Source: Chloroherpetonaceae bacterium
GTDB taxonomy: Bacteria; Bacteroidota; Chlorobiia; Chlorobiales; Thermochlorobacteraceae
NCBI GenBank assembly: GCA_033763895.1
Contig: JANRJQ010000013.1
Location: 1-62,416, forward strand
Reading direction: 5' to 3'
Length of the DNA stretch: 62,416 bases
The notes beneath the pieces were generated by a model. It was given only the letters and a program-made list of their open reading frames with translations. It had not been told where the DNA came from and made no database searches. Position numbers and translations under genes: made by a program. Positions 1 through 62,416 of the stretch are shown here, piece after piece. Position 1 is the first letter of the stretch, and each line of letters starts with the position of its first letter.

Positions 1-88
1 GCAGGAACACCGTCCATTGTGGCGGAAAGAAGTCGCCCGTGCGATTCACCGGCAGTGAGATATCGGAAAAACATTAAACTGAAATTGA

Positions 89-700
89 TTAGTATTTTTT
101 CAAAAAATTGGACATCCAAAGAATTAATTCTTTGAATTGAATATCAAACATATTGTGAGGGTTCAACCCCTCTTGTATCAAAAGTTCTTGAAGCTTGCTA
201 TCAAATTCGTGATAAGCAATCAAAATTTGCCTGTAGCTTAAATGGACAGATGTATGATGAAGAAACCAATTTCGAACAACTTTTATCATTTGCTCCAGAG
301 AATTATGATGAATGCCGATATCACTTCCGGATAAATCTGATAGAAAAGTTTTGTAACGATGACTCTCTCGGTCTAAAACTAAGAGGCGCTTTGTAGCAAA
401 TTTAGAAACGCCAGAATATTTAAGCCCAAAATCGAAACCACATTCAAAAGGCATATTCATACGAGGTAACTGATCTTTACGGACATCAACAATAGAATCG
501 ACTCTTGAAAGATCATGAATTGAATATTGCGAAGATTTCATCAATCCTTTAATCTGATCAATGCGTGAATGACTCGAATCAACCGTTTCAGATAAAAGGG
601 GTCGATATCCTAAAGCAATAATCGAAAACAATAGAGGTCGGAAAAGGGGGAAGTAATCGTTATCAAATGGGCAGTTAACAAAAACATTACGGTTTCTCAT
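89..700 (-). CDS. TIR-like / deoxyribosyltransferase-like conserved protein
   Basis: A 203-residue protein opening with VFVNCPFDNDYFPLF, followed by a variable stretch and then SIHDLSRVDS and NMPFECGFDFG. This NCPFD...HDLSR...MPFE.G pattern marks a family of bacterial proteins of unknown function whose predicted fold resembles TIR and nucleoside deoxyribosyltransferase domains; the acidic residue in the MPFECG segment sits where those folds carry the catalytic Glu. That fold relation is my inference. The gene lies 38 bp downstream of a DUF2188-type gene on the same strand, so the two probably form one transcript. Such proteins are often seen in accessory or defence regions, but nothing here proves a defence role. 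Confidence 0.6.
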   Translation of the reverse strand: MRNRNVFVNCPFDNDYFPLFRPLLFSIIALGYRPLLSETVDSSHSRIDQIKGLMKSSQYSIHDLSRVDSIVDVRKDQLPRMNMPFECGFDFGLKYSGVSKFATKRLLVLDRESHRYKTFLSDLSGSDIGIHHNSLEQMIKVVRNWFLHHTSVHLSYRQILIAYHEFDSKLQELLIQEGLNPHNMFDIQFKELILWMSNFLKKY

Positions 701-738
701 AAATAGGGAGAAAACGAAGAAAAATAAACTAAAAAAAT

Positions 739-957
739 CTAATTAATTATAACCACAGGGCGACCTTTAGAAACCAAATTAGCCTCTTTCATTGCTTTTA
801 CTTTATTCGGGACTAAGGCTAATTCGGTATTACGGCCTTCCTCAGCAACGAGCCAGCCATCATGAGATTTAATCACATAAATTTTTGTACCCTTTCGAGC
901 CCCCGCATCTCGAAAAGCTTTACGAAGGCGGCGATTGCGTAAATCAATTTTAGTCAT
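739..957 (-). CDS. DUF2188-like small protein
   Basis: A 72-residue protein with a basic N-terminal third (RNRRLRKAFRDAGARKG) and then a core reading YVIKSHDGWLVAEEG...PNKVKAMKEA...GRPVVIIN. The core has the shape of DUF2188, a small beta-rich domain with a conserved GW and a closing hydrophobic strand. Function is unknown. It is the first gene of a probable two-gene unit with the TIR-like protein at 89-700. The basic head, which DUF2188 proteins do not always have, could bind nucleic acid, but this is a guess. The short region upstream carries a motif also found upstream of dapA. Confidence 0.55.
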   Translation of the reverse strand: MTKIDLRNRRLRKAFRDAGARKGTKIYVIKSHDGWLVAEEGRNTELALVPNKVKAMKEANLVSKGRPVVIIN

Positions 958-1011
958 AGTGAATTTTATGGGTTACAAAATGAGTTTACCAATAAAAAGA
1001 AAAAATTGGAT

Positions 1012-4000
1012 TTACTCAAAAGTTTGAACACAAATCGCCAACTGTTCGGCTTCATGCTGCTTCAAGAAACCGGTTGCAGGGCTTGCCGACGAAGGTCGCC
1101 CGATATAGCGCAGTTTCATTGAAGCCGGAACAATTTCCATCAAGCGAGGCAAAAGAAAACTCCACGCGCCCATATTCTTAGGCTCTTCTTGAACCCACAC
1201 CACCTCGGTAGCGGTTCCATACTTTTCAAATAAATGCTGCAGTTTCTTTTTTGGGAAAGGATAAAACTGTTCAACCCGAACCACGGCAACATCATGCCGT
1301 TGCTCTTTTACACGATACTGATGCAAGTCGTAATAAACCTTCCCGCTGCAAAGCGCAATTCGCTTGACATTGGTTGGCGATTGAACATCATCCAAGACAT
1401 TATGAAACCGATCGTTCGTTAAATCTTGTGGAACAGAAACGGCAAGCGGATGTCGAAGCAAACTCTTCGGGGTCATCACAACAAGCGGTTTAATATTGCC
1501 TGAAATAATTTGGCGGCGAAGCAAATGAAAATACTGTGCCGGCGTTGTGGGGTAAGCCACTTGCATATTGGTTTCTGCACAGAGCTGCAAAAATCGCTCT
1601 AGCCGCGCCGAAGAGTGTTCTGGCCCTTGACCTTCATAGCCGTGAGGCAAAAGCAGAACAAGCCCCGACTTCTGCCCCCACTTCGACTCCGTGCTTGCAA
1701 TAAACTGATCTATCATAATCTGCGCACCATTGGCGAAATCGCCAAACTGTGCTTCCCATAGGACAAGTGAAAGCGGGTCGGCGACGCTATAACCAAATTC
1801 AAACCCCATCACCGCAAATTCTGAAAGCAAACTATCAAACACATTGAACTGCGCTTGCGTGGGTGTGATATGCCGAAGCGGAATAAACTCTTCGCCCGTT
1901 TCCGTTTCTACAAAGGCCAAGTGGCGTTGGCTGAATGTTCCGCGCGTGCTGTCTTGCCCCGAAAGCCTGACGGGATGACCGCTCAAAACAATACTGCCAT
2001 AAGCAAGAGACTCGGCAAAGCCCCAATCGATTTGGGTTTGTGAAGCATCGGCACCAAGCAACTGTTTACGTTTTGCAAATTGCTGCTCAAGCTTTTTATT
2101 AATCCGAAATCCTTCGGGCAAGCGGAACATCGACTCCACAATTTGTTGCAAGGTTTCAAGCGGGACGCTCGTTTCAGGGTTTCGATTAGTTACAGGCAAT
2201 TCCTCTTGTGAAATCGCCAAAGTAAGATCAGCCTTTTTCTTTTGCTCGATTTCAGCCTCATCGTGCGTGGCTTTATAGGCTTTGGCTTTCTCGTAGGCTT
2301 GATCAAGTTCATCCTTAAATCGATTCATCAAAGCTTCAACCTCGGCTTCGGTGAAACTGCCTTCGCGAATCAAATCTTGCGCGTAGATTTCACGAACCGA
2401 CGGGCGGTCTTTAATCTTTTTGTAGAGAACGGGTTGTGTGTAAGCCGGGTCATCACCTTCATTATGGCCGTGCCTGCGGTAACACATCATATCAATCACC
2501 ACATCGCCGCCATAAGTCATTCGGTATTCCAGCGCCATTTGAATCACGCGAATACACGCCTCAGGGTCTTCGCCATTAACATGAAAAATCGGCGCTTGCA
2601 CCATCTTAGCGACATCGGTGGCATAGAGTGTTGAACGCGCTTCATCCGGACCTGTTGTAAATCCAATTTGATTGTTGATAATGAGATGAATTGTGCCGCC
2701 AGTTGCGTAGCCTTTGAGCTTCGAAAGATTCAGCGTTTCAGCCACAACACCTTGTCCGGCAAAAGCCGCATCGCCGTGAATGAGGAACGAAAGCACTTCG
2801 CGCTCAGCTTTTCGGCGCGGCTCAGAAAATTGAGAAGCAAAGTTGCTTCGGCGGTCTTGCTTAGCCCGAACGATTCCTTCAACTACTGGATTCACCGCCT
2901 CAAGGTGGCTGGGGTTTGACGCTACAGAAACCGTTACTTCCTTACCATTATGACCGGTTCGCTTTCCCGTCGCGCCCAAGTGATACTTCACATCGCCGGA
3001 GCCTTGCGTGATTTCACCCGCGGCGAGAGGCAGTTTTTTTCCTTCAAACTCGGCGAAAAGCGTTTCATACGATTTGCCAATTACATTGGTCAAAACATTC
3101 AGTCGTCCGCGATGTGCCATACCAATCACCACTTCCTCGGTGCCATAAGTTGCGGCTTCCTTCACCAAGTAATCGGAAATGGCGATGGCCGTTTCACCGC
3201 CTTCAATCGAAAAGCGCTTATGCCCTAAAAACTTGGTGTGTAAATAGCGCTCAAACCCTTCGGCACGAATGAGGTTATAGAGAATTTCTTCTTTTTCAGC
3301 TTTCGTGAAAATCTTTTTTACGCGGGCATCTTCACAGTGCTGTTGAATCCAACGCTTTTGCTCGAGCGATTGAATGTTCATAAACTCAACGCCGGTTTTT
3401 TCGCAATAAGCCGAGCGCAAAATGCCGATGACATCGCGAAGAAGCATTTGATCTTTATTGCCAAAACTCATTGTGATGAATTCGCGATCCAAATCCCAAA
3501 GTGTAAGCTCGTAAAATTCAGGGTCAAGCTCGGGATGATAAGTCGGCTCATAGCCCAAAGGATTGATATTGGCAATAAGATGGCCGCGAACCCGATACGC
3601 ATTAATCATTTGCATCACACGCGCTTGCTTACGAATCACCTCTTCCATATTGACAGCACCACCAAAAGTGATGGTGCTTTTATCGGTCATACTCTTCCAA
3701 GGCTTGTAGGGCATTTTGAGATCGGTGAAAATCTCATCATAAAAATTCTCTTCACCTTGTAAATACCGATTGATCAATGCAAGAAACTCGCCGGATTCTG
3801 CGCCTTGAATAATGCGGTGATCGTAGGTGCTTGTCGTTGTCATCACTTTACTGATGCCAAGCTGCGCACGTACCTCGGGCGACATTGCTTGATACTCCGG
3901 CGGGAAATCAATCGCGCCGGTAGCGATAATCGCACCCTGACCTTCCATTAAGCGCGGCACCGAAGAGGCCGTACCGATTGTTCCCGGATTGGTCAGTGAA

Positions 4001-4815
4001 ATGGTTGTTCCTTGAAAATCGGCCGGGTCAAGTTGGTTCTTGCGCGATTTGGCAATAAGCTTATTGTAAGCGGCAAAAAACTGCGCGAAGTTCATTTGTT
4101 CCGCCGATTTGATATTGGGCACCACAAGTGAGCGTGAGCCATCCTTTTTTGTCATATCCACGGCAAGGCCAATGGCAATATGCTGATGCTCGATGCGGTA
4201 AGGCTTTCCGGCAACCGTAGCAAACGAAGCATTCATCGCCGCAATTTTTTTTGCCGCTTTAACGATTGCCCAAGCAATGATGTGCGTGAAAGCAATTTTC
4301 CCGCCACCCGTTGCGGAAAGGTGCTGATTAATGATAATGCGATTTTCTTCAAGGACTTTCACTGCAATCGTGCGAACACTTGTAGCTGTAGGCACCGAAA
4401 GACTTTGCTGCATATTTTCAACAATGCGAACCGCAGTTCCCAAAATGGCAGTCGCTTTTTCGCCATCTCCGAGCTTTAACTCTTCAAGGGTATTGTAGTT
4501 TTTACCCATAATGGGTGTGCCTGATTTCGGAACGCCATTGGCTGGAGAAGAAGCGGAAATGCTGCGCGGACTTGAAGAAGCATTTAAATTAGCGGTTTGA
4601 ATAACTGCGGACTCTTCGTGATATCGCGATTCGTCATGTTCAAGAAGCGACAAATCCACTTTCCCTTGGCGAAGATCATCGAAAAAGAGGCGCCAGCTTT
4701 GCTTGACGGCTTCAGGGTTCTTTTCATACTCTTGATAGAGATCTTCAATAAAAAGGGTATTGAACCCAAAGATTTCAACTAATTTTTCTTGAACGGCTTG
4801 ATCAGTAATGCTCAT
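1012..4815 (-). CDS. kgd: Multifunctional 2-oxoglutarate dehydrogenase E1 / succinyltransferase E2
   Basis: A 1267-residue fusion of the actinobacterial OdhA/Kgd type. Residues 1-45 resemble the 2-oxoglutarate dehydrogenase N-terminal segment (FGFNTLFIEDLYQEYEKNP). A low-complexity Ser/Ala linker follows, then a dihydrolipoyl acyltransferase catalytic domain at about residues 105-370 with the catalytic TYDHRIIQG motif near 332. The thiamine-diphosphate E1 region runs from about 410 to the end and shows HRGRLNVL (near 568), GDVKYHLG, NPSHLEAVNPVVEG and GQDSTRGTFSQRHL. No lipoyl domain is visible, so the lipoyl carrier must come from another protein. The enzyme decarboxylates 2-oxoglutarate and passes the succinyl group to CoA in the oxidative TCA cycle. 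It starts with ATG and stands alone, followed 54 bp later by the DUF2188 gene on the same strand. Confidence 0.93.
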   Translation of the reverse strand: MSITDQAVQEKLVEIFGFNTLFIEDLYQEYEKNPEAVKQSWRLFFDDLRQGKVDLSLLEHDESRYHEESAVIQTANLNASSSPRSISASSPANGVPKSGTPIMGKNYNTLEELKLGDGEKATAILGTAVRIVENMQQSLSVPTATSVRTIAVKVLEENRIIINQHLSATGGGKIAFTHIIAWAIVKAAKKIAAMNASFATVAGKPYRIEHQHIAIGLAVDMTKKDGSRSLVVPNIKSAEQMNFAQFFAAYNKLIAKSRKNQLDPADFQGTTISLTNPGTIGTASSVPRLMEGQGAIIATGAIDFPPEYQAMSPEVRAQLGISKVMTTTSTYDHRIIQGAESGEFLALINRYLQGEENFYDEIFTDLKMPYKPWKSMTDKSTITFGGAVNMEEVIRKQARVMQMINAYRVRGHLIANINPLGYEPTYHPELDPEFYELTLWDLDREFITMSFGNKDQMLLRDVIGILRSAYCEKTGVEFMNIQSLEQKRWIQQHCEDARVKKIFTKAEKEEILYNLIRAEGFERYLHTKFLGHKRFSIEGGETAIAISDYLVKEAATYGTEEVVIGMAHRGRLNVLTNVIGKSYETLFAEFEGKKLPLAAGEITQGSGDVKYHLGATGKRTGHNGKEVTVSVASNPSHLEAVNPVVEGIVRAKQDRRSNFASQFSEPRRKAEREVLSFLIHGDAAFAGQGVVAETLNLSKLKGYATGGTIHLIINNQIGFTTGPDEARSTLYATDVAKMVQAPIFHVNGEDPEACIRVIQMALEYRMTYGGDVVIDMMCYRRHGHNEGDDPAYTQPVLYKKIKDRPSVREIYAQDLIREGSFTEAEVEALMNRFKDELDQAYEKAKAYKATHDEAEIEQKKKADLTLAISQEELPVTNRNPETSVPLETLQQIVESMFRLPEGFRINKKLEQQFAKRKQLLGADASQTQIDWGFAESLAYGSIVLSGHPVRLSGQDSTRGTFSQRHLAFVETETGEEFIPLRHITPTQAQFNVFDSLLSEFAVMGFEFGYSVADPLSLVLWEAQFGDFANGAQIMIDQFIASTESKWGQKSGLVLLLPHGYEGQGPEHSSARLERFLQLCAETNMQVAYPTTPAQYFHLLRRQIISGNIKPLVVMTPKSLLRHPLAVSVPQDLTNDRFHNVLDDVQSPTNVKRIALCSGKVYYDLHQYRVKEQRHDVAVVRVEQFYPFPKKKLQHLFEKYGTATEVVWVQEEPKNMGAWSFLLPRLMEIVPASMKLRYIGRPSSASPATGFLKQHEAEQLAICVQTFE

Positions 4816-5209
4816 AAGTTGTCCTTACAATAGAAGTGACAGAAAAAAATTGATTGTTGTTAAGGTGCGGCTTTCGTGCCTGAAAAAAGAGCTGAAAACG
4901 AAACCAAAGGCAGTCTTAATTCGATAGTGCGAATGTACGCAAGGGAGGGCAAGTTTTAAGTACTTTACTTATTGAAATTTAAATTTGACTCTAATAAGGT
5001 AAAGGAAGAGCATCAAAGGAAGGCAGACTTCAGATGCGCAATTCATTGAGTGATTCAAAACGGAATTAGAACAAGTCGTTGACTCAAGTGTTGATTTTCT
5101 CATTAATCAAGAAATGACCAAGGCTTCCTAAATTTCTTCAAAAACAGAAGTGTTACTAAAATTGCTAAATGAAAAGGACTTGGTTCTTTCGTGCATTCAA
5201 TGCTATTTA
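4816..5209. other. Intergenic region upstream of the oxoglutarate dehydrogenase gene
   Basis: About 390 bp, AT-rich, between two minus-strand genes. It should hold the promoter of the 2-oxoglutarate dehydrogenase gene. I see no convincing reading frame, no strong hairpin with a T-run, and no repeat of the families found elsewhere in the window. Confidence 0.5.
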
Positions 5210-6655
5210 TTACCGCGAACCCTTCGCTGATAAAATTGCCTCAAGAATCGCGTTGCTATCAAACTGAAGATTTTCCATTCCTTTTTCAACCGAAACTGTT
5301 TCCGATTTATCCAACCCCTTCGCCGAAACCGTAGCCGAAGACACTACCTCGCCACTCGCGCGATTGGCAAAGCTCACCAAAGCAGAAACATCTTGCAAAA
5401 TTAACTCTCCATTTGGCGATTGAACCCGAGCCGCTTCGGTTGATGTAACCGTTGCGGTTATAACCAACGGCGCGCCCGATTTAATCACCGCTCCTTGCTT
5501 TTGAAAATACGCCACCATTCGTTTCATCAATTTGACTTTAGCCGCATCACTTCCCACGCCTTGCACCGTGATATCGCAAGTAAAGGGAGAAACTTTTGCC
5601 GTATAGTCGAACGAAACGGAAGTCGTTTTTGCAGCTTCTTGCCGAAGCCGATTGCTAAGTTCTGTAAAATCAATCAGAGCCGTTACTTTGCCACGGTTGC
5701 TCACCGTGCCTTCGGTGGTGGTCAAAAATATCAGTGATGCAGTTCCTGTTTCATCGGTCACGCTTGAACCGACTTCTCGCTCACCATTCATAAAGAGCAC
5801 CGTCACCCCGCGAATCGGCGTCTCTTTTCCTGCATCTACCGCAACGGCCTTTACCCTGAGCGGCTGCTCCAAGGCCCGGCCCACTTCACCCGTTTGCTTA
5901 TCGCCGGCGGATTTTCTTAAGTACACCTTCGAGAGCAATTTCCCTAAACCCGTTTCAATGGCTGCAAGCGAAGCATCTTGCGGGGCTTGATAAGCGTTCC
6001 CCGGAAAAATACCGTTATAAAAAACCTGTTTGGGCGTGAACGGCTCATAGGCATTAAGCGCATCGATATACTGCCCAACGGCAGAGGCAATATTTCCGCT
6101 TGTCGCATTACTTTCGGCTGCACTAATTTTTGTTCGTGCTCCCGCGACAATTTCATCAAGCTCGGTTCTGAGCTTTTTCATGAATGCGGCTTTTTCCAAA
6201 ACCATTAGAACATCAGTCGTGCCCTTGACCTTCGAAACGAATTCATCGCCTTGCGTAATAAGGCTGAGATCCATTTTATCCACCACCACTTGAATTCGCT
6301 CTTGAAGGTTGGTGATGTTAAAATTTCCTGAAGTGCCCGAAGATGACATTTCACTTAGTGTGGTTGAAGAGGAAACGGTCATTTTCAGTTGCTTGGCAAT
6401 TGCGTTTCGCGCTTGATCGCGTGCATTTTCGAGTGCTCTTCCGCCGCGTCCGCTTCCGACACCCAGCCAATAGGCGTCATCCGGAAAGCGCGAATCCTTC
6501 CCGCTGCTCACCCACGCCGGCGGCACCTGTGCTTCAGCCGTTGCAACCACCTGTAGCGGCGCTAAAGCGGTTGTTTGAGAGGCACATGAAAGTGATAAAT
6601 GAATCACCAATGCGGTGAGAAGGAGTGAAAACGTTTTTTGAAGAATCCGTTTCAT
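5210..6655 (-). CDS. LPP20-like outer-envelope lipoprotein
   Basis: A 481-residue lipoprotein. The N-terminus MKRILQKTFSLLLTALVIHLSLSC ends in a lipobox with Cys24. Residues about 45-165 (PPAWVSSGKDSRFPDDAYWLGVGSG, then ARDQARNAIAKQLK) match the LPP20/LpoB-like pattern: a signature W with a following GxG, then a helix of repeated Ala residues. The middle (about 165-230) is helical and Ala-rich, and the C-terminal half has beta-rich repeats with Ig-like spacing (RGVTVLFMNGEREVGSSVTDETG). It follows a second lipoprotein gene by 43 bp on the same strand, and both share the ENARDQARNAIAKQL / EATADAQKCAVYFML type of helix, so they probably act together in the outer membrane. The exact role is unknown. 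Confidence 0.65.
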   Translation of the reverse strand: MKRILQKTFSLLLTALVIHLSLSCASQTTALAPLQVVATAEAQVPPAWVSSGKDSRFPDDAYWLGVGSGRGGRALENARDQARNAIAKQLKMTVSSSTTLSEMSSSGTSGNFNITNLQERIQVVVDKMDLSLITQGDEFVSKVKGTTDVLMVLEKAAFMKKLRTELDEIVAGARTKISAAESNATSGNIASAVGQYIDALNAYEPFTPKQVFYNGIFPGNAYQAPQDASLAAIETGLGKLLSKVYLRKSAGDKQTGEVGRALEQPLRVKAVAVDAGKETPIRGVTVLFMNGEREVGSSVTDETGTASLIFLTTTEGTVSNRGKVTALIDFTELSNRLRQEAAKTTSVSFDYTAKVSPFTCDITVQGVGSDAAKVKLMKRMVAYFQKQGAVIKSGAPLVITATVTSTEAARVQSPNGELILQDVSALVSFANRASGEVVSSATVSAKGLDKSETVSVEKGMENLQFDSNAILEAILSAKGSR

Positions 6656-6698
6656 AACATCAGATGTTAGAGTGAGTCAAGTTGAATTTGAATTATCG

Positions 6699-8015
6699 TT
6701 ACTTTTCAATCGCCATTAAAATCAATTTATCCTTGACTTGCAGCCTGCGGAGTTTTGCGCCATTGCCTTGAAAAGTTTTGTCCGTTTTCAATTTCTTTTC
6801 AAGTTCCTTAAAAAATTCATTAGCCGTTTGAACATTATTTTGGCGGATAGCGAAGTCAATCGTTTGCTCAGTGGCAGCGATTTGCTTGGCTTGCGTCGTA
6901 ATTCCTTTCAACGCTTCTTCAACCGCATCGGCTAAGGCAAAGGTATCGTTGAATTTACCGGTAATCTTGAAAATCAACTTGAAGTGCCGCCCGCGGTCTA
7001 AATCTTCTTTCCAATAGCCACTCACGCGGGAAAGCACTTTTCCAACTGCGTCATTCATTGCTTCTTCAATTACGGCGGCATCAGTAACCGAAGGCCGTTC
7101 CGGGCTGTATCCGGTTTCTGAGCCCAAAAGTAATGCCGTGGTAGTTTCGTAGGCCTTGCAAGTCACCGCGGCTTTTTTACCCAGTTTCCCTTGCTCAACC
7201 GTTACAGAATAAGTGATATAAATATCGGCACCGATGCTCAATACCAATTGATAGGTAATATCTTCTCCAACGCCCTTAACGGAACCGACGGCACGCGCCA
7301 AGTCCGATACAGCATCTTGCTGCTCGGGCACGCGAACTTGATATCGGCGATTGGTTAAAAATGATTCAATGACGGTTGCAGCCGTTTTAAGCTGTGGGTT
7401 TTTCGCCATTGCGTCAATTGGGCTTTCTCCTTTGGCAACCGACGGTAAAACCATAATGAAAGGATTACTTTGCGAATCGGTAAGATCGCTTTGCGAAGCC
7501 ACCGCACCCAAGGATGCCAGAAACTTCTTCAAATTTTCGGTATTGATTCTCACCAACCGCTCAATTCGAATGTTTCCGTTCGACATTTTCACGCGGCTTA
7601 AAATCTCTTCACCCGTCCAAGCAATGGCATTTGAAGCATTGAGGGCCTCCGTACCAAAAAATTGATCCTGCACACCCTTAAAGGCATCTTCTTCAGCAGC
7701 CGTTTGCAATATTCTATCCGTCGCCTTGAACAACATAAAATAGACCGCACATTTTTGCGCATCTGCAGTGGCTTCGTCCACATCCTTTCCAATTCCTTTT
7801 GCGCGAATGGTTACATTGGCAGCATCGTAAACCTCGACAAACACGGCCTCGGTTGAGCGCGGCATTTGTGCCTGAATAGGCCGAGGAAAAAATAAAGAAC
7901 TTGTTGTTGAAGCACATGCAGAAAGCAGCACAATGTAAAGGCCACTCAGCATTTTTGTGAAGAGTGATCGAATGTTCAACGGTCGAAAACGAAAAAAATT
8001 TAACGGTGCCGGCAT
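6699..8015 (-). CDS. DUF6175-like lipoprotein
   Basis: Read from the ATG at 8015 this is a 438-residue lipoprotein: a basic head, then LYIVLLSACAS with the lipidated Cys near residue 33. An upstream ATG at 8054 would add 13 residues and make the signal too long. An LPP20-like segment (AKGIGKDVDEATADAQKCA) follows. The middle reads FIMVLPSVAKGESPIDAMAKNP and VIESFLTNRRYQVRVPEQQ, then YQLVLSIGADIYITYSV, which recalls DUF6175 proteins of Bacteroidota. It is the first gene of a two-gene unit with the LPP20-like lipoprotein at 5210-6655. The function is not known; a sensor or assembly factor at the outer membrane is possible. Confidence 0.55.
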   Translation of the reverse strand: MPAPLNFFRFRPLNIRSLFTKMLSGLYIVLLSACASTTSSLFFPRPIQAQMPRSTEAVFVEVYDAANVTIRAKGIGKDVDEATADAQKCAVYFMLFKATDRILQTAAEEDAFKGVQDQFFGTEALNASNAIAWTGEEILSRVKMSNGNIRIERLVRINTENLKKFLASLGAVASQSDLTDSQSNPFIMVLPSVAKGESPIDAMAKNPQLKTAATVIESFLTNRRYQVRVPEQQDAVSDLARAVGSVKGVGEDITYQLVLSIGADIYITYSVTVEQGKLGKKAAVTCKAYETTTALLLGSETGYSPERPSVTDAAVIEEAMNDAVGKVLSRVSGYWKEDLDRGRHFKLIFKITGKFNDTFALADAVEEALKGITTQAKQIAATEQTIDFAIRQNNVQTANEFFKELEKKLKTDKTFQGNGAKLRRLQVKDKLILMAIEK

Positions 8016-8286
8016 AAGAGTTGGATTTAAGAATCGTCTTAAAGTTCTTAACAAAAATGAATTTATATACGATGATCAAAAGACTTGTTTCATCGCCTTG
8101 CGATGCCTCACAATAAAGGCAAAGAGAGATTTTATGCTTTAAACCAAAAGTCGAAGTATGGCGTCTAAATTCACATCCGAAATTTACAACATTGGAAGTT
8201 GAAGTTGAGAAAAAATGATGATGAAATCAGATGGTTCGCGAAAACAGTTTAATTATTGACGAGCAACCGGAATGAAAAATCTCATC

Positions 8287-10581
8287 TCAAGCATTCAGTT
8301 TTATGACCACAATTGTAAGATCGTCATTGACCGAGCCACCATCGGCAGTAAAGGCATTAACGGCGTGGAAGATATCCCCTTTAATTTCAAAAGCGCTTTT
8401 CTCTTTTGATTTTTCTACTGTCGAGAGCAAATTTTCATATCCAAATTGATCTCCATTACGAGAAACTGCTTCAATAACGCCATCGGTATAAAGAACAAGC
8501 ACATCACCCGGTTTCATAAAAATGCGTTGCTCAGAAACAGCACGCTTAAAGAGTTCACAGCCATTACTCTTATCCAGCCCTAAAGCAAGGCCGCTCATCC
8601 GTAAAACCCCGGAGCCTTTGCTATGGACAAAAGCAGGAGGGCAATGGCCTGCATTGGCCACCAGCACGCTGTTATCGCTAGAACGAATAACGGCATAAAG
8701 AGCACTTACAAATGCCCCCTTATCAAGTCCTTTGGTAATGGCTTCATTGGCACGAATAAGTAGTGACTTGGGGTCGTCAGGATAAATGCGGCAGAGCGAT
8801 TGAAAGATGCCTTTCATCTCCGCCATATAAAAGGCTGCTGAGGTTCCCTTCCCCGAGACATCTGCGATCACGACTCCGGCATCCAAAACCGTTGTGCCTT
8901 CATTGAGTTGTGCAAAATCGTAATAATCGCCCCCTACCTCATAAGCTGGATATGAAACGCCATCAATGTCAAATCCCGGGACTAAAATGGCCGATTGCGG
9001 GAGAAGTTTTAATTGAATTTTTTGAGCCACCGAAAGTTCTTGCTCTAGCCGCTTTTTATCGATTAACTCGCGAATCAATCGGGAGTTATCAATTGCGATT
9101 GCGGCTTGATCGGCGAAGGTTGTCACCAGTTCGATGTCTTCTTTGACAAAACCATATTCGACATCTTTAGAAACATGTAAAACACCAATGATTTTGCTAC
9201 GGGCAATCAGTGGCACAGACACCATTGAAGCGATTTCACCTCGGGACTTTTGAGAAAGCTGCGAACGCAATCGAAGCGCAAGTGACTTTTTGGTTGACGC
9301 TTCAGGGTTTAAACGCTTATCCAGCAATACATCATCGATTCGGACCGGACGCTTTTCTGCTAAAATTCCACTCCAAATAAATTGAGATGATTTAGAAAAA
9401 TCGTGAATCGTTTTTAAATCAATATTCTGTTGTGAAACCGTCTTAAACAATCCCCCGCCAGATTGATTTTCTTGAAACTGAACAGTAGGTAATTTCGAAG
9501 CCAATTCCCGCTCTTCATTCATTTTTGATGGAGAAAGTTTTGCTTCAAGCGAATAAGGTTGATAAATATCAAACCATACGGATGCCCCATTTCCGAAAGA
9601 TTCGCTCGCGTAATTGACAAGTGATGAATAAATTTTTTCTTCATCAAAAACATCTGTAATGAATTTGCTCATCGCATAAAGGTTGCGAACTTCTGCAGCC
9701 TTTTTCTCGATTGCTTCGGAGGTTGGTAAATAAAAAAGCAAACTCAAAAAGGCCGTTGAGAGGTAAGCGCCCAAAAAAATCGAAATTGCAAACCAAAAGA
9801 ATGCAGAAGAATTGCTGAAAGCGAGCAGCATTATACCTGCTTCAAAAGCGCCGTAAAGGGAGCCTAAAGCAACCAAAATAGAAATCACTAAAAAAATAGA
9901 GCGCAGCTTATCTCGCCGGCTCATTGGCATAATCCAAGACAATCGAAAAATATTCGTTAGCATCATTGCCCCGCCAACGCCTAAAAGAATGCCCGCAATA
10001 ATATTTGGCTGTTCTCCCGGAAAAGTACCAAGCGAAGCGAGTGCCCCTAGCAATAGAAGACCAATTGTGGTGAGAAAATTGGTTTTGGTGTTTTGCAAAC
10101 GGCGAAAAAGAACCAAGCGCTCTAGCGCAATCAGTCCAAATGAAAGGAATGTCGCTAAAGAAAGGGAAACGATGTGCGATTTAATTACCGCGTAAAGCGA
10201 CCCGGCTACAAGAACTTTGGTCTCCTGCGCTTGTTCAAACGAAAATGTTGCCGGAGACATAACGGTGCTCATTAAACTCAGCACCACAATCATGAGCAGT
10301 AAATAGGTTGTCCCTTTCTTTAAAATTTCAACCGGCTCAATCCACAAGCCCGAGCCATCAGCATTGTTTTCGATTGAAGATGTGGATTTGAAGTAATCGC
10401 GAGAGAAAGAATAGATAACCGCAAAAACGGTTATCGCTAAAATATCTTTAAAGAGCGCAAGCCACGAGAGAATGTAGGGGCTTTTGGCATAGTAAAGCAC
10501 CACATCTATCGTGAATAATAATAGCTCACAGCCAAGTGCAAGCGTAAAGTATAAATATAAACGGCTACGGTTTTTGGTCAT
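8287..10581 (-). CDS. Membrane GAF-PP2C (SpoIIE/RsbU-type) phosphatase
   Basis: A 764-residue sensor phosphatase. The first 290 residues are membrane-embedded, with several hydrophobic stretches (for example FTLALGCELLLFTIDVVLYY and LLLMIVVLSLMS). A GAF domain lies at about 300-500 (SMVSVPLIARSKIIGVLHVS, ITTFADQAAIAIDNSRL in spirit), then a short coiled linker (KKRLEQELSVAQKIQLKLLP), then a PP2C/SpoIIE domain with GGDYYDF, VIADVSGKGTSAAFYM, NAGHCPP and LYTDGVIEA. The metal-binding Asp residues are all present. Such proteins dephosphorylate anti-sigma-factor antagonists in partner-switching stress control. No anti-sigma or antagonist gene is adjacent; the next gene, hsp20, is divergent. Confidence 0.9.
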   Translation of the reverse strand: MTKNRSRLYLYFTLALGCELLLFTIDVVLYYAKSPYILSWLALFKDILAITVFAVIYSFSRDYFKSTSSIENNADGSGLWIEPVEILKKGTTYLLLMIVVLSLMSTVMSPATFSFEQAQETKVLVAGSLYAVIKSHIVSLSLATFLSFGLIALERLVLFRRLQNTKTNFLTTIGLLLLGALASLGTFPGEQPNIIAGILLGVGGAMMLTNIFRLSWIMPMSRRDKLRSIFLVISILVALGSLYGAFEAGIMLLAFSNSSAFFWFAISIFLGAYLSTAFLSLLFYLPTSEAIEKKAAEVRNLYAMSKFITDVFDEEKIYSSLVNYASESFGNGASVWFDIYQPYSLEAKLSPSKMNEERELASKLPTVQFQENQSGGGLFKTVSQQNIDLKTIHDFSKSSQFIWSGILAEKRPVRIDDVLLDKRLNPEASTKKSLALRLRSQLSQKSRGEIASMVSVPLIARSKIIGVLHVSKDVEYGFVKEDIELVTTFADQAAIAIDNSRLIRELIDKKRLEQELSVAQKIQLKLLPQSAILVPGFDIDGVSYPAYEVGGDYYDFAQLNEGTTVLDAGVVIADVSGKGTSAAFYMAEMKGIFQSLCRIYPDDPKSLLIRANEAITKGLDKGAFVSALYAVIRSSDNSVLVANAGHCPPAFVHSKGSGVLRMSGLALGLDKSNGCELFKRAVSEQRIFMKPGDVLVLYTDGVIEAVSRNGDQFGYENLLSTVEKSKEKSAFEIKGDIFHAVNAFTADGGSVNDDLTIVVIKLNA

Positions 10582-10962
10582 GAATTCAATATAAACAAAA
10601 CTCTAAGCCTAAGAGGTGAGCCAAAGCGGATCATACAATAAACATACAATCCATCTTGTCACATTCCCCAAATGAAAAAGTGTCAACCAATAAGTGAAAT
10701 CATGAGATAGCCATCAACATCTCTTTTATTTCGCATTTCTCAAAGAAATGTTTCTTTGTTATAGATCACAAAAAAATTATCCAGAATGAATTGGGTGAAA
10801 ACGATAGCTGCCACTGACAATTCGTCGTGACAGAAGACTGAAGAAAAGGCCGGTATATGAAAAAATAACAGGCGGCAAAAGCGAAAACTGAATTGTTGAA
10901 AACGTGGATGGGAGTTTTCGCTCAAATCAACGAAAAAGGAGCATAAATCAGCAAATGTCCGT

Positions 10963-10992
10963 TTGGCACGGAAATTGAATTATAGGGAGTGA
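10963..10992 (+). promoter_or_regulatory. Sigma-54-like (-24/-12) promoter of hsp20
   Basis: TTGGCACG at 10963-10970 is followed by TTGAA, giving GG-N10-GA spacing (GG at 10965, GA at 10977). The sigma-54 consensus is TTGGCACG...TTGC with GG-N10-GC, so only the -12 C differs. The same 30-bp block occurs upstream of dnaK (12074-12103) with 23 of 30 positions identical. The implied transcript start near 10990 gives a leader of about 125 nt before hsp20. No rpoN gene or enhancer-binding activator gene is in the window. Confidence 0.5.
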
Positions 10993-11103
10993 GAGGTAAG
11001 CAAATAGGGTCAAAGTCTTCGGATACGATTCAAGTTTGTCACATCTCGGAAAATAAAAAGTACTTGAGTTAATTATTTCATTCACAACTTTTCTAATCAA
11101 ACA

Positions 11104-11109
11104 GGAGGA
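11104..11109 (+). promoter_or_regulatory. Strong Shine-Dalgarno of hsp20
   Basis: AGGAGG eight bases before the hsp20 ATG. It stands out because most genes in this window, including dnaK, have no comparable site, and it suggests high translation of hsp20. Confidence 0.75.
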
Positions 11110-11116
11110 TTCAAAT

Positions 11117-11542
11117 ATGTTAGTAAAATTTGATAACGGCAATCCGTTTGCTACAATCGACCGTGTCTTCGACGAAGTGCTTCGTGATAAATTCAATACA
11201 CTCGTTCCACATACAATTTCTTCCTTCCGAGTCGATATTTCGGAAGATGAAAAAAATGTTTTCCTTGAAGCTGAACTACCCGGTATTAAAAAGGAAGATG
11301 TCAAGGTTAGTGTGGAAGATAATGTGTTAACCATCCGTGCAGAGCGAAAGGCTGAAACGGATAACAAAACCAAGAACTTCCGCCGAACTGAACGCTTCTT
11401 TGGTTCATTTTCACGAAGTTTCACCTTGGGTGAAAACATCTCTACGGAAAACATCGAGGCAACTTATACCGACGGGGTGTTAAATCTTCGCTTGGCCAAA
11501 ATCGAGCCTGTTAAAAACATTAAAGAAGTAACGATTCGATAA
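11117..11542 (+). CDS. Small heat-shock protein, Hsp20/alpha-crystallin family
   Basis: A 141-residue chaperone. The alpha-crystallin domain spans roughly residues 35-135: FRVDISEDEKNVFLEAELPGIKKEDVKVSVEDNVLTI, then ERFFGSFSRSFTLGENI and YTDGVLNLRL, the ELPG and GVL motifs being diagnostic. The C-terminal tail is short (KNIKEVTIR) and holds a weak I-x-I-like element. These proteins bind unfolding proteins without ATP and hand them to DnaK. It has a strong ribosome site, its own terminator at 11574-11601, and a promoter block shared with dnaK 700 bp downstream, so the two genes are probably co-induced. Confidence 0.95.
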   Translation: MLVKFDNGNPFATIDRVFDEVLRDKFNTLVPHTISSFRVDISEDEKNVFLEAELPGIKKEDVKVSVEDNVLTIRAERKAETDNKTKNFRRTERFFGSFSRSFTLGENISTENIEATYTDGVLNLRLAKIEPVKNIKEVTIR

Positions 11543-11573
11543 CCGTTTCGCTTTAGACCGTTGATACTTTAAG

Positions 11574-11601
11574 AGCGCTTGGGAAACCAAGCGCTTTTTT
11601 T
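11574..11601 (+). terminator. Rho-independent terminator of hsp20
   Basis: Perfect 9-bp stem AGCGCTTGG / CCAAGCGCT with a GAAA tetraloop, followed by a run of seven T. It lies 31 bp after the hsp20 stop codon. Confidence 0.92.
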
Positions 11602-11787
11602 GTTTTGATTGAGAATTGACGACATTCTACAAGTTCGTGAGCAAAACGGTCACTTCTTAATACCATATTTAAGTCTAATATTTTAGGGAGTTAGTAAAAT
11701 AAATCGGCCATTTTGTTTTTTTAGGGAACCAATTCAACGCAAATAATCTTTTCATCATCAGTTCATAGTTATACTCCTTTTTCAATG

Positions 11788-11831
11788 GCGCTTTCGCAGT
11801 TTCGTTCATTTTCTGCGGGAGCGCTTTTTTT
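11788..11831 (+). terminator. Orphan rho-independent terminator
   Basis: A 12-bp stem (GCGCTTTCGCAG with CTGCGGGAGCGC, two G-U pairs) with a 13-nt loop and seven T after it. The T-run is only on the plus strand. There is no plus-strand gene between it and the hsp20 terminator, so it ends either an unseen small RNA or read-through transcription. Confidence 0.8.
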
Positions 11832-12073
11832 ATTAATCATTTTTTTGAATTCACTTGAATTTTTTTTCCCTTTCTTCAAAGACTCCAAATTCCCACAAAA
11901 TTCAAAGGCCGTTGATGTTTCACGATAGCGAATGAGAAAAACTAGTAAGTAAAATGTCTGTCAATTTGTCTCTTAACAAACTTTTTGTCATAAAACGGCA
12001 ATTCAAACAATTGAAGGGTTCAGAAATATGACAATGAATCGGCAATAATGGCATATCATCAGGAAAGATTTAA

Positions 12074-12103
12074 TTGGCACGACATTTGAACTATAATAAG
12101 TGA
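12074..12103 (+). promoter_or_regulatory. Sigma-54-like (-24/-12) promoter of dnaK
   Basis: TTGGCACG at 12074-12081 with GG at 12076 and GA at 12088, again GG-N10-GA, followed by CTATAATAAGTGA. The block matches the one before hsp20 over 30 bp. A perfect TATAAT also lies at 12092-12097, so a sigma-70-type -10 element overlapping it is an alternative reading. No CIRCE (HrcA) operator is visible. Confidence 0.5.
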
Positions 12104-12237
12104 AGTATAGCGTGTTCTTTTCGAAATAAACAAAAGAGCGTGATGAATACAGAAAATCATTAGAAGAGAAACCTCTTAGAAACTCAACGAATTAAAAACC
12201 ACAACAAGGAAATTTTTCTAACATCATCTTTACAACA

Positions 12238-14154
12238 ATGGGTAAAATAATAGGAATTGATTTGGGAACAACCAACTCATGCGTAGCGGTAATGCAAGGC
12301 AGTGAGCCGGTTGTCATTGCAAATTCTGAGGGCTATCGAACAACGCCTTCGGCAGTTGGTTTTGCAAAAAATGGGGATCGCTTGGTTGGTCAGTCGGCAA
12401 AGCGTCAGGCAGTAACGAATCCAAAAAATACGGTTTATTCGATTAAGCGCTTTATGGGTCGTGCGCTTACAGAAGTTACGAGTGAAATGAAACTCGTGCC
12501 TTATGAAGTATTTTCGTCCGATAACAGCGTGAAAGTTCGAATCGGCGATAAGCAATATTCTCCAGAAGAAATTTCAGCAATGATCCTTCAAAAAATGAAG
12601 CAAACGGCTGAAGACTTCTTAGGCGAAAAAGTGACCGAAGCGGTGATTACCGTTCCGGCGTACTTTAACGACGCACAGCGCCAAGCCACAAAAGATGCAG
12701 GCAAAATTGCAGGGCTAGAAGTGAAGCGTATTCTTAACGAACCGACTGCAGCCGCATTGGCTTATGGTTTGGATAAAAAGAAAGCCAGCGAAAGAGTGGC
12801 CGTCTTTGACCTTGGTGGCGGAACCTTCGATGTCTCGATTCTTGAACTCGGCGACGGCGTCTTTGAAGTTCGCTCAACCGACGGCGATACGCATCTTGGT
12901 GGCGACGATTTCGATCAACGCTTAATCGATTTCCTTGCCGATGAATTCAAAAAGCAAGAAGGCATTGATTTACGTAAAGATCCAATGGCACTTCAACGCT
13001 TGAAAGAAGCTGCTGAAAAAGCAAAAATTGAACTTTCATCTCGCACTGAAACAGAAGTGAACCTTCCCTTCATTACCGCTACGCAGGATGGACCAAAGCA
13101 CTTGGTGGTGAATGTAACACGCGCCAAATTTGAAGGGCTCTGCGCCGATCTCTTTGACCGTATGCTTGAGCCTTGCAAACGCGCCCTGAAGAATGGAAAA
13201 GTTGATATTGACCAATTGGATGAAGTGGTGCTTGTGGGCGGTTCAACCCGTATTCCGAAGGTTCAGCAAATGGTGAAGGATTTCTTCAAGAAAGAACCCA
13301 ACAAGAGCGTCAATCCCGATGAAGTGGTGGCCATTGGTGCAGCCATTCAAGGCGGCGTACTCAAGGGTGATATTACCGATGTGCTTCTTTTGGATGTCAC
13401 GCCGCTTTCGCTTGGTATTGAAACCTTGGGCGGTGTGATGACAAAACTCATTGATTCCAATACCACTGTTCCAACGCGGAAATCGGAAACGTTCTCAACG
13501 GCTTCTGATAGCCAAACCTCGGTGGAAATTCATGTGCTTCAAGGCGAACGCCCGATGGCCGTTGATAACAAAACGCTCGGTCGATTCCACTTGGATGGTA
13601 TTCCGCCGGCACCGCGTGGCGTTCCGCAAATTGAAGTGACTTTCGATATCGATGCCAACGGTATTCTCTCCGTTTCTGCCAAAGATAAAGCCACAGCAAA
13701 AGAGCAGAAGATTCGCATTGAAGCGAGCGGCAAACTTTCGGATGCGGAAATTCAAAAAATGCGTGAAGATGCCAAGGCTCATGCCGAAGATGATAAGAAG
13801 AAAAAGGAAGAAGCGGATATCAAGAACACCGCCGATACACTTGTCTTTTCAACCGAAAAGCAACTCAAGGAATTGGGCGATAAACTTCCAACAGATGCTG
13901 CCTCGGGCTTGCAGCGTGCACTTGATGAATTGAAAGATGCACAAAAAACAGGCAGCACCACAGCTATAAAAGCTGCAGTTGAAAAACTAAACGCCGAGTG
14001 GAGCGAAGCCTCGAAGAAACTGTACGAAGGCTCTGCGAACCCGATGGGTGCTTCTGGCCCTAGCGAAGGTGGTAATGGCGCGTCGCAAAAAGGAAGTGCC
14101 GGTAAAGACGGCGAAGTAAAGAACGCTGATTTTGAAGTGGTTGATGATAAATAA
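12238..14154 (+). CDS. dnaK: Molecular chaperone DnaK (Hsp70)
   Basis: A 638-residue Hsp70 of normal length. The ATPase domain begins [18 protein letters not shown] and shows [26 protein letters not shown] and [11 protein letters not shown]; the conserved linker reads [19 protein letters not shown], followed by the beta-sandwich substrate-binding domain and a helical lid with a Gly/Ser-rich tail ending in FEVVDDK. It binds exposed hydrophobic peptides in an ATP-driven cycle with DnaJ and GrpE, neither of which is nearby. There is no clear Shine-Dalgarno before the ATG. Expression is probably heat-induced from the shared promoter block upstream. Confidence 0.98.
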
Positions 14155-14175
14155 GCGGATGGGTTAAATCGTCCG

Positions 14176-14210
14176 AAAGGGCTGTGTAAATGCACAGCCC
14201 TTTTCTTTTT
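14176..14210 (+). terminator. Rho-independent terminator of dnaK
   Basis: Perfect 11-bp stem AAAGGGCTGTG / CACAGCCCTTT with a 6-nt loop, then T-rich sequence (TCTTTTT). It lies 21 bp after the dnaK stop. Confidence 0.9.
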
Positions 14211-14284
14211 ATGCCTCTTTTTTGTTTCTTTTTTTCGATATTGAATAAAGGCTTTTGAAGTACAACATTTTAATCATTATTGAT

Positions 14285-14665
14285 ATGCCGATTACTCGTT
14301 CAGGAAATGTGGTGCATAAGTTGGATAAATACTTCATCACACAAGCCAAGCGCGGCGACCGCGGGAAACTGAAACTTACCATTGCCTCAGCCGCCGGTTA
14401 TGGCAGGCTTTCAAACACCGAGGAAATGAAACGCAAATTACAAGAAGGCCAACTTCAAGTGTGTGTGCTTTCCTCAAATGAAGACATTGCGATTCGTACC
14501 GAAGACACGGTTAAACTCAATGAAGAACGCTATAATATGGATTATGATAGCCGTGGTGTCAAGTGGACCGTTCGCGAGATGCAGGTTTTTGTGAATCCAA
14601 ATAACAACGAACTTTCCGTCGAAGTGCGTGGACGCGTTTACACGCTCGACGAATTTTTCAAGTAA
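14285..14665 (+). CDS. Conserved hypothetical protein downstream of dnaK
   Basis: A 126-residue soluble protein when started at the ATG at 14285 (MPITRSGNVVHKLDKYF). An in-frame TTG 30 bp upstream is a poorer choice because it has no ribosome site and adds an unrelated head. The sequence is mixed alpha/beta with basic patches (TQAKRGDRGKLKLT) and no signal peptide, membrane segment or metal motif. I do not recognise the family. It follows the dnaK terminator and has its own terminator at 14781-14809, so it is a separate transcription unit. Confidence 0.7.
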   Translation: MPITRSGNVVHKLDKYFITQAKRGDRGKLKLTIASAAGYGRLSNTEEMKRKLQEGQLQVCVLSSNEDIAIRTEDTVKLNEERYNMDYDSRGVKWTVREMQVFVNPNNNELSVEVRGRVYTLDEFFK

Positions 14666-14780
14666 GAGGGGACTTCAACCAAACAACACTCTTCTTTGAA
14701 GAACACATAAAACGCGCTCGGTGGGAAATACCACCCTTGCGAAACGTACAGCTTCACAGCCTACAGCCCGCAAAAAAATA

Positions 14781-14812
14781 AAAAGGTGATACGGAAGGTA
14801 TCACCTTTTTTT
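14781..14812 (+). terminator. Rho-independent terminator
   Basis: Perfect 12-bp stem AAAAGGTGATAC / GTATCACCTTTT with a 5-nt loop, flanked by A-rich sequence before and T-rich sequence after, so it can act in both directions. It ends the gene at 14285-14665 and may also stop the minus-strand array to its right. Confidence 0.85.
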
Positions 14813-14823
14813 CTTTGTGGAAA

Positions 14824-14903
14824 AAACGGTTTCGGGCTTTGTGCTCGGGTGGGTTTCGCTTCGCTGACTTACAGTTCGGAGCACTTCACAAAGTAGCACC
14901 GGA
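14824..14903 (-). repeat. Cassette-type palindromic repeat R1
   Basis: On the minus strand this element reads GCTCCGAACTG...TCAGCGAAGC...CCCACCCGAGCACAAAG..., closely matching repeat R2 (15641-15743) at about four of five positions over 60 bp. It has an inner hairpin (GCTTCG against CGGAGC on the plus strand). It lies downstream of the DJ-1/PfpI gene, in the same relative place as the other repeats of the array. Confidence 0.7.
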
Positions 14904-15023
14904 GTTAAAACTGTCAACTCAGCACTGTTCTTGAATAAAAGCACAAAACTCCAAGATTTCACGTCTCCCGCCTGACGCCTGACGTAAAGCCCGTGAAATG
15001 TGTAGCCTTTCTTATTTTGTCAG

Positions 15024-15602
15024 TTAATATAAGCATACTTGCCCTTGTCCAATTTGTAATACTGATGCGATCACATCTTCCCTAACTTTGTTATCGTATA
15101 ATTTTTCAATAGCCCAACCAACCAAGTCAACTGCTGCTAAACATCCTGCTGCTGTTCCGATATTTCCGTGTATCACCAAATGTTTGTTGTCTAAAACCTC
15201 AACACCATAACTTTTCAAAGCCTCAAATGCAGTAGGATAAGTTGTTGCAGAAAGTCCTGTTAAATGTCCAAGTGCGGCAATAATTAATGCACCTGAACAC
15301 ATAGAACAAATAATTTGACTGTTGGGGTCAAGGTTGAACCGTTTTAAATAATTTTCGTCCTTGATAACATTTCTTGTCCCGGGTCCACTTCCAAAAAATA
15401 CAATGTCCGCATCATTGCACTCTTCAATAAGTCCGTGAGTTTTCAGGTCAAGCCCGCACACAGATTTGTGGTATGTTTCTGTTCCAACAATTTTTACTTG
15501 AAACTCTTTGTAACGAATTTTAACTCGGTTAAGCAAGTCCCACGCTAAAAAAATATCAATGTCTGTGAACTTGTCAAATGTTACTAATACAGCTTTTTTC
15601 AT
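15024..15602 (-). CDS. DJ-1/PfpI family (glutamine amidotransferase-like) protein
   Basis: A 192-residue protein with the class I amidotransferase-like fold. It begins KKAVLVTFDKFTDIDIF, shows DADIVFFGSGPG, and has the nucleophile elbow IICSMCSGALIIAALG with Cys102 as the likely nucleophile. TTYPTAFEAL and HGNIGTAAGCLAAVDLVGWAIEK fit the isonitrile hydratase / AraC-N-terminal branch, here without a DNA-binding domain. Substrate is unknown. It is the last gene of the cassette-like array and is followed by repeat R1. Confidence 0.85.
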   Translation of the reverse strand: MKKAVLVTFDKFTDIDIFLAWDLLNRVKIRYKEFQVKIVGTETYHKSVCGLDLKTHGLIEECNDADIVFFGSGPGTRNVIKDENYLKRFNLDPNSQIICSMCSGALIIAALGHLTGLSATTYPTAFEALKSYGVEVLDNKHLVIHGNIGTAAGCLAAVDLVGWAIEKLYDNKVREDVIASVLQIGQGQVCLY

Positions 15603-15640
15603 TTTATAATTGTTTGTTTTGTTGTCGTCAAAAGGTTACA

Positions 15641-15743
15641 CATAACGTTTTCGTGATTTGCGTTCGGGCGGGTTTTGCTTCGCTGATTTTCAATTCGGAG
15701 CAGAAATTTCCAAGTATATAACGACCAGACTAACGCAAAATCC
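15641..15743 (-). repeat. Cassette-type palindromic repeat R2
   Basis: The best-preserved repeat of the array. Outer arms GATTTGCGTT (15655-15664) and AACGCAAAATC (15732-15742) face each other, and inner arms TGCTTCG (15676-15682) and CGGAGCA (15696-15702) form a nested hairpin, the two-level architecture of an integron attC site. It lies directly downstream of the secreted NTF2-like gene. The canonical attC end boxes are not exact, so the identity as attC is inference. Confidence 0.75.
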
Positions 15744-15752
15744 TTATCAGTA

Positions 15753-16199
15753 CTACTTTTTATCAAGATCTAAATAATAGAGCTTTGCAGCCTGCTCAAT
15801 TTCATCATCAAACTCTGTATCATACTTAAAGGAATACAATATCCATTTATCATTTGGTTTATAAAATTCAAAGGTAAACCTCATTGGTTGTCTCTCGTAT
15901 TTTACCAAATATGAATACAGCACAAAACTATCGGAAAACTGTTTTTTAGTTATTGGCTCATATCCGTAGTATTTTCCAACATAGTCAACAATAAAACCAT
16001 TGACATCCTTCTTTATTTTTTCTATTCCATCTTTAATTCTTGATGTCCAAGGGTTAGTTGCATAAAGGTCATCTAATGCCTTGTTTGTATTTTTGCTATA
16101 CTCTTTGAAGAAGCTATTAATAAGTTCTTCAGGTGTCGTTTGACCGAAAGAATTTACAGACAATAATGTCAAGAATGCAACTAGCACAATTTTTTTCAT
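15753..16199 (-). CDS. Secreted NTF2-like hypothetical protein
   Basis: A 148-residue protein with a clear Sec signal peptide (MKKIVLVAFLTLLSVNSFG, likely cleavage before Gln20). The mature part starts TTPEELINSFFKEYSKNTNKALDDLY and ends FTFEFYKPNDKWILYSFKYD; a helix-rich start and a curved sheet at the end suggest an NTF2/DUF3887-like small secreted fold, common in Bacteroidota. That fold call is tentative. It is more AT-rich than the core genes and forms one unit of the repeat-separated array. Confidence 0.65.
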   Translation of the reverse strand: MKKIVLVAFLTLLSVNSFGQTTPEELINSFFKEYSKNTNKALDDLYATNPWTSRIKDGIEKIKKDVNGFIVDYVGKYYGYEPITKKQFSDSFVLYSYLVKYERQPMRFTFEFYKPNDKWILYSFKYDTEFDDEIEQAAKLYYLDLDKK

Positions 16200-16223
16200 A
16201 TTTCTTTTTTTAGTTTTAATGAA

Positions 16224-16300
16224 TAAGATTTGGCACTTGGTTTAGTGCCGGTTTTAGCTTCAAAGATTTTTAATTCGAAGAACAAAACTGTCAAATTGTA
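16224..16300 (-). repeat. Cassette-type palindromic repeat R3
   Basis: A degenerate member of the repeat family: on the minus strand it shows TTCGAATTAAAAATC, GAAGCTAAAACC and AGTGCCAAATC at the positions of the R2 blocks. GGCACT / AGTGCC forms a small perfect hairpin inside it. It lies downstream of the Fic toxin gene. Confidence 0.5.
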
Positions 16301-16377
16301 CTGAATTTAATATAGATCAAATCTCCAAGTTTATCAGTCAACATTCCTGTGTAAAACCTGCGTAATAGGCAGTTATT

Positions 16378-16986
16378 TTATTTCTCATTCGTGTCTATTA
16401 GTTCAATAATTAACTCTCTTAAAGTATTTACATCACTTTCAATTGTTCCTTTCATATATCGTTCGTAAGTACTTTTGTTGTCTGGTGGGTTTAGATTTAG
16501 TGTCAACTCTTTCTCTAATGCCAATAGTCTTAAAAACTCTCTTTGTGTTCGCCCGTTTCCTTCTCTGAATGGGTGTAAATAGTTGACATTATCTAAAATT
16601 TCAGCCAATTTCTCGGAAAGTAGTTTTTTATTGTCTTTCGGAATTTTCTTGAACTCAGCAATTAATTGGTCAATGTGTCTGAATGCGTTGACAAAGTGTG
16701 AAGTAGGGAAGAACTGTTTGCCATCTTTGCTAATTTCAACTGTTCGCTTTTTGCCAGCCCAAATGTAAATGTCTTGAAATAAATGTTTGTGAATGTCAAA
16801 AAGGCTGTCAATGCCCTTTATTTGTATGGGATTATCGTAAAGTTCTTGAAGTCGTTTAGTTACTGCACCACTTTCAACAAAAATCAATACATCGGGGTCT
16901 GTAATGTCTAAAATGTTCCTTAAAAGTCCAGTCTTTGGATCAGTGTAGATAAAGTCGGGGTCAATATATTTATAAGAATTAGACAT
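16378..16986 (-). CDS. Fic-domain toxin (AMP transferase)
   Basis: A 202-residue Fic protein with an intact active site HPFREGNGRTQR (catalytic His138), the form HxFx(D/E)GNGRxxR that transfers AMP from ATP onto a target hydroxyl. The beta-hairpin 'flap' region is KKRTVEISKDGKQFF, typical of FicT/VbhT toxins. Its start codon overlaps the last 8 bp of the upstream gene for a VbhA-like antitoxin, so the two are translationally coupled. Known FicT targets include DNA gyrase and topoisomerase IV; the target here is not known. No separate inhibitory helix is seen within the toxin, fitting class I Fic. Confidence 0.93.
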   Translation of the reverse strand: MSNSYKYIDPDFIYTDPKTGLLRNILDITDPDVLIFVESGAVTKRLQELYDNPIQIKGIDSLFDIHKHLFQDIYIWAGKKRTVEISKDGKQFFPTSHFVNAFRHIDQLIAEFKKIPKDNKKLLSEKLAEILDNVNYLHPFREGNGRTQREFLRLLALEKELTLNLNPPDNKSTYERYMKGTIESDVNTLRELIIELIDTNEK

Positions 16987-17200
16987 AGGCTTTTTGTTTG
17001 GCTAATCTCACGAGTTCTATTAGCGATATTTTGCCAGTCACATAGTCCCTTATGATTTCAATACCTTTTGGTGTCGGTTTAAAGCCTTCAAACATATTAC
17101 TCCCCAAGGCATTTGCAGTGTTTTCCAAGGTTTTCAAGTCCGAAAACTTAACTCCCATTATTGTCAGGTTACTTCTATCTATTTCTATCGTGTTGTACAT
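16979..17200 (-). CDS. VbhA-like Fic antitoxin
   Basis: A 73-residue protein upstream of and overlapping the Fic gene (ATGTCTAA). Residues 34-39 read SNMFEG, an exact (S/T)xxxE(G/N) inhibitory motif of class I Fic antitoxins, in which the Glu blocks the ATP gamma-phosphate site. The C-terminal helix pair (TPKGIEIIRDYVTGKISLIELVRLAKQ) matches the antitoxin_VbhA pattern of GxIsxxEl. The motif plus the gene order make this assignment firm even though the rest of the protein is divergent. Confidence 0.85.
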   Translation of the reverse strand: MYNTIEIDRSNLTIMGVKFSDLKTLENTANALGSNMFEGFKPTPKGIEIIRDYVTGKISLIELVRLAKQKAYV

Positions 17201-17283
17201 TTTTTATGTCTTAAATCCTTTCTAAGCTTACAAAATATTTAGGTCAAAAGCTTGACACTGCCGCATCAAAAATGCTTATATCC

Positions 17284-17340
17284 TTTCCCGGCTTTGCGTT
17301 CGAGAAGGTTGAAAACTTAAAGTATTCAATACTAACAGGT
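17284..17340 (-). repeat. Cassette-type palindromic repeat R4 (partial)
   Basis: On the minus strand CTCGAACGCAAAGCCGGGAAA matches the terminal block of R1 and R2 (CCGAACGCAAAnCnnGAAA), but the inner hairpin arms are poorly kept. It lies downstream of the broken lipoprotein gene at 17395-18249. Confidence 0.45.
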
Positions 17341-17394
17341 TGAAAAAAAAATAATACAATTATAAAGTTAAAACAAAATTAATGTTAATTACTT

Positions 17395-18249
17395 CTAATT
17401 TTTAGCATTTGAAATAATTAAGTTTAGTTCATTTTGTAGTGAATCAAATTGTTCATTGGTTTTGAAAAGGACATGAAATCTTTTTTGATATTTACTCCAA
17501 GCAATTTCACCAACATTATCATTTTCTGAAACAGCCGAATCTGCATTGATACTATTATAAATCTCACCGCTTTCTTTTAGCTGATCCAATTGCATATCGA
17601 TTTTTTTCATAATTACATAGACATAGTCATTTCTTGATACCAAAATAAAAAAATAGTCCGGAGGAAAGGGATCAATATCTTGCGTAAATCCTCCAATACA
17701 TCTATATATTTGATGATTACTATTTGAAGTGTCGATTTCAAAGAAATATATTTTTGCATTTGCATCAGATGCTAAAGCAGTAAATATAGCTTCCAACTGC
17801 TCTTCAAAAAGATTTCTAATAGAATTAATATTTTTCTCTTTAAAGTGACTATAAAATAAATTCTTGGAGGTTATAAAAATTTCTGAATTTTTATAATCTA
17901 TCACAAGACCATCAAGTTTTCCAAATCCCACTTCATTTATTAATGTTTCTAAATTTATTTTTCAGGATTTAATAATACTATCTTTAGTTGAGTTAATTAA
18001 TATATCTTTGAGAATTTGTTCTAAAGCTAATAATGAGGCATTGTTTAGCTTAACTATATTACTACCAAAACCAGATTTCTTATCAAGTTCGGCTTCAAAA
18101 TAATAAATGGAATTATCACGTTTTTTTATATATTCCAATTCAAGATTTTGCTCTGATTTTTCGATAAACTCTTGCTCAATTTTATTTTCACTTTTATTTG
18201 AACAAGCATTTATAATTATAATTAAAAGAAGAAATAAAATCTTTTTCAT
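17395..18249 (-). pseudogene. Lipoprotein gene split by one in-frame TGA
   Basis: Two adjacent pieces in the same reading frame: an N-terminal 95-residue lipoprotein (MKKILFLLLIIIINAC, lipidated Cys16) ending at a TGA at 17962-17964, and a continuation from 17961 to 17395. Reading across the stop gives KINLETLINEVGFGKLDGL and then the 178-residue second part, with no frame change; the whole is 284 codons plus stop. The second part taken alone would need a GTG start with no ribosome site and no signal. The simplest explanation is one nonsense change (TGG to TGA would do it) in a cassette gene. Sequencing error or UGA read-through are alternatives. The family is unknown. Confidence 0.75.
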
Positions 18250-18489
18250 ATTTTTTTATGCCTTATTCCGAAAAATTCCCTCAGTTGCAATCTTTTAGAG
18301 TTTTCTTTGTTATTTCTTTTTATTAATGAAATTTAATCATTGTAAGTTTTCCGCTTTAACCAGCTCATGTCATTCTTATTTGTCTTTCAGTATTGGAAAT
18401 TTGTATGAGATTAGTTGAAGGAACGAGGTTTTGAATTTAGAAAAGACGACGGATTTTTGAAAGAACTTTTTTTCTCTCCGCTTTTTCTA

Positions 18490-18900
18490 ATAATAGAACA
18501 CGGATAACGCTGATGAAACTGATTCGCACGGATCAACGTCACTAATCCATTTAATCTGTGTCATCTGTGTTCTATTTGAATATGGTGGATTAATAAGGTT
18601 CTGTGGCTTCGAAAGGCTCAACCACCTAATTTGTAAGCGTGCTGAAAATCGGAGATTTCTCGCTTTGCTCGAAATGACTTTAACCTTGTTACGGAGGTTT
18701 CGACACTTCGACAAACTCAGTGCGGCGCAGGCTCAACCCCCTCGTTTTGTGGTGTGCGGAGCTGCGGAGATTTCTCGCTTCGCTCGAAATGACATGCTTT
18801 TTTGCTTTGTTCCTTTCAGATTCCGGACAAGCCGGAATGACGGCGTAAAAGTGTTTGGCTCATGCACGGTGGTTTCGACAGGCTCAACCACCTTTTTGTT
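18490..18900. repeat. Dispersed repeat cluster A
   Basis: Contains several short repeat types also seen at 36540-37200 and 38700-39200: GGTTTCGACAGGCTCAACC forms, GAGATTTCTCGCTTCGCTCG forms (18656 and 18767), ATTCCGGACAAGCCGGAATG (18822), and a tract near 18500-18590 built on ATCTGTGTCATCTGTGTTCT. Each of the first three is an imperfect palindrome. Confidence 0.8.
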
Positions 18901-18916
18901 ATGACCAATACAAAAC

Positions 18917-18945
18917 AAAAAGCCGCAAGAAACTTGCGGCTTTTT
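18917..18945 (-). terminator. Bidirectional terminator after the dual-REC regulator
   Basis: Perfect 13-bp stem AAAAAGCCGCAAG / CTTGCGGCTTTTT with a 3-nt loop. On the minus strand it lies 30 bp after the stop codon of the response regulator and is followed by T-rich sequence. Confidence 0.9.
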
Positions 18946-18975
18946 GAATAGAACAGTTACTTTTTCAAGCGATGC

Positions 18976-19959
18976 TTAAAGTTCGCTGCGCAGATTGGTT
19001 TTCGAAAGCAAGGCTTGAGCGGCTCTTAGGCGTAAGCGTAGGGCGCTTTCTTCGATTTTTGGCGTAACCAAATCCGGTGCAATGGTTTCTGCCGCTTGAC
19101 GAACATTCTGCGTTGGCGTGGATTGATATGATTTGCTACGCTGTGCTGCATCCTTAATCGTTTGCTCAATGACATTATCTGCTGTAGGCTTTACCAAATA
19201 CTTGAAAACCCCGAGTTCATTGATGGAGCGTACGGCAAGCGTTGCATCTTTCACTTCGGTGAGGATAACTGTGATAACATTAGGATATTCTTGACGAATG
19301 GTATTAAGGAAGCTAATCCCATCGATATCACCAAAATTAACATTGCTGACTACTACTGAAATTGGCCTTTTTGCCAATTCTTTGAAGGCTTCATCAACCG
19401 AAGTGGCGCTTGTTACATCAAAACCTTTTGAAAATTTATCCGCCAAATTCTTAGCTTCATTCGGACCGTAATCAACAAAAAGCACAGAGCCGCTTTTCTC
19501 TTCAACTTCGATATGAACACTGCGTTGAACACCTAAAGGGACTCCACTCGATGGCTTCTGGGTTTCTTGATTTTGAAGCAAGGTAATTTTATCATAAATC
19601 TGAATGCCGAGCTTAACCAAATTGCATAGGTTATCCGCTTTCCAAGGCTTGTTGATATAACGGAATATTTCGCCGGCGTTGACAGAGCTGATAATAGCAT
19701 CCAAATCGGAGTAACCCGTAAGCAACATCCGAATGGTATTTGGGCTAATGGCTTTGATTTGGCGAAGCACTTCGTGGCCCAACATTCCGGGCATTCTTTG
19801 ATCGCTAATGACAACCTTTATCGGGTACTTTTTTGCAAGTTCAATTGCTTTTGCACCACCATCAGCGGTATGAACCGTGTAATCGTCCTCAAGCAAGCGT
19901 GAAAGTGAACTAAGTACCATTGGTTCGTCATCAACCAAAAGAATATGTGATTCTGGCAT
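18976..19959 (-). CDS. Dual receiver-domain response regulator (REC-REC)
   Basis: A 327-residue protein with two receiver domains. REC1 (residues 5-125) is complete: acidic pair in LLVDDEP, phosphoacceptor Asp53 in VVISDQRMPG, and Lys in YINKPW. REC2 (about 157-280) has VLFVDYGPNE at the start and keeps Lys in YLVKPT, but the phosphoacceptor position is Asn206 in VVVSNVNFG, so it probably cannot be phosphorylated. There is no DNA-binding or enzymatic output domain; the C-terminal 45 residues are low-complexity. It follows the histidine kinase gene by 110 bp, its likely partner. It may act as a phosphate shuttle or a protein-binding regulator. Confidence 0.9.
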   Translation of the reverse strand: MPESHILLVDDEPMVLSSLSRLLEDDYTVHTADGGAKAIELAKKYPIKVVISDQRMPGMLGHEVLRQIKAISPNTIRMLLTGYSDLDAIISSVNAGEIFRYINKPWKADNLCNLVKLGIQIYDKITLLQNQETQKPSSGVPLGVQRSVHIEVEEKSGSVLFVDYGPNEAKNLADKFSKGFDVTSATSVDEAFKELAKRPISVVVSNVNFGDIDGISFLNTIRQEYPNVITVILTEVKDATLAVRSINELGVFKYLVKPTADNVIEQTIKDAAQRSKSYQSTPTQNVRQAAETIAPDLVTPKIEESALRLRLRAAQALLSKTNLRSEL

Positions 19960-20069
19960 AGAAAAAAAGTTATCGATTAAAGAAATCCCATTAGGAGAAG
20001 TAGGCTATTTTAAATTGAGAACAAATCTCAAAAAGAAAAAGCAACTCAAAAATACAAACGGATTTCAAA

Positions 20070-22298
20070 TTACACATTAACGGGCTTTGCACCAACAGAA
20101 ACTTGTTTCTTAGGAAGTTGAATTGTAAAAACGGTTCCTTTACCCAATTCACTTTCAACAGAAATTGTCCCTTTATGTTGCTCAATAATTTTATAGACAA
20201 TTGAAAGACCAAGCCCGGTTCCTTGACCAATCGGTTTGGTCGTAAAGAAGGGCTCGAAAATTTTCTTCATATTTTCAGCCGGAATTCCTTTTCCGTTATC
20301 TGCAACTTTAATAACAGCCACTTCTCTGCCTTCTTCATCTCGGTCGAAATAAGTTTTAAGAGTAATCACTCCTTTTTCATCCACGGCTTGAGCGGCATTG
20401 GTCACAAGATTCAAAAACACCTGATTTAATCGGGCGGGAAATGCATCGATAATCATGTTATCGCTATATTGCTTAACAATTTCAACCTTATACTTAATGA
20501 CATTGTTCGCAATTTTGAGAGTCGATTCAAGACCTTGATTGAGATCGGTGGGTTTAAAGGCTGTTTCATCGAGCCGCGAAAAGTCTTTGAGTGACATGAC
20601 AAGCTCTTGAATACGATCAACCCCGACAAGGGATTCGCTCAAAATATTTTGTGACTTTGCCACCATTTTATCGGAGCGGGCACTCATTTCCATTACTTCC
20701 ATTAAGGTTGCTTCCAAATTTTGAAGTTCGCCTGTTGCGAGTTGATCTCGCATTGTGTTATAGCGATCAAGCAATTCAAAAATCTTTTGTTGTGTACGCT
20801 CAAGCACTTCAATATTATTACGCACAAACCCGAGCGGCGTATTGACTTCGTGTGCGATACCTGCCACCATTTGACCAAGGGAAGCCATTTTCTCGGATTG
20901 AATGAGCTGCGATTGTTGCTCTTGAATTTGCCGATTCGATTCCGCAAGTTGATTCGTCGATTCCGACAATTTTTTATAGCTCTCTTCAACCATCTGAATA
21001 GAATCTTCAAGCTGCTTTTTATTTTCTTCGAGCTGAACATTACGCTCCACAAGGGCTTGACCAATGACATTAAACGCTTCCCCGACTTGAGCCAATTCGT
21101 CTTCGGCTTCAAGTTCAACTTTTTCACGAGCACCGGCAACAAGCTTTTTCGAGATTTCTTCCAAGCTTTCCACCGTACGCATCACCGAGCGATAGAAACC
21201 CACAAGAAGATAAATTACCAAAAGCCACAAAATAGGAACGCCGACTTGCATCAAGGTTCTTTGAAACCGCAAAGCATTTATTCGAACCGTAATGAGATCG
21301 TCGAGTAAATTAAATTCAAGATCATAAAGGGTGTTAATTTTGGCAATCGCATCGCTCGCAGCCGCGTAATGACGATCGGGCATAAAGTTAGCAGTGCTAT
21401 CAAGATCAGTAGATTTAATAGCTGCTGTGGTGTTCAAGAATACTTCTATGGCATTGATGGCATCTTGATACTCACGGTCAACGCGGTCTTTCACCTTCGG
21501 TGCATTTTTATTGATGTTTTCGAAGACATAAGCCTTTGCCATACCCGCCTTCATTTCCTCCGTAAGCGATCGAATAACCCCGGGCAAAACGAAAATAAGC
21601 TGAGCCCGTTTTTCAGCAGTTAATTCGTCGCCTAAAGCGATATCGATGCCAAGATCGCGTGCTGAGGCAATGTTTTTTAGAATGGCCGGAAGTTTAAGAA
21701 GTGTGGCATCCATAATGTAGTAGGAGTCAATGTCAGGGTCAAGAATAAGGTTTGAGACGTCGCCGACATAAGAAATAAGCTCCAAAGTTTTTTCAACCAT
21801 TCGGGTATGCTCTTCATAGCTCTGATCTTTGTAGGAAGAAGTTGCCATTTTATTGACGGCCTTCCAACGCACTTTCAGTTGCTTCCATCGATCGCCAATT
21901 GCCAAATCTTCATTATAAATAAGGTCGATGGAATCCAAAACAGCTATCTCACGATCGATAGATTTTTGAAACTCATTAACCTTTTGGCGCGACTCCGTGC
22001 GGCCGCTTAAAAGAAGGTGCATGTGGGTTCGATGCTCCTGAACATAAACAAGAATATTCTTTAACGGGCGATTATAAATGTCCCCATAAATTTCTTTTTG
22101 ACCGAAATCGATACTTTCGTTTCTGACCGAGGTGAGCAGCAAAATCATTATCAAGCTGGGTACATCCAGAAGAATACTGATAATGATAAACTTAGCGGGA
22201 TATTTAAGCCTATTCATCAAATTGACGGCCGGAGCGAAGATTCCCTTTTCAGTTTTCTTTACAGAGGAAGCAGTAAGATCAATTTCCTTTTCAGCCAT
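20070..22298 (-). CDS. Membrane sensor histidine kinase with HAMP domain
   Basis: A 742-residue kinase. A membrane segment near residues 38-57 (FIIISILLDVPSLIMILLLT) and a second near 365-385 (ILWLLVIYLLVGFY) bracket a periplasmic helical sensor region. A HAMP domain follows (about 385-440), then a Gln/Glu-rich coiled coil (440-470). The H box reads GIAHEVNTPLGFV (near 480), the N box FLNLVTNAAQAV, and the G boxes VADNGKGIP, FFTTKPIGQGTGLGLSI and GKGTVFTIQLP; all ATP-binding motifs are intact. It probably phosphorylates the REC-REC protein encoded next. A terminator separates it from the porin gene upstream. Confidence 0.95.
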   Translation of the reverse strand: MAEKEIDLTASSVKKTEKGIFAPAVNLMNRLKYPAKFIIISILLDVPSLIMILLLTSVRNESIDFGQKEIYGDIYNRPLKNILVYVQEHRTHMHLLLSGRTESRQKVNEFQKSIDREIAVLDSIDLIYNEDLAIGDRWKQLKVRWKAVNKMATSSYKDQSYEEHTRMVEKTLELISYVGDVSNLILDPDIDSYYIMDATLLKLPAILKNIASARDLGIDIALGDELTAEKRAQLIFVLPGVIRSLTEEMKAGMAKAYVFENINKNAPKVKDRVDREYQDAINAIEVFLNTTAAIKSTDLDSTANFMPDRHYAAASDAIAKINTLYDLEFNLLDDLITVRINALRFQRTLMQVGVPILWLLVIYLLVGFYRSVMRTVESLEEISKKLVAGAREKVELEAEDELAQVGEAFNVIGQALVERNVQLEENKKQLEDSIQMVEESYKKLSESTNQLAESNRQIQEQQSQLIQSEKMASLGQMVAGIAHEVNTPLGFVRNNIEVLERTQQKIFELLDRYNTMRDQLATGELQNLEATLMEVMEMSARSDKMVAKSQNILSESLVGVDRIQELVMSLKDFSRLDETAFKPTDLNQGLESTLKIANNVIKYKVEIVKQYSDNMIIDAFPARLNQVFLNLVTNAAQAVDEKGVITLKTYFDRDEEGREVAVIKVADNGKGIPAENMKKIFEPFFTTKPIGQGTGLGLSIVYKIIEQHKGTISVESELGKGTVFTIQLPKKQVSVGAKPVNV

Positions 22299-22326
22299 TG
22301 TCGATATAAGAATTTCGGTTAAACAA

Positions 22327-22355
22327 AAACGGGTGAGTAAAGCTCACCCGTTTGA
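22327..22355 (-). terminator. Terminator between porin and kinase genes
   Basis: Perfect 11-bp stem AAACGGGTGAG / CTCACCCGTTT with a 5-nt loop; on the minus strand it is followed by TTTGTTT. It lies just after the porin stop codon and before the kinase start, so the kinase needs its own promoter or partial read-through. Confidence 0.85.
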
Positions 22356-22369
22356 GGTGATACATAAAG

Positions 22370-23461
22370 TTAGAAAGAAACGCCTGTTGTTACAACAACT
22401 TCAAGTCTGGATTTTGAACTTGCGCCATTGAAGCGTTTTGCATCATCAAGCCCTTGTAAATAGCGGCCTTCAAGACGGATGAAACCATTTTCAGCGGGGC
22501 GAAGATCAAATCCACCGGTGAAACCTGCAAGTTGAAGATTGCCTGAGCCGAGAACATTCTTTTCATCGTTGAAATACTCAACGCGCCCCATCACTCTGAC
22601 AAGGTCGCTAAGGCCATAGCGTGCTTCTGCTAAGCCGGAGAGATAAGTGGCGGATTCGCCTGCCGTTGGTGTTTTGTTTTGCGTTGCAAAATCACCACCG
22701 ACATTAAACTCCAAGTTACCGCTTGTCACACTAAAATAAAGATTGTGATAAGTACGGAAGTTTGCGCCTGCATTGACTTCACCGATGACATTGTCATAAA
22801 CAACCTTAGCATTATCGCTCAGCTTATAAGTTAATTGAATTCCAAAAGCTTGTGCTCGCGGGCTTTCATTGCTGGGCTGATCACTTGCAAAGGTGCTAAA
22901 GCCGTTTAAAAGATTGAGTTGGCCGGTTAGTTTATTTGAGAATTCATAAGTAAAACGAACGCCTGCTTGACCGAAAGGCTCATAGAGTGTGGTTGTGGCA
23001 AGGGTGCTTAAAAAATTATCTTTCGGGAAAAAGCCTTCTGTTCCAACATGTGTTAGGAAGAAACCGGCATCAACCCAAAAGCCTTGTCCGAGACGAAATC
23101 CAGCATACGCTTCTTGAATATTGCCGCGATTCAATAAAGCGTCGGTGCTAATACCGCTCCAACCACGAACGACATCGCCATATTGGATGGTGGCTTTGGC
23201 ACGAACTTTATCGGCTGCATACTCAAATGAAAGCATTGCAATATCTAAACCGAATTCTTCTCGGTTTGGTGCGATGAAGGAAAATTGACGAGGGTTGGCG
23301 CCTTTATCGTTATCCCAAGCATAATACGCCCCAACATAGCCACTCCACTTAATGGTTGGCTCAGCGGCCTTTGGTGCATCTTGACCGGAAACTGAAAAAT
23401 TGGCGAGTAAAAGGGCAAGGGCAATGAGAAAGGTTCTTTGTAAAACCGTAAAAGTTTTCAT
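22370..23461 (-). CDS. Outer-membrane beta-barrel porin (OmpL-like, BBP2)
   Basis: A 363-residue outer-membrane protein. The signal peptide is MKTFTVLQRTFLIALALLLANFSVSG. The mature part starts IKWSGYVGAYYAWDNDKG and alternates aromatic and polar residues in strands (YGDVVRGWSG, VDAGFFLTHVG, LTGQLNLLNG), closing with a terminal Phe (VVVTTGVSF) as required for barrel insertion. The GYVGAYYAWD opening and the GF(F)..HVG segment are typical of the putative beta-barrel porin-2 family. Substrate is unknown. Confidence 0.85.
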   Translation of the reverse strand: MKTFTVLQRTFLIALALLLANFSVSGQDAPKAAEPTIKWSGYVGAYYAWDNDKGANPRQFSFIAPNREEFGLDIAMLSFEYAADKVRAKATIQYGDVVRGWSGISTDALLNRGNIQEAYAGFRLGQGFWVDAGFFLTHVGTEGFFPKDNFLSTLATTTLYEPFGQAGVRFTYEFSNKLTGQLNLLNGFSTFASDQPSNESPRAQAFGIQLTYKLSDNAKVVYDNVIGEVNAGANFRTYHNLYFSVTSGNLEFNVGGDFATQNKTPTAGESATYLSGLAEARYGLSDLVRVMGRVEYFNDEKNVLGSGNLQLAGFTGGFDLRPAENGFIRLEGRYLQGLDDAKRFNGASSKSRLEVVVTTGVSF

Positions 23462-23682
23462 GATAACTGTTGTTTGAATTAAAAAAAACTTGCCAAACTA
23501 TGTTAGACAAGCGATTGTGTGTGCTTATGTAGAAAAGTGATGCAGATTCAAATTTAATCAAACTTTTATATCAATTACAATTTACCATAAGCCTTTAAAT
23601 GAAGGTACTTTCATTTACTGCATGCTTTCATTTTCATTTTGAAAGAAATTTGAAATAAATAATCCCCTTTTCTCCCTAAATT

Positions 23683-23749
23683 GAAAATCATTTTGTAATT
23701 GAATCGATAGCAACAGTGATCTTGATTTCTGAGTTACAAAATGATTTTC
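23683..23749 (+). promoter_or_regulatory. Large inverted repeat upstream of dapA
   Basis: GAAAATCATTTTGTAA (23683-23698) and TTACAAAATGATTTTC (23734-23749) are exact reverse complements separated by 35 bp; flanking pairs extend it further. It could be two operator half-sites or a leader hairpin of the dapA-hisF transcript. Confidence 0.6.
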
Positions 23750-23754
23750 AGAAG

Positions 23755-23784
23755 TTTACCAATAGGAAGTTTACCGATAGGAAA
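23755..23784 (+). repeat. Tandem 15-bp repeat before dapA
   Basis: TTTACC(A/G)ATAGGAA(G/A) occurs twice head to tail with 13 of 15 identical positions, 30 bp before the dapA ATG. It may be an activator or repressor site. Confidence 0.7.
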
Positions 23785-23813
23785 TTTTGCACTAAATATT
23801 GATACAAAAGAAC

Positions 23814-24734
23814 ATGAATAACAACGGAACACACCGAGCGATTACAGGATCAATTGTTGCTTTGGTTACGCCATTTACACAAGAAGGAAAGCTTGATGAG
23901 GCGGCGCTTCGGCGTTTGGTGAATTTTCAGATTGAAGGGGGAACAGATATTATTATTCCTTGCGGAACGACGGGCGAATCGCCCTCGCTTGAAGCCGATG
24001 AACAGCGCAGGGTGATTGAAGTGGTTGTCAATGAAGCCAAAGGCCGTGTTCGCGTAATGGCCGGTGCCGGAAGCAACAGCACCCATCATGCGGTGGCCCT
24101 TTCGAAGGCGGCTGAAAAGGCCGGGGCGCAAGGCATTTTATCAGTTGGGCCGTATTACAACAAGCCAACGGCAGCAGGGTATATCAAGCATTTTTCTGAG
24201 GTGGCAGCGGCGGTTTCGCTTCCGATTATCGTCTATAATGTTCCGGGAAGAACGGGCGGAAATATTGCGGTCGATACGCTTCTCAAATTGGCAAACGAGG
24301 TACCGAATATTGTTTCAGTGAAAGAAGCTTCGGCCAATATGAATCAAATAATGGAGCTTTTGCGATCTCGCCCCGCTCATCTTTCAGTGCTGAGTGGCGA
24401 TGACCCACTCACGCTTGCTATGATGGCTTTGGGCGCAGATGGGGTGATTTCCGTAGCGGCCAATGAAATTCCTGCCGTTGTGAAATCATTGGTCACCGCG
24501 ATGCATCAAGGGAAATTGGATGAAGCCCGCGCGATTCACAACAAGTACTATGGTCTTTTCACGATGAATTTCTTGGAATCAAACCCGATTCCGGTAAAAT
24601 ATATCCTTTCTCGAATGGGCCTTTGCGAAGCCACTTATCGCGCCCCGATTGTCCCGGGCGAGCCTGCAACACTGCAGAAATTGGATGCGGAAATCGAAAA
24701 GCTTGGTCTTCTGAAACAGTTTGCGGCTGTTTAA
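23814..24734 (+). CDS. dapA: 4-hydroxy-tetrahydrodipicolinate synthase
   Basis: A 306-residue DapA counted from the ATG at 23814; a TTG 15 bp upstream is a less likely start. The enzyme condenses pyruvate and aspartate semialdehyde in lysine and diaminopimelate synthesis. The family motifs are all present: GTTGESPSL, the Tyr and Arg of YNVPGRTGG, the Schiff-base Lys in VSVKEAS (about residue 169), and GDD. It is the first of four closely spaced plus-strand genes (dapA, hisF, peptidase, ATP-grasp), with 22 bp to hisF. Confidence 0.96.
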   Translation: MNNNGTHRAITGSIVALVTPFTQEGKLDEAALRRLVNFQIEGGTDIIIPCGTTGESPSLEADEQRRVIEVVVNEAKGRVRVMAGAGSNSTHHAVALSKAAEKAGAQGILSVGPYYNKPTAAGYIKHFSEVAAAVSLPIIVYNVPGRTGGNIAVDTLLKLANEVPNIVSVKEASANMNQIMELLRSRPAHLSVLSGDDPLTLAMMALGADGVISVAANEIPAVVKSLVTAMHQGKLDEARAIHNKYYGLFTMNFLESNPIPVKYILSRMGLCEATYRAPIVPGEPATLQKLDAEIEKLGLLKQFAAV

Positions 24735-24756
24735 AGAGCACGTCAAAGGATAGCCG

Positions 24757-25515
24757 ATGTTAGCCAAACGATTGATTCCTTGCTTGGATGTGAAAGGCGG
24801 TAGGGTTGTTAAAGGGGTTAATTTTGAAAACCCTGCCGATGCGGGGTCGCTTTTGGAACAGGCACGTTTTTACAATGAAGCCTTAGCCGATGAATTGGTG
24901 TTTCTCGATATTTCCGCATCCATTGAACTCCGTCGCACTACACTTGAAGAAGTGCGAAAAGTATCGGAAGAAGTCTTCATACCGCTTACAGTGGGCGGCG
25001 GAATCAATTCACTTGAAACCGCTCGCGAAGCGTTTCTTCACGGCGCAGATAAAATCTCACTCAATACCGCCGCCGTTCAGCAGCCAGATCTCATCAATAC
25101 CCTTGCCGAAATTTATGGCTCACAGGCGATTGTTGTGGCGATTGATATCAAGCGAACGGGAGTAGATACTTGGGAAGTTTTTACGCATAGCGGCAAACAA
25201 GCCACGGGAAAAGAAGCCTTGCAATGGGCTCAAGAGGTGGCCGAGCGGGGCGCGGGAGAAATTCTTCTTACAAGTATGGACCGCGATGGAACCAAAGCCG
25301 GTTATGACCTCGAAGGACTTAAACGCATTTCAACCGCTGTTTCCATACCGGTTATTGCCTCGGGTGGTGCCGGAAATCTTAAACATTTGGAAGAAGCCTT
25401 TACTTTAGGTGCTGCCGATGCCGCACTTGCCGCGTCGATTTTTCATTACCGAGAATACACCATTGATGAAGCAAAAAATTATTTGGCTTCGAAAGGAATT
25501 GAGGTTCGGCGTTAG
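24757..25515 (+). CDS. hisF: Imidazole glycerol phosphate synthase cyclase subunit
   Basis: A 252-residue TIM-barrel cyclase of normal length. It starts MLAKRLIPCLDVKGGRVVKGV with catalytic Asp11; the second catalytic Asp is in VVAIDIKRTG near residue 130. Phosphate-binding loops VGGGINS, ASGGAGNL and AASIFH are present. HisF takes ammonia from the HisH subunit and makes imidazole glycerol phosphate plus AICAR in histidine synthesis. HisH is not in the window. Pairing of dapA with hisF in one unit is not functionally obvious and probably reflects shared transcription only. Confidence 0.97.
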   Translation: MLAKRLIPCLDVKGGRVVKGVNFENPADAGSLLEQARFYNEALADELVFLDISASIELRRTTLEEVRKVSEEVFIPLTVGGGINSLETAREAFLHGADKISLNTAAVQQPDLINTLAEIYGSQAIVVAIDIKRTGVDTWEVFTHSGKQATGKEALQWAQEVAERGAGEILLTSMDRDGTKAGYDLEGLKRISTAVSIPVIASGGAGNLKHLEEAFTLGAADAALAASIFHYREYTIDEAKNYLASKGIEVRR

Positions 25516-25566
25516 CTCATTGACCAAGTTTATTTTTCCAACCAACACATCATTTCAAACCATCTT

Positions 25567-26382
25567 ATGAAACCAACACGGCGGTTTTATTACTCGCTTT
25601 TGCTTACTACGCTTATGCTTGTAGCCGCTTGCACAACCGTGGCCGTAACAGGCCGAAGGCAAGTGAATTTGATTCCCTCATCCACAATGCTTTCGATGAG
25701 CAGCGGTGAATACCGCAATTTTTTAAGCCAAGCCAAACTCAGCACCAACCGCGAGCAAACAGAAATGGTGAAGCGATGCGGGGCGCGTATTCAAGCACAG
25801 GTTGAAGCCTACTTCCGAGAAAATGGAATGGCAGATCGCTTAAACGATTTTGCGTGGGAGTTTAATTTGGTCGATAGCCCCGAAGTGAACGCGTGGTGTA
25901 TGCCGGGCGGGAAGGTTGTGTTTTACACCGGTATTCTTCCTATCACAAAAGATGAAGAGGGGCTTGCGGTAGTGATGGGTCATGAAATCGCGCACGCGAT
26001 TGCCGAGCACGGCAGCGAGCGTATGTCGCAAGGCTTGCTTACCAACTTGGGTGGAATGGCGATTGCGCAAGCGCTGAAAGATAAGCCACAGCAAACGCAG
26101 CAGCTTTTTATGGCAGCCTTCGGGCTTGGGGCACAATTTGGCCTATTGCTTCCTTTTAGCCGATTGCATGAATCTGAAGCGGATAAATTGGGGCTCATTT
26201 TTATGGCAAAAGCAGGTTACAACCCTGAATCCGCGGTTGCCTTTTGGGAACGAATGCGGGAGATGAAAGGCGGGCAAGCGCCACCGGAGTTTATGAGCAC
26301 GCATCCCTCAGATGAAACGCGCATCCGAGATCTCAAAGCCCAAATGCCTGAAGCATTGAGGGTGTATAAGCCGCGACAATAA
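25567..26382 (+). CDS. M48-family metallopeptidase lipoprotein
   Basis: A 271-residue lipoprotein: signal MKPTRRFYYSLLLTTLMLVAAC with Cys22 in an AAC lipobox. The zinc motif HEIAHAIAEHG (His139, His143) and the downstream ESEADKLGLIFMAKAGYNPESA segment with the third ligand Glu are as in the BepA/LoiP-type M48 peptidases, which degrade or mature misassembled outer-membrane proteins. THPSDETR near the end is also typical. There is no TPR domain, so it is a short member. It sits 51 bp after hisF. Confidence 0.93.
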   Translation: MKPTRRFYYSLLLTTLMLVAACTTVAVTGRRQVNLIPSSTMLSMSSGEYRNFLSQAKLSTNREQTEMVKRCGARIQAQVEAYFRENGMADRLNDFAWEFNLVDSPEVNAWCMPGGKVVFYTGILPITKDEEGLAVVMGHEIAHAIAEHGSERMSQGLLTNLGGMAIAQALKDKPQQTQQLFMAAFGLGAQFGLLLPFSRLHESEADKLGLIFMAKAGYNPESAVAFWERMREMKGGQAPPEFMSTHPSDETRIRDLKAQMPEALRVYKPRQ

Positions 26383-26400
26383 GTCAAGATCATAAGCACT

Positions 26401-27444
26401 GTGAAACACATTCTTGTTATTTACAACGCGGTGCCTGACCGCAGCAGCCTTTCGCGCGATTTGAAATCGGAGATGGGGCTAATGGAAGTCGCGGCCGGTA
26501 TCGTGGGAAGTTTAGAGCCGCAATTTCATGTTTCAAGTATTCCCTTCATCGGCGATATTGTTCTTTTGATGGAACAGCTTCGCGACCTCAAGCCTGATGC
26601 CGTATTTAACCTTTTTGAAGGCACCTACGGCATTTCGCAAAGCGAAGTTTTGGTGCCGGTGGCACTTGAGATTATGCGGATTCCTTATACTGGTTCAAGA
26701 CCAAAAACCTTAGAACTCTGCGTTAATAAAGCCCGAACGAAGGAAGTTTTACTCCGACGCAATGTTCCCACGCCGCGATTTGATTTGTTTTTGATTGGAG
26801 AGAATATTCACACCTCATTGCAGTTTCCTTTAATGGTGAAGCCGGCACATGAAGATGCAAGCATTGGAATTGCCAATGAATCGGTGGTGGAGTCAGAGGA
26901 GCAATTAAAAGCGCGAGTGGCATTTATTTGGAATCAGCATAAACAGGCAGCAATTGCCGAAGAATTTATCGATGGTCGGGAGTTCAATGTCTCGATCTGC
27001 GGCGACCCCGATTTCGAGCACGACTTTGCTCATCCCTCACAGCCGCGCGTGCTGCCCATTTCTGAAATTAAGTTTGATTCAATGCCCACAGGGCTTCGCC
27101 GCATTGTGAGCTATAAAGCCAAGTGGGATGAAGCGAGTGTAGAATATCAATCGACTGTTCCTCAGTGCCCGGCATCATTGGATTCAAAATTAGAGGGTGA
27201 GATAAAACTTTTGGCGATGCGTACTTTCGAGGCTGTGGGATGTAGGGATTACGCGCGGGTGGATTTCAGGCTTTCGCGCGAAGGCAAGCCGTATGTGATT
27301 GATGTGAACCCAAACCCGGATATTTCTCCGGATGCGGGTCTTGCGCGGGCATTCAAGGTTTCGGGGAAATCGTATGACGAGATGATTCGCTTTATCGCGG
27401 GGCTCGCGCTTAACCGCAAGGCCTTGCCGGGAAGTGTGTTTTGA
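26401..27444 (+). CDS. D-alanine--D-alanine ligase-like ATP-grasp protein
   Basis: A 347-residue ATP-grasp ligase starting at GTG 18 bp after the peptidase gene. The opening LEP...DAVFNLFEGTYG and IPYTGSRPKTLELCVNKARTKEVL match D-Ala-D-Ala ligase and the related YgiQ-like branch. FPLMVKPAHEDASIGI carries the ATP-lysine, AEEFIDGREFNVSICG follows, and DYARVDFRL plus VIDVNPNPD give the metal-binding residues. Members of this divergent branch often act on substrates other than D-Ala. Whether this is the housekeeping Ddl cannot be told; the N-terminal substrate part differs from typical DdlA/DdlB. Confidence 0.8.
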   Translation: MKHILVIYNAVPDRSSLSRDLKSEMGLMEVAAGIVGSLEPQFHVSSIPFIGDIVLLMEQLRDLKPDAVFNLFEGTYGISQSEVLVPVALEIMRIPYTGSRPKTLELCVNKARTKEVLLRRNVPTPRFDLFLIGENIHTSLQFPLMVKPAHEDASIGIANESVVESEEQLKARVAFIWNQHKQAAIAEEFIDGREFNVSICGDPDFEHDFAHPSQPRVLPISEIKFDSMPTGLRRIVSYKAKWDEASVEYQSTVPQCPASLDSKLEGEIKLLAMRTFEAVGCRDYARVDFRLSREGKPYVIDVNPNPDISPDAGLARAFKVSGKSYDEMIRFIAGLALNRKALPGSVF

Positions 27445-27450
27445 GGAGAG

Positions 27451-27651
27451 TTAATTCGAGGATACAGAATAATTTATCAACACTTGAAGGTCTTCTTTCT
27501 TTATTGAGGGATACTCTTTGAGAATTTCATCAACACTCATCCCTGAAGAAAGGCAATCCAAGATTACAGAAACCATAATGCTGGTGCCTTTTATGACAAC
27601 CGCACCTTGACAAATGGTTGGATTTGAGGAGACACGTTCTTTCCAATTCAT
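27451..27651 (-). CDS. DUF433 antitoxin-like protein
   Basis: A 66-residue DUF433 protein: RVSSNPTICQGAVVIKGTSIMVSVILDCLSSGMSVDEILKEYPSI has the family's (R)I...P..(C)G.P.I.GTRI core and DEIL.(E)YP. DUF433 proteins are usually VapB-type antitoxins paired with a DUF5615 PIN-like toxin. No partner gene follows on this strand, so this is a solitary copy. Confidence 0.85.
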   Translation of the reverse strand: MNWKERVSSNPTICQGAVVIKGTSIMVSVILDCLSSGMSVDEILKEYPSIKKEDLQVLINYSVSSN

Positions 27652-27700
27652 TTCACTAAACTCCTATCTGTTTTCATCTTTTGATATTGAAAGTTCGTCA

Positions 27701-28834
27701 TTATTCCAACGACTTCCTAAAGCGCATAAAACTTGCAGCGAAAATCACCACCGTGCAAATGAGCATTGCAAGAATACTATCCCACAATTCAACGAGTCCG
27801 TTGCCTTTCAGAAAAATCCCGCGCACGATGACGATAAAATATCGAAGCGGAATAAAGTAAGTAATCGGCTGAACCCACTCCGGCATTGAACTAATCGGAA
27901 AGGCATAGCCCGAAAGGAATAGCATTGGCGGCAGAATAAAAAAGGCGGTCGTGAATGCGGCTTGCTGCTGCGTGCGTGAGATTGTGGAAACGAAAAGACC
28001 AATTCCGAGAATCATTGAAATAAACACAAGCGAAAGCACAGCAAAGAGCAATTCATTGCCGCGCATTTTTACCTCAAACACCACAGCGGAGAGAATCAGC
28101 AGGTTTATCATTGTGATGGATGCTGTGACCATAAATGGCGCAAGTTTTCCGATAATGAGTTGAAGTGGCGTTATAGGACTGACGATTAATCCCTCAAGCG
28201 TGCCGGTTTCGCGCTCTTTGACAATCGAACTTGATGCCGCAATGACCGTGGTCAGCAAAAGAATGAGCGCTAAAATGGAAGGCACAAAGAAATTGCGACT
28301 CTTGAGATCGGGGTTGTACCACACCCGCGGCTCAAGCGTGGCGTTTCCCGCCGTAGGAACACCAACCGCGCCACTCCTTTCTTGCATGCTAACCTGTATG
28401 CTTTGCCCATACGCACCGATAATTGCCGAGACATAATTGGAAGCGATTTGTGCCGTGTTTCCGCTTGAGGCATCAAAGGCGCATTGAAGTGTTGGCGCGT
28501 TGTTTTGGGTTAATCGCTTTGCGAAATCGGGCGGAATAATGATGACCACAGAGGCTGTTCCATCTAACAATACTTTTTCAACTTCGTTATCCTTCGTGAG
28601 GAATGAAACAAGCTTAAAATACCCCGAGGCATTAAAGCGAGAGATGAGCGCGCGCGATTCCGTGCTTTGGTCGAAGTCAAGCACCGAAAGCGTGATGTTT
28701 TCAACATCAAAATTGAACGCAAAGCCAAAGACAATAAACTGTGTTAATGGCGCAATCAGTGTAAGTGCTCGTAATTGAAAGGAGCTTTTGATTTCAAGAA
28801 ACTGCTTGAGCATTAATGCGCGAATGGCTTTCAT
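27701..28834 (-). CDS. ABC-2 type exporter permease (YbhR-like)
   Basis: A 377-residue ABC-2 permease. One N-terminal membrane segment (LTLIAPLTQFIVFGFAFNF) is followed by a large periplasmic loop, then a cluster of five hydrophobic segments (ILALILLLTTVIAASSSIVKER, GTLEGLIVSPITPLQLIIGKL, and so on). The ERETGTLEGL...P element after the second segment is the family's coupling loop. It is the last gene of the exporter unit and is a near homologue of the permease just upstream, so the pair forms a heterodimeric membrane domain as in YbhS/YbhR. Confidence 0.92.
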   Translation of the reverse strand: MKAIRALMLKQFLEIKSSFQLRALTLIAPLTQFIVFGFAFNFDVENITLSVLDFDQSTESRALISRFNASGYFKLVSFLTKDNEVEKVLLDGTASVVIIIPPDFAKRLTQNNAPTLQCAFDASSGNTAQIASNYVSAIIGAYGQSIQVSMQERSGAVGVPTAGNATLEPRVWYNPDLKSRNFFVPSILALILLLTTVIAASSSIVKERETGTLEGLIVSPITPLQLIIGKLAPFMVTASITMINLLILSAVVFEVKMRGNELLFAVLSLVFISMILGIGLFVSTISRTQQQAAFTTAFFILPPMLFLSGYAFPISSMPEWVQPITYFIPLRYFIVIVRGIFLKGNGLVELWDSILAMLICTVVIFAASFMRFRKSLE

Positions 28835-28853
28835 ATCCCTTTCACTGATTACA

Positions 28854-29990
28854 TTAAAATGATTTTTTGAGTCTAAGGCTTGCTACGGTAGAAGTGAGCA
28901 CCGCAAAAATGGCCAATGCCGCAAAAGAGCTAATGTATGTGGATATTGGGGCTTCTTTGAGCAAGATCGCTCGCAGAATATTGAGCAAATATTTTGCGGG
29001 AACAACGGTGGTGACGGCTTGCAAGATGGTGGGCATATTTTCGATTGGGATTAAGAATCCTGAAAGCAACTGTGTGGGCAAGAGTGTGGTAAACACGCCA
29101 ATAAAAAATGCAGCCTCTTGCGATTCAGCAATGGTTGAAATGAATAGCCCCATTGCAAGTCCGCCAAAGATGAAGAGTAGTAAAGAGAGTGTGAGCATCA
29201 CAAGATTTCCGCTAAGCGGAACGTCAAACACAATCCATCCGGTAACCACAACAAACGCCGCAAGCCCACACCCGATAAAGAAGTATGGGATTATTTTACC
29301 CAGTATAAATTCGCGGCTTTGAACCGGCGAGACCATTATTTGCTCAATGGTGCCCAATTCTTTTTCACGGACAATGGAAAGCGCGGTTGAAAGAACGGTA
29401 GAGACTATGAGCACAAACCCCATCAACCCGGGGATGAGATATTTAGAACTTTTGAGTTCGGGGTTAAACCAATAGCGCGGGCGGTAATCGATTACTGTGG
29501 GCGAGTTTTGGCCATATCGCGCAAGCTGCTCAAGCTGAACCGAGGAAGAAAAGGATTGAACAAACTGTGCAGCATACCCTAAGGCACCACTTGCGGTGTT
29601 GGCATTGTCGCCACTTACGAGGGCCTGAACTGCGATCGTTTCCCCCGCATCAAGCCGAGCAGAAAATCGTGGAGGAATGATGATGACCATATTTGCGCGA
29701 GCGGTTTCAAGAAGATTACCTGCTTCAACTTCATTGGAAAATTCCCCATTTCTCCCGCCTGCGGAAATAAAATGTGGGTCGTTCAAAAAGGCTTGTTTTA
29801 ATGCGCGAGAGCGGGGCGATTGATCGAAGTCGACAAACGCAATTTGAATGCCCGTGATATCAAGTGAGATCGCGAAGCCGAAGACAAACATCATAAAAAC
29901 GGGTACGAAGATGAGCAATCCAAGCGAGCGTTTATCGCGCCTGATTTGGTAAAACTCTTTGCGCGCGATGGCGTAGATTCTATTCCACAT
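28854..29990 (-). CDS. ABC-2 type exporter permease (YbhS-like)
   Basis: A 378-residue ABC-2 permease with the same layout as its neighbour 19 bp downstream: an N-terminal segment after ARKEFYQIRRDKRSLG, a periplasmic domain, the coupling loop REKELGTIEQIMVSPVQSREFILGK, and five C-terminal segments. The start lies 48 bp from the divergent toxin-antitoxin unit, so the two permeases now sit behind a short inter-operon gap and may have their own promoter there. Confidence 0.92.
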   Translation of the reverse strand: MWNRIYAIARKEFYQIRRDKRSLGLLIFVPVFMMFVFGFAISLDITGIQIAFVDFDQSPRSRALKQAFLNDPHFISAGGRNGEFSNEVEAGNLLETARANMVIIIPPRFSARLDAGETIAVQALVSGDNANTASGALGYAAQFVQSFSSSVQLEQLARYGQNSPTVIDYRPRYWFNPELKSSKYLIPGLMGFVLIVSTVLSTALSIVREKELGTIEQIMVSPVQSREFILGKIIPYFFIGCGLAAFVVVTGWIVFDVPLSGNLVMLTLSLLLFIFGGLAMGLFISTIAESQEAAFFIGVFTTLLPTQLLSGFLIPIENMPTILQAVTTVVPAKYLLNILRAILLKEAPISTYISSFAALAIFAVLTSTVASLRLKKSF

Positions 29991-30038
29991 TCAGTTGTTA
30001 TATTAATGATATCGTAAAAGTCAACCAGACCTATTCGC

Positions 30039-30239
30039 ATGACACAAGTCGAAAAAAAGGAGTTAATATCGGCATTAAAAGAAGTTTTAATTGAGAATAA
30101 ACCTCTCTTAAAAGAACTTCTAAAGGAAATCATTGACGAAAATCATCGTCATATAAGTGAATCGCGAGATGAAAAAGTGAATCGTTTGATTCAAGAACAT
30201 TTGGTGCGTTACGAAGAAGTTTGGAAAGCGTTAGCCTGA
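30039..30239 (+). CDS. Antitoxin of a Doc-type toxin-antitoxin pair
   Basis: A 66-residue helical, charged protein (MTQVEKKELISALKEVL...ESRDEKVNRLIQEHLVRYEEVWKALA) directly before the Doc toxin, overlapping it through TGATG. It does not look like Phd; the assignment rests on position, size and charge. Its C-terminal helix would be the toxin-binding part. Plus strand, opposite to the surrounding exporter genes. Confidence 0.7.
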   Translation: MTQVEKKELISALKEVLIENKPLLKELLKEIIDENHRHISESRDEKVNRLIQEHLVRYEEVWKALA

Positions 30240-30640
30240 TGGAATATCTCATTAAAAACGATATTATCGCGATTAATCAATTGATGATTGAGAAATTCGG
30301 TGGTAACTATGTTCCTCCTGAAAATCTGCTTAAACCTGCAGCATTAGATTATTTGATTGAAATTGTTAATGCTGAAGTTTTCGGAACACGCCTTTACCCT
30401 GAAATTCACCACATTGCCGGTGTATATTTTTTCAACATTATTGATGGTCACATTTTTCAAGACGGAAACAAACGAACCGGTTTAGAAGCTTCTTTACTTT
30501 TTTTGAAGCTGAATGATTACGAACTTCATGCTTCGAATCAAGAGTTGATTGATTTTGCGACTGATGTCGGTTCAGGTAAAGAAACCCTTGAGACTGTTCA
30601 GGCGTGGATAAAATCCCGTCTTGTCAAATCTTCTAATTGA
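30239..30640 (+). CDS. doc: Doc/Fic-family toxin (death on curing)
   Basis: A 133-residue Doc toxin from the ATG at 30239, which overlaps the antitoxin stop (TGATG). The active-site motif HIFQDGNKRTG starts at His71 and matches Doc HxFx(D/N)(A/G)N(K/R)R; PAALDYLIE and YPEIHHIAGVYFFNII are also typical. Doc toxins phosphorylate EF-Tu at Thr382 in E. coli terms, stopping translation. The 3' end overlaps the end of the ABC ATPase gene by 8 bp in convergent orientation. Confidence 0.92.
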   Translation: MEYLIKNDIIAINQLMIEKFGGNYVPPENLLKPAALDYLIEIVNAEVFGTRLYPEIHHIAGVYFFNIIDGHIFQDGNKRTGLEASLLFLKLNDYELHASNQELIDFATDVGSGKETLETVQAWIKSRLVKSSN

Positions 30641-31589
30641 TTTCTTTATTTTTACTCCCCTCTCGTCTTGTTTCATTTTCAATCAAATGAATAAATACAT
30701 CTTCGAGTGTTGGTGATATCGGTTCTATTCGACTCCACGCCACGCCTGCTTTTGCCAACGCCGTTGCTGCAAATGATTTCCCTTCCGCCACGGAATTGAC
30801 ACTCAAGTGAATAAAATTTCCAAAAAGCGATGAGGAATGAACCCACGGCTCTTTTGAGAGTATTGCAATCGATTCCGCCGGTGCACTTGTTTCAAGTTCA
30901 AGAATTGGGTTTTGAATCACATTTCTTTTCAATTGAGAGGGAGAACCTTCAGCAATGAGTTTCCCGTAATAGATGAATCCGATTTTTGTACAGTACTCTG
31001 CTTCATCCAAGAAATGCGTGGTTACAAAAACCGTCATTCCACTGTCTGCAAGGCGATTGATAAGTTCCCAGAATCGCCGACGGCTGATGGGGTCAACGCC
31101 GCCGGTGGGTTCATCCAAAAACACAATTTTTGGGTTGTGTAAAATGGCGGCTGCAAGCGCAAGGCGTTGCCGCATTCCGCCCGGAAGTTCGCGCGGGAAG
31201 CGTTTCAAAAGTCCTTCAAGCCCGGCCGATTCAATCACTATTTTTTTTCTTTCCTTGTGAAATGATTCTTCAAGCGAATAAATGCCGCCAAAAAAATCAA
31301 GATTTTGTTCTACGCTAAGATGTTCATAGAGCGAAAATCGCTGCGCCATATACCCAATGCTTTGCCGCACTTTTTCGGGTTCGCTAACAATATCAACCCC
31401 GCCCACAAACCCTTTTCCGCCGGAGGGCGAAAGCAGCCCGCAGAGGATTCGAATTAAGGTGGATTTGCCCGAGCCATTTGGACCTAAGAACCCATAAATG
31501 CTTCCTGCCTCAACACTTAAAGTCACATGATCGACTGCTGTAAATTTCCCAAAAGTTTTCGTGAGCAATTCTGTATCGATGGCATTCAT
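30633..31589 (-). CDS. ABC transporter ATPase (exporter, second subunit)
   Basis: A 318-residue ATPase with Walker A GPNGSGKST, signature LPGGMRQRLALAAA, Walker B KIVFLDEPTGGVDP and switch His in FVTTHFLDEAEYC. The C-terminal 90 residues form the usual accessory domain of the CcmA/drug-efflux class. Its ATG overlaps the stop of the other ATPase (ATGA), so they are translationally coupled. In YbhF the two ATPases are fused; here they are separate. Confidence 0.95.
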   Translation of the reverse strand: MNAIDTELLTKTFGKFTAVDHVTLSVEAGSIYGFLGPNGSGKSTLIRILCGLLSPSGGKGFVGGVDIVSEPEKVRQSIGYMAQRFSLYEHLSVEQNLDFFGGIYSLEESFHKERKKIVIESAGLEGLLKRFPRELPGGMRQRLALAAAILHNPKIVFLDEPTGGVDPISRRRFWELINRLADSGMTVFVTTHFLDEAEYCTKIGFIYYGKLIAEGSPSQLKRNVIQNPILELETSAPAESIAILSKEPWVHSSSLFGNFIHLSVNSVAEGKSFAATALAKAGVAWSRIEPISPTLEDVFIHLIENETRREGSKNKEIN

Positions 31590-32563
31590 TGTTCGCTCTC
31601 CTTTCTTTCCGCACCCTTTGCTTCAGCGTTCATTTTTTCAGAGACTTTGACAAGTTGAATAAAGATGTGTTCCAAACTGCTTTTCTTTTTTCGACAGTGT
31701 TCGGGCGCGATTCCCACTGCCGCAAATGTTTCTTGAATCAATTGAAGAGCGTCTTGTTCGCTTAGCGTGTGAAAGATGAATTCTATTCGCTCACCAAACA
31801 CCACGCTATCGGAAAGGGCTGCTTGAAACCTTGGAACGGTTTTCAGTTTCTCGGATGTGGCTCTTGGGTTTTGGAGAATGACTTCAAAAGTGGTTTCTCC
31901 ATACTTTTCCTGAAGTTCAGTAGCCGTTCCTGAGGCGATTAATTCACCTTGATTCAACATTGAGATGCGGCTGCATCGCTCGGCCTCGTCGAGATACGGT
32001 GTTGAGACGAGAATCGTGACGCCGCTTTTCAGAAGATTTGAAAGCAATGCCCAAAAATCTCGGCGGGTTACCGGGTCAACGCCGGTGGTGGGTTCATCCA
32101 AGAAAATGATTTCAGGCGTGTGAATTAAGGTGCAGGCAAGAGCGAGCTTCTGCTTCATTCCACCTGAGAGTGCGCCGGCAAGCCGCTCGCGAAAGTGCAA
32201 AAGTCGTGTGAATTCGAGAAGTGAATCTCTGCGCTCTCGATAGTTTTTCACTTGATGGATTTCGGCGAAGAATGCGATGTTTTCGTCGATGGAAAGATCT
32301 TGATAAAGCGAAAACCGTTGTGAGAGATATCCAATTTTTGATTTGAGTTCTTCTGAACCTGAATCCACTCCAAGAACGGTGAGTTTGCCGTTATCGGGTT
32401 TTTGAATTCCGCAGAGCATCCGAATGAGGGTTGTTTTTCCTGCGCCGTCAGGCCCAAGCAAGGCGTGCATCTCTCCTTTTTTTACAGAGAGTGAGATCGC
32501 TTTCAGAGCGGTGATTGCCCCAAACGATTTCGTAACGGAATTTATTTCAATCGCATTTACCAT
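31586..32563 (-). CDS. ABC transporter ATPase (exporter, first subunit)
   Basis: A 325-residue ATPase: Walker A GPDGAGKTT, signature LSGGMKQKLALACT, Walker B EIIFLDEPTTGVDP, and LVSTPYLDEAERC, in which the usual switch His is replaced by Pro. This is a common variant in the first half of fused YbhF-type ATPases, where one site is weak. The gene lies 17 bp after the HlyD-like adaptor and overlaps the next ATPase by 4 bp. Confidence 0.95.
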   Translation of the reverse strand: MVNAIEINSVTKSFGAITALKAISLSVKKGEMHALLGPDGAGKTTLIRMLCGIQKPDNGKLTVLGVDSGSEELKSKIGYLSQRFSLYQDLSIDENIAFFAEIHQVKNYRERRDSLLEFTRLLHFRERLAGALSGGMKQKLALACTLIHTPEIIFLDEPTTGVDPVTRRDFWALLSNLLKSGVTILVSTPYLDEAERCSRISMLNQGELIASGTATELQEKYGETTFEVILQNPRATSEKLKTVPRFQAALSDSVVFGERIEFIFHTLSEQDALQLIQETFAAVGIAPEHCRKKKSSLEHIFIQLVKVSEKMNAEAKGAERKESEQ

Positions 32564-32580
32564 CGCTCACGATTCTGCCT

Positions 32581-33639
32581 TTACTTGATGTGAAGCGTTG
32601 CTTCGGCTGTAAGACCGGCTTTCAGGTCTCCGGAGAGATTCTCTGCTTCGAGCCATATTTCAAACACCTGCCGAACACGATCTTCTTTGGTTTGCACATT
32701 TTTTGGAGTGAATTCCGCTTTTGGTGAAATGTAGCTCACCCGCGCCGTGTAGGTTTTTCCATCGTCTGCATCGGTTTTAAGTGTGGCTGAATCGCCTAAG
32801 TGAATTCGTGGCAAATCGGGTTCAGGGACGAATATTTTCAGTTTTATCTTTTTTGTTTCAGCAATGCGAAAGAGTGTTGCGGATTGAAGTGCCACTTCGC
32901 CTTGCTCGATACTTTTCGCTGTAATGACGCCCGAGAGCGGGGCACGAACGATACAGTCGGAGACTTTCTTTTCTGCCGCTTGCCACATCGCTTCTGCTTG
33001 TTCTAACCGTGCTTTTGCGGCTTCAAGCTCTTCGAGTCGTGCGCCGTTTCGAACTTTTTCAAAATTGGCTTTTGCGCTGCTAAACTGAGTCGAGGCCGAT
33101 TCGACGCGCGCTTTCGCATCGGTATAGATTTTTTCGGAGACGCCGCCTGTGCGGTAAAGCGGTTCAAGTCGCTGAAAATCGGATGTGGCATTTTGCAGTG
33201 TAACGGAAGCATTTTGTAAAGATTCCTTTGCAATCTCAAAGTCTTCGGCTCTTGCACCGCGGCGAAGCAATCGGTATTGGGCAGAAGCAAGGTCGAACCC
33301 TGCTTTCGCTTGCGCCGCTTGAAAACGGTAATCGGTGTCATCGATAAAAAGAAGTGTATCACCGTGCGATACGATTTTCCCTTCTTCGGCAAGTACCGAG
33401 CGCACTTGTCCTGAAACCAACGCACTCACGCGCACTTCGGTGGATTCTATAATTCCCGTTGCTTCAACGACATCGCTTTTTTGTTTCCCACACGACATCA
33501 TGAGCAGCATTATCGCGATTGCACTTGTTCCAATTCGATTCCGAAACGAGCTATTGAAGAATATGCTATAATGGCGAAACCACTTGTTGCCAAAGTGTGC
33601 ACCGATTTTGTAACGATTCGGGTTCATTAATTTTATCAA
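32581..33639 (-). CDS. HlyD-family membrane-fusion adaptor (YbhG-like) lipoprotein
   Basis: A 352-residue periplasmic adaptor. After a 49-residue head containing a hydrophobic stretch it has AIAIMLLMMSCGKQ, with a lipobox Cys near residue 50; a shorter start (MNPNRYKIG) is possible. The barrel-sandwich motif VSGQVRSVLAEEGKIVSHGDTLLFID is followed by a long alpha-hairpin (about 100-215) and by VRAPLSGVITAKSIEQGEVA. It is first in the minus-strand unit with two ATPases and two permeases, forming a tripartite exporter for drugs or lipids. Confidence 0.93.
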   Translation of the reverse strand: MIKLMNPNRYKIGAHFGNKWFRHYSIFFNSSFRNRIGTSAIAIMLLMMSCGKQKSDVVEATGIIESTEVRVSALVSGQVRSVLAEEGKIVSHGDTLLFIDDTDYRFQAAQAKAGFDLASAQYRLLRRGARAEDFEIAKESLQNASVTLQNATSDFQRLEPLYRTGGVSEKIYTDAKARVESASTQFSSAKANFEKVRNGARLEELEAAKARLEQAEAMWQAAEKKVSDCIVRAPLSGVITAKSIEQGEVALQSATLFRIAETKKIKLKIFVPEPDLPRIHLGDSATLKTDADDGKTYTARVSYISPKAEFTPKNVQTKEDRVRQVFEIWLEAENLSGDLKAGLTAEATLHIK

Positions 33640-33922
33640 TTAATTGGTAAATTTAGCCTTCGTCATCTAACTTTCTCTGTTTTCAATTTTAACAAATTTT
33701 ATTTCTATTCATCCAATTTTGTTTTTTCCTTCTGAGTTATTGTGAGACCGTTTTTTTCAACATTAAATTTTCAATCTTTCAAAAAAATCACTCTAAAACC
33801 ACACTATAATGTTTTTTTCAAGCCCTTTTTCTAACCCTGCTTTCCTAAATCAAGTTTTTTTAGGGCTATGCTACTTTTCTCATTTATTATTTGACTGAAT
33901 TTCTATCAAAAATTCGAATAGT

Positions 33923-35482
33923 GTGTTCAAACGATTAATTTATTTTTTTTTCCTTCTTTCGATTGTTCCTCCCTTTTATTCATGTGCGGGGGCTCGTCTA
34001 TCCAGTCACTTCGTTTCGAGTGAAAATCCATTTGGAAAATCTGATTCTTTAGAACATCATGCGGTGAAACGCGAACTTCGCGGGGTTTGGATTGCCACGG
34101 CATTCGGCATCGATTGGCCAAAAACGACTAACAGCGCACTTCAACGCGCCTCGCTCGATTCTCTTTTTCGAGAAATCAAGCGAAAGAAATTCAATGCCGT
34201 TTTCTTTCAAGTTCGTGTTCGTGCCGATGTCCTCTACCCCAATCGCTTTGAGCCAATTCATGAATATCTTACAGGCACTTTTGGTAAAGAACCCGACTAC
34301 GACCCAGTGGCCTTTGCGATTGACTGCGCCAAAAGACACGGGCTTCAATTTCATGCGTGGTTTAATACGCTTATCGTTCGCGGGAAAAATTTTTCGAAAG
34401 TCTCACAAGGCGTGCCCTATATCTGGCAAACGCATCCGGAGTGGATTGACCCGCGAGCGTCGAAGAATCCCGACTGGCGCGATGTGTGGCTGAACCCCAC
34501 ACTTCCCGAAGTGCAAGCATATCTGAAAACGCTCATCGCCGATTTCGCCCACCGCTATTCGCCCGATGGCATTCAATTGGATGACTACCTTCGCTACCCT
34601 TCCAAAGATTTTCCTGATTCGCTCGCCTTTGCCACACAAAACCCCGCGAAACTGCCGCTGCCCGATTTCAGACGCGACATCATCAATCGAATCGTTGCTG
34701 AAATTGCGGATACACTTGTGAAGATAAAACCTCATCTTCAATTCGGTGTGACACCGATTGGCGTTTATCGCCGCGTGGATTCAGAGCCGGCTATGGAAAG
34801 CAAAACCGAAGTGTATCAAGATTCGAGGGAGTGGACGAAGCGCCGCTACTGCGATTACCTTGCGCCACAGATTTATTTTCATCTTGGCCCTACAACCAAA
34901 GCCGAACGCGAAAAGAAACAGTTCAATCCGGCATTTGAAAAGCTGGTGAACGATTGGGCGGAAAATAAAAATTACCGTCATTTGTATGTTGGGCTTGGCA
35001 CTTATAAGCCAGCCGTGAAAGCCGAGTGGCGTGCGCAAGTGAATGTCGTTCGGAATTCGGGTGCAGAGGGATTTATCTTTTACCCGTATTCAAGCATTGC
35101 AGAACTCGATTCACTTTTTGATTCGGAAGCCTTACCGCCGTCAATGCCGTGGAAATCAGACACCATTCCGCCTACACCAATTGTAATTAGCATCATGAAA
35201 CAGGATTCCCTTGTGGTGGTTTCGCTTCAAATTTCAAACGCAGAAGAAGCCAAAATTCGCGGGGTGAATTTATACCACATCACGCCTGTTGGGCTTGATT
35301 CCGGTGAGATGAATCGTGACGATGCACAGCGACCGAGAGAGCGACTTTTGCTCTCACTCTTGCCACTTCAAAACGGGATGATTCGGGTTCGAGGGTTGCA
35401 AAGCGGGGAATCTCTGCGGATTCGGGTGATGGATTGGTATGGCAATGAAAGTAAAGGGAGTGAAATCCTTGTTGTGCCGTAA
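33923..35482 (+). CDS. GHL10-family glycoside hydrolase-like lipoprotein
   Basis: A 519-residue lipoprotein starting at GTG, with LIYFFFLLSIVPPFYSCAG giving a lipobox near Cys21. The catalytic-type TIM barrel (about 45-400) opens with VKRELRGVWIATAFGIDWPK, then FFQVRVRADVLYP, FHAWFNTLI, and PDGIQLDDYLRYPS, the typical pattern of the DUF187/GHL10 family with likely catalytic Asp residues in the last motif. A beta-rich domain of about 100 residues follows. Relatives act on peptidoglycan or other polysaccharides; the substrate is not known. Confidence 0.92.
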   Translation: MFKRLIYFFFLLSIVPPFYSCAGARLSSHFVSSENPFGKSDSLEHHAVKRELRGVWIATAFGIDWPKTTNSALQRASLDSLFREIKRKKFNAVFFQVRVRADVLYPNRFEPIHEYLTGTFGKEPDYDPVAFAIDCAKRHGLQFHAWFNTLIVRGKNFSKVSQGVPYIWQTHPEWIDPRASKNPDWRDVWLNPTLPEVQAYLKTLIADFAHRYSPDGIQLDDYLRYPSKDFPDSLAFATQNPAKLPLPDFRRDIINRIVAEIADTLVKIKPHLQFGVTPIGVYRRVDSEPAMESKTEVYQDSREWTKRRYCDYLAPQIYFHLGPTTKAEREKKQFNPAFEKLVNDWAENKNYRHLYVGLGTYKPAVKAEWRAQVNVVRNSGAEGFIFYPYSSIAELDSLFDSEALPPSMPWKSDTIPPTPIVISIMKQDSLVVVSLQISNAEEAKIRGVNLYHITPVGLDSGEMNRDDAQRPRERLLLSLLPLQNGMIRVRGLQSGESLRIRVMDWYGNESKGSEILVVP

Positions 35483-35503
35483 CGAAATGCACGACTGCTT
35501 TCT

Positions 35504-35713
35504 TCACGAAGGAAAGCTTTCAAGTGTGATAGACACATTTTCTGAATCAGTATAATAGTTCAGTTTTTCTATACCAATGATATGCCCTTCTTTATCCTTC
35601 ATCAAGATTGTATCATCATCGGTTTCATCGCAAGAATATTCTACAGCGGGATCACCAAACCAAACGGTGAGCGTGTTCCCTTCTTTGTCATGAATCACTT
35701 TGAGCTTTTTCAT
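35504..35713 (-). CDS. DUF2283 family protein
   Basis: A 69-residue protein from the ATG at 35713 (MKKLKVIHDKEGNTLTVWFGDPAVEYSCDETDDD); an ATG seven codons earlier is less likely. The Y/I.D..GNTL...F..P and the DDTILMKDKEGHIIGIEKLN parts match DUF2283, a small beta-rich family often coupled to toxin-antitoxin or regulatory loci. The function is unknown. It is convergent with the GHL10 gene. Confidence 0.8.
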   Translation of the reverse strand: MKKLKVIHDKEGNTLTVWFGDPAVEYSCDETDDDTILMKDKEGHIIGIEKLNYYTDSENVSITLESFPS

Positions 35714-35748
35714 AAATAATATTTGTCTTTCCATAAATTCTTGTAGAA

Positions 35749-36441
35749 CTACTTGACAAACTTATATCCCTTTGTCGGTACTTTCAGGAAATGATTGGGT
35801 TCGGCAGGCGTGACTTCAAATTTCTTTCGAAGTGCGAGCACATAGTTATCGACCGTTCGCGTATCCGGAAAAACATGATAGCCCCACACTTCGCCCAAAA
35901 GATCTTCTCGAGTGACTACTTTTCCTTCATTCAAAATAAAGTGCCTTAGCACCTCAAATTCCTTAACGGAAAGGCGAATGGGTTTTCCATTTTCGAGCAC
36001 TTCTTCTTTATCAAAATCAACTTCAAACTTTGAAAACTGAAAGCGCTTTGCAGCAGCGGGAATCGGTTTCTTTTGCGGTTCGGTTCTGCGCAAAACGGCT
36101 TTCAATCGGGCGGCGAGTTCGCGCATGCTGAATGGTTTCGCCACGAAATCATCGGCTCCGATTTCAAGCCCTACCACACGGTCGGTTTCCTCGGCTCGGC
36201 TGGTGAGCATAATGATGGGCGTATCGATGCCGTTGAGCCGAAGGTCGCGGCAAATTTCGGTGCCATTTTTTCCGGGAAGCATTAAATCGAGCAGGATGGC
36301 GTCGTGCTTATTTTGAAGGGCTGTGGCATAGCCTTTGGTACCATCGGCGATGTGCGTAACTGCAAAACCTTCGGCTTCAAGCCCTGCTTTGATTCCTAAG
36401 GCAAGCGCGGCGTCATCTTCGATGGAGAGAATTTTTTTCAT
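35749..36441 (-). CDS. OmpR/PhoB-family response regulator
   Basis: A 230-residue regulator from the ATG at 36441 (MKKILSIEDDAALALG); a longer frame to 36537 adds 32 residues of unrelated sequence. The receiver domain has the acidic pair EDD and phosphoacceptor Asp in DAILLDLMLPG, then ADDFVAKPF with the Lys. The winged-helix domain (VKEFEVLRHFILNEGKVVTREDLLGEVWGY and RTVDNYVLALRKKFE) binds DNA. No histidine kinase gene adjoins; the sequence upstream is a repeat cluster. Confidence 0.95.
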   Translation of the reverse strand: MKKILSIEDDAALALGIKAGLEAEGFAVTHIADGTKGYATALQNKHDAILLDLMLPGKNGTEICRDLRLNGIDTPIIMLTSRAEETDRVVGLEIGADDFVAKPFSMRELAARLKAVLRRTEPQKKPIPAAAKRFQFSKFEVDFDKEEVLENGKPIRLSVKEFEVLRHFILNEGKVVTREDLLGEVWGYHVFPDTRTVDNYVLALRKKFEVTPAEPNHFLKVPTKGYKFVK

Positions 36442-36591
36442 GTGGTTCAGCGGTTTTGGGAAATTAGAATTTTCGCACATGAATTGCGAATTGAATGAGC
36501 GAAATCTTAGAACTTCCGCACACCAGAGATTTCCCAACTTTCTTCAAACCGCTTTGCTCCGTTCGAAATGACAGAAAAATGAAATGGGAAA

Positions 36592-36860
36592 CGAGGTGGT
36601 TAAGCCTGCCGAAACCACCGAACTTTGGATGTTGTCATTCCGACAAGCGAAGCGCGTTCGGAATCAGTAAGCCTATTATTTGCAATTGTCATTTCGAACG
36701 CAGCGAGAAATCTCAGACTTTCCACTCACACCAATCATAGGCATGTCATACCGACTTGTTCGGTATCCGACATGCCCAACATTAGCGAGGTGGCCACGGC
36801 CTGTCGAAACCACAGAGTTTTGGATGTTGTCATTCCGACAAGCGAAGCGCGTTCGGAATC
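36592..36860 (+). repeat. 74-bp direct repeat within cluster B
   Basis: 36592-36665 and 36786-36860 are direct copies; their last 42 bp (36624-36665 and 36819-36860) are identical, and the first 32-33 bp differ at a few positions with one inserted base. The repeat begins with a GAGGTGG...CGAAACCAC element and ends with a CATTCCGACAAG...CGGAATC element. Confidence 0.85.
36660..36714 (+). repeat. 55-bp element, copy 1
   Basis: Reverse-complement counterpart of 38988-39042 with 52 of 55 bases identical; contains the GCAGCGAGAAATCTC palindrome half and a unique GCAATTGTCATTTCG core. Confidence 0.85.
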
Positions 36861-37316
36861 CCGCACGCCACAAAACCCCGTCTGAATCAGGATATTCAGG
36901 ATTCAAGGATGAATAGGATTAATCCACCAAAACGTGGTTGTTGAGCCTATCGAAACCACCGTGTTTTGCGCCACTGACATACACGCTGTCATTCCAGCTT
37001 GTCCGGAAACTGAGAAGCCCAACATTGCGATGGTTGAGCTTGTCGAAACCGCCGTACGAAGCTACGGTTTCACGCAAAGCCGCAAAGGCGCAGAAAACCG
37101 CTGTGGACTTTGAGGCATTCTCCGTGACCTTTGTGTTTCGAAATAAAAAAACGCCGTCATTCCGGTGTTTAAGGATGTTCGTCAAGCACGCAGGGGAATC
37201 TGTGAGCCTTTCATTGGAAAATCTTTATCAAGAAAATGAAAACAATGCTATAGATTTTTCAGAAAAGTAATGTAAATTTTAAAGTGAGTTAAAAAAAACC
37301 AACTCAACCCAAGCAA

Positions 37317-37664
37317 ATGTACACCGACCTCATGACGATCATCTTGTGTGAATTCTTCATTATTGCGTTATGTATTCCACTGTATTTTGGGAAAATCCCG
37401 ATGAATTACCTGTATGGGGTAAGATTTGAAGAATCTTTTATATCGGAGGAAAATTGGTATCAAATAAACCGTTATGGGGCTGAGGTAATGATGCGGTTCA
37501 TTGTGCCTGTAATAATAATAAGTAGTGCGTGTTTGTTTTTAGAGATAAGAAATAAAATTAACCAAGCGTTTGTGATAATCGGAATTGTTGTATTGATGGT
37601 AACAGCATTATTAAGTGCAGCGTGGTTTACAAAAAAGTATGCAAAGTCATTGGATAAAAAATAA
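37317..37664 (+). CDS. SdpI-family membrane protein
   Basis: A 115-residue protein with three predicted membrane segments (IILCEFFIIALCIPLYFG, FIVPVIIISSACLFLEI, AFVIIGIVVLMVTALLSAAWF). The loop IPMNYLYGVRFEESFISEENWYQINRYGAEVM is the diagnostic SdpI/YhfL motif (G.R...S..SE..W...N..G). In Bacillus SdpI gives immunity to the toxin SdpC and also signals; relatives in other phyla are widespread and their role is not known. It is followed by a cassette-type repeat (R5), suggesting it is a mobile cassette gene. Confidence 0.85.
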   Translation: MYTDLMTIILCEFFIIALCIPLYFGKIPMNYLYGVRFEESFISEENWYQINRYGAEVMMRFIVPVIIISSACLFLEIRNKINQAFVIIGIVVLMVTALLSAAWFTKKYAKSLDKK

Positions 37665-37680
37665 AAGAGTAGATAGAAAT

Positions 37681-37772
37681 ATTCGAAATTCCAATGAGGC
37701 TCAAGCCGTGAGGCTGAAAAAGAAATCGGAACGCAAACGTCCGACGCATAGTGCAAAGAAGGCATAAACGTT
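37681..37772 (+). repeat. Cassette-type palindromic repeat R5
   Basis: AAATTCC at 37686, the nested palindrome CTCAAGCCGTGAG (37700-37712), then CGGAACGCAAACG and ATAAACGTT correspond in order to the blocks of R2 read on the minus strand (AAATTTC, hairpin, CCGAACGCAAATC, AAAACGTT). As in the array at 14.8-18.3 kb, the repeat lies directly downstream of its gene. Confidence 0.55.
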
Positions 37773-37804
37773 CATTGTTCTAAACAACATAAAAATAAAA
37801 AAAA

Positions 37805-37828
37805 ACCGCCGAGTTGTGGCGGTGTTTT
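37805..37828. terminator. Bidirectional hairpin terminator
   Basis: ACCGCC / GGCGGT, 6-bp stem with a 7-nt loop, flanked by nine A on the left and TTTT on the right. It can terminate in both directions, most likely ending the SdpI-like transcript. Confidence 0.65.
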
Positions 37829-38009
37829 ATTAAAGCAGCTATTGAATTTACACCTTATACCCCCTGTTTGAAATTGCAAAACAGAGAAGACACTGATAAT
37901 TCACTTATTTCATAAAGAAAAAAAAATATTGTCTTGCTTAAATATTAAGGGCTTCCTTTAATTAAGATTTCAATGAATTGATCAATATTCTCTTTTTCAT
38001 CCTCAAAAT

Positions 38010-38630
38010 ATGAAGAAAAGACTATCTCTGATAATGTTGTTCGCGGTTGGTTTATTTTTTTCTGCGGGTTGTAATTCGTTTTATACTTCTAACAAAAATG
38101 TGCCCGAAACAATACAAGTAAACAAAGAAGACTCAGTAAATGTCATTGTTTCAAAAAATGAAGTCCTCCCATTGTATAGAGAATCGATAAATCTTAATGT
38201 TTATTCAGGTGCAACAACCAATGATTATGGCATAGGTTTTGGTGCAAGAGCCAATTATTTCTCACCATTCCGTGTCACATTTGGATTTTCATATACATTG
38301 TTTATCAATGCCTATGCTCTCTTAACCGCAAATTCTATCAGTCAACCTTCTATTGAACTCGGTTATGCAATTCCCAGTGCACCCTTTGTTGTAAGGCCTT
38401 ATATGATGGTAGGTAGTTCAAGAATTAATTTAGAAGTACTACTATTCAATCTAAACGAGCACCCCGATAGATTTCAATCGTATCGAACATTGACGCCGGG
38501 TATTGAATTGATAGTGCCTATTTTCGATAGTGAAGGACAATTCTCATTCGATATTCGCTACAATTACATCCCAGAATTACCAACATTTAGGGCTTTCATT
38601 TTTTTGTTTAATGTTGGCGTAAGTCTTTAA
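38010..38630 (+). CDS. Hypothetical beta-barrel-like lipoprotein
   Basis: A 206-residue lipoprotein (MKKRLSLIMLFAVGLFFSAGC, lipidated Cys21). After a 40-residue linker come alternating strands with aromatic ends (NYFSPFRVTFGFSYTLFI, FSFDIRYNYIPEL, IFLFNVGVSL), as in small outer-membrane barrels. No known family was recognised. It is a single gene between two repeat clusters. Confidence 0.6.
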   Translation: MKKRLSLIMLFAVGLFFSAGCNSFYTSNKNVPETIQVNKEDSVNVIVSKNEVLPLYRESINLNVYSGATTNDYGIGFGARANYFSPFRVTFGFSYTLFINAYALLTANSISQPSIELGYAIPSAPFVVRPYMMVGSSRINLEVLLFNLNEHPDRFQSYRTLTPGIELIVPIFDSEGQFSFDIRYNYIPELPTFRAFIFLFNVGVSL

Positions 38631-38699
38631 TAAAAGAAATTCGGCATGTAAGATTTCAAAAGCGATTAGTAGCGAAAGGAAGTCGAGAGATAAGAAATA

Positions 38700-39200
38700 A
38701 AGAAATTGCCGTGTCCTTACGTTCTTGCTTTGCGACCTTTGTGTTTGCAATTCCAAAACACGGAGCCCGCGGAGAAAGTCCACAAAGAGCACAATGGATT
38801 ACTGCGCCTTCGCGCCTTTGCGAGAAACCGTGGTTTCAAGAGGATCGCCCACCCCGAATGAAAGGCTTACAGATTCCCGACGCGTCACTTCGTGACTTGC
38901 GGGAATGACATGCTGAAGGTGAGTGGTTCACGATACGGTGGTTTCGACAAGCCGTGGCCACCTTATTGTTGGGCTTGGGGAGAATCGGAGATTTCTCGCT
39001 GCGCTCGAAATGACAATTGCAAATGATAGGCTTACAGATTCCGGTCAAGTCGGAATAACAGAATGAAGGGGGTCATTTCGACAGGCTCAATGACCCCCTT
39101 CACAATACGGCGGTTTCGACACTTCGGCAGGCTCAGTGCGGCACAGGCTAAACCACCGCGAGTGTAAGGCTCTCAGATTCCGAACAAGTCGGAATGACAT
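38700..39200. repeat. Dispersed repeat cluster C
   Basis: Repeats seen: GCGCCTTTGCGAGAAACC (38813), GGTGGTTTCGACAAGC (38938), GAGATTTCTCGCTGCGCTCG (38988), CAGATTCCGGTCAAGTCGG (39035), GTCATTTCGACAGGC (39073), GGTTTCGACACTTCGGC (39111) and CAGATTCCGAACAAGTCGG (39175). They mirror the families in A and B but are in a different order and largely in the opposite orientation to B. Confidence 0.8.
38988..39042 (-). repeat. 55-bp element, copy 2
   Basis: Inverted copy of 36660-36714 with three mismatches; the same junction of a GAGATTTCTCGC palindrome, a unique spacer and an ATTCC element. Confidence 0.85.
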
Positions 39201-39266
39201 AAAGGATATGATTCACTCAACACTGATAACTCAACACTGATAACTCATAATTGAATACTCATCTCC

Positions 39267-41153
39267 CTACGGCTTCGGCAACACGGAAACTTTGATATGT
39301 GAAGCTGCCTTGGTATTTCTGAAAATTCGCTGTGAGGCTTTTTGAAAATCGGAATCATTGCAGCGGTATATATCCACAAACTTTTGCGGGTTACGGTCCA
39401 CAAGCGGAAACATTGAGTGTTGCACTTGAATCATGATTTTGTGCCCCTTCTTAAAAGTATGCACCACATCCATTAGCGGAAGGGCAATGGTTTCTTGCTT
39501 ATTGGGTGTCATTGCTTCAGGCCTTTCAAAACTTTTGCGATAGCGGCCACGCATCACTTCCCACCGAACGAGCATTTGATAGCCGCCAAGCCTGACGGGT
39601 GCAGGAAAGGCTCTTCGGGCGGAGGGTTTGCCGCTGAATTCATCGCGCGCGGAGTCGGGGAAAACATCAATCAGCTTCACAACATAATCGGCATCGGTAC
39701 CCGTAGTCGAAACAAAGAGATTGGCGAGCACTTTTCCGGTAAGCGTGATATCCTCTTGAAGTTCATCGGTTTCATAGACGAAGACATCAGGCCGGCGCGA
39801 GGCAAAGCGTTGATCTTCAATCATATACTCAATGCTGCGGTCGATGCGGGTTTCGGCGGTGTAAGGCACGGGGCGCATCGGGTCGGCAAGCACTTCATCG
39901 AACCCGCTTTTGTCTTTTGGCGGTTCAAATGAAAGTTTCCCGTTTGCGTGAAAATAAAGGTTCCTTTCAACGGCATTTTTCGGCTGCCACACTTCAAACT
40001 TCCGCCATTCGCCTGCACCAACATCAAAAAGCAACGCATCGGGCATATTGTGTTCTGCCCCGCCTTTAAGGTGATGATTGAAGAATAATTTCTCGACGGA
40101 TTCTCGGTAGAAAACCCCTGTTTTTGAAGCAAAGGGCACATAGCCTAACCTGTCGCCATCAACGCGAGACCACGCCCCGTGCGACCACGGCCCCATCACC
40201 AACATATTTTTCGCGCTTGGGTTATTTCGTTCAATGGCATCATAGACTTTCAGCGGCCCATAAAGGTCTTCGGCATCGAACCACCCGCCAACGGTCATCA
40301 CGGCAGGCGTGACATTTTTCAAATGCGGTAAAATGGTACGCGCTTTCCAAAAGTCGTCGTAATTCGGATGTGCAACCATTTGATTCCAAAACGCAATGCT
40401 GTCTTTATAGTAAAGTGAATTAAAATTTTTGAGTGCGCCCGTTTTCAAATAAAAGGAATAGGCATCGGGCGTTGGAAATTGAAATCCCGTATTGCCAATG
40501 GTGGTGGGCTTTGGTCGGGCACGGCCAAAAGAGTACATAAATGAAAATGCATCCATCAAAAAGAAGGCGCCATTGTGGTGAAAGTCGTCGCCAATCCACC
40601 AATCGGTAACCGGTGCTTGCGGCGAGACAGCCTTCAAGGCCGGATGAGCGTCGGGGATGGATGCAGAGGCGTAAAAGCCCGGGTAGGAAATTCCCCAAAT
40701 CCCCACGCGTTTATTGGTGTATGAAATATTGTTGATAAGCCACTCAATGGAATCGTAAGTATCGCTCGATTCATCAATGTCTTTGGTGGAATTGCCTGCA
40801 ATATTGGGGCGAACATCCACAAATTCCCCTTCCGACATCCACCGACCGCGAACATCCTGAAACACATAAATGTAGCCTTCGCGCAAAAGCTCGGTTGGGC
40901 GAAGGGATGTTGGGTAATTGGCTTCTCCGTAAGGCGCACAGCTATACGGGGTGCGGCTCATGATGATGGGGTATGTTTTGGCGGAGTCGCGCGGGAGATA
41001 AATGGCGGTGAATAGCCGTGCGCCGTCGCGCATTGGAATCATGACTTCGCGCTTGAAGTAATTTTGCCGAATGAACAGGGAATCGGCATTTTGAGCAAAA
41101 AGAGATGAGATGCTTAAAAGAAAAAGGAGAACAAAACGTGCAATAAGTTTCAT
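39267..41153 (-). CDS. CocE/NonD-family (X-Pro dipeptidase-like) hydrolase
   Basis: A 628-residue secreted hydrolase from the ATG at 41153, which gives a clean signal peptide (MKLIARFVLLFLLSISSLFAQ). The alpha/beta-hydrolase domain (about 25-330) has REVMIPMRDGARLFTAIYLP, the nucleophile motif VGIWGISYPGFYA, and the late His in VMGPWSHGAW. The C-terminal jelly-roll domain (about 350-620) ends with LPLMDVVHTFKKGHKIMIQVQHSMFP. Such enzymes cleave esters or amides, possibly of peptides or antibiotics. The substrate is unknown. Confidence 0.93.
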   Translation of the reverse strand: MKLIARFVLLFLLSISSLFAQNADSLFIRQNYFKREVMIPMRDGARLFTAIYLPRDSAKTYPIIMSRTPYSCAPYGEANYPTSLRPTELLREGYIYVFQDVRGRWMSEGEFVDVRPNIAGNSTKDIDESSDTYDSIEWLINNISYTNKRVGIWGISYPGFYASASIPDAHPALKAVSPQAPVTDWWIGDDFHHNGAFFLMDAFSFMYSFGRARPKPTTIGNTGFQFPTPDAYSFYLKTGALKNFNSLYYKDSIAFWNQMVAHPNYDDFWKARTILPHLKNVTPAVMTVGGWFDAEDLYGPLKVYDAIERNNPSAKNMLVMGPWSHGAWSRVDGDRLGYVPFASKTGVFYRESVEKLFFNHHLKGGAEHNMPDALLFDVGAGEWRKFEVWQPKNAVERNLYFHANGKLSFEPPKDKSGFDEVLADPMRPVPYTAETRIDRSIEYMIEDQRFASRRPDVFVYETDELQEDITLTGKVLANLFVSTTGTDADYVVKLIDVFPDSARDEFSGKPSARRAFPAPVRLGGYQMLVRWEVMRGRYRKSFERPEAMTPNKQETIALPLMDVVHTFKKGHKIMIQVQHSMFPLVDRNPQKFVDIYRCNDSDFQKASQRIFRNTKAASHIKVSVLPKP

Positions 41154-41732
41154 AATCAAGCAGAATAAATTTTGTTTATACAATAAACGAAAAAGCGGAT
41201 TAGTGCAAACTATTCAATAGTGAAAATTAGCTGTACTTAAATTGAACAGGCTAAGAGGTGGAAGGTTAGAACCAAAATCGGGAAAAAATGTGAAATTAAT
41301 TATGCTTTTCATGCCTTCGCACGCTGATTCTTGCTTTATTAAATCACAATGTATAGTAAGGGTAAACTTAAAGAGCGAATTCGCATGCGAAATTTCCCCC
41401 TTTTCAAAAGTGATTAATATAGGTTTTTTGCTCTTTACTTTCGCCGATTTAATGGAATAAAATTTCGCTTATCTCTGTTTTTTTTCACTCATAAATTAGG
41501 GGCATTGAAATCGCTAAAAATCCATAATGTATTAATTTAATAGGGGTTATTCAATTCTTTCAAAGAATATCAATCGACTGTTTTACACAAATTTCAAAGA
41601 TGAAATAATTGAATAAATTAAAGTATATCTGTATGTCCAAGAACACTTAAAATTGTTGATAATAAAACAAAAAAAGTATAATTTTGTAATGTTTCCTTGT
41701 AGGTTTTTAATTCAACATATCCACATATACAT
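41154..41732. other. Divergent intergenic region
   Basis: About 580 bp, very AT-rich, between the CocE gene and the small lipoprotein gene. A 72-codon plus-strand frame at 41242-41460 is present but has no family features, ribosome site or signal, so it is not called. No hairpin with T-run was found. Confidence 0.5.
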
Positions 41733-42281
41733 ATGAATTACGCACGCATTCTTATCATCGCAGTCTTTACAATCGTTTTCTCTAGTTGCAAAAGCGATAA
41801 CAACCCAACCGATAGCGGCGGAACAGGTGGGCAATCAAGTAGCTTCACGCTAAACGGAACAACCTATACCACCACAAGTGTAACACCTTTGGCAAACAAT
41901 GTTACCTCCACAATCGATGGAGAAACATTTCGCTTAAACAGTTTTGTGCCCGATGCCTTCGGTGTCTATGTTGCCACCGAAACTACAACCGTTTGCGGGA
42001 TAAGCGGAACTTCAGGAGGAACTTCTGTCGGAATTCTCTTGGGTTTTTCAGGACAAACCACAGGCACTTATCAAATGGTGGAGGACGGAAGTTCGGCAAT
42101 TGGTCTAACAGTCGGAAGTGTCACATACTTATCTTTATCAGGGCAAATTGTGGTATCAGAATATGGCAATGTGGGTGGTCGGATACGCGGAACATTTTCA
42201 GGCACATTTACTACAGGTTCTACCACCGTTCAAATCCCCAACGGCAGTTTTAATGTCACCCGTGGGGAAATCATTCAGTAA
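41733..42281 (+). CDS. Hypothetical lipoprotein (Ser/Thr/Gly-rich)
   Basis: A 182-residue lipoprotein: MNYARILIIAVFTIVFSSCK with lipobox Cys19, then a flexible DNNPTDSGGTGGQSS linker and a beta-rich domain of Thr/Gly/Ser-rich strands that recalls DUF6252-type Bacteroidota lipoproteins. Function unknown. It is followed by tandem hairpins. Confidence 0.65.
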   Translation: MNYARILIIAVFTIVFSSCKSDNNPTDSGGTGGQSSSFTLNGTTYTTTSVTPLANNVTSTIDGETFRLNSFVPDAFGVYVATETTTVCGISGTSGGTSVGILLGFSGQTTGTYQMVEDGSSAIGLTVGSVTYLSLSGQIVVSEYGNVGGRIRGTFSGTFTTGSTTVQIPNGSFNVTRGEIIQ

Positions 42282-42299
42282 GAATCACACAGCAAAAAA

Positions 42300-42327
42300 A
42301 GCGGGTCATACAAGCCCGCTATTCTAA
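42300..42327 (-). terminator. Second minus-strand terminator
   Basis: AGCGGG / CCCGCT stem with a 9-nt loop; on the minus strand it is followed by seven T. It backs up the stronger terminator at 42343-42375 for the metalloprotease gene. Confidence 0.7.
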
Positions 42328-42342
42328 CCTATTCAATGAAGA

Positions 42343-42375
42343 AAAAAAGCCCGCACCAAGTGTGCGGGCTTTTTT
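42343..42375. terminator. Bidirectional terminator between convergent genes
   Basis: Perfect 14-bp stem AAAAAAGCCCGCAC / GTGCGGGCTTTTTT with a 5-nt loop between the lipoprotein (plus) and metalloprotease (minus) genes. Confidence 0.92.
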
Positions 42376-42393
42376 ATCAAGAATTCAAAAAAC

Positions 42394-44862
42394 TTACTTT
42401 TCGCCTAAAGCTTCTTTAATCACCACGCGCAAATCCGTAAAGTGCGCACGGGTGGCTTCATTGGCCGGAGAGGTGGACGAAACAAGTTTCAGAATTTTAT
42501 CCAACTGACCGCGCGCAAGCGCTTTCATTTCCGAGCTTTCACCCACAACGGTTTGGTTCGGCAAAACCGGGCGAGGAGGCGTGGCTCTCACCTTTCCAAT
42601 CAATTGATTCACCAATTCGCGTTGAAGGTTACGGCGCATTTGGTTCACGTTTCCACTGCGAGCATCGGCGAAAATGCCGGTTGTAAGGTCGTTCACAATC
42701 TCCGTAAGCGAATATGGCGCGCGGCCTGTAAGTTCATAATCCACAAGTGCGCTTCCTCGCGCGGTGCTCAAGACTTGGCGAATCGAACGGGCTTGATGCT
42801 GCTGCACAAGGTCGGCATAGCCGGCTGCTCCAATACGGTCTATGACTTCCATTGGGATTAAATCTTTCGGCAACTGGAAAACATTCTCCTGCAAAAATTT
42901 CATTGCTGCTTTTTGCCGTTCACGCGAAACCGGCTCAAAGTTCTTATCACCTTGTGTGTAGTAATAATTGGTTTCTACCATTCCACCAATCAGCGATGCC
43001 ACATGCCCTGTGAAAAGGCTGCGTTGACCAAAAAATTCGCGCGTAATTTCCTTGAGCTTATCATAATCATCATTGGCTTTTGCATAAGCGGACAAAAGTT
43101 TCTTAGAGATTCGAGCAAGGTTTTTCAGTCCAAGCGGTGAAGCTTCAAGCGGGTCGGAACCGATGTCTTCACTTTGCGCGGTAGGGTCGAGCGGGTCACC
43201 TTGCCGGCCGAAACGCAGCATCGGGTTTTTGATTTGGCGCATTGCAATCTCGTTGAGCTTCTTTTTCTCTTCTTCAACCGAGATGTTGCCAAACTCGCGA
43301 TACCCCCATTCTACCGCGAATTCATCATACGGGCCAATAATCGGAATCAAGCGTGGGCGCGGTTTGTCTTCAGGCTGCGCCACATAATTGAAGCGGCCGT
43401 AATCCATAATGGAGGCTTCAGTGCCATACTGTGCCGTAAACTGGGCATCGCGAAGTTGCTTAACCGTATAACTTTGCGAAGCTTTGAAATTATGCGGGAA
43501 ACCAAGCGTGTGCCCAACTTCGTGAGCGGCCACATACTCAATCAATTCGCCTGAAAGATCGTCGGGCAAAGGCATTGTGTTGGTGCGTTCATCAACGGCG
43601 CCGACTTGCAAGAAATACCAACGCTGCGTAAGCGCATTGATGTTATGGAAGAATTTGATATCGGAATCAATCACCTCACCACTGCGCGGATCGGCAATCG
43701 ACGGCCCATAAGCATTTTGAATTTCAGAAGGAAGCCAACGAATCGAGCTGTAGCGTGCATCTTCAGGATCCCAATTCGGATTATCATCGGGCGCATCTTT
43801 GGCTAAAATGGCATTCTTGAATCCGGCTTTTTCAAAGGCTTTCTGCCACGATTCCACACCACGCTTGATATAAGGCCGCCATTTATCGGGCACTTCGCGG
43901 GCAATGTAAAAAATGATGGGCTTCACCGGCTCGCTCACCTCAGCCGAAGGATTTTTCTTTTCCAAGCGGAAACGTGTGATGAACCTTTTTCTTTCAATGC
44001 CATCGTTGGCGTTGGTGTAATCGACAAAGTTTTCGGTAAAAAACCCAACACGAGAATCGAATTCGCGCGGACGCATTGGCTTTTCGGGCAAAAGCACCAT
44101 ACTGGTGTGCACTTCCACTGAAATGGTTCCTAAAGCAAAATCGGCGCGTGGGCGAACCGGCTGTGGCTGCGGCGATTGTTGCACGCGACCCAAATCAATA
44201 GGATTGGCGCGGTAAGTGAGCACGGCACGGGTTTCAATGTTGGTTGGGAAAGCTTTAACACTTTCAACAAACGAGCGCTTCGGGTCGAGCGATTGCGCAT
44301 CGTAACTTTGAGCGAATTGTGCTTGCTGCTGGCGAGGTGAAAACTCCGGAACATCCGAAACAAAAAACTGCGTTACATCAATTACCACTGATGAATCTTT
44401 CCCATAAGTGAGAATATCAAAGGTGTATAGAATCGCATCGATATTGGATGAAGAAACGGCTTCTATGGCACTGTTATCGGTGGAGCGAAGTCCGTAATAG
44501 ACATCGCGCAAAAGAACACTGTTATTCTTCTTTTGCCATTTCACCACGCGGTTGGCAAGTTCGGTTCCGCCATATCCATAGCTGGATTGCGTTTTTGAAA
44601 CTTGTGCGACGACTAAAAATTCTTTTCCAAAATATTTGGGGTTGATTTCATAAAACACCTTATCCTCGGTGCGGTGCACATCAAAGACACCTTTCAGCAT
44701 CCGAGTGCCTTTTAAAACTTCGGCGTAGGGTTTGAATTTTGAACCTGCGCTATCGCGCGAGGCGGGTGCTTGAGCTTGTGCGAATGAATTTATCGCTACA
44801 ATTCCCATAAGCACAATGAGATAATGGAAAAACGGCTTTGCGCCACCAGCAAAGAACTTCAT
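42394..44862 (-). CDS. Secreted zinc metalloprotease (metzincin-like)
   Basis: An 822-residue protein from the ATG at 44862 with a signal peptide (FFHYLIVLMGIVAINSFAQA). The zinc site HEVGHTLGFPHNF (HExxHxxGxxH, near residue 450) and a Met-turn SIMDYGRFNYV 50 residues later place it in the metzincin clan; the flanking parts match the family of DUF5117/DUF4953-containing proteases of Bacteroidota. The N-terminal DUF5117-type domain spans about 70-280 and the DUF4953-type domain lies after the catalytic part. The substrate is unknown. It is monocistronic, ended by tandem terminators. Confidence 0.93.
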   Translation of the reverse strand: MKFFAGGAKPFFHYLIVLMGIVAINSFAQAQAPASRDSAGSKFKPYAEVLKGTRMLKGVFDVHRTEDKVFYEINPKYFGKEFLVVAQVSKTQSSYGYGGTELANRVVKWQKKNNSVLLRDVYYGLRSTDNSAIEAVSSSNIDAILYTFDILTYGKDSSVVIDVTQFFVSDVPEFSPRQQQAQFAQSYDAQSLDPKRSFVESVKAFPTNIETRAVLTYRANPIDLGRVQQSPQPQPVRPRADFALGTISVEVHTSMVLLPEKPMRPREFDSRVGFFTENFVDYTNANDGIERKRFITRFRLEKKNPSAEVSEPVKPIIFYIAREVPDKWRPYIKRGVESWQKAFEKAGFKNAILAKDAPDDNPNWDPEDARYSSIRWLPSEIQNAYGPSIADPRSGEVIDSDIKFFHNINALTQRWYFLQVGAVDERTNTMPLPDDLSGELIEYVAAHEVGHTLGFPHNFKASQSYTVKQLRDAQFTAQYGTEASIMDYGRFNYVAQPEDKPRPRLIPIIGPYDEFAVEWGYREFGNISVEEEKKKLNEIAMRQIKNPMLRFGRQGDPLDPTAQSEDIGSDPLEASPLGLKNLARISKKLLSAYAKANDDYDKLKEITREFFGQRSLFTGHVASLIGGMVETNYYYTQGDKNFEPVSRERQKAAMKFLQENVFQLPKDLIPMEVIDRIGAAGYADLVQQHQARSIRQVLSTARGSALVDYELTGRAPYSLTEIVNDLTTGIFADARSGNVNQMRRNLQRELVNQLIGKVRATPPRPVLPNQTVVGESSEMKALARGQLDKILKLVSSTSPANEATRAHFTDLRVVIKEALGEK

Positions 44863-45174
44863 AGTTTGTTTTGTTAACATCGTTAAATAGAATCATTCAG
44901 GAATTGAAGAATAGGAATTTTTTTAGTTTTTATCATCTTTTAACTCAATGCAATTAATTAGGCAACAGCAGCCAATGGAATTCCAAGCTTTTAATCAAAA
45001 GGGTGGATTCGCCCATAAAGTAAAGCCCGGCAAGCAGAAGGGCTAGAATTAACTGTGAAAGAAGAATAGATGTTTCTAAAAAAAATCTTTGTAAATTTTT
45101 TTTAACCATCCCCAAAAATTGACCCTCGAAGCCTCTTAATTCCTACAATTTGGGCGAAAAATGATTCTTGATGC

Positions 45175-45202
45175 TTGCAACTCGGGCGATTTTCCTTATA
45201 TT
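45175..45202 (+). promoter_or_regulatory. Candidate sigma-70 promoter of rimP-nusA-infB
   Basis: TTGCAA at 45175-45180 and TATATT at 45197-45202 with a 16-bp spacer, followed by the leader hairpin. Spacing and both boxes are close to consensus. Confidence 0.4.
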
Positions 45203-45257
45203 TACGCGATTTTATTTAACTTTATTTAATCGACTTTCCTTCGATTCGAAATCTGAG

Positions 45258-45282
45258 AGTGGGAGAAAAACCCACTTTTTTT
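45258..45282 (+). terminator. Leader terminator / attenuator before rimP
   Basis: AGTGGG / CCCACT stem with a 7-nt A-rich loop and seven T, located 26 bp upstream of the rimP ATG and downstream of the candidate promoter. NusA-controlled attenuation is known in the leader of this operon in other bacteria, so regulation here is plausible. Confidence 0.65.
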
Positions 45283-45308
45283 GTTTCTAAATTGAAGCGT
45301 GAATCGCG

Positions 45309-45893
45309 ATGAGTCAATTTCAAACAAGAGAAGAAGAAGCAAAAACGTGGGTTCAAACAGAACTTCATGCTTTTTTAGGTGAAAACCCGCTTGATGACGG
45401 AGAATCTGAACCTTATCTCGTGGAATGTGTGCTGAGAAGCTACAATTCATCCGATACTCTTGAAATTTTTCTCGATACTGAAACCGGTGTAACCATCTCG
45501 CAATGTGAGCGTTTTAGCCGTCATCTCAGTGCAGTGTTTGATGCTTCGCCACAAATTCAAGAGCTGTTTCGCAATTATTTGAGAATCGAAGTGTCTTCGC
45601 CCGGAGCAGACCGGCCGATTAAAGATATTCGCGGATTAAAACGCCATATCGGCAGGCGGGTTTCGCTGAAGTTGAAGCACGGATTGAAAGAAGAAGCGGG
45701 AAGTGTAAAACAAAGCGTATTACCGCAAACGGAAGGAAAATTATTGGCCATCGAAACCGATGAAGCCAATCAAACCGTACTCGTTTTGGATACAACGCGG
45801 AAACCCAAAAAAGGTGAGCGGGTTCGTCAAGAGGAACCAAAATCATTTCCTTTTGATTCGGTATCTGAAGCGCAAGTCATAATTGATATTTAA
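45309..45893 (+). CDS. rimP: Ribosome maturation factor RimP
   Basis: A 194-residue RimP. The N-terminal domain has YLVECVLRSYNSSDTLEIFLDTETGVTISQCERFSRHLSAVFD, and the central motif LRIEVSSPGADRPIKD is diagnostic (EVSSPGxxRPL). The C-terminal SH3-like domain has a basic insertion (TTRKPKKGERVRQEE). RimP assists 30S subunit assembly. It is the first gene of rimP-nusA-infB, the conserved bacterial order. Confidence 0.96.
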   Translation: MSQFQTREEEAKTWVQTELHAFLGENPLDDGESEPYLVECVLRSYNSSDTLEIFLDTETGVTISQCERFSRHLSAVFDASPQIQELFRNYLRIEVSSPGADRPIKDIRGLKRHIGRRVSLKLKHGLKEEAGSVKQSVLPQTEGKLLAIETDEANQTVLVLDTTRKPKKGERVRQEEPKSFPFDSVSEAQVIIDI

Positions 45894-45980
45894 TAGGTGG
45901 TGCACCAATTCTTTTTGTCATCGATTATCATAACTCGTCTTTAAGCGCAGCTGCGCCAAAAGAATCAACTCAATCGACCA

Positions 45981-47528
45981 ATGCCGAAAATAAAAAAGCA
46001 AGAGCTTAAAATCGATAAGAAAGCCCAAATCGCAGATGCCTTTTCATCGTTCGACGATTATGATCGCTTGAAGGATAAAAAAGCCGATACCAACGCGGTG
46101 AAAATGGAGTTGGTTGACCTCTTAAAAGAAGCCATACAAAAGCAGCTTCGGAAGGATTATGATCCCGAAACCGAAGCACGCATTATTCTCAATTCGGCCA
46201 AGGGTGATTTAGAAATTTATATCAAGCGCAAAGTTGTTGAAGAAGTAGAATTCCGTGAAATTGAAATCGGGCTTGATGAGGCTAAAGAAATTGATGAAGA
46301 TTTAGGATTGGGTGATTTCTATGAAGAAGGGCCAATGCCAATTGAAAAAATTCTTTCTCGTAAATCGATCCAAATCATTAAGCAAGCCGTGCAGAAAAAA
46401 GTTCGCGATGCCGAACGGATGGCGATTTACGAAGAGTGTGTGAACCTTGTGGGGCAAATCGTTCAAGCGGAAGTCTATCAAATTCGCCCGAAAGAAACCG
46501 TTTTGACACTCAATACCGGCAAAAATCAAAAGGTTGAAATTATCCTCCCCAATGCCGAGCGAATGCAACGCGATAACCCGCGCAAAACCAAAATGATGAA
46601 AGTGTATATTCAAAAGGTTGAGCGCGAAAGAATGCGGCTTCGCATGCCCGATGGCACCGAAATTGAAAAGGAGCGCGAAGACGGCCCAATGCGCGTGATT
46701 GCATCCCGTACCGACGACCGATTCCTCGTCAAACTCTTCGAAAGCGAAGTGACGGAAATCAGCGAAGGAAAGGTCATGATCAAAGCATCTGCACGGGTAC
46801 CCGGCGAGCGAGCGAAAATTGCTGTCGAATCAACCAATTCAAGAATCGATCCGGTCGGCGCATGTGTAGGTCAAAGAGGGGTGCGCATCCAAAATATCGT
46901 CCGCGAACTCAATAACGAAAATATTGATGTCATACCGTTTAGCGATGAGAATCACATCTATATCGCCAAAGCCTTGCAGCCTGCAAAAATCGATCCATTC
47001 TCCGTATCCGTTGACTTCAAAAACCGAAAAGCTCGCGTGACCTTGAAGCCTGATCAAATCAAATACGCCATCGGCAAAAATGGAAACAATATTCTTTTGG
47101 CCGAAAAGCTCACCGGCTTTGAAATTGAAATCTATCGCGAAGCCGATGAATTGCATGACAGCACCGACATCGACATCATCGAATTCCGCGAAGAATTCGG
47201 CGATGACATTGTTTATCAACTCTTGGACTCCGGTCTCGACACCGCCAAAAAAGTTTTAGAAGCCGGACTTGAAAGAATCGAAGAAGCATTGATTTTGCCG
47301 CCAAAAAAACAAGAAGAAGAACTGAAACTCTTTGGTGGAAAAAATTCAAGGCAATCTTTTCCGCAAAGAACGCATACCCGCGTGATTACCGAAGAAGAGC
47401 GTCGGTATTGGCACCGAATTGCCGAAAATATCTTCCGTACCATTGAAGAGCAATACAGCGAAGAAGGTGAAACCGGCGAAAGTGAAAGTGGCGAAGGGGA
47501 AGAAAATACACCTAAGACCCAAGAATAG
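45981..47528 (+). CDS. nusA: Transcription termination/antitermination factor NusA
   Basis: A 515-residue NusA. An N-terminal RNAP-binding domain (about 1-200) precedes an S1 domain (about 205-290, VKIFESEVTEISEGKVMIKASARVPGERAKIAV region) and two KH domains (GACVGQRGVRIQNIVRELNNENIDVI and YAIGKNGNNILLAEKLTGFEIEI). A short acidic tail (EEGETGESESGEGEE) ends the protein; no AR repeats of the proteobacterial type are seen. It acts on pausing and termination. 87 bp after rimP. Confidence 0.97.
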   Translation: MPKIKKQELKIDKKAQIADAFSSFDDYDRLKDKKADTNAVKMELVDLLKEAIQKQLRKDYDPETEARIILNSAKGDLEIYIKRKVVEEVEFREIEIGLDEAKEIDEDLGLGDFYEEGPMPIEKILSRKSIQIIKQAVQKKVRDAERMAIYEECVNLVGQIVQAEVYQIRPKETVLTLNTGKNQKVEIILPNAERMQRDNPRKTKMMKVYIQKVERERMRLRMPDGTEIEKEREDGPMRVIASRTDDRFLVKLFESEVTEISEGKVMIKASARVPGERAKIAVESTNSRIDPVGACVGQRGVRIQNIVRELNNENIDVIPFSDENHIYIAKALQPAKIDPFSVSVDFKNRKARVTLKPDQIKYAIGKNGNNILLAEKLTGFEIEIYREADELHDSTDIDIIEFREEFGDDIVYQLLDSGLDTAKKVLEAGLERIEEALILPPKKQEEELKLFGGKNSRQSFPQRTHTRVITEEERRYWHRIAENIFRTIEEQYSEEGETGESESGEGEENTPKTQE

Positions 47529-47620
47529 TTTTTAATAAAGTATAGAAATTTTGAGAATTTATTACTCATCACGGATCGAGCAACACATACCCGATAATCG
47601 TAGAGAAGAGGAGAGGTCAG

Positions 47621-50600
47621 ATGTCTGAAGAAAAAGAAGTAAAAAAATACAAGGTTCTTGACCTTGCCGATGAACTGACGGTTAGTGCCTCAGACATCCT
47701 GCAAGTTTTGGCCGAAAATAATATGGCGGTCAAATCGGCTTCTTCAAAAATTACCGATGAAATGAGAGAAGTGATTCTCTCTCACTTTCAAGCGGAAAAG
47801 AAGCAGAGCGACGCGCAAAAAAAATTGCGGGCCGATAAAGAAAAGAAATCGAAACAGCTTGCCGCAAAAAGCTCCGGGCAAGCTGATCAACTATTCGATG
47901 AATCGCAAAAAAAGAAAATCCCCTCATTCAAAGGTGAACCGCTTTTTCTAGAAAAGCCAGACTTAAAGGAAGAAACGGTTTCTGAACCGGAAGAGCCTCT
48001 GCCGCCAATTGTTGAATCCAAAACCTCAGAAGTGCAAGAAGCCGAAAAGGAAGCCCCAAAACCTGAACCGATTCCTGAAGTAAAATCTGAGCCGCTTATC
48101 GAAGAAAAACCAGTCACACAGGCTCCCGCTGAACCGAAAGTGATTTCGCCTATCGAAGAGGTTTCGGAAGCAAAATCGGCACCGGTTGAAACGGAAAAAA
48201 CAACACGACCAATGGGAATCAAAGTTGTGGGAACCGTCGAGCTTCCTTCAACTTATTTTCCGAAATCTGGAGATCGAAAACAAGATCAAAAACAAGGTGG
48301 AAATAAATCTGAATTCAAGTCTGATAAAGGATCAGAAAAAGGATCAGAAAGAGGATCAGAAAAGGGTTCAGATAAAGCCACGGAAAAATCAGGTCAAGCG
48401 CAAGGCGGGCAAAGAGGTTCGCGCGGCGAAGCACGACCGGAACATAAAAGTGAACATAAGGGAGATGCCCGGCCGGATCAACGAAATGAGAAGCGTGGGC
48501 CTCAAAACAAAGACACAAGACCGCAAGGCGAGACTCGCCGAGATGACGGCAGAAAACCCGAAAACCGAGATGCCAGATTCGGTCAAAAACCAGACCAACG
48601 AGGAACTCAAAAACCCCCACAAAAAGGAGATGGCAAATTGGGTTTTGGCCAAGAACAAGGCAAGCCGAGTGCATCACCAAGCAATTTCAAAGCCCCTGAA
48701 AAGAGTGAACCCGCTGCGCCGCAACTTCACGGCGAAAATGAAGATGCGTTTGATCCGGATTCGCTTTACAGCCTTGGAAGAAATGAAAAGAGCTTAATCG
48801 AAGCCAAAGAACGCACCAAAATGGGCGGACTTACAGTGGTTGAATTCAAAACCCGTGAGGAACTTGGGCTCGTAAAGAAAAAGAAGAAAGATAAAAAGAA
48901 AAACTTAGGCGAGCGGAAAACCGAATTGCAAGATTTTGTTCCAACAACCTCACGCGAAGTGCCCGCTGCTGCCACTAAAAAACCTGTTTTTGAAGCCGCT
49001 AGCAGCGATCAAATTATCAAACGCGGCATCGCCGATAAACAAGATGCCGGCTTGGCCGCAAAAGGAAAAAAGAAGAAAAAGAACGAAGTCGATTCTCGCC
49101 TTGTCGAACGCAATATTCGCCAAACCATTAGTGATATGGATGAGGTGAGCGAATCCGTGATGCGGCAAAGATTCCGAAAGCGCCGCGCCAAAGAGCGTGA
49201 AGAGCGTCAAGAACTCGCTGCCCAACAAGCCGCTGAAGACAGTAAGAAGATTAAGATTACAGAATTTGCCTCGGCACACGAATTCGCCGATAAAGTGGGC
49301 GTAACACCCAAGGAGGTTATCGAAAAGTGCTTCCGAATGGGCAAATTCATTACCATTAATCAACGCCTTGACCGCGAAACAATTGAAATTCTTGCCCTTG
49401 AATTCGGCAAAGATGTTCTCTTCGTCTCGGATGTTGAAGCTACAGTCGTGGAAATTGATGAAGAAGTTTCACCGATTCTCAAAACCCGTCCGCCTGTCGT
49501 AACTATTATGGGTCATGTCGATCACGGAAAAACCTCACTTCTCGACTACATCCGCCGTAGCAATGTCGTGGCTGGCGAATCAGGCGGGATTACACAGCAT
49601 ATTGGTGCTTATGAAGTGAAACTTGAAAGCGGTCAAAGCATCACATTTTTGGATACACCCGGTCACGAAGCCTTTACGGCGATGCGTGCTCGCGGGGCGC
49701 AAGTCACGGATATTGTGATTCTTGTTGTTGCCGCTGATGACAGCGTGATGCCTCAAACCCTTGAAGCCATTAGCCACGCAAAAGCAGCGAATGTTCCATT
49801 GGTTGTCGCGATTAATAAAATTGATAAACCGGAAGCCAACCCGGATAAGATTCGCACGCAACTTTCTGAAAACGGCGTGCTTGTAGAAGAATGGGGCGGG
49901 GATGTGCAGTGTCAGGAAATTTCGGCGAAAAAGGGGTTGAATGTTCGTGAGCTTTTAGATAAAGTTCTTGTTCAATCCGAATTAATGTCGCTGCAAGCCG
50001 ATTTCAATGAAGAGCGTTTAGCGCGTGGGGTCGTTGTTGAAGCAGAACTTGACCGCGGAAAAGGCATTATTGCCACCGTACTCATTCAACAAGGCATTTT
50101 GAAAATTGGGGATGCCTTTATTGCCGGTGCAGCCGCCGGGAAGGTACGCGCATTGCTTGATGAGCGCGGAAATCGAAAAGAAGTGGTTTATCCATCAGAG
50201 CCTGTGCGCGTCCTCGGCTTTGAAGAATTGCCTGAGGCCGGAGACATTTTCAATGCAATGGAGACCGAGCGGGAAGCACGTGAAATCGCTCAGCGTCGCC
50301 AACTCATTCGCCGTGAACAGGAATTCCGTGCTCGCAACCGTATGAAACTCGATGAAATTGGCCAAGCCGGAATTAAGGAATTACGCATTGTGCTCAAAGC
50401 CGATGTCGGCGGATCACTTGAAGCCTTGGCGGAAGGTCTTATTAAGGTGCAAAACGAAGAGGTTAAGATTCATATCATTCACCGCGGCATCGGTCAAATC
50501 TCTGAATCGGATGTGCTGCTAGCGGCCGCCTCCGATGCAATCATCATCGGATTCCGTGTTCGCCCGAACTTGAAAGCAAAGCAACTTGCCGAGCGTGAAT

Positions 50601-51004
50601 CAATTGACATTCGCTTCTATACCGTGATTTACCACGCCATTGAAGAGGTGGAAAAAGCGCTTGAAGGAATGCTTTCTCCGGAATTCAAAGAAGAAGTGGT
50701 GGGTACCATCGAAATTCGAAATGTGTTCAAAATCTCGAAATTCGGAAATGTGGCCGGTTGTTTTGTACTGGATGGAAAAATTTCGCGCGACGGCAAAGTT
50801 CGACTCCTTCGCGATGGTGTTCAAATCTACGACGGCGAGCTCTCTTCACTCAAGCGGTTCAAAGATGATGTCAAAGAAGTGGCCAGCGGATTCGAGTGCG
50901 GCTTGACTTTGCGAAACTATGATGATGTCAAGGTTGGCGACATTGTGGAAGTGGTTCAAACCGTTGAAACAAAACGAAAACTTGCTACTGCCGACGCACG
51001 ATAA
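47621..51004 (+). CDS. infB: Translation initiation factor IF-2
   Basis: A 1127-residue IF-2, long because of a low-complexity N-terminal half (charged Lys/Glu/Asp/Gly runs, about 90-530). An IF2-N domain (VLDLADELTVSASDILQVL) opens the protein. The G domain begins at about residue 625: GHVDHGKTSL (G1), GGITQHIGAYEV (switch), DTPGHEAF (G3), NKIDKP (G4) and SAKKG (G5), then domains II, III and the C-terminal fMet-tRNA-binding domain. IF-2 places initiator tRNA on the ribosome. It ends the operon with its own strong terminator. Confidence 0.98.
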   Translation: MSEEKEVKKYKVLDLADELTVSASDILQVLAENNMAVKSASSKITDEMREVILSHFQAEKKQSDAQKKLRADKEKKSKQLAAKSSGQADQLFDESQKKKIPSFKGEPLFLEKPDLKEETVSEPEEPLPPIVESKTSEVQEAEKEAPKPEPIPEVKSEPLIEEKPVTQAPAEPKVISPIEEVSEAKSAPVETEKTTRPMGIKVVGTVELPSTYFPKSGDRKQDQKQGGNKSEFKSDKGSEKGSERGSEKGSDKATEKSGQAQGGQRGSRGEARPEHKSEHKGDARPDQRNEKRGPQNKDTRPQGETRRDDGRKPENRDARFGQKPDQRGTQKPPQKGDGKLGFGQEQGKPSASPSNFKAPEKSEPAAPQLHGENEDAFDPDSLYSLGRNEKSLIEAKERTKMGGLTVVEFKTREELGLVKKKKKDKKKNLGERKTELQDFVPTTSREVPAAATKKPVFEAASSDQIIKRGIADKQDAGLAAKGKKKKKNEVDSRLVERNIRQTISDMDEVSESVMRQRFRKRRAKEREERQELAAQQAAEDSKKIKITEFASAHEFADKVGVTPKEVIEKCFRMGKFITINQRLDRETIEILALEFGKDVLFVSDVEATVVEIDEEVSPILKTRPPVVTIMGHVDHGKTSLLDYIRRSNVVAGESGGITQHIGAYEVKLESGQSITFLDTPGHEAFTAMRARGAQVTDIVILVVAADDSVMPQTLEAISHAKAANVPLVVAINKIDKPEANPDKIRTQLSENGVLVEEWGGDVQCQEISAKKGLNVRELLDKVLVQSELMSLQADFNEERLARGVVVEAELDRGKGIIATVLIQQGILKIGDAFIAGAAAGKVRALLDERGNRKEVVYPSEPVRVLGFEELPEAGDIFNAMETEREAREIAQRRQLIRREQEFRARNRMKLDEIGQAGIKELRIVLKADVGGSLEALAEGLIKVQNEEVKIHIIHRGIGQISESDVLLAAASDAIIIGFRVRPNLKAKQLAERESIDIRFYTVIYHAIEEVEKALEGMLSPEFKEEVVGTIEIRNVFKISKFGNVAGCFVLDGKISRDGKVRLLRDGVQIYDGELSSLKRFKDDVKEVASGFECGLTLRNYDDVKVGDIVEVVQTVETKRKLATADAR

Positions 51005-51039
51005 AGCGATACCACAACAAAACTCAAAATCCAATCACC

Positions 51040-51076
51040 AAAAAAGGGATATTGCTAAATGCAGTATCCCTTTTTT
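51040..51076 (+). terminator. Terminator of the rimP-nusA-infB operon
   Basis: 16-bp stem (AAAAAAGGGATATTGC with GCAGTATCCCTTTTTT, one G-U pair) and a 5-nt loop, 35 bp after the infB stop. It closes the operon before any rbfA or truB gene. Confidence 0.92.
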
Positions 51077-51130
51077 AATTTCAGAAAATAACCCAATGTC
51101 TGTCGAATCCCATTAGAAAATAAGGGTATT

Positions 51131-51661
51131 CTAAATCAAGAAATCTACCACAACGCTTGCCTTTAAAAATATAAAATACAAAATAAGACCAAAGACACCT
51201 CCAAGCGTACCGTAAAGAATCACTTCACCTTTTGGCAATAACTTGTAAATGTAAAAACAAGCAAAAATAAAACCCGTTAAAGGCAAGTTAAAATTAACCG
51301 CAGTAAAAATGCCCGGTGTATAATGCAAAAAATAAAAAGTAAAAAGAATATGAGGAAAAAACACATTGAGCAAAACTAAACCGGAAAAAGCACAAATAAT
51401 TCTGAAATAATTTTCCTCACTAAAAAACCTATGAGAGAAAAAAACTACCCAAAATCCTGAAATCCCCAATAAAAACGAGGCGATATACAAATGTACAGAG
51501 GTATCAATTTTCTGAATAAAGGTAAGAAGCGGAAATGGCGGTTCACTTAACCAACTATGAAGAAAAAATATTTCTTCCAAATGATGGATAAAAAAGAAAA
51601 AAGGTAATGCACGTATTGCTTTCGAAAATCCGAACGCGTTTTTAAACTTTGGAAAGGGCAT
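51131..51661 (-). CDS. HXXEE-domain membrane protein
   Basis: A 176-residue protein with about five membrane segments. FFFIHHLEEIFFLHSW carries the HxxEE signature; NVFFPHILFTFYFLHYTPGIFTAVNFNLPLT fits the later NxxxH...YxPG part of that family. The role of HXXEE proteins is not known. It lies 5 bp after the ABC permease gene on the same strand, so it may be a part of the same transport unit. Confidence 0.85.
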   Translation of the reverse strand: MPFPKFKNAFGFSKAIRALPFFFFIHHLEEIFFLHSWLSEPPFPLLTFIQKIDTSVHLYIASFLLGISGFWVVFFSHRFFSEENYFRIICAFSGLVLLNVFFPHILFTFYFLHYTPGIFTAVNFNLPLTGFIFACFYIYKLLPKGEVILYGTLGGVFGLILYFIFLKASVVVDFLI

Positions 51662-51666
51662 ATTTA

Positions 51667-53238
51667 CTAATCTCGGTGCTGTTGCATTCTAAAAAAGCCG
51701 AAGGAGCAAATAAAAAATAGTAGAGATCCTAAGGCAAAATAAAGAGGAACTGAAAAATCAGCAATTCCAAAAAAGCCTGAGAAATCCAGTGACGGTTCTT
51801 TCGGCGAATTTTCAACGATATAAATGAAAAGCAAAAAAGATACGATAAAGAGTTTAGAGTTACCACTTAAAATTCCAAATGACTGTGAAACCAAAACGAT
51901 GGTGATAATCCCGCAAAAAAGTGAAAAACCCAACTGAAAATCGAAGAGGAATAATCGCGCGAGAGGAACTAATAATATTGCTGAAAGAATGAATTGGCCG
52001 GCGAAGATTTTCCTAAAAAGATATAATTCTTTGGTCCTTGGCGTGGCATAAAGGAGCGAGAGTACGCCGGCTTGGCGGTCACGAATCGGCAAATCGGCAA
52101 GCAGCGGCATCGCTCCAAAAAATGCTATGATTGGAAAAATGTGCCTTGTTGTTTCAAGGTCTGAAGTGATAAATGCCCCCACCCAAATTCCAATCCCCAA
52201 AACGAATACCAAAGGATGTTGATGAAGAGAAAGCAACGCCTCTTGAAGCACGCCATTGATAAACGGAAATGGAAGAGTAAAAGAAGGCAATAAGGCTCGT
52301 GAAACCGGTTTCAAGGTTTGATTAATTGAAAGAAACCAATTTCTTGAATTGGCTTTGTTGGCACTCTTGATTAACTCGGGATTAAACCGATGAAAGAATA
52401 ACAAGGCAACACCAAGTAATGGTATCCATAAAATGGCAGAGGTGAACCGCGAAAGCAAAAACATTGGCTCCGGTGAAAATCCATTATAAGAAACGGTGGG
52501 CGTTCCCGGCTTATACTCCACAGCCCCTACCGCAAATGACTTTGTGCCAAATTGATTTTGAAATATATCTTGCAAAGCGATTAAGCCAATGGAATCAATA
52601 AACCGATGCCACGAATTCTCAGACTCCATCGACTGAGAGATAAGGCTCAGCAAAAAAACCCAAACAAAAAAATACAGGATATCGCCACCGCGGCCGGAAA
52701 GTGGCTTAATACTTTCAAAGAGCAATGCAATCACCGCAATAAACACAAGCCCCGGCAAGGCAATCAATCCAAAGTGGAAAAGGTAAGGCCATAACGCAAA
52801 AGTGCCTTCACCTCTCAGAAAGAACATCGCAATGCTGCCCATCATTTGTGCCGCCATTATTGAAAAGAGCAAGGCAAAATTGCCAAGGAACTTCCCAAAA
52901 AGATACTCGGTATTTGTTATTGGGGTGGAGGCCAACAGTAGCCCAACGCCGCTTTGTATATCTCGGCGGATGGTATGACTAACGATGTAATATCCAAAAA
53001 GAGTAAGAAGAATCGTACAGAACATCGCAGAGCCAAGGGCAATGGTATCGGGGCTATAAGTTGCTCGAACGCCTTTTATCATAATCATTGTCAACCCAGA
53101 GGAAGGGTCGGGGATGAGAAAAAAAGTTCCTCCAATGGTTAAGAGCAAAACGGCAAAAGTTGAAAGCCGCGGAAAACGTAACTTAAAATCGGTGAGCACA
53201 ATCTCGCGCAAAACCGATAAACGTAGTGATTGTTTCAT
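51667..53238 (-). CDS. ABC transporter permease
   Basis: A 523-residue membrane protein with about ten hydrophobic segments. The opening VLTDFKLRFPRLSTFAVLLLTIGG and HTIRRDIQSGVGLLLASTPITNTEYLFGKFLGN, followed by a second half with a similar DRQAGVLSLLYATPRTKELYLFRKI, show an internal duplication of the ABC-2 fold (two coupling loops R...G....TP). Its start overlaps the ATPase stop by 4 bp. The substrate is unknown. Confidence 0.85.
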   Translation of the reverse strand: MKQSLRLSVLREIVLTDFKLRFPRLSTFAVLLLTIGGTFFLIPDPSSGLTMIMIKGVRATYSPDTIALGSAMFCTILLTLFGYYIVSHTIRRDIQSGVGLLLASTPITNTEYLFGKFLGNFALLFSIMAAQMMGSIAMFFLRGEGTFALWPYLFHFGLIALPGLVFIAVIALLFESIKPLSGRGGDILYFFVWVFLLSLISQSMESENSWHRFIDSIGLIALQDIFQNQFGTKSFAVGAVEYKPGTPTVSYNGFSPEPMFLLSRFTSAILWIPLLGVALLFFHRFNPELIKSANKANSRNWFLSINQTLKPVSRALLPSFTLPFPFINGVLQEALLSLHQHPLVFVLGIGIWVGAFITSDLETTRHIFPIIAFFGAMPLLADLPIRDRQAGVLSLLYATPRTKELYLFRKIFAGQFILSAILLVPLARLFLFDFQLGFSLFCGIITIVLVSQSFGILSGNSKLFIVSFLLFIYIVENSPKEPSLDFSGFFGIADFSVPLYFALGSLLFFICSFGFFRMQQHRD

Positions 53239-54113
53239 TGTGTAAGGAAAGAAGGGTTTTGAGAAAAATTCATCACATAGAGAAATGCATCCTCAAGAGA
53301 AGGCTCAACAAGGGAAGCGTTGGGATGCGGTTTTTCATTTGAAACCACACGGATAAAAATGCCATCCGCCTTTCTCACTGCCGATGAAACTTTCAGCGAT
53401 GCGCGGAGTGACTCGAAATCATGAGAAGTGATTAAAAACTCCCACACCCTTCCTTTAGCTCGCAACATCAGATTCTCCGGCGATTCATGCACGAGAAGGG
53501 TGCCCGCCTTCATGATGGCGATGTCCGTTGCAATCGATTCTATATCGGAAACTATATGAGTAGATAGGATGACCAATTTCCCCTGACCAATATCGCTTAA
53601 AATATTTCGAAACCGAACCCGCTCTTCGGGGTCAAGTCCGGCCGTGGGTTCATCGACGATGAGCAGCTTAGGATCGTTTATGAGTGCCTGCGCAATTCCT
53701 AACCGTTGCCGCATTCCCCCCGAGAAAGAGGCGGCGTTGCGATGCATCACCGAATGGAGATTCACCAACTCAAGCATTTCGGTAATCTTCGATTTCGATC
53801 GAACGCCTTTTAATGAGGCGATGTAAGTCAAAAATTCCAAAGCAGTGAGATTATCATAAACACCAAAATCTTGAGGAAGAAAACCCAATTTCATGCGGAG
53901 CGCTTCCGGCTCTTTAAGAAGATCAATTCCATCGAAAAATATCGCTCCAACACTTGGCTTTGTGAGGGTGGCGATGAGCTGCATCAAAGTTGTTTTTCCG
54001 GCACCATTTGGCCCTAAAAGTCCCAAGACGCCCGATCGTTGTGTCAAAGAAAAGTCTTTAACGCCATAATGACCCGAGGAGTAACGTTTTGAAACTAGTT
54101 GAATCTCAAGCAT
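53235..54113 (-). CDS. ABC transporter ATPase
   Basis: A 292-residue ATPase from the ATG at 54113 (MLEIQLVSKRYSSGHYG); a longer frame to 54176 has no signal or ribosome site. Walker A GPNGAGKTT, Q loop LPQDFGVYD, signature FSGGMRQRLGIAQ, Walker B LLIVDEPTAGLDP and switch LSTHIVSDIESI are intact. It is translationally coupled to the permease (ATGA) and lies behind two operator-like palindromes. Confidence 0.95.
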   Translation of the reverse strand: MLEIQLVSKRYSSGHYGVKDFSLTQRSGVLGLLGPNGAGKTTLMQLIATLTKPSVGAIFFDGIDLLKEPEALRMKLGFLPQDFGVYDNLTALEFLTYIASLKGVRSKSKITEMLELVNLHSVMHRNAASFSGGMRQRLGIAQALINDPKLLIVDEPTAGLDPEERVRFRNILSDIGQGKLVILSTHIVSDIESIATDIAIMKAGTLLVHESPENLMLRAKGRVWEFLITSHDFESLRASLKVSSAVRKADGIFIRVVSNEKPHPNASLVEPSLEDAFLYVMNFSQNPSFLTQ

Positions 54114-54196
54114 AGATGAAATGCAAGTTGAATATTTTACCAAGGGGATATCGAGGGGAGAAAAAGTAAAACGCAATCACATAAGAAAAGTTACCG

Positions 54197-54243
54197 ATTG
54201 AACTACAATCAATTTAGCTTTGGTCAATTGAACTATCGTCAAT
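54197..54243 (-). promoter_or_regulatory. Two identical palindromic operator-like sites
   Basis: ATTGA-N7-TCAAT occurs at 54197-54213 and 54227-54243, exactly 30 bp (about three helix turns) apart, 84 bp upstream of the ABC ATPase start. The N7 parts share ACTA. The layout suggests cooperative binding of a dimeric regulator; the regulator is not identified. Confidence 0.55.
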
Positions 54244-54281
54244 CGATCTAAGCAATGACAACATCAAGGGTAAGGCTCAAT

Positions 54282-54305
54282 AAAAAAGGGACGCAATTGC
54301 GTCCC
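54282..54305 (-). terminator. Terminator of the fused E1 gene
   Basis: The 18-bp perfect palindrome GGGACGCAATTGCGTCCC (54288-54305) is followed on the minus strand by six T. It lies 40 bp after the stop of the dehydrogenase gene. Confidence 0.8.
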
Positions 54306-54344
54306 TATCAAATCGAAAATAGGCTGACTAGCCTTGTACCGCTT

Positions 54345-56591
54345 TTAATATTGTGAGAGTTTTAATGCTGCTTGGAAAACCTTTTCTGCATTGGGCAAAG
54401 TAAATTCTTCCAAAAACTTTGAAAACCCGACCGGCGTATCGGTTGAGCCGATGCGCATAATCGGAGCATCCAAGTGTTCGAAGCAATTTTCAGCAATGAG
54501 TGCAGCAATTTCTCCTCCAAACCCACCAAAGACTTTATCTTCATGTACAATGAGCACTTTGTTGGTTTTCTTCACTGTTGCAATAATGGCATCGGTATCA
54601 AGCGGTCGAATTGAGCGAAGGTCGAGCACTTCGGCAGAAATTTGATATTCATTCTGCAAGCGTTCAGCCGCAAGCAATGAATGATGCACGGTTGTGCCAT
54701 AGCTGATAATGGAAAGATCAGATCCGTAGCGGCGCGTGCGTGCCTTTCCAAAAGGAATTAATACTTTATCCTTTAACCGTTTGGTTTTTGACCACGGGTT
54801 GTTATAAAGAAACTTCGGTTCTAAAATTACCGTGAAGCCTTTTGCTCTGAATGCGGAGCGCATCAACCCTTGAATATCATCACCAAAGGCCGGAATTACG
54901 ATTCGCATGCCGGGGAAGGTGGCAAATGCACCTTCCACATTTTGTGAGTGATAAAGTCCGCCGCCGATATAGCCCCCTGAAGCAACACGCATGACAATAT
55001 TCGGAGCAAATTGACCTTTCGTACGCCAGTATTCGTGTGTACACTCCACCACTTGTTCCATCGCCGGCCAAATGTAGTCTGCAAATTCAGCGCCTTCAAT
55101 CAACACCCAAATATCTTCGCGGTAGCGTGAAAAACCATTGGCGGTGCCAACAATAAAATCTTCGGCAATTGGTGCATTGAACACACGTCGCTCGCCAAAT
55201 TCTTGGAGCATGCCTTTATCGACATTAAAGATGCCGCCTTTCTCTTTTGAAGCCACATCTTGTCCCCAAAGGAACGTGTTCGGGTTTCGGCGGAATTCCT
55301 CTTTTTGTGTCAGGTTCAATCCTTGAAGCAAGGTGATGACTTCATCGGTATAAAGATCGGAAGGGTTTTCGGGCGAATCAAGCGCGTGCAAGTCGCCGTC
55401 AACCGGGTGGAACTCGGGAATGATAAAATTCATCGCTGACTCGGGCTTGGGCGTGGGTGATTTTTCACCGCGTTCACACGCATCGGCAATCACCGCATCG
55501 GCTTCCTTTTCGATCTCATGCATTTCAGCTTCGGTAAGAATCTGGTGCTCGAGCAAGTAGTGGCGAAATTTCACGAGAGGGTCTCGCTGTTTGATTTCAT
55601 CCAGTTCTTCTTGCGAACGGTAAAGCAAGTGATTATCTGAATTGGAGTGTGACCCGATTCGTTCGCAATCGGCTTCAACGAGAACAGGGCCTTTACCTGC
55701 AAGCACATGTTGAACGGCGTCTTGCATTGCTCGCCAAGAGTCAAAAACATCGGTACCATCGCAGAAGATGATTCTTAGGTTCGGGAAACCGCTATACACC
55801 TGTGCGATCGGCGTAACTGAAAACTGATCTTTCACCGGAACACTGATTCCAAAACGGTTATTTTGAATGACAAAAATGGCCGGAAGTTTTTCGCGGTCAA
55901 GCCCGTTCAAGGCTTCATAAAAATACCCTTCAGAGCAAGAGGATTCGCCGGCAGAGTAAAATGCAATTTCATCACCCTCATATTTTTTTATTGCTCGTGC
56001 CACACCGGCAGCGTGTTGCGAGTGATTACCTGTAAGCGACGATACGTTTTGAACACGCATTGAAGGCTTAGCAAAGTGATTCGACATGTGGCGGCCACCA
56101 CCGGCAACATCGGCATCGCGCGAAAGACCGTTAAGAATAATTTCTTCGGGCGTGAGACCGGCTGCAAGCGACGTCATCATATCGCGGTAATAAGGGAACA
56201 GAAAATCTTTATTCGGGCGAAACGAAAGCCCAAGCGCCATTTGAATGGCATCGTGGCCTTGATATGGGGCGTGATACGACCAGCCCATCCCTTTTTTCAA
56301 ATACCCCGCCGCTTTGATATCCAATTGACGACCGGTGTAAAGGAGGCTATACCACTTTTTGAGCGTATAAGTCTCAAGGTTCATTTCAAGGTGCTTGGCC
56401 GTTTCAACGGCGGCTTCAGAGAGCGCGGCTTGTGCTGGCATTGTAACTTCAGTTAAGTGTTTTTGAATCGAAGCATGAACATTTGAAGAGGGTTGAGACG
56501 TGCGTAAATGTGATGAAGACTTGTTGCTGACGGAAGTCACCTTTGAGGACTTCGATTTAGCTGGAGCTTTTTTTACTTCTGATTTCTTCAC
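54345..56591 (-). CDS. Fused E1-alpha/E1-beta 2-oxo acid dehydrogenase (branched-chain type)
   Basis: A 748-residue protein if started at the GTG at 56591; a TTG at 56663 would give 772. After a Lys/Ser-rich head of 60 residues the alpha part runs from about 85 to 390 (KKWYSLLYTGRQLDIKAAGYLKKG, GRHMSNHFA, YSAGESSCSEGYFYEAL with Asn-Asn closing the TPP site) and the beta part from about 430 (WGQDVASKEKGGIFNVDKGMLQEFG, EGAEFADYIWPAMEQ, VIVHEDKVFGGFG). The order is that of 2-oxoisovalerate dehydrogenases, common as fusions in Bacteroidota. The TPP loop reads GES rather than GDG, a known variant. E2 and E3 are not nearby. Confidence 0.88.
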   Translation of the reverse strand: MKKSEVKKAPAKSKSSKVTSVSNKSSSHLRTSQPSSNVHASIQKHLTEVTMPAQAALSEAAVETAKHLEMNLETYTLKKWYSLLYTGRQLDIKAAGYLKKGMGWSYHAPYQGHDAIQMALGLSFRPNKDFLFPYYRDMMTSLAAGLTPEEIILNGLSRDADVAGGGRHMSNHFAKPSMRVQNVSSLTGNHSQHAAGVARAIKKYEGDEIAFYSAGESSCSEGYFYEALNGLDREKLPAIFVIQNNRFGISVPVKDQFSVTPIAQVYSGFPNLRIIFCDGTDVFDSWRAMQDAVQHVLAGKGPVLVEADCERIGSHSNSDNHLLYRSQEELDEIKQRDPLVKFRHYLLEHQILTEAEMHEIEKEADAVIADACERGEKSPTPKPESAMNFIIPEFHPVDGDLHALDSPENPSDLYTDEVITLLQGLNLTQKEEFRRNPNTFLWGQDVASKEKGGIFNVDKGMLQEFGERRVFNAPIAEDFIVGTANGFSRYREDIWVLIEGAEFADYIWPAMEQVVECTHEYWRTKGQFAPNIVMRVASGGYIGGGLYHSQNVEGAFATFPGMRIVIPAFGDDIQGLMRSAFRAKGFTVILEPKFLYNNPWSKTKRLKDKVLIPFGKARTRRYGSDLSIISYGTTVHHSLLAAERLQNEYQISAEVLDLRSIRPLDTDAIIATVKKTNKVLIVHEDKVFGGFGGEIAALIAENCFEHLDAPIMRIGSTDTPVGFSKFLEEFTLPNAEKVFQAALKLSQY

Positions 56592-56809
56592 GCTGAATAC
56601 TAAAATTGAGGCAGGAGCTAACCTGCTAAAATTGGTGAGGCGGCTCTCTCTAACCGCACCCAAAAATCGGTGAAAAAGTTCTGCTAAATGTAAATCAATG
56701 CAAGCGTTTTCGAATGAATTTCAAAAATATGATTTTTTTAAGCGCTTGCCAAGAAGTGAAAACAAAAGGCGAAAAGTAAATGGGAGAATAAAATTGCTGC
56801 CGTAATCAT

Positions 56810-57349
56810 TTATTGACCAATATGAAGTTTCAATCGCTCGACAACGTCAAAAACGATTGGGCAGAGCGTGTAGTTTTCGAGCACTTGTCGAAACCGATAT
56901 TTGAAATGCGGCTTATCAAGGTGTGGGAAATCGGCGCACGAGAGCGGCCGCTCTTGATAAACGCTGCAAAGATTTCCTTTGAGCATTGGGCACGGCTTAG
57001 GTTTGAGATAATAGATGAATTCTTGATTTCCGGCTTCGTCTAAAAATGGAATCGAATCGGTGTGGTTTTCAATAAATTGCGCGAGCGTCATTCCCTTTGC
57101 ATTAGCTAAAGGAGTTAGTTCGGATACTAAAACTGCTGGGCGAGGGATTTTGCAGCAATTGGCGCAAGCGGTGCAATCGATTTCAGCAGAAACGATGAGG
57201 TAAAGCTGTTGCACAAGCGGGTCAATGAGTGACGAAGGAAACTGCCGAAGCAAACGACCAAACGCCTCATTTTCGACGCGCTTTTCTTTCGCGAGGATTG
57301 GTAAATCAGTAGGTGAAATCATTAGTTTCTCATTCGCTATAACATACAC
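56810..57349 (-). CDS. YkgJ-family cysteine-cluster protein
   Basis: A 179-residue protein; an inner ATG at 57322 (MISPTDLPILAKEKRVENEAF) is an alternative start. The cluster motifs CTACANCCKIPRPAVLVSELT and CPMLKGNLCSVYQERPLSCADFPHL are those of the UPF0153/YkgJ family, which binds a metal or Fe-S cluster through the five to eight Cys residues. The role is unknown. It stands alone between the fused E1 and the Cys-rich peptide genes. Confidence 0.88.
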   Translation of the reverse strand: MYVIANEKLMISPTDLPILAKEKRVENEAFGRLLRQFPSSLIDPLVQQLYLIVSAEIDCTACANCCKIPRPAVLVSELTPLANAKGMTLAQFIENHTDSIPFLDEAGNQEFIYYLKPKPCPMLKGNLCSVYQERPLSCADFPHLDKPHFKYRFRQVLENYTLCPIVFDVVERLKLHIGQ

Positions 57350-57463
57350 TTCTCAACAATTTTTAAGCTAGAAAAAACGAGGAAGTCAAATTGGATGTTT
57401 ATATTTAACTTTGCATCTATTGGTTAAATCCATTTAAGATTTTCTTTAAACAATTTCATAAAA

Positions 57464-57838
57464 TTGAATCGCACACTAAGCCTTTTATTAATGCTTGCCT
57501 TGTTGAGTTTACCGCTCACAAAAGGAGCACATTTACTTTCGATTGGAAAGAGTGGCTTAGGCTTGTGCTGCAAAACGAATTTGATGGTGAAGCATTCCAA
57601 CAAAGATTGTTGCAGTGCAGTTCAACCTACCGAAACCCAAAATAATGGTTGCACCGATAACGCGTGCGGCTCTAGCTGTAAAGGCAATGCACCTTGCTGT
57701 TTATCGTTTGCTGGATGTTTAGAAAAATCAATCGATATCATCCCAAATAAAGGAAATCAACAGGTGTTCTCCACGCTCGAGAATCTTTCATTAGAAGATT
57801 TTTCTCAAGATATTTTTCAGCCACCCGAAGTAGCATAA
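57464..57838 (+). CDS. Cys-rich secreted protein
   Basis: A 124-residue protein from TTG at 57464, the only start giving a full signal peptide (MNRTLSLLLMLALLSLPLTKG). The mature part has a row of Cys pairs: GLCCKTN, KDCCSAV, NACGSSC, APCCLSF, CLEK. It ends DIFQPPEVA. Cys pairs and a closing PP recall the loosely defined HYC_CC_PP secreted proteins of Bacteroidota that sit near metal-efflux genes, but the HYC motif is missing. It may bind metal or form disulfides in the periplasm. A second, smaller Cys-rich peptide gene follows 60 bp later. Confidence 0.65.
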   Translation: MNRTLSLLLMLALLSLPLTKGAHLLSIGKSGLGLCCKTNLMVKHSNKDCCSAVQPTETQNNGCTDNACGSSCKGNAPCCLSFAGCLEKSIDIIPNKGNQQVFSTLENLSLEDFSQDIFQPPEVA

Positions 57839-57898
57839 AAGACCGCATCTGTTGCTTTATACTAAAAGACTACTTAAAACAAATTAAATTATAATTCT

Positions 57899-58048
57899 AT
57901 GAAAAAGATCATTTTAAGCGGAATCGCTATCGTACTCATTTGTGCCGGTGCACTCTTTGCAAACGCACAAGACAGCACCAAAAAAGCGGATTGCTGTGTT
58001 GAAGGCAAAGCATGCTGCCCGAACGGTGCATGCTGCGTTGCGAAGTAA
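57899..58048 (+). CDS. Small Cys-rich secreted peptide
   Basis: A 49-residue precursor: signal MKKIILSGIAIVLICAGALFANA, then a 26-residue mature peptide with three CC pairs (ADCCVEG, KACCPNG, GACCVAK). The ATG follows an AT-rich stretch and the frame is closed by TAA and a strong terminator 16 bp later. Such evenly spaced CC pairs resemble small metal-binding or disulfide-linked peptides. The function is unknown. Positions and the adjoining terminator argue for a real gene despite its size. Confidence 0.75.
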   Translation: MKKIILSGIAIVLICAGALFANAQDSTKKADCCVEGKACCPNGACCVAK

Positions 58049-58064
58049 TGTCGCATTGAATTCT

Positions 58065-58097
58065 AAAAACGGCTGCACAAATGCAGCCGTTTTTTTA
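58065..58097 (+). terminator. Terminator of the Cys-rich peptide unit
   Basis: Perfect 13-bp stem AAAAACGGCTGCA / TGCAGCCGTTTTT with a 4-nt loop and extra T after it. Confidence 0.92.
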
Positions 58098-58120
58098 TTT
58101 ATATCAAATCATACTCAAGT

Positions 58121-58717
58121 ATGGCAAATGGGCAACCGTTAACTCCGAAAAGCTATTGCGACTATGTTCAAACCCTTCCGCCGGAATCACTTCACCGAAT
58201 CTATCACGATACCCAATATGGATTTCCAATTGAATCGGATAATGAACTCTTTGAACGCTTGATATTAGAAATTAATCAGGCAGGCCTGAGTTGGACAACG
58301 ATTCTCAATAAGCAGGAAAACTTTCGTAAGGCTTACCGAAATTTCGATATCAAAAGGGTTGCAAAATTCACAGAAAAAGATCGCGCAAGGCTGATGAATG
58401 ATGCGGGAATCATCCGCAACCGATTGAAAATCAATGCGGCGATTCACAATGCACAGATCATCTTAAATTTGCAGAAAGAGAATGGTTCATTCAAAAAATG
58501 GTTGGATTCAAATCATCCAAAAACACTTTCTGAATGGGGTAAGCTTTTCAAAAAAACTTTTGTGTTTACCGGAGGGGAAATTGTAAAAGAATTTTTAATG
58601 AGCACTGGATATTTAGAAGGTGCACATAGAAAAGATTGCCCGATTTACGAAATATCCTTAAGCGCCAACCCAAATTGGAAAAAATCAATTGAGAAAGGAA
58701 AAGAACTGCTTGGATAA
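58121..58717 (+). CDS. tag: DNA-3-methyladenine glycosylase I
   Basis: A 198-residue Tag. The motifs YHDTQYGFPIESDNELFERLILEINQAGLSW and NFRKAYRNFD match the family; the zinc ligands are in the N-terminal Cys (YCDYV) and late GAHRKDCPIY (HxxxC). The enzyme removes 3-methyladenine from alkylated DNA. Its start follows the Cys-rich peptide terminator, and the next gene overlaps its end by 8 bp. Confidence 0.93.
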   Translation: MANGQPLTPKSYCDYVQTLPPESLHRIYHDTQYGFPIESDNELFERLILEINQAGLSWTTILNKQENFRKAYRNFDIKRVAKFTEKDRARLMNDAGIIRNRLKINAAIHNAQIILNLQKENGSFKKWLDSNHPKTLSEWGKLFKKTFVFTGGEIVKEFLMSTGYLEGAHRKDCPIYEISLSANPNWKKSIEKGKELLG

Positions 58718-59108
58718 TCCAATCTTATTTTATGACGGTACATGTGGTTTTTGCCACGGCGCGGTGCAACTTTCTTTTCGTTGGTTGAAAGAGCCCTCGG
58801 TACGTTTTGCGCCACTTCAAGGAGAGACGGCAACACAGGCAAAAAGCGATTACCCACAATTTCCTTCTAGTTTGGAATCGGTGGTGTTGATTAAAGAGAA
58901 CAAAATGTATTTGGCTTCTGAGGCCTTTTTTGAACTTGCAAAGGAATTTCGATATCCTTATAAAAGTTTGACCATTTTTTCGATACTTCCAATCAAACTC
59001 TCCAACTTCTTTTATGGGATTATTGCGGAAAATCGGTATAAGTTATTTGGCAGAAAAGATGCGTGCGATATGCCTGACCCCAAAATGCGCGCCCTTTTCT
59101 TAAACTAA
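58710..59108 (+). CDS. DCC-family thiol-disulfide oxidoreductase-like protein (DUF393)
   Basis: A 132-residue protein from TTG at 58710 (MDNPILFYDGTCGFCHGAVQLSFRW), preceded by AAGGAAA at a good distance. A longer TTG start 21 bp upstream is possible. The CGFC redox motif after YDG and the later KLFGRKDAC are as in DUF393/DCC proteins, which carry a thioredoxin-like fold. The start overlaps the tag stop, so the two are coupled; a functional link is not known. Confidence 0.9.
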   Translation: MDNPILFYDGTCGFCHGAVQLSFRWLKEPSVRFAPLQGETATQAKSDYPQFPSSLESVVLIKENKMYLASEAFFELAKEFRYPYKSLTIFSILPIKLSNFFYGIIAENRYKLFGRKDACDMPDPKMRALFLN

Positions 59109-59112
59109 TCGT

Positions 59113-59724
59113 TTAAGTTAGATTTTGAGAGCTGCGTTGATTCTTTATTGTTTCCATTTGTTGCTTTAATACCTCCGGCGACATCCCGTGCGAAACCTTA
59201 AAGCCAAATCGTTTCATTAAAAATTCTTCCATCCGAATCCACTCTTCGCCATTCTTAATCAGCCCCGACCACGCACAAACTGTTATCATTTCTTCGAGTG
59301 TGGCAGAATGCGTGCGTTCCGCTTTTAGAGACTCTACGGTTTCTTTTAGGGCAATGGTCATCCGGTAACTTTCTGTGCAATCGCGAATGATTGCAAGCAT
59401 TCCCAAAGATTCACCATCTTTTAAAATAACACTGGTCGTTGCTTCCACATAAAGTTCTCGATTCGAACGGGTGATATGGCGGTAATTGCCACGGTAAGAC
59501 CCGATCTCTTTCATAGACTGAAATACCGTAGCTTCGGTTGCAGGAGGAATGTACTCATAGCGGTAAATCTCGCTGAGTGTTACTCCCATTGCTTCTTCTC
59601 TTGTTGTTTCATAAAGCAATTCAGCACCGTGATTCCAGAAAATGATCCTCTGAGTTTCATCAATTCCAATAACTGCATCTTGGATGTTTTCTAGTGCATA
59701 CGCCTGAAAATATCGAATATCCAT
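59113..59724 (-). CDS. PAS-domain protein with degenerate Cys motif
   Basis: A 203-residue protein. A PAS domain spans about 8-125 (NIQDAVIGIDETQRIIFWNHGAELLYETTREEAMGV, ending ILAIIRDCTE-type). A helix then leads to CAWSGLIKNGEEWIRMEEFLMKRFGFKVSHGMSPEVL. Many PAS proteins end in CAWCKxIxxxxGxWxxxExY...SHGxCPxC; here three of the four Cys are replaced (S, S and V), keeping only the first. There is no kinase, cyclase or DNA-binding domain. It probably senses through PAS and binds a partner. Confidence 0.85.
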   Translation of the reverse strand: MDIRYFQAYALENIQDAVIGIDETQRIIFWNHGAELLYETTREEAMGVTLSEIYRYEYIPPATEATVFQSMKEIGSYRGNYRHITRSNRELYVEATTSVILKDGESLGMLAIIRDCTESYRMTIALKETVESLKAERTHSATLEEMITVCAWSGLIKNGEEWIRMEEFLMKRFGFKVSHGMSPEVLKQQMETIKNQRSSQNLT

Positions 59725-59964
59725 TTCGATAGAGTTTAATATTAAACTACAAATATGGGTTAATGTTCGTTAGCGGCTGAAAGCAAAAAAGTAAAGTGAA
59801 TAGCACCTAAAGTACTGGAATTGAGTGATGTGGGATGATACAATAACTTGAAATATAAACGTGCCGTTCCATAAAATTTGCACAGCAATAAAATGAGGGC
59901 ATTTCTGTTCAAAATGGTTTGATTAATTTGATAGAAAACATTCAAAAGAAAGAAACCAAAGCGC

Positions 59965-62085
59965 GTGAAAAGAGAAACAGGACTTATATTCATTCTTCCC
60001 GTCAACCTTCTATTAATGCTGATATTTCATTGGTTTGTAGGGCAAAGAGGAATCGCTCAAGTAAAAGACCAAAGTCTAGCTCCTTTTTCAACAAAGGATG
60101 GAATGCGGTTTAGTTACAAACATCAAGGAACGCCGGTACCGAAACGCGTTGCTTTAGCCGGTGATTTCACAGGATGGCAACTCTACCGAATGAAATTAGA
60201 TTCAAGCACGGGAATTTGGTCGGCACTCTTTAAGCTTGGCGCAGGCGAAACCCACTTCTATAAGTTTGTTCTTGACGATACCATTTGGGTCACTGATCCC
60301 AATGCGCCGGACTTTACCAAAGACGACAATCGAAACGGAATCTTTATATCCGAAGAATTTGGTAAGCCTTATGTTCAAAATATTTTCCCTCCAAAAAATT
60401 ACCTCATGAAATCGCTCCGGCCTTTAAGTGTAAGGCTTAAAAGCGACTTTGGTATCAAACCGAATTCACTCAGCGTAACACTCAACGATAAACCTCAAGC
60501 ATTTCAATTAAAAGCTGATACCCTTCTTTTGAATCTAAAGCCCGATCTTCTTGATGGTGAATATTTTTTGCGCGTAACATTTCAAAATGAAAAAGGTGTG
60601 TCGGCGTCTCCGTTCGAAACCAACTTTATTCTTGACCGAACAGAAACCCAACTCACTACGCCAGTTTTTTTTAAAAATGCGGTGATGTACGAAGTGTTTG
60701 TCCGACGCTTTCACGATACCAATGGCGATGGAATCGGCGATTTGAATGGCGTCACACAGAAGCTCGATTACATTCGCTCGCTTGGCGCAACGGTGCTTTG
60801 GCTCATGCCGATTCATCCCTCACCTTTTGCTCACGGATATAGCGTAACCAATTACTTTGATGTTGACCCAAAGGTTGGCAGCAAAGCCGACTTCAAAACT
60901 CTTTTGGATGAAGCGCACAAGCGTGGGATGAAAGTCATTTTGGACTATGTGATTAACCATACCGATAGCACGCACGAGTATTTTCAAAGTGCCTACAAAA
61001 ATCCTTATTCGCCCTATTCAAAGTGGTTTCAATTTACGGAGACCGATAACGCCAATTGGAAACACTTTGGCGGTAGCCGATATATGCCAAAGATCAATTT
61101 CTTTCATGAACCCGCCGAAGACTGGGCGATTGAGGTCGCGAAGTATTGGCTGAAATTTGGCGTGGATGGCTTCCGTTGTGATGCCGCAAAAGAGCCGCCG
61201 CATAAATTTTGGAAACGGCTTCGCAAAGAATTGAAGACAATAAACCCCGATGTCTTATTGCTTGGAGAAATATGGGATAATGCCAATTTCATCATCCCCT
61301 ACTTCCGCGATGAATTTGATATGGTCTATGATTACCCGCTTTTCTACCCACTTATCGATCTTGTGCAAAATGGCAATCAAACGCGCTTTAAGGCTGCAAT
61401 TGAAGAAATCAAAAATTCATTTCCTACCAATGCTTTGCTCACAAGGTTTCTTTCGAATCACGATAACAATCGTCCGCTCGCTGTTTTTGATAACGATACT
61501 GCCAAAGTGAAGCAAGCCTTGACCATTCTCTGGACACTCCACGGAACACCAATGATTTACTACGGTGATGAAATTGGGATGAACGGAAAAATACCGCCCG
61601 ATGACAATGTGAGGCAAAAGATGAAATGGGAAAGTGTTGATTCGCTCAACTCGATTCTAAAGTTTTACAAAAAACTCAGTATGCTGCGCGAAACCTACCC
61701 CCATTTCCGAAGTGAGCACAACAAAGATTCTTCTTCCGTTCAGTTTGTGAAAACATCATCACCCAATGTCATTGCCTATTTGCGGCGGCCCGAAAGTAGC
61801 CGTGTTGGAAAAGGCGCTCGACCTTCTTTTGAAGAGCAATACCGGTGGGCTTTGGTAATTGTGAATGTATCGGATAAAGACGTTGAAAAATGCGAGTTCA
61901 CCTTCGACTCCGGTCCGCTTTCAGCCGCGCTTCAAGTGAAAGAAGTCTTGAGTGATACCCCAGAAAAGCCGAAGACCAAATGGCGAGGAAGCAAATATCA
62001 GCCCTTCGAGCGATTGAAACGTCGCGATGTTCGGGTTCTTATTTTTGAAGAGCCAACGGCAAAATCAATGCCCAAGAAGCCGTAA
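59965..62085 (+). CDS. GH13-family alpha-amylase-like glycosidase
   Basis: A 706-residue secreted or anchored enzyme starting at GTG, with a hydrophobic N-terminus (LIFILPVNLLLMLIFHWFVG). A CBM48/E-set domain spans about 45-130 (KRVALAGDFTGWQLYRMKLD and THFYKFVLDDTIWVTDP). The GH13 barrel (about 235-590) has VMYEVFVRRFHDTNGDGIGDLNG, DYVINHTDS, nucleophile Asp in GVDGFRCDAAKEPP (near 405), acid Glu in LLGEIWD (near 434) and Asp in FLSNHDNNRP (near 499). It hydrolyses alpha-glucans; all catalytic residues are present. A C-terminal beta domain ends the protein. Confidence 0.95.
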   Translation: MKRETGLIFILPVNLLLMLIFHWFVGQRGIAQVKDQSLAPFSTKDGMRFSYKHQGTPVPKRVALAGDFTGWQLYRMKLDSSTGIWSALFKLGAGETHFYKFVLDDTIWVTDPNAPDFTKDDNRNGIFISEEFGKPYVQNIFPPKNYLMKSLRPLSVRLKSDFGIKPNSLSVTLNDKPQAFQLKADTLLLNLKPDLLDGEYFLRVTFQNEKGVSASPFETNFILDRTETQLTTPVFFKNAVMYEVFVRRFHDTNGDGIGDLNGVTQKLDYIRSLGATVLWLMPIHPSPFAHGYSVTNYFDVDPKVGSKADFKTLLDEAHKRGMKVILDYVINHTDSTHEYFQSAYKNPYSPYSKWFQFTETDNANWKHFGGSRYMPKINFFHEPAEDWAIEVAKYWLKFGVDGFRCDAAKEPPHKFWKRLRKELKTINPDVLLLGEIWDNANFIIPYFRDEFDMVYDYPLFYPLIDLVQNGNQTRFKAAIEEIKNSFPTNALLTRFLSNHDNNRPLAVFDNDTAKVKQALTILWTLHGTPMIYYGDEIGMNGKIPPDDNVRQKMKWESVDSLNSILKFYKKLSMLRETYPHFRSEHNKDSSSVQFVKTSSPNVIAYLRRPESSRVGKGARPSFEEQYRWALVIVNVSDKDVEKCEFTFDSGPLSAALQVKEVLSDTPEKPKTKWRGSKYQPFERLKRRDVRVLIFEEPTAKSMPKKP

Positions 62086-62112
62086 GTCCGATTTCGTCCG
62101 AATCGAAAAAGC

Positions 62113-62416
62113 TTAGGTTTTTTGCTTTTTCTTCTGCGCCGCGGGGAATAAAATGTTGTTCAGAATAAGGCGATAGCCTGCCGAATTTTTGTGGAGCGAG
62201 AGATCGGTGGGCGGGTCTCCAACTTGATGCTGATAGTCCTCCGGGTCATGTCCGCCATAAAAGCAAAACTGTCCTCGCCCGAAAATGCCGTGAAGATATT
62301 TCACTTCATCGGCATTTTTCTTTTCACCCATAATCACCACTGAAGGTTTGACGAGCGACTTGCGGAATGATGTCGTTTGCCCGTAAAAGCTTTTAATGAC
62401 CGTGCGGTGATTTTGC
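62113..62416 (-). CDS. Partial gene, C-terminal part (possible asparagine synthetase B-type protein)
   Basis: Open from the window edge; the stop is at 62113. The visible 100 residues include SFYGQTTSFRKS, MGEKKNADEVKYLHGIFGRGQFCFYGGHDPEDYQHQVGDPPTDLSLHKNSAGYRLILNNILFP and a Lys-rich end. The GHDPEDY...VGDPPTDL...PNSPGYRLILNN pattern resembles the C-terminal part of a Bacteroidota family commonly labelled asparagine synthetase B; this resemblance is from memory and uncertain. It is convergent with the GH13 gene. Confidence 0.4.
   Translation of the reverse strand, partial: QNHRTVIKSFYGQTTSFRKSLVKPSVVIMGEKKNADEVKYLHGIFGRGQFCFYGGHDPEDYQHQVGDPPTDLSLHKNSAGYRLILNNILFPAAQKKKQKT

Follow-up and report, generated by a model that had tools for sequence, protein, structure and literature searches.

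How are the two heat-shock genes hsp20 and dnaK of this Chloroherpetonaceae bacterium switched on? Both are found on the plus strand of the window (the whole 62,416-nt stretch of contig JANRJQ010000013.1 that was analyzed). The hsp20 gene (11117–11542, +) encodes a 141–amino acid (aa) small heat-shock protein identified through its tblastn relatives, with NCBIfam Hsp18/Hsp20 matches below curated cut-offs; dnaK (12238–14154, +) encodes a 638-aa protein that scores above cut-off for NF001413 and TIGR02350. The closest named DnaK and Hsp20 relatives belong to Candidatus Thermochlorobacter and an uncultured Chlorobiales bacterium, i.e., to Chlorobiales, and a plasmid search revealed nothing beyond dnaK coding similarity. 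A terminator-like hairpin of 12 pairs followed by a T run (11571–11598, +) separates hsp20 from dnaK, and therefore dnaK needs a promoter copy of its own. The divergent neighbor of hsp20 (8287–10581, minus) encodes a protein with GAF and SpoIIE-type phosphatase domains, a possible stress regulator, and the PscD gene of the photosystem P840 reaction center (14255–14665) lies directly downstream of dnaK.

A preliminary description of the region proposed that hsp20 and dnaK share a sigma-54-like promoter block, 23 of 30 bp being identical, with GG-N10-GA spacing in both copies. These figures were reproduced directly from the sequence. The hsp20 copy occupies positions 10963–10992 (TTGGCACGGAAATTGAATTATAGGGAGTGA), and the dnaK copy occupies positions 12074–12103 (TTGGCACGACATTTGAACTATAATAAGTGA). 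Within them, the predicted promoters, each consisting of a −24 element (TTGGCACG) and a −12 element (TTGAA), span 10963–10979 (+) and 12074–12090 (+), respectively. In the 3,546,824-base genome, TTGGCACG-N4-TTGAA-N-TATA occurs exactly twice, upstream of hsp20 and upstream of dnaK. The two exact whole-genome matches of TTGGCACGNNNNTTGAANTATA are the same two blocks; the next best match has two mismatches and is located within an ORF. The preliminary description had also considered that the motif might turn up at random positions across the genome, which is not the case for the exact block.

The literature consensus TGGCAC-N5-TTG[AC]A has nine exact matches genome-wide, six within ORFs and three intergenic, the latter corresponding to hsp20, dnaK, and one possible small-RNA locus. 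At this third site (TTTGGCACGCTATTTGCA; L003, G000:C4:920738-920753, minus), which is downstream of a glutamate-dehydrogenase-like gene, a terminator-like hairpin is present ~85 nt past the motif with no ORF, making it a candidate sigma-54-dependent small RNA. When one mismatch was allowed, the loose consensus TGGCAC-N5-TTGMA was found 104 + 96 times genome-wide compared to 39 + 36 times for the reversed pattern, but such counts are uninformative since codon usage can inflate them. Transcription from sigma-54 promoters starts ~12 nt past the −12 G. With this start assumed, the leaders would be ~127 nt for hsp20 (ATG at 11117) and ~138 nt for dnaK (ATG at 12238), close to the 125 to 137 nt estimated earlier.

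To judge by sequence comparison, the strongest evidence against a chance origin of the block is its conservation in relatives. The region upstream of dnaK was compared in 30 Chlorobiales genomes including the source genome, with minus-strand loci re-oriented. One locus (L063), whose contig ends before the expected site, was left out, so that 28 other relatives and the two window copies gave 30 promoters. The family labels used for these genomes (Chlorobiaceae or Chloroherpeton-type) were deduced from kinship and genome features. The core (T/C)TGGCA(C/T)(G/A)-N4-TTG is complete in all 30 hsp20-dnaK promoters, with the GG-N10-G spacing fixed, and these promoters make up 30 of the 31 occurrences of the core in 283,678 bases of hsp20-dnaK loci. 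Chlorobiaceae have hsp20 next to dnaK, and the promoter is located ~560 to 590 bp before dnaK; in a genome that has no hsp20 ahead of dnaK (L084), it is found 184 bp before dnaK itself.

The second base of the −12 GC is not fixed in Chlorobiales: the −12 G is followed by A in 17 promoters, by T in 7, and by C in 6. The best argument for regarding these promoters as sigma-54 dependent comes from the six orthologues with the classic TTGC at −12, which also show that GA is an ordinary variant. The suggestion in the preliminary description that GA at −12 marks a weak promoter does not agree with these data, as GA is the commonest form in the order (17/30) and is also present in four of the five Bacteroidota groES promoters examined. 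Judged from these alignments, GA is a normal variant for the lineage that reflects lineage tolerance, and weakness is not implied. With the −12 GC relaxed to GA, GT, or GC, standard sigma-54 predictors could miss real promoters in this phylum.

Blocks similar to the hsp20 promoter were also detected ahead of hsp20 in Kapabacteria and in some other Bacteroidota loci. At Kapabacteria/Ignavibacteria hsp20 loci (L119, L120, L123, and L136), the upstream sequence is TTGGCAC(G/A)-N-TTTTTCA, a −24 element combined with a different −12 (CA). Nitrospira-type hsp20 loci (L126, L131, and L165) contain TTGGCACCNTCNATGCA, a classic sigma-54 match, ~225 to 235 bp before the matched hsp20 segment.

Both rpoN and enhancer-binding proteins, which the preliminary description had proposed to look for, are encoded in the genome. 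The single-copy rpoN (C11:91243-91719) has all three sigma-54 Pfam domains (AID, core-binding, and DNA-binding), and six PF00158 genes encode sigma-54 activators. No rpoH/sigma-32 is apparent among the eight sigma-70-family genes, which on inspection of their sequences comprise one housekeeping and seven ECF-like factors. A candidate activator was chosen by its presence and gene neighborhood. In proteins of its class (own-genome copy at C10:425116-426471), the PF00158 domain starts at residue 12 to 14 and is followed by a conserved linker and a C-terminal Fis-type HTH_8 domain; there is no N-terminal sensory domain. No activator class other than this receiver-less one is common to the source genome, the Chloroherpeton-type genomes, and those Chlorobiaceae that encode only three activators. 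Of the 198 Bacteroidota genomes sampled, 188 contain it as a single copy at a strict threshold.

The receiver-less activator gene has groES-groEL within a few kilobases in five other families of Bacteroidota, and groES is preceded there by TGACA half-sites and TTGGCAYR-N4-NG[AC] sigma-54-like promoters, GA at −12 being present in four of these five promoters. In the other 15 activator neighborhoods fetched, groES was not nearby. The activator gene is ~8 to 12 kb from hrcA in many Chlorobiaceae. In the source genome, it adjoins hisH and hisA, not chaperone genes, and thus the activator-chaperone linkage is not universal. At L225:5500-7526 (minus), the candidate activator gene overlaps hisH by 4 nt, with hisA following, an unexpected neighborhood. 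No combination of TGACA and a sigma-54 site that would suggest autoregulation was found upstream of the activator genes fetched.

Among all 5-mers in the 200 bp before the 30 Chlorobiales promoters, TGACA is the most frequent. TGACA or TGTCA occurs 99 times in these 6,000 upstream bases compared to 14.9 ± 3.7 expected from dinucleotide shuffles (maximum of 27), figures that overstate independence since the 30 upstream sequences are related. The sites cluster near −38, −46, −57, −67, −78, −88, and −98, and the vector strength of their spacing peaks near 10.5 bp (0.54, a figure without a null comparison), i.e., near helical repeats. The best dyad spacing, TGACA-N3-TGTCA, was found 32 times compared to 2.4 times in mononucleotide shuffles, and a perfect CTGACA-ATG-TGTCAG is present at a Chloroherpeton-type hrcA (L317). 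When 31 genomes were searched for TGACA-N12-42-TTGGCAYRN4TTG, 20 matches at 18 places were obtained, compared to none for the reversed control; 11 of the places are hsp20-dnaK loci, 6 are within ORFs, and 1 is intergenic. This sole intergenic match off hsp20-dnaK (L305, G027:C31:100657, minus) has no ORF downstream. TGACA half-sites with near-helical spacing would be as expected of an activator enhancer.

In the window, two putative TGACA half-sites are located upstream of hsp20, at 10815–10819 (+) and 10828–10832 (+), 148 and 135 bp before the block, the motif being enriched in orthologous regions. Upstream of dnaK, putative half-sites are found 115, 88, and 45 bp before the block: two in the inverted form TGTCA, at 11959–11963 (−) and 11986–11990 (−), and one TGACA at 12029–12033 (+). 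The window thus has fewer sites (two at hsp20 and three at dnaK) than its relatives, and the hsp20 sites, at 135 to 148 bp, are farther from the block than in most relatives; both points count against the reading preferred below.

Could the block be something other than a sigma-54 promoter? It could belong to a promoter for sigma-A or an ECF factor, with a TATAAT-like sequence at 12092 and TTATAG at 10981, and its −24/−12 likeness could be coincidental. This would fit the TATA sequence right after TTGAA in both window copies and the full TATAAT at dnaK. However, TATA is not kept across orthologues, while TGGCA and TTG are invariant and their spacing is fixed; a sigma-70-type promoter scan revealed nothing at either block; and a sigma-A promoter would not be expected to have enhancer-like repeats. 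We therefore consider this explanation very improbable. The least probable of the readings considered is that the block is a CIRCE/HrcA-, HAIR/HspR-, or other-type repressor operator rather than a promoter. HrcA is encoded in the genome and is probably acting there, as one perfect CIRCE, the sole genomic copy at up to three mismatches, is found upstream of groES-groEL. Yet the window has no CIRCE (TTAGCACTC-N9-GAGTGCTAA) at up to three mismatches, and none of the five three-mismatch matches to HAIR (CTTGAGT-N7-ACTCAAG) is near hsp20 or dnaK. Moreover, the block lacks inverted-repeat symmetry, and its −24/−12 spacing and its polarity relative to the gene are strictly kept. An RNA thermometer (ROSE and similar) or riboswitch in the leaders was rejected as well, as Rfam gave no match at E values up to 1; the fold z-scores of the leaders (0.33 and −0.15) indicate that they are not unusually stable.

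A less remote, though still unlikely, alternative keeps the sigma-54 promoters and assigns their activation to any one of the remaining five enhancer-binding proteins, which are of the receiver type, with the signal arriving via a two-component system. The genome does contain six activators, and the identity of our candidate was arrived at by elimination and neighborhood only. On the other hand, sequence comparison revealed full-length matches in every reference genome compared for the receiver-less class only; Chlorobiaceae with three activators retain the TGACA sites along with the promoter of hsp20-dnaK; and in other families TGACA sites precede groES near the receiver-less activator.

The reading that we prefer, with a probability of roughly 0.8, is that the blocks are sigma-54 promoters of two separate heat-shock units opened by the receiver-less activator at TGACA sites. 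The presence of rpoN, no sigma-32 found, the lack of CIRCE and HAIR at these genes, the invariant core, and the enhancer-like repeats support the shared sigma-54 promoter of the preliminary description. The block is very probably a promoter of the −24/−12 type, and sigma-54 RNA polymerase, together with a dedicated activator, most likely turns on hsp20 and dnaK. The block, rpoN, the conservation, the enhancer motif, and the activator distribution are computed observations.

From these data, we infer that sigma-54 is used in vivo, that the activator binds TGACA, and that heat is the signal. RpoN polymerase would form an inactive closed complex at TTGGCACG-N4-TTGA. The receiver-less AAA+ enhancer-binding protein would bind the upstream TGACA half-sites and loop to the polymerase, and its use of ATP would open the promoter, probably upon protein-folding stress. 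If the analogy with PspF holds, the activator may plausibly be restrained by an inhibitor protein, which could be a chaperone.

The block was also to be sought at other stress genes, and sigma-54-like sites with TGACA were found before hrcA-grpE-dnaJ in relatives and before groES in the five other families. In all 10 other non-Chlorobiaceae Chlorobiales genomes examined, [TC]GGCA[CT][AG]N4TTG is located upstream of hrcA, at most 70 bp from its start and in most cases with TGACA sites. No such core was found upstream of hrcA in 19 Chlorobiaceae. A sigma-54 promoter at hrcA of the source genome (L307, G000:C4) was rejected: the −24/−12 core is not intact there and looks degraded, with TGACA kept at −101, −78, and −57. 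A sigma-54-like promoter of its own precedes dnaK in the source genome; one other genus has such a promoter as well, in the form of a GGAAC variant. The probable sigma-54 chaperone arrangement, which differs from the textbook heat-shock switches of bacteria, is conserved across Chlorobiales and apparently extends to the wider Bacteroidota.

A broader proposal, to which we would give even odds, is that one receiver-less sigma-54 activator, found in ~95% of the Bacteroidota genomes sampled, serves the whole phylum as master heat-shock activator, recognizing TGACA-N3-TGTCA enhancers, with targets that shift among hsp20-dnaK, hrcA-grpE-dnaJ, and groESL between lineages. If so, in several lineages this activator would also drive the hrcA operon and thereby stand above HrcA, the repressor. 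Chaperone induction in Bacteroidota is poorly described, and no sigma-32 was found here; the promoter, enhancer motif, and candidate activator supply a testable circuit spanning green sulfur bacteria and other Bacteroidota.

The preliminary description called heat-shock control by a −24/−12 promoter unusual. This is correct when compared to Escherichia coli and Bacillus but does not hold more widely. In Flavobacterium psychrophilum, a member of the same phylum that likewise has −24/−12 promoters at chaperone genes, sigma-54 (motif SM4) transcript starts have been mapped at groESL, dnaK, grpE-dnaJ, clpB, htpG, and lon (PMC9723704), and a position-matrix study predicts sigma-54 control of GroEL, GroES, Hsp20 (IbpA), GrpE, DnaJ, and DnaK in Bacteroidota and Planctomycetota (PMC12316311). 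In the parts of the latter study drawn on here, Chlorobiia feature only in connection with nitrogen fixation, and no enhancer or activator is proposed for the chaperone cluster. We found nothing on sigma-54 heat-shock control in Chlorobi in the open-access literature searched. Sigma-54 chaperone promoters as such are already known; what is new relative to that literature is their probable occurrence in Chlorobiales, together with the TGACA enhancer motif and the candidate activator. For the Myxococcus HsfA activator, a possible precedent, the literature found gave no confirmation, and it is not used as evidence.

Like PspF-type proteins, the candidate activator consists of an N-terminal AAA+ sigma-54 interaction domain and a Fis-type HTH, with no N-terminal sensory domain; unlike them, it carries an additional linker, which contains a conserved LIYRALIQLQTDMSQIK segment, ahead of the HTH, and no adjacent psp genes were seen. 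The CIRCE/HrcA system is present in the same genome, where it probably acts at groESL, and is absent from hsp20 and dnaK. By locus tag, an F. psychrophilum activator gene is four genes from groES (THC0290_0733 and 0729). Starts were mapped in that organism and are predicted here, and the portion of the F. psychrophilum report considered (PMC9723704) names no enhancer motif or cognate activator. The two also differ in their targets: here, groESL is under CIRCE, and the sigma-54 sites are at hsp20-dnaK and, in relatives, also at hrcA-grpE-dnaJ.
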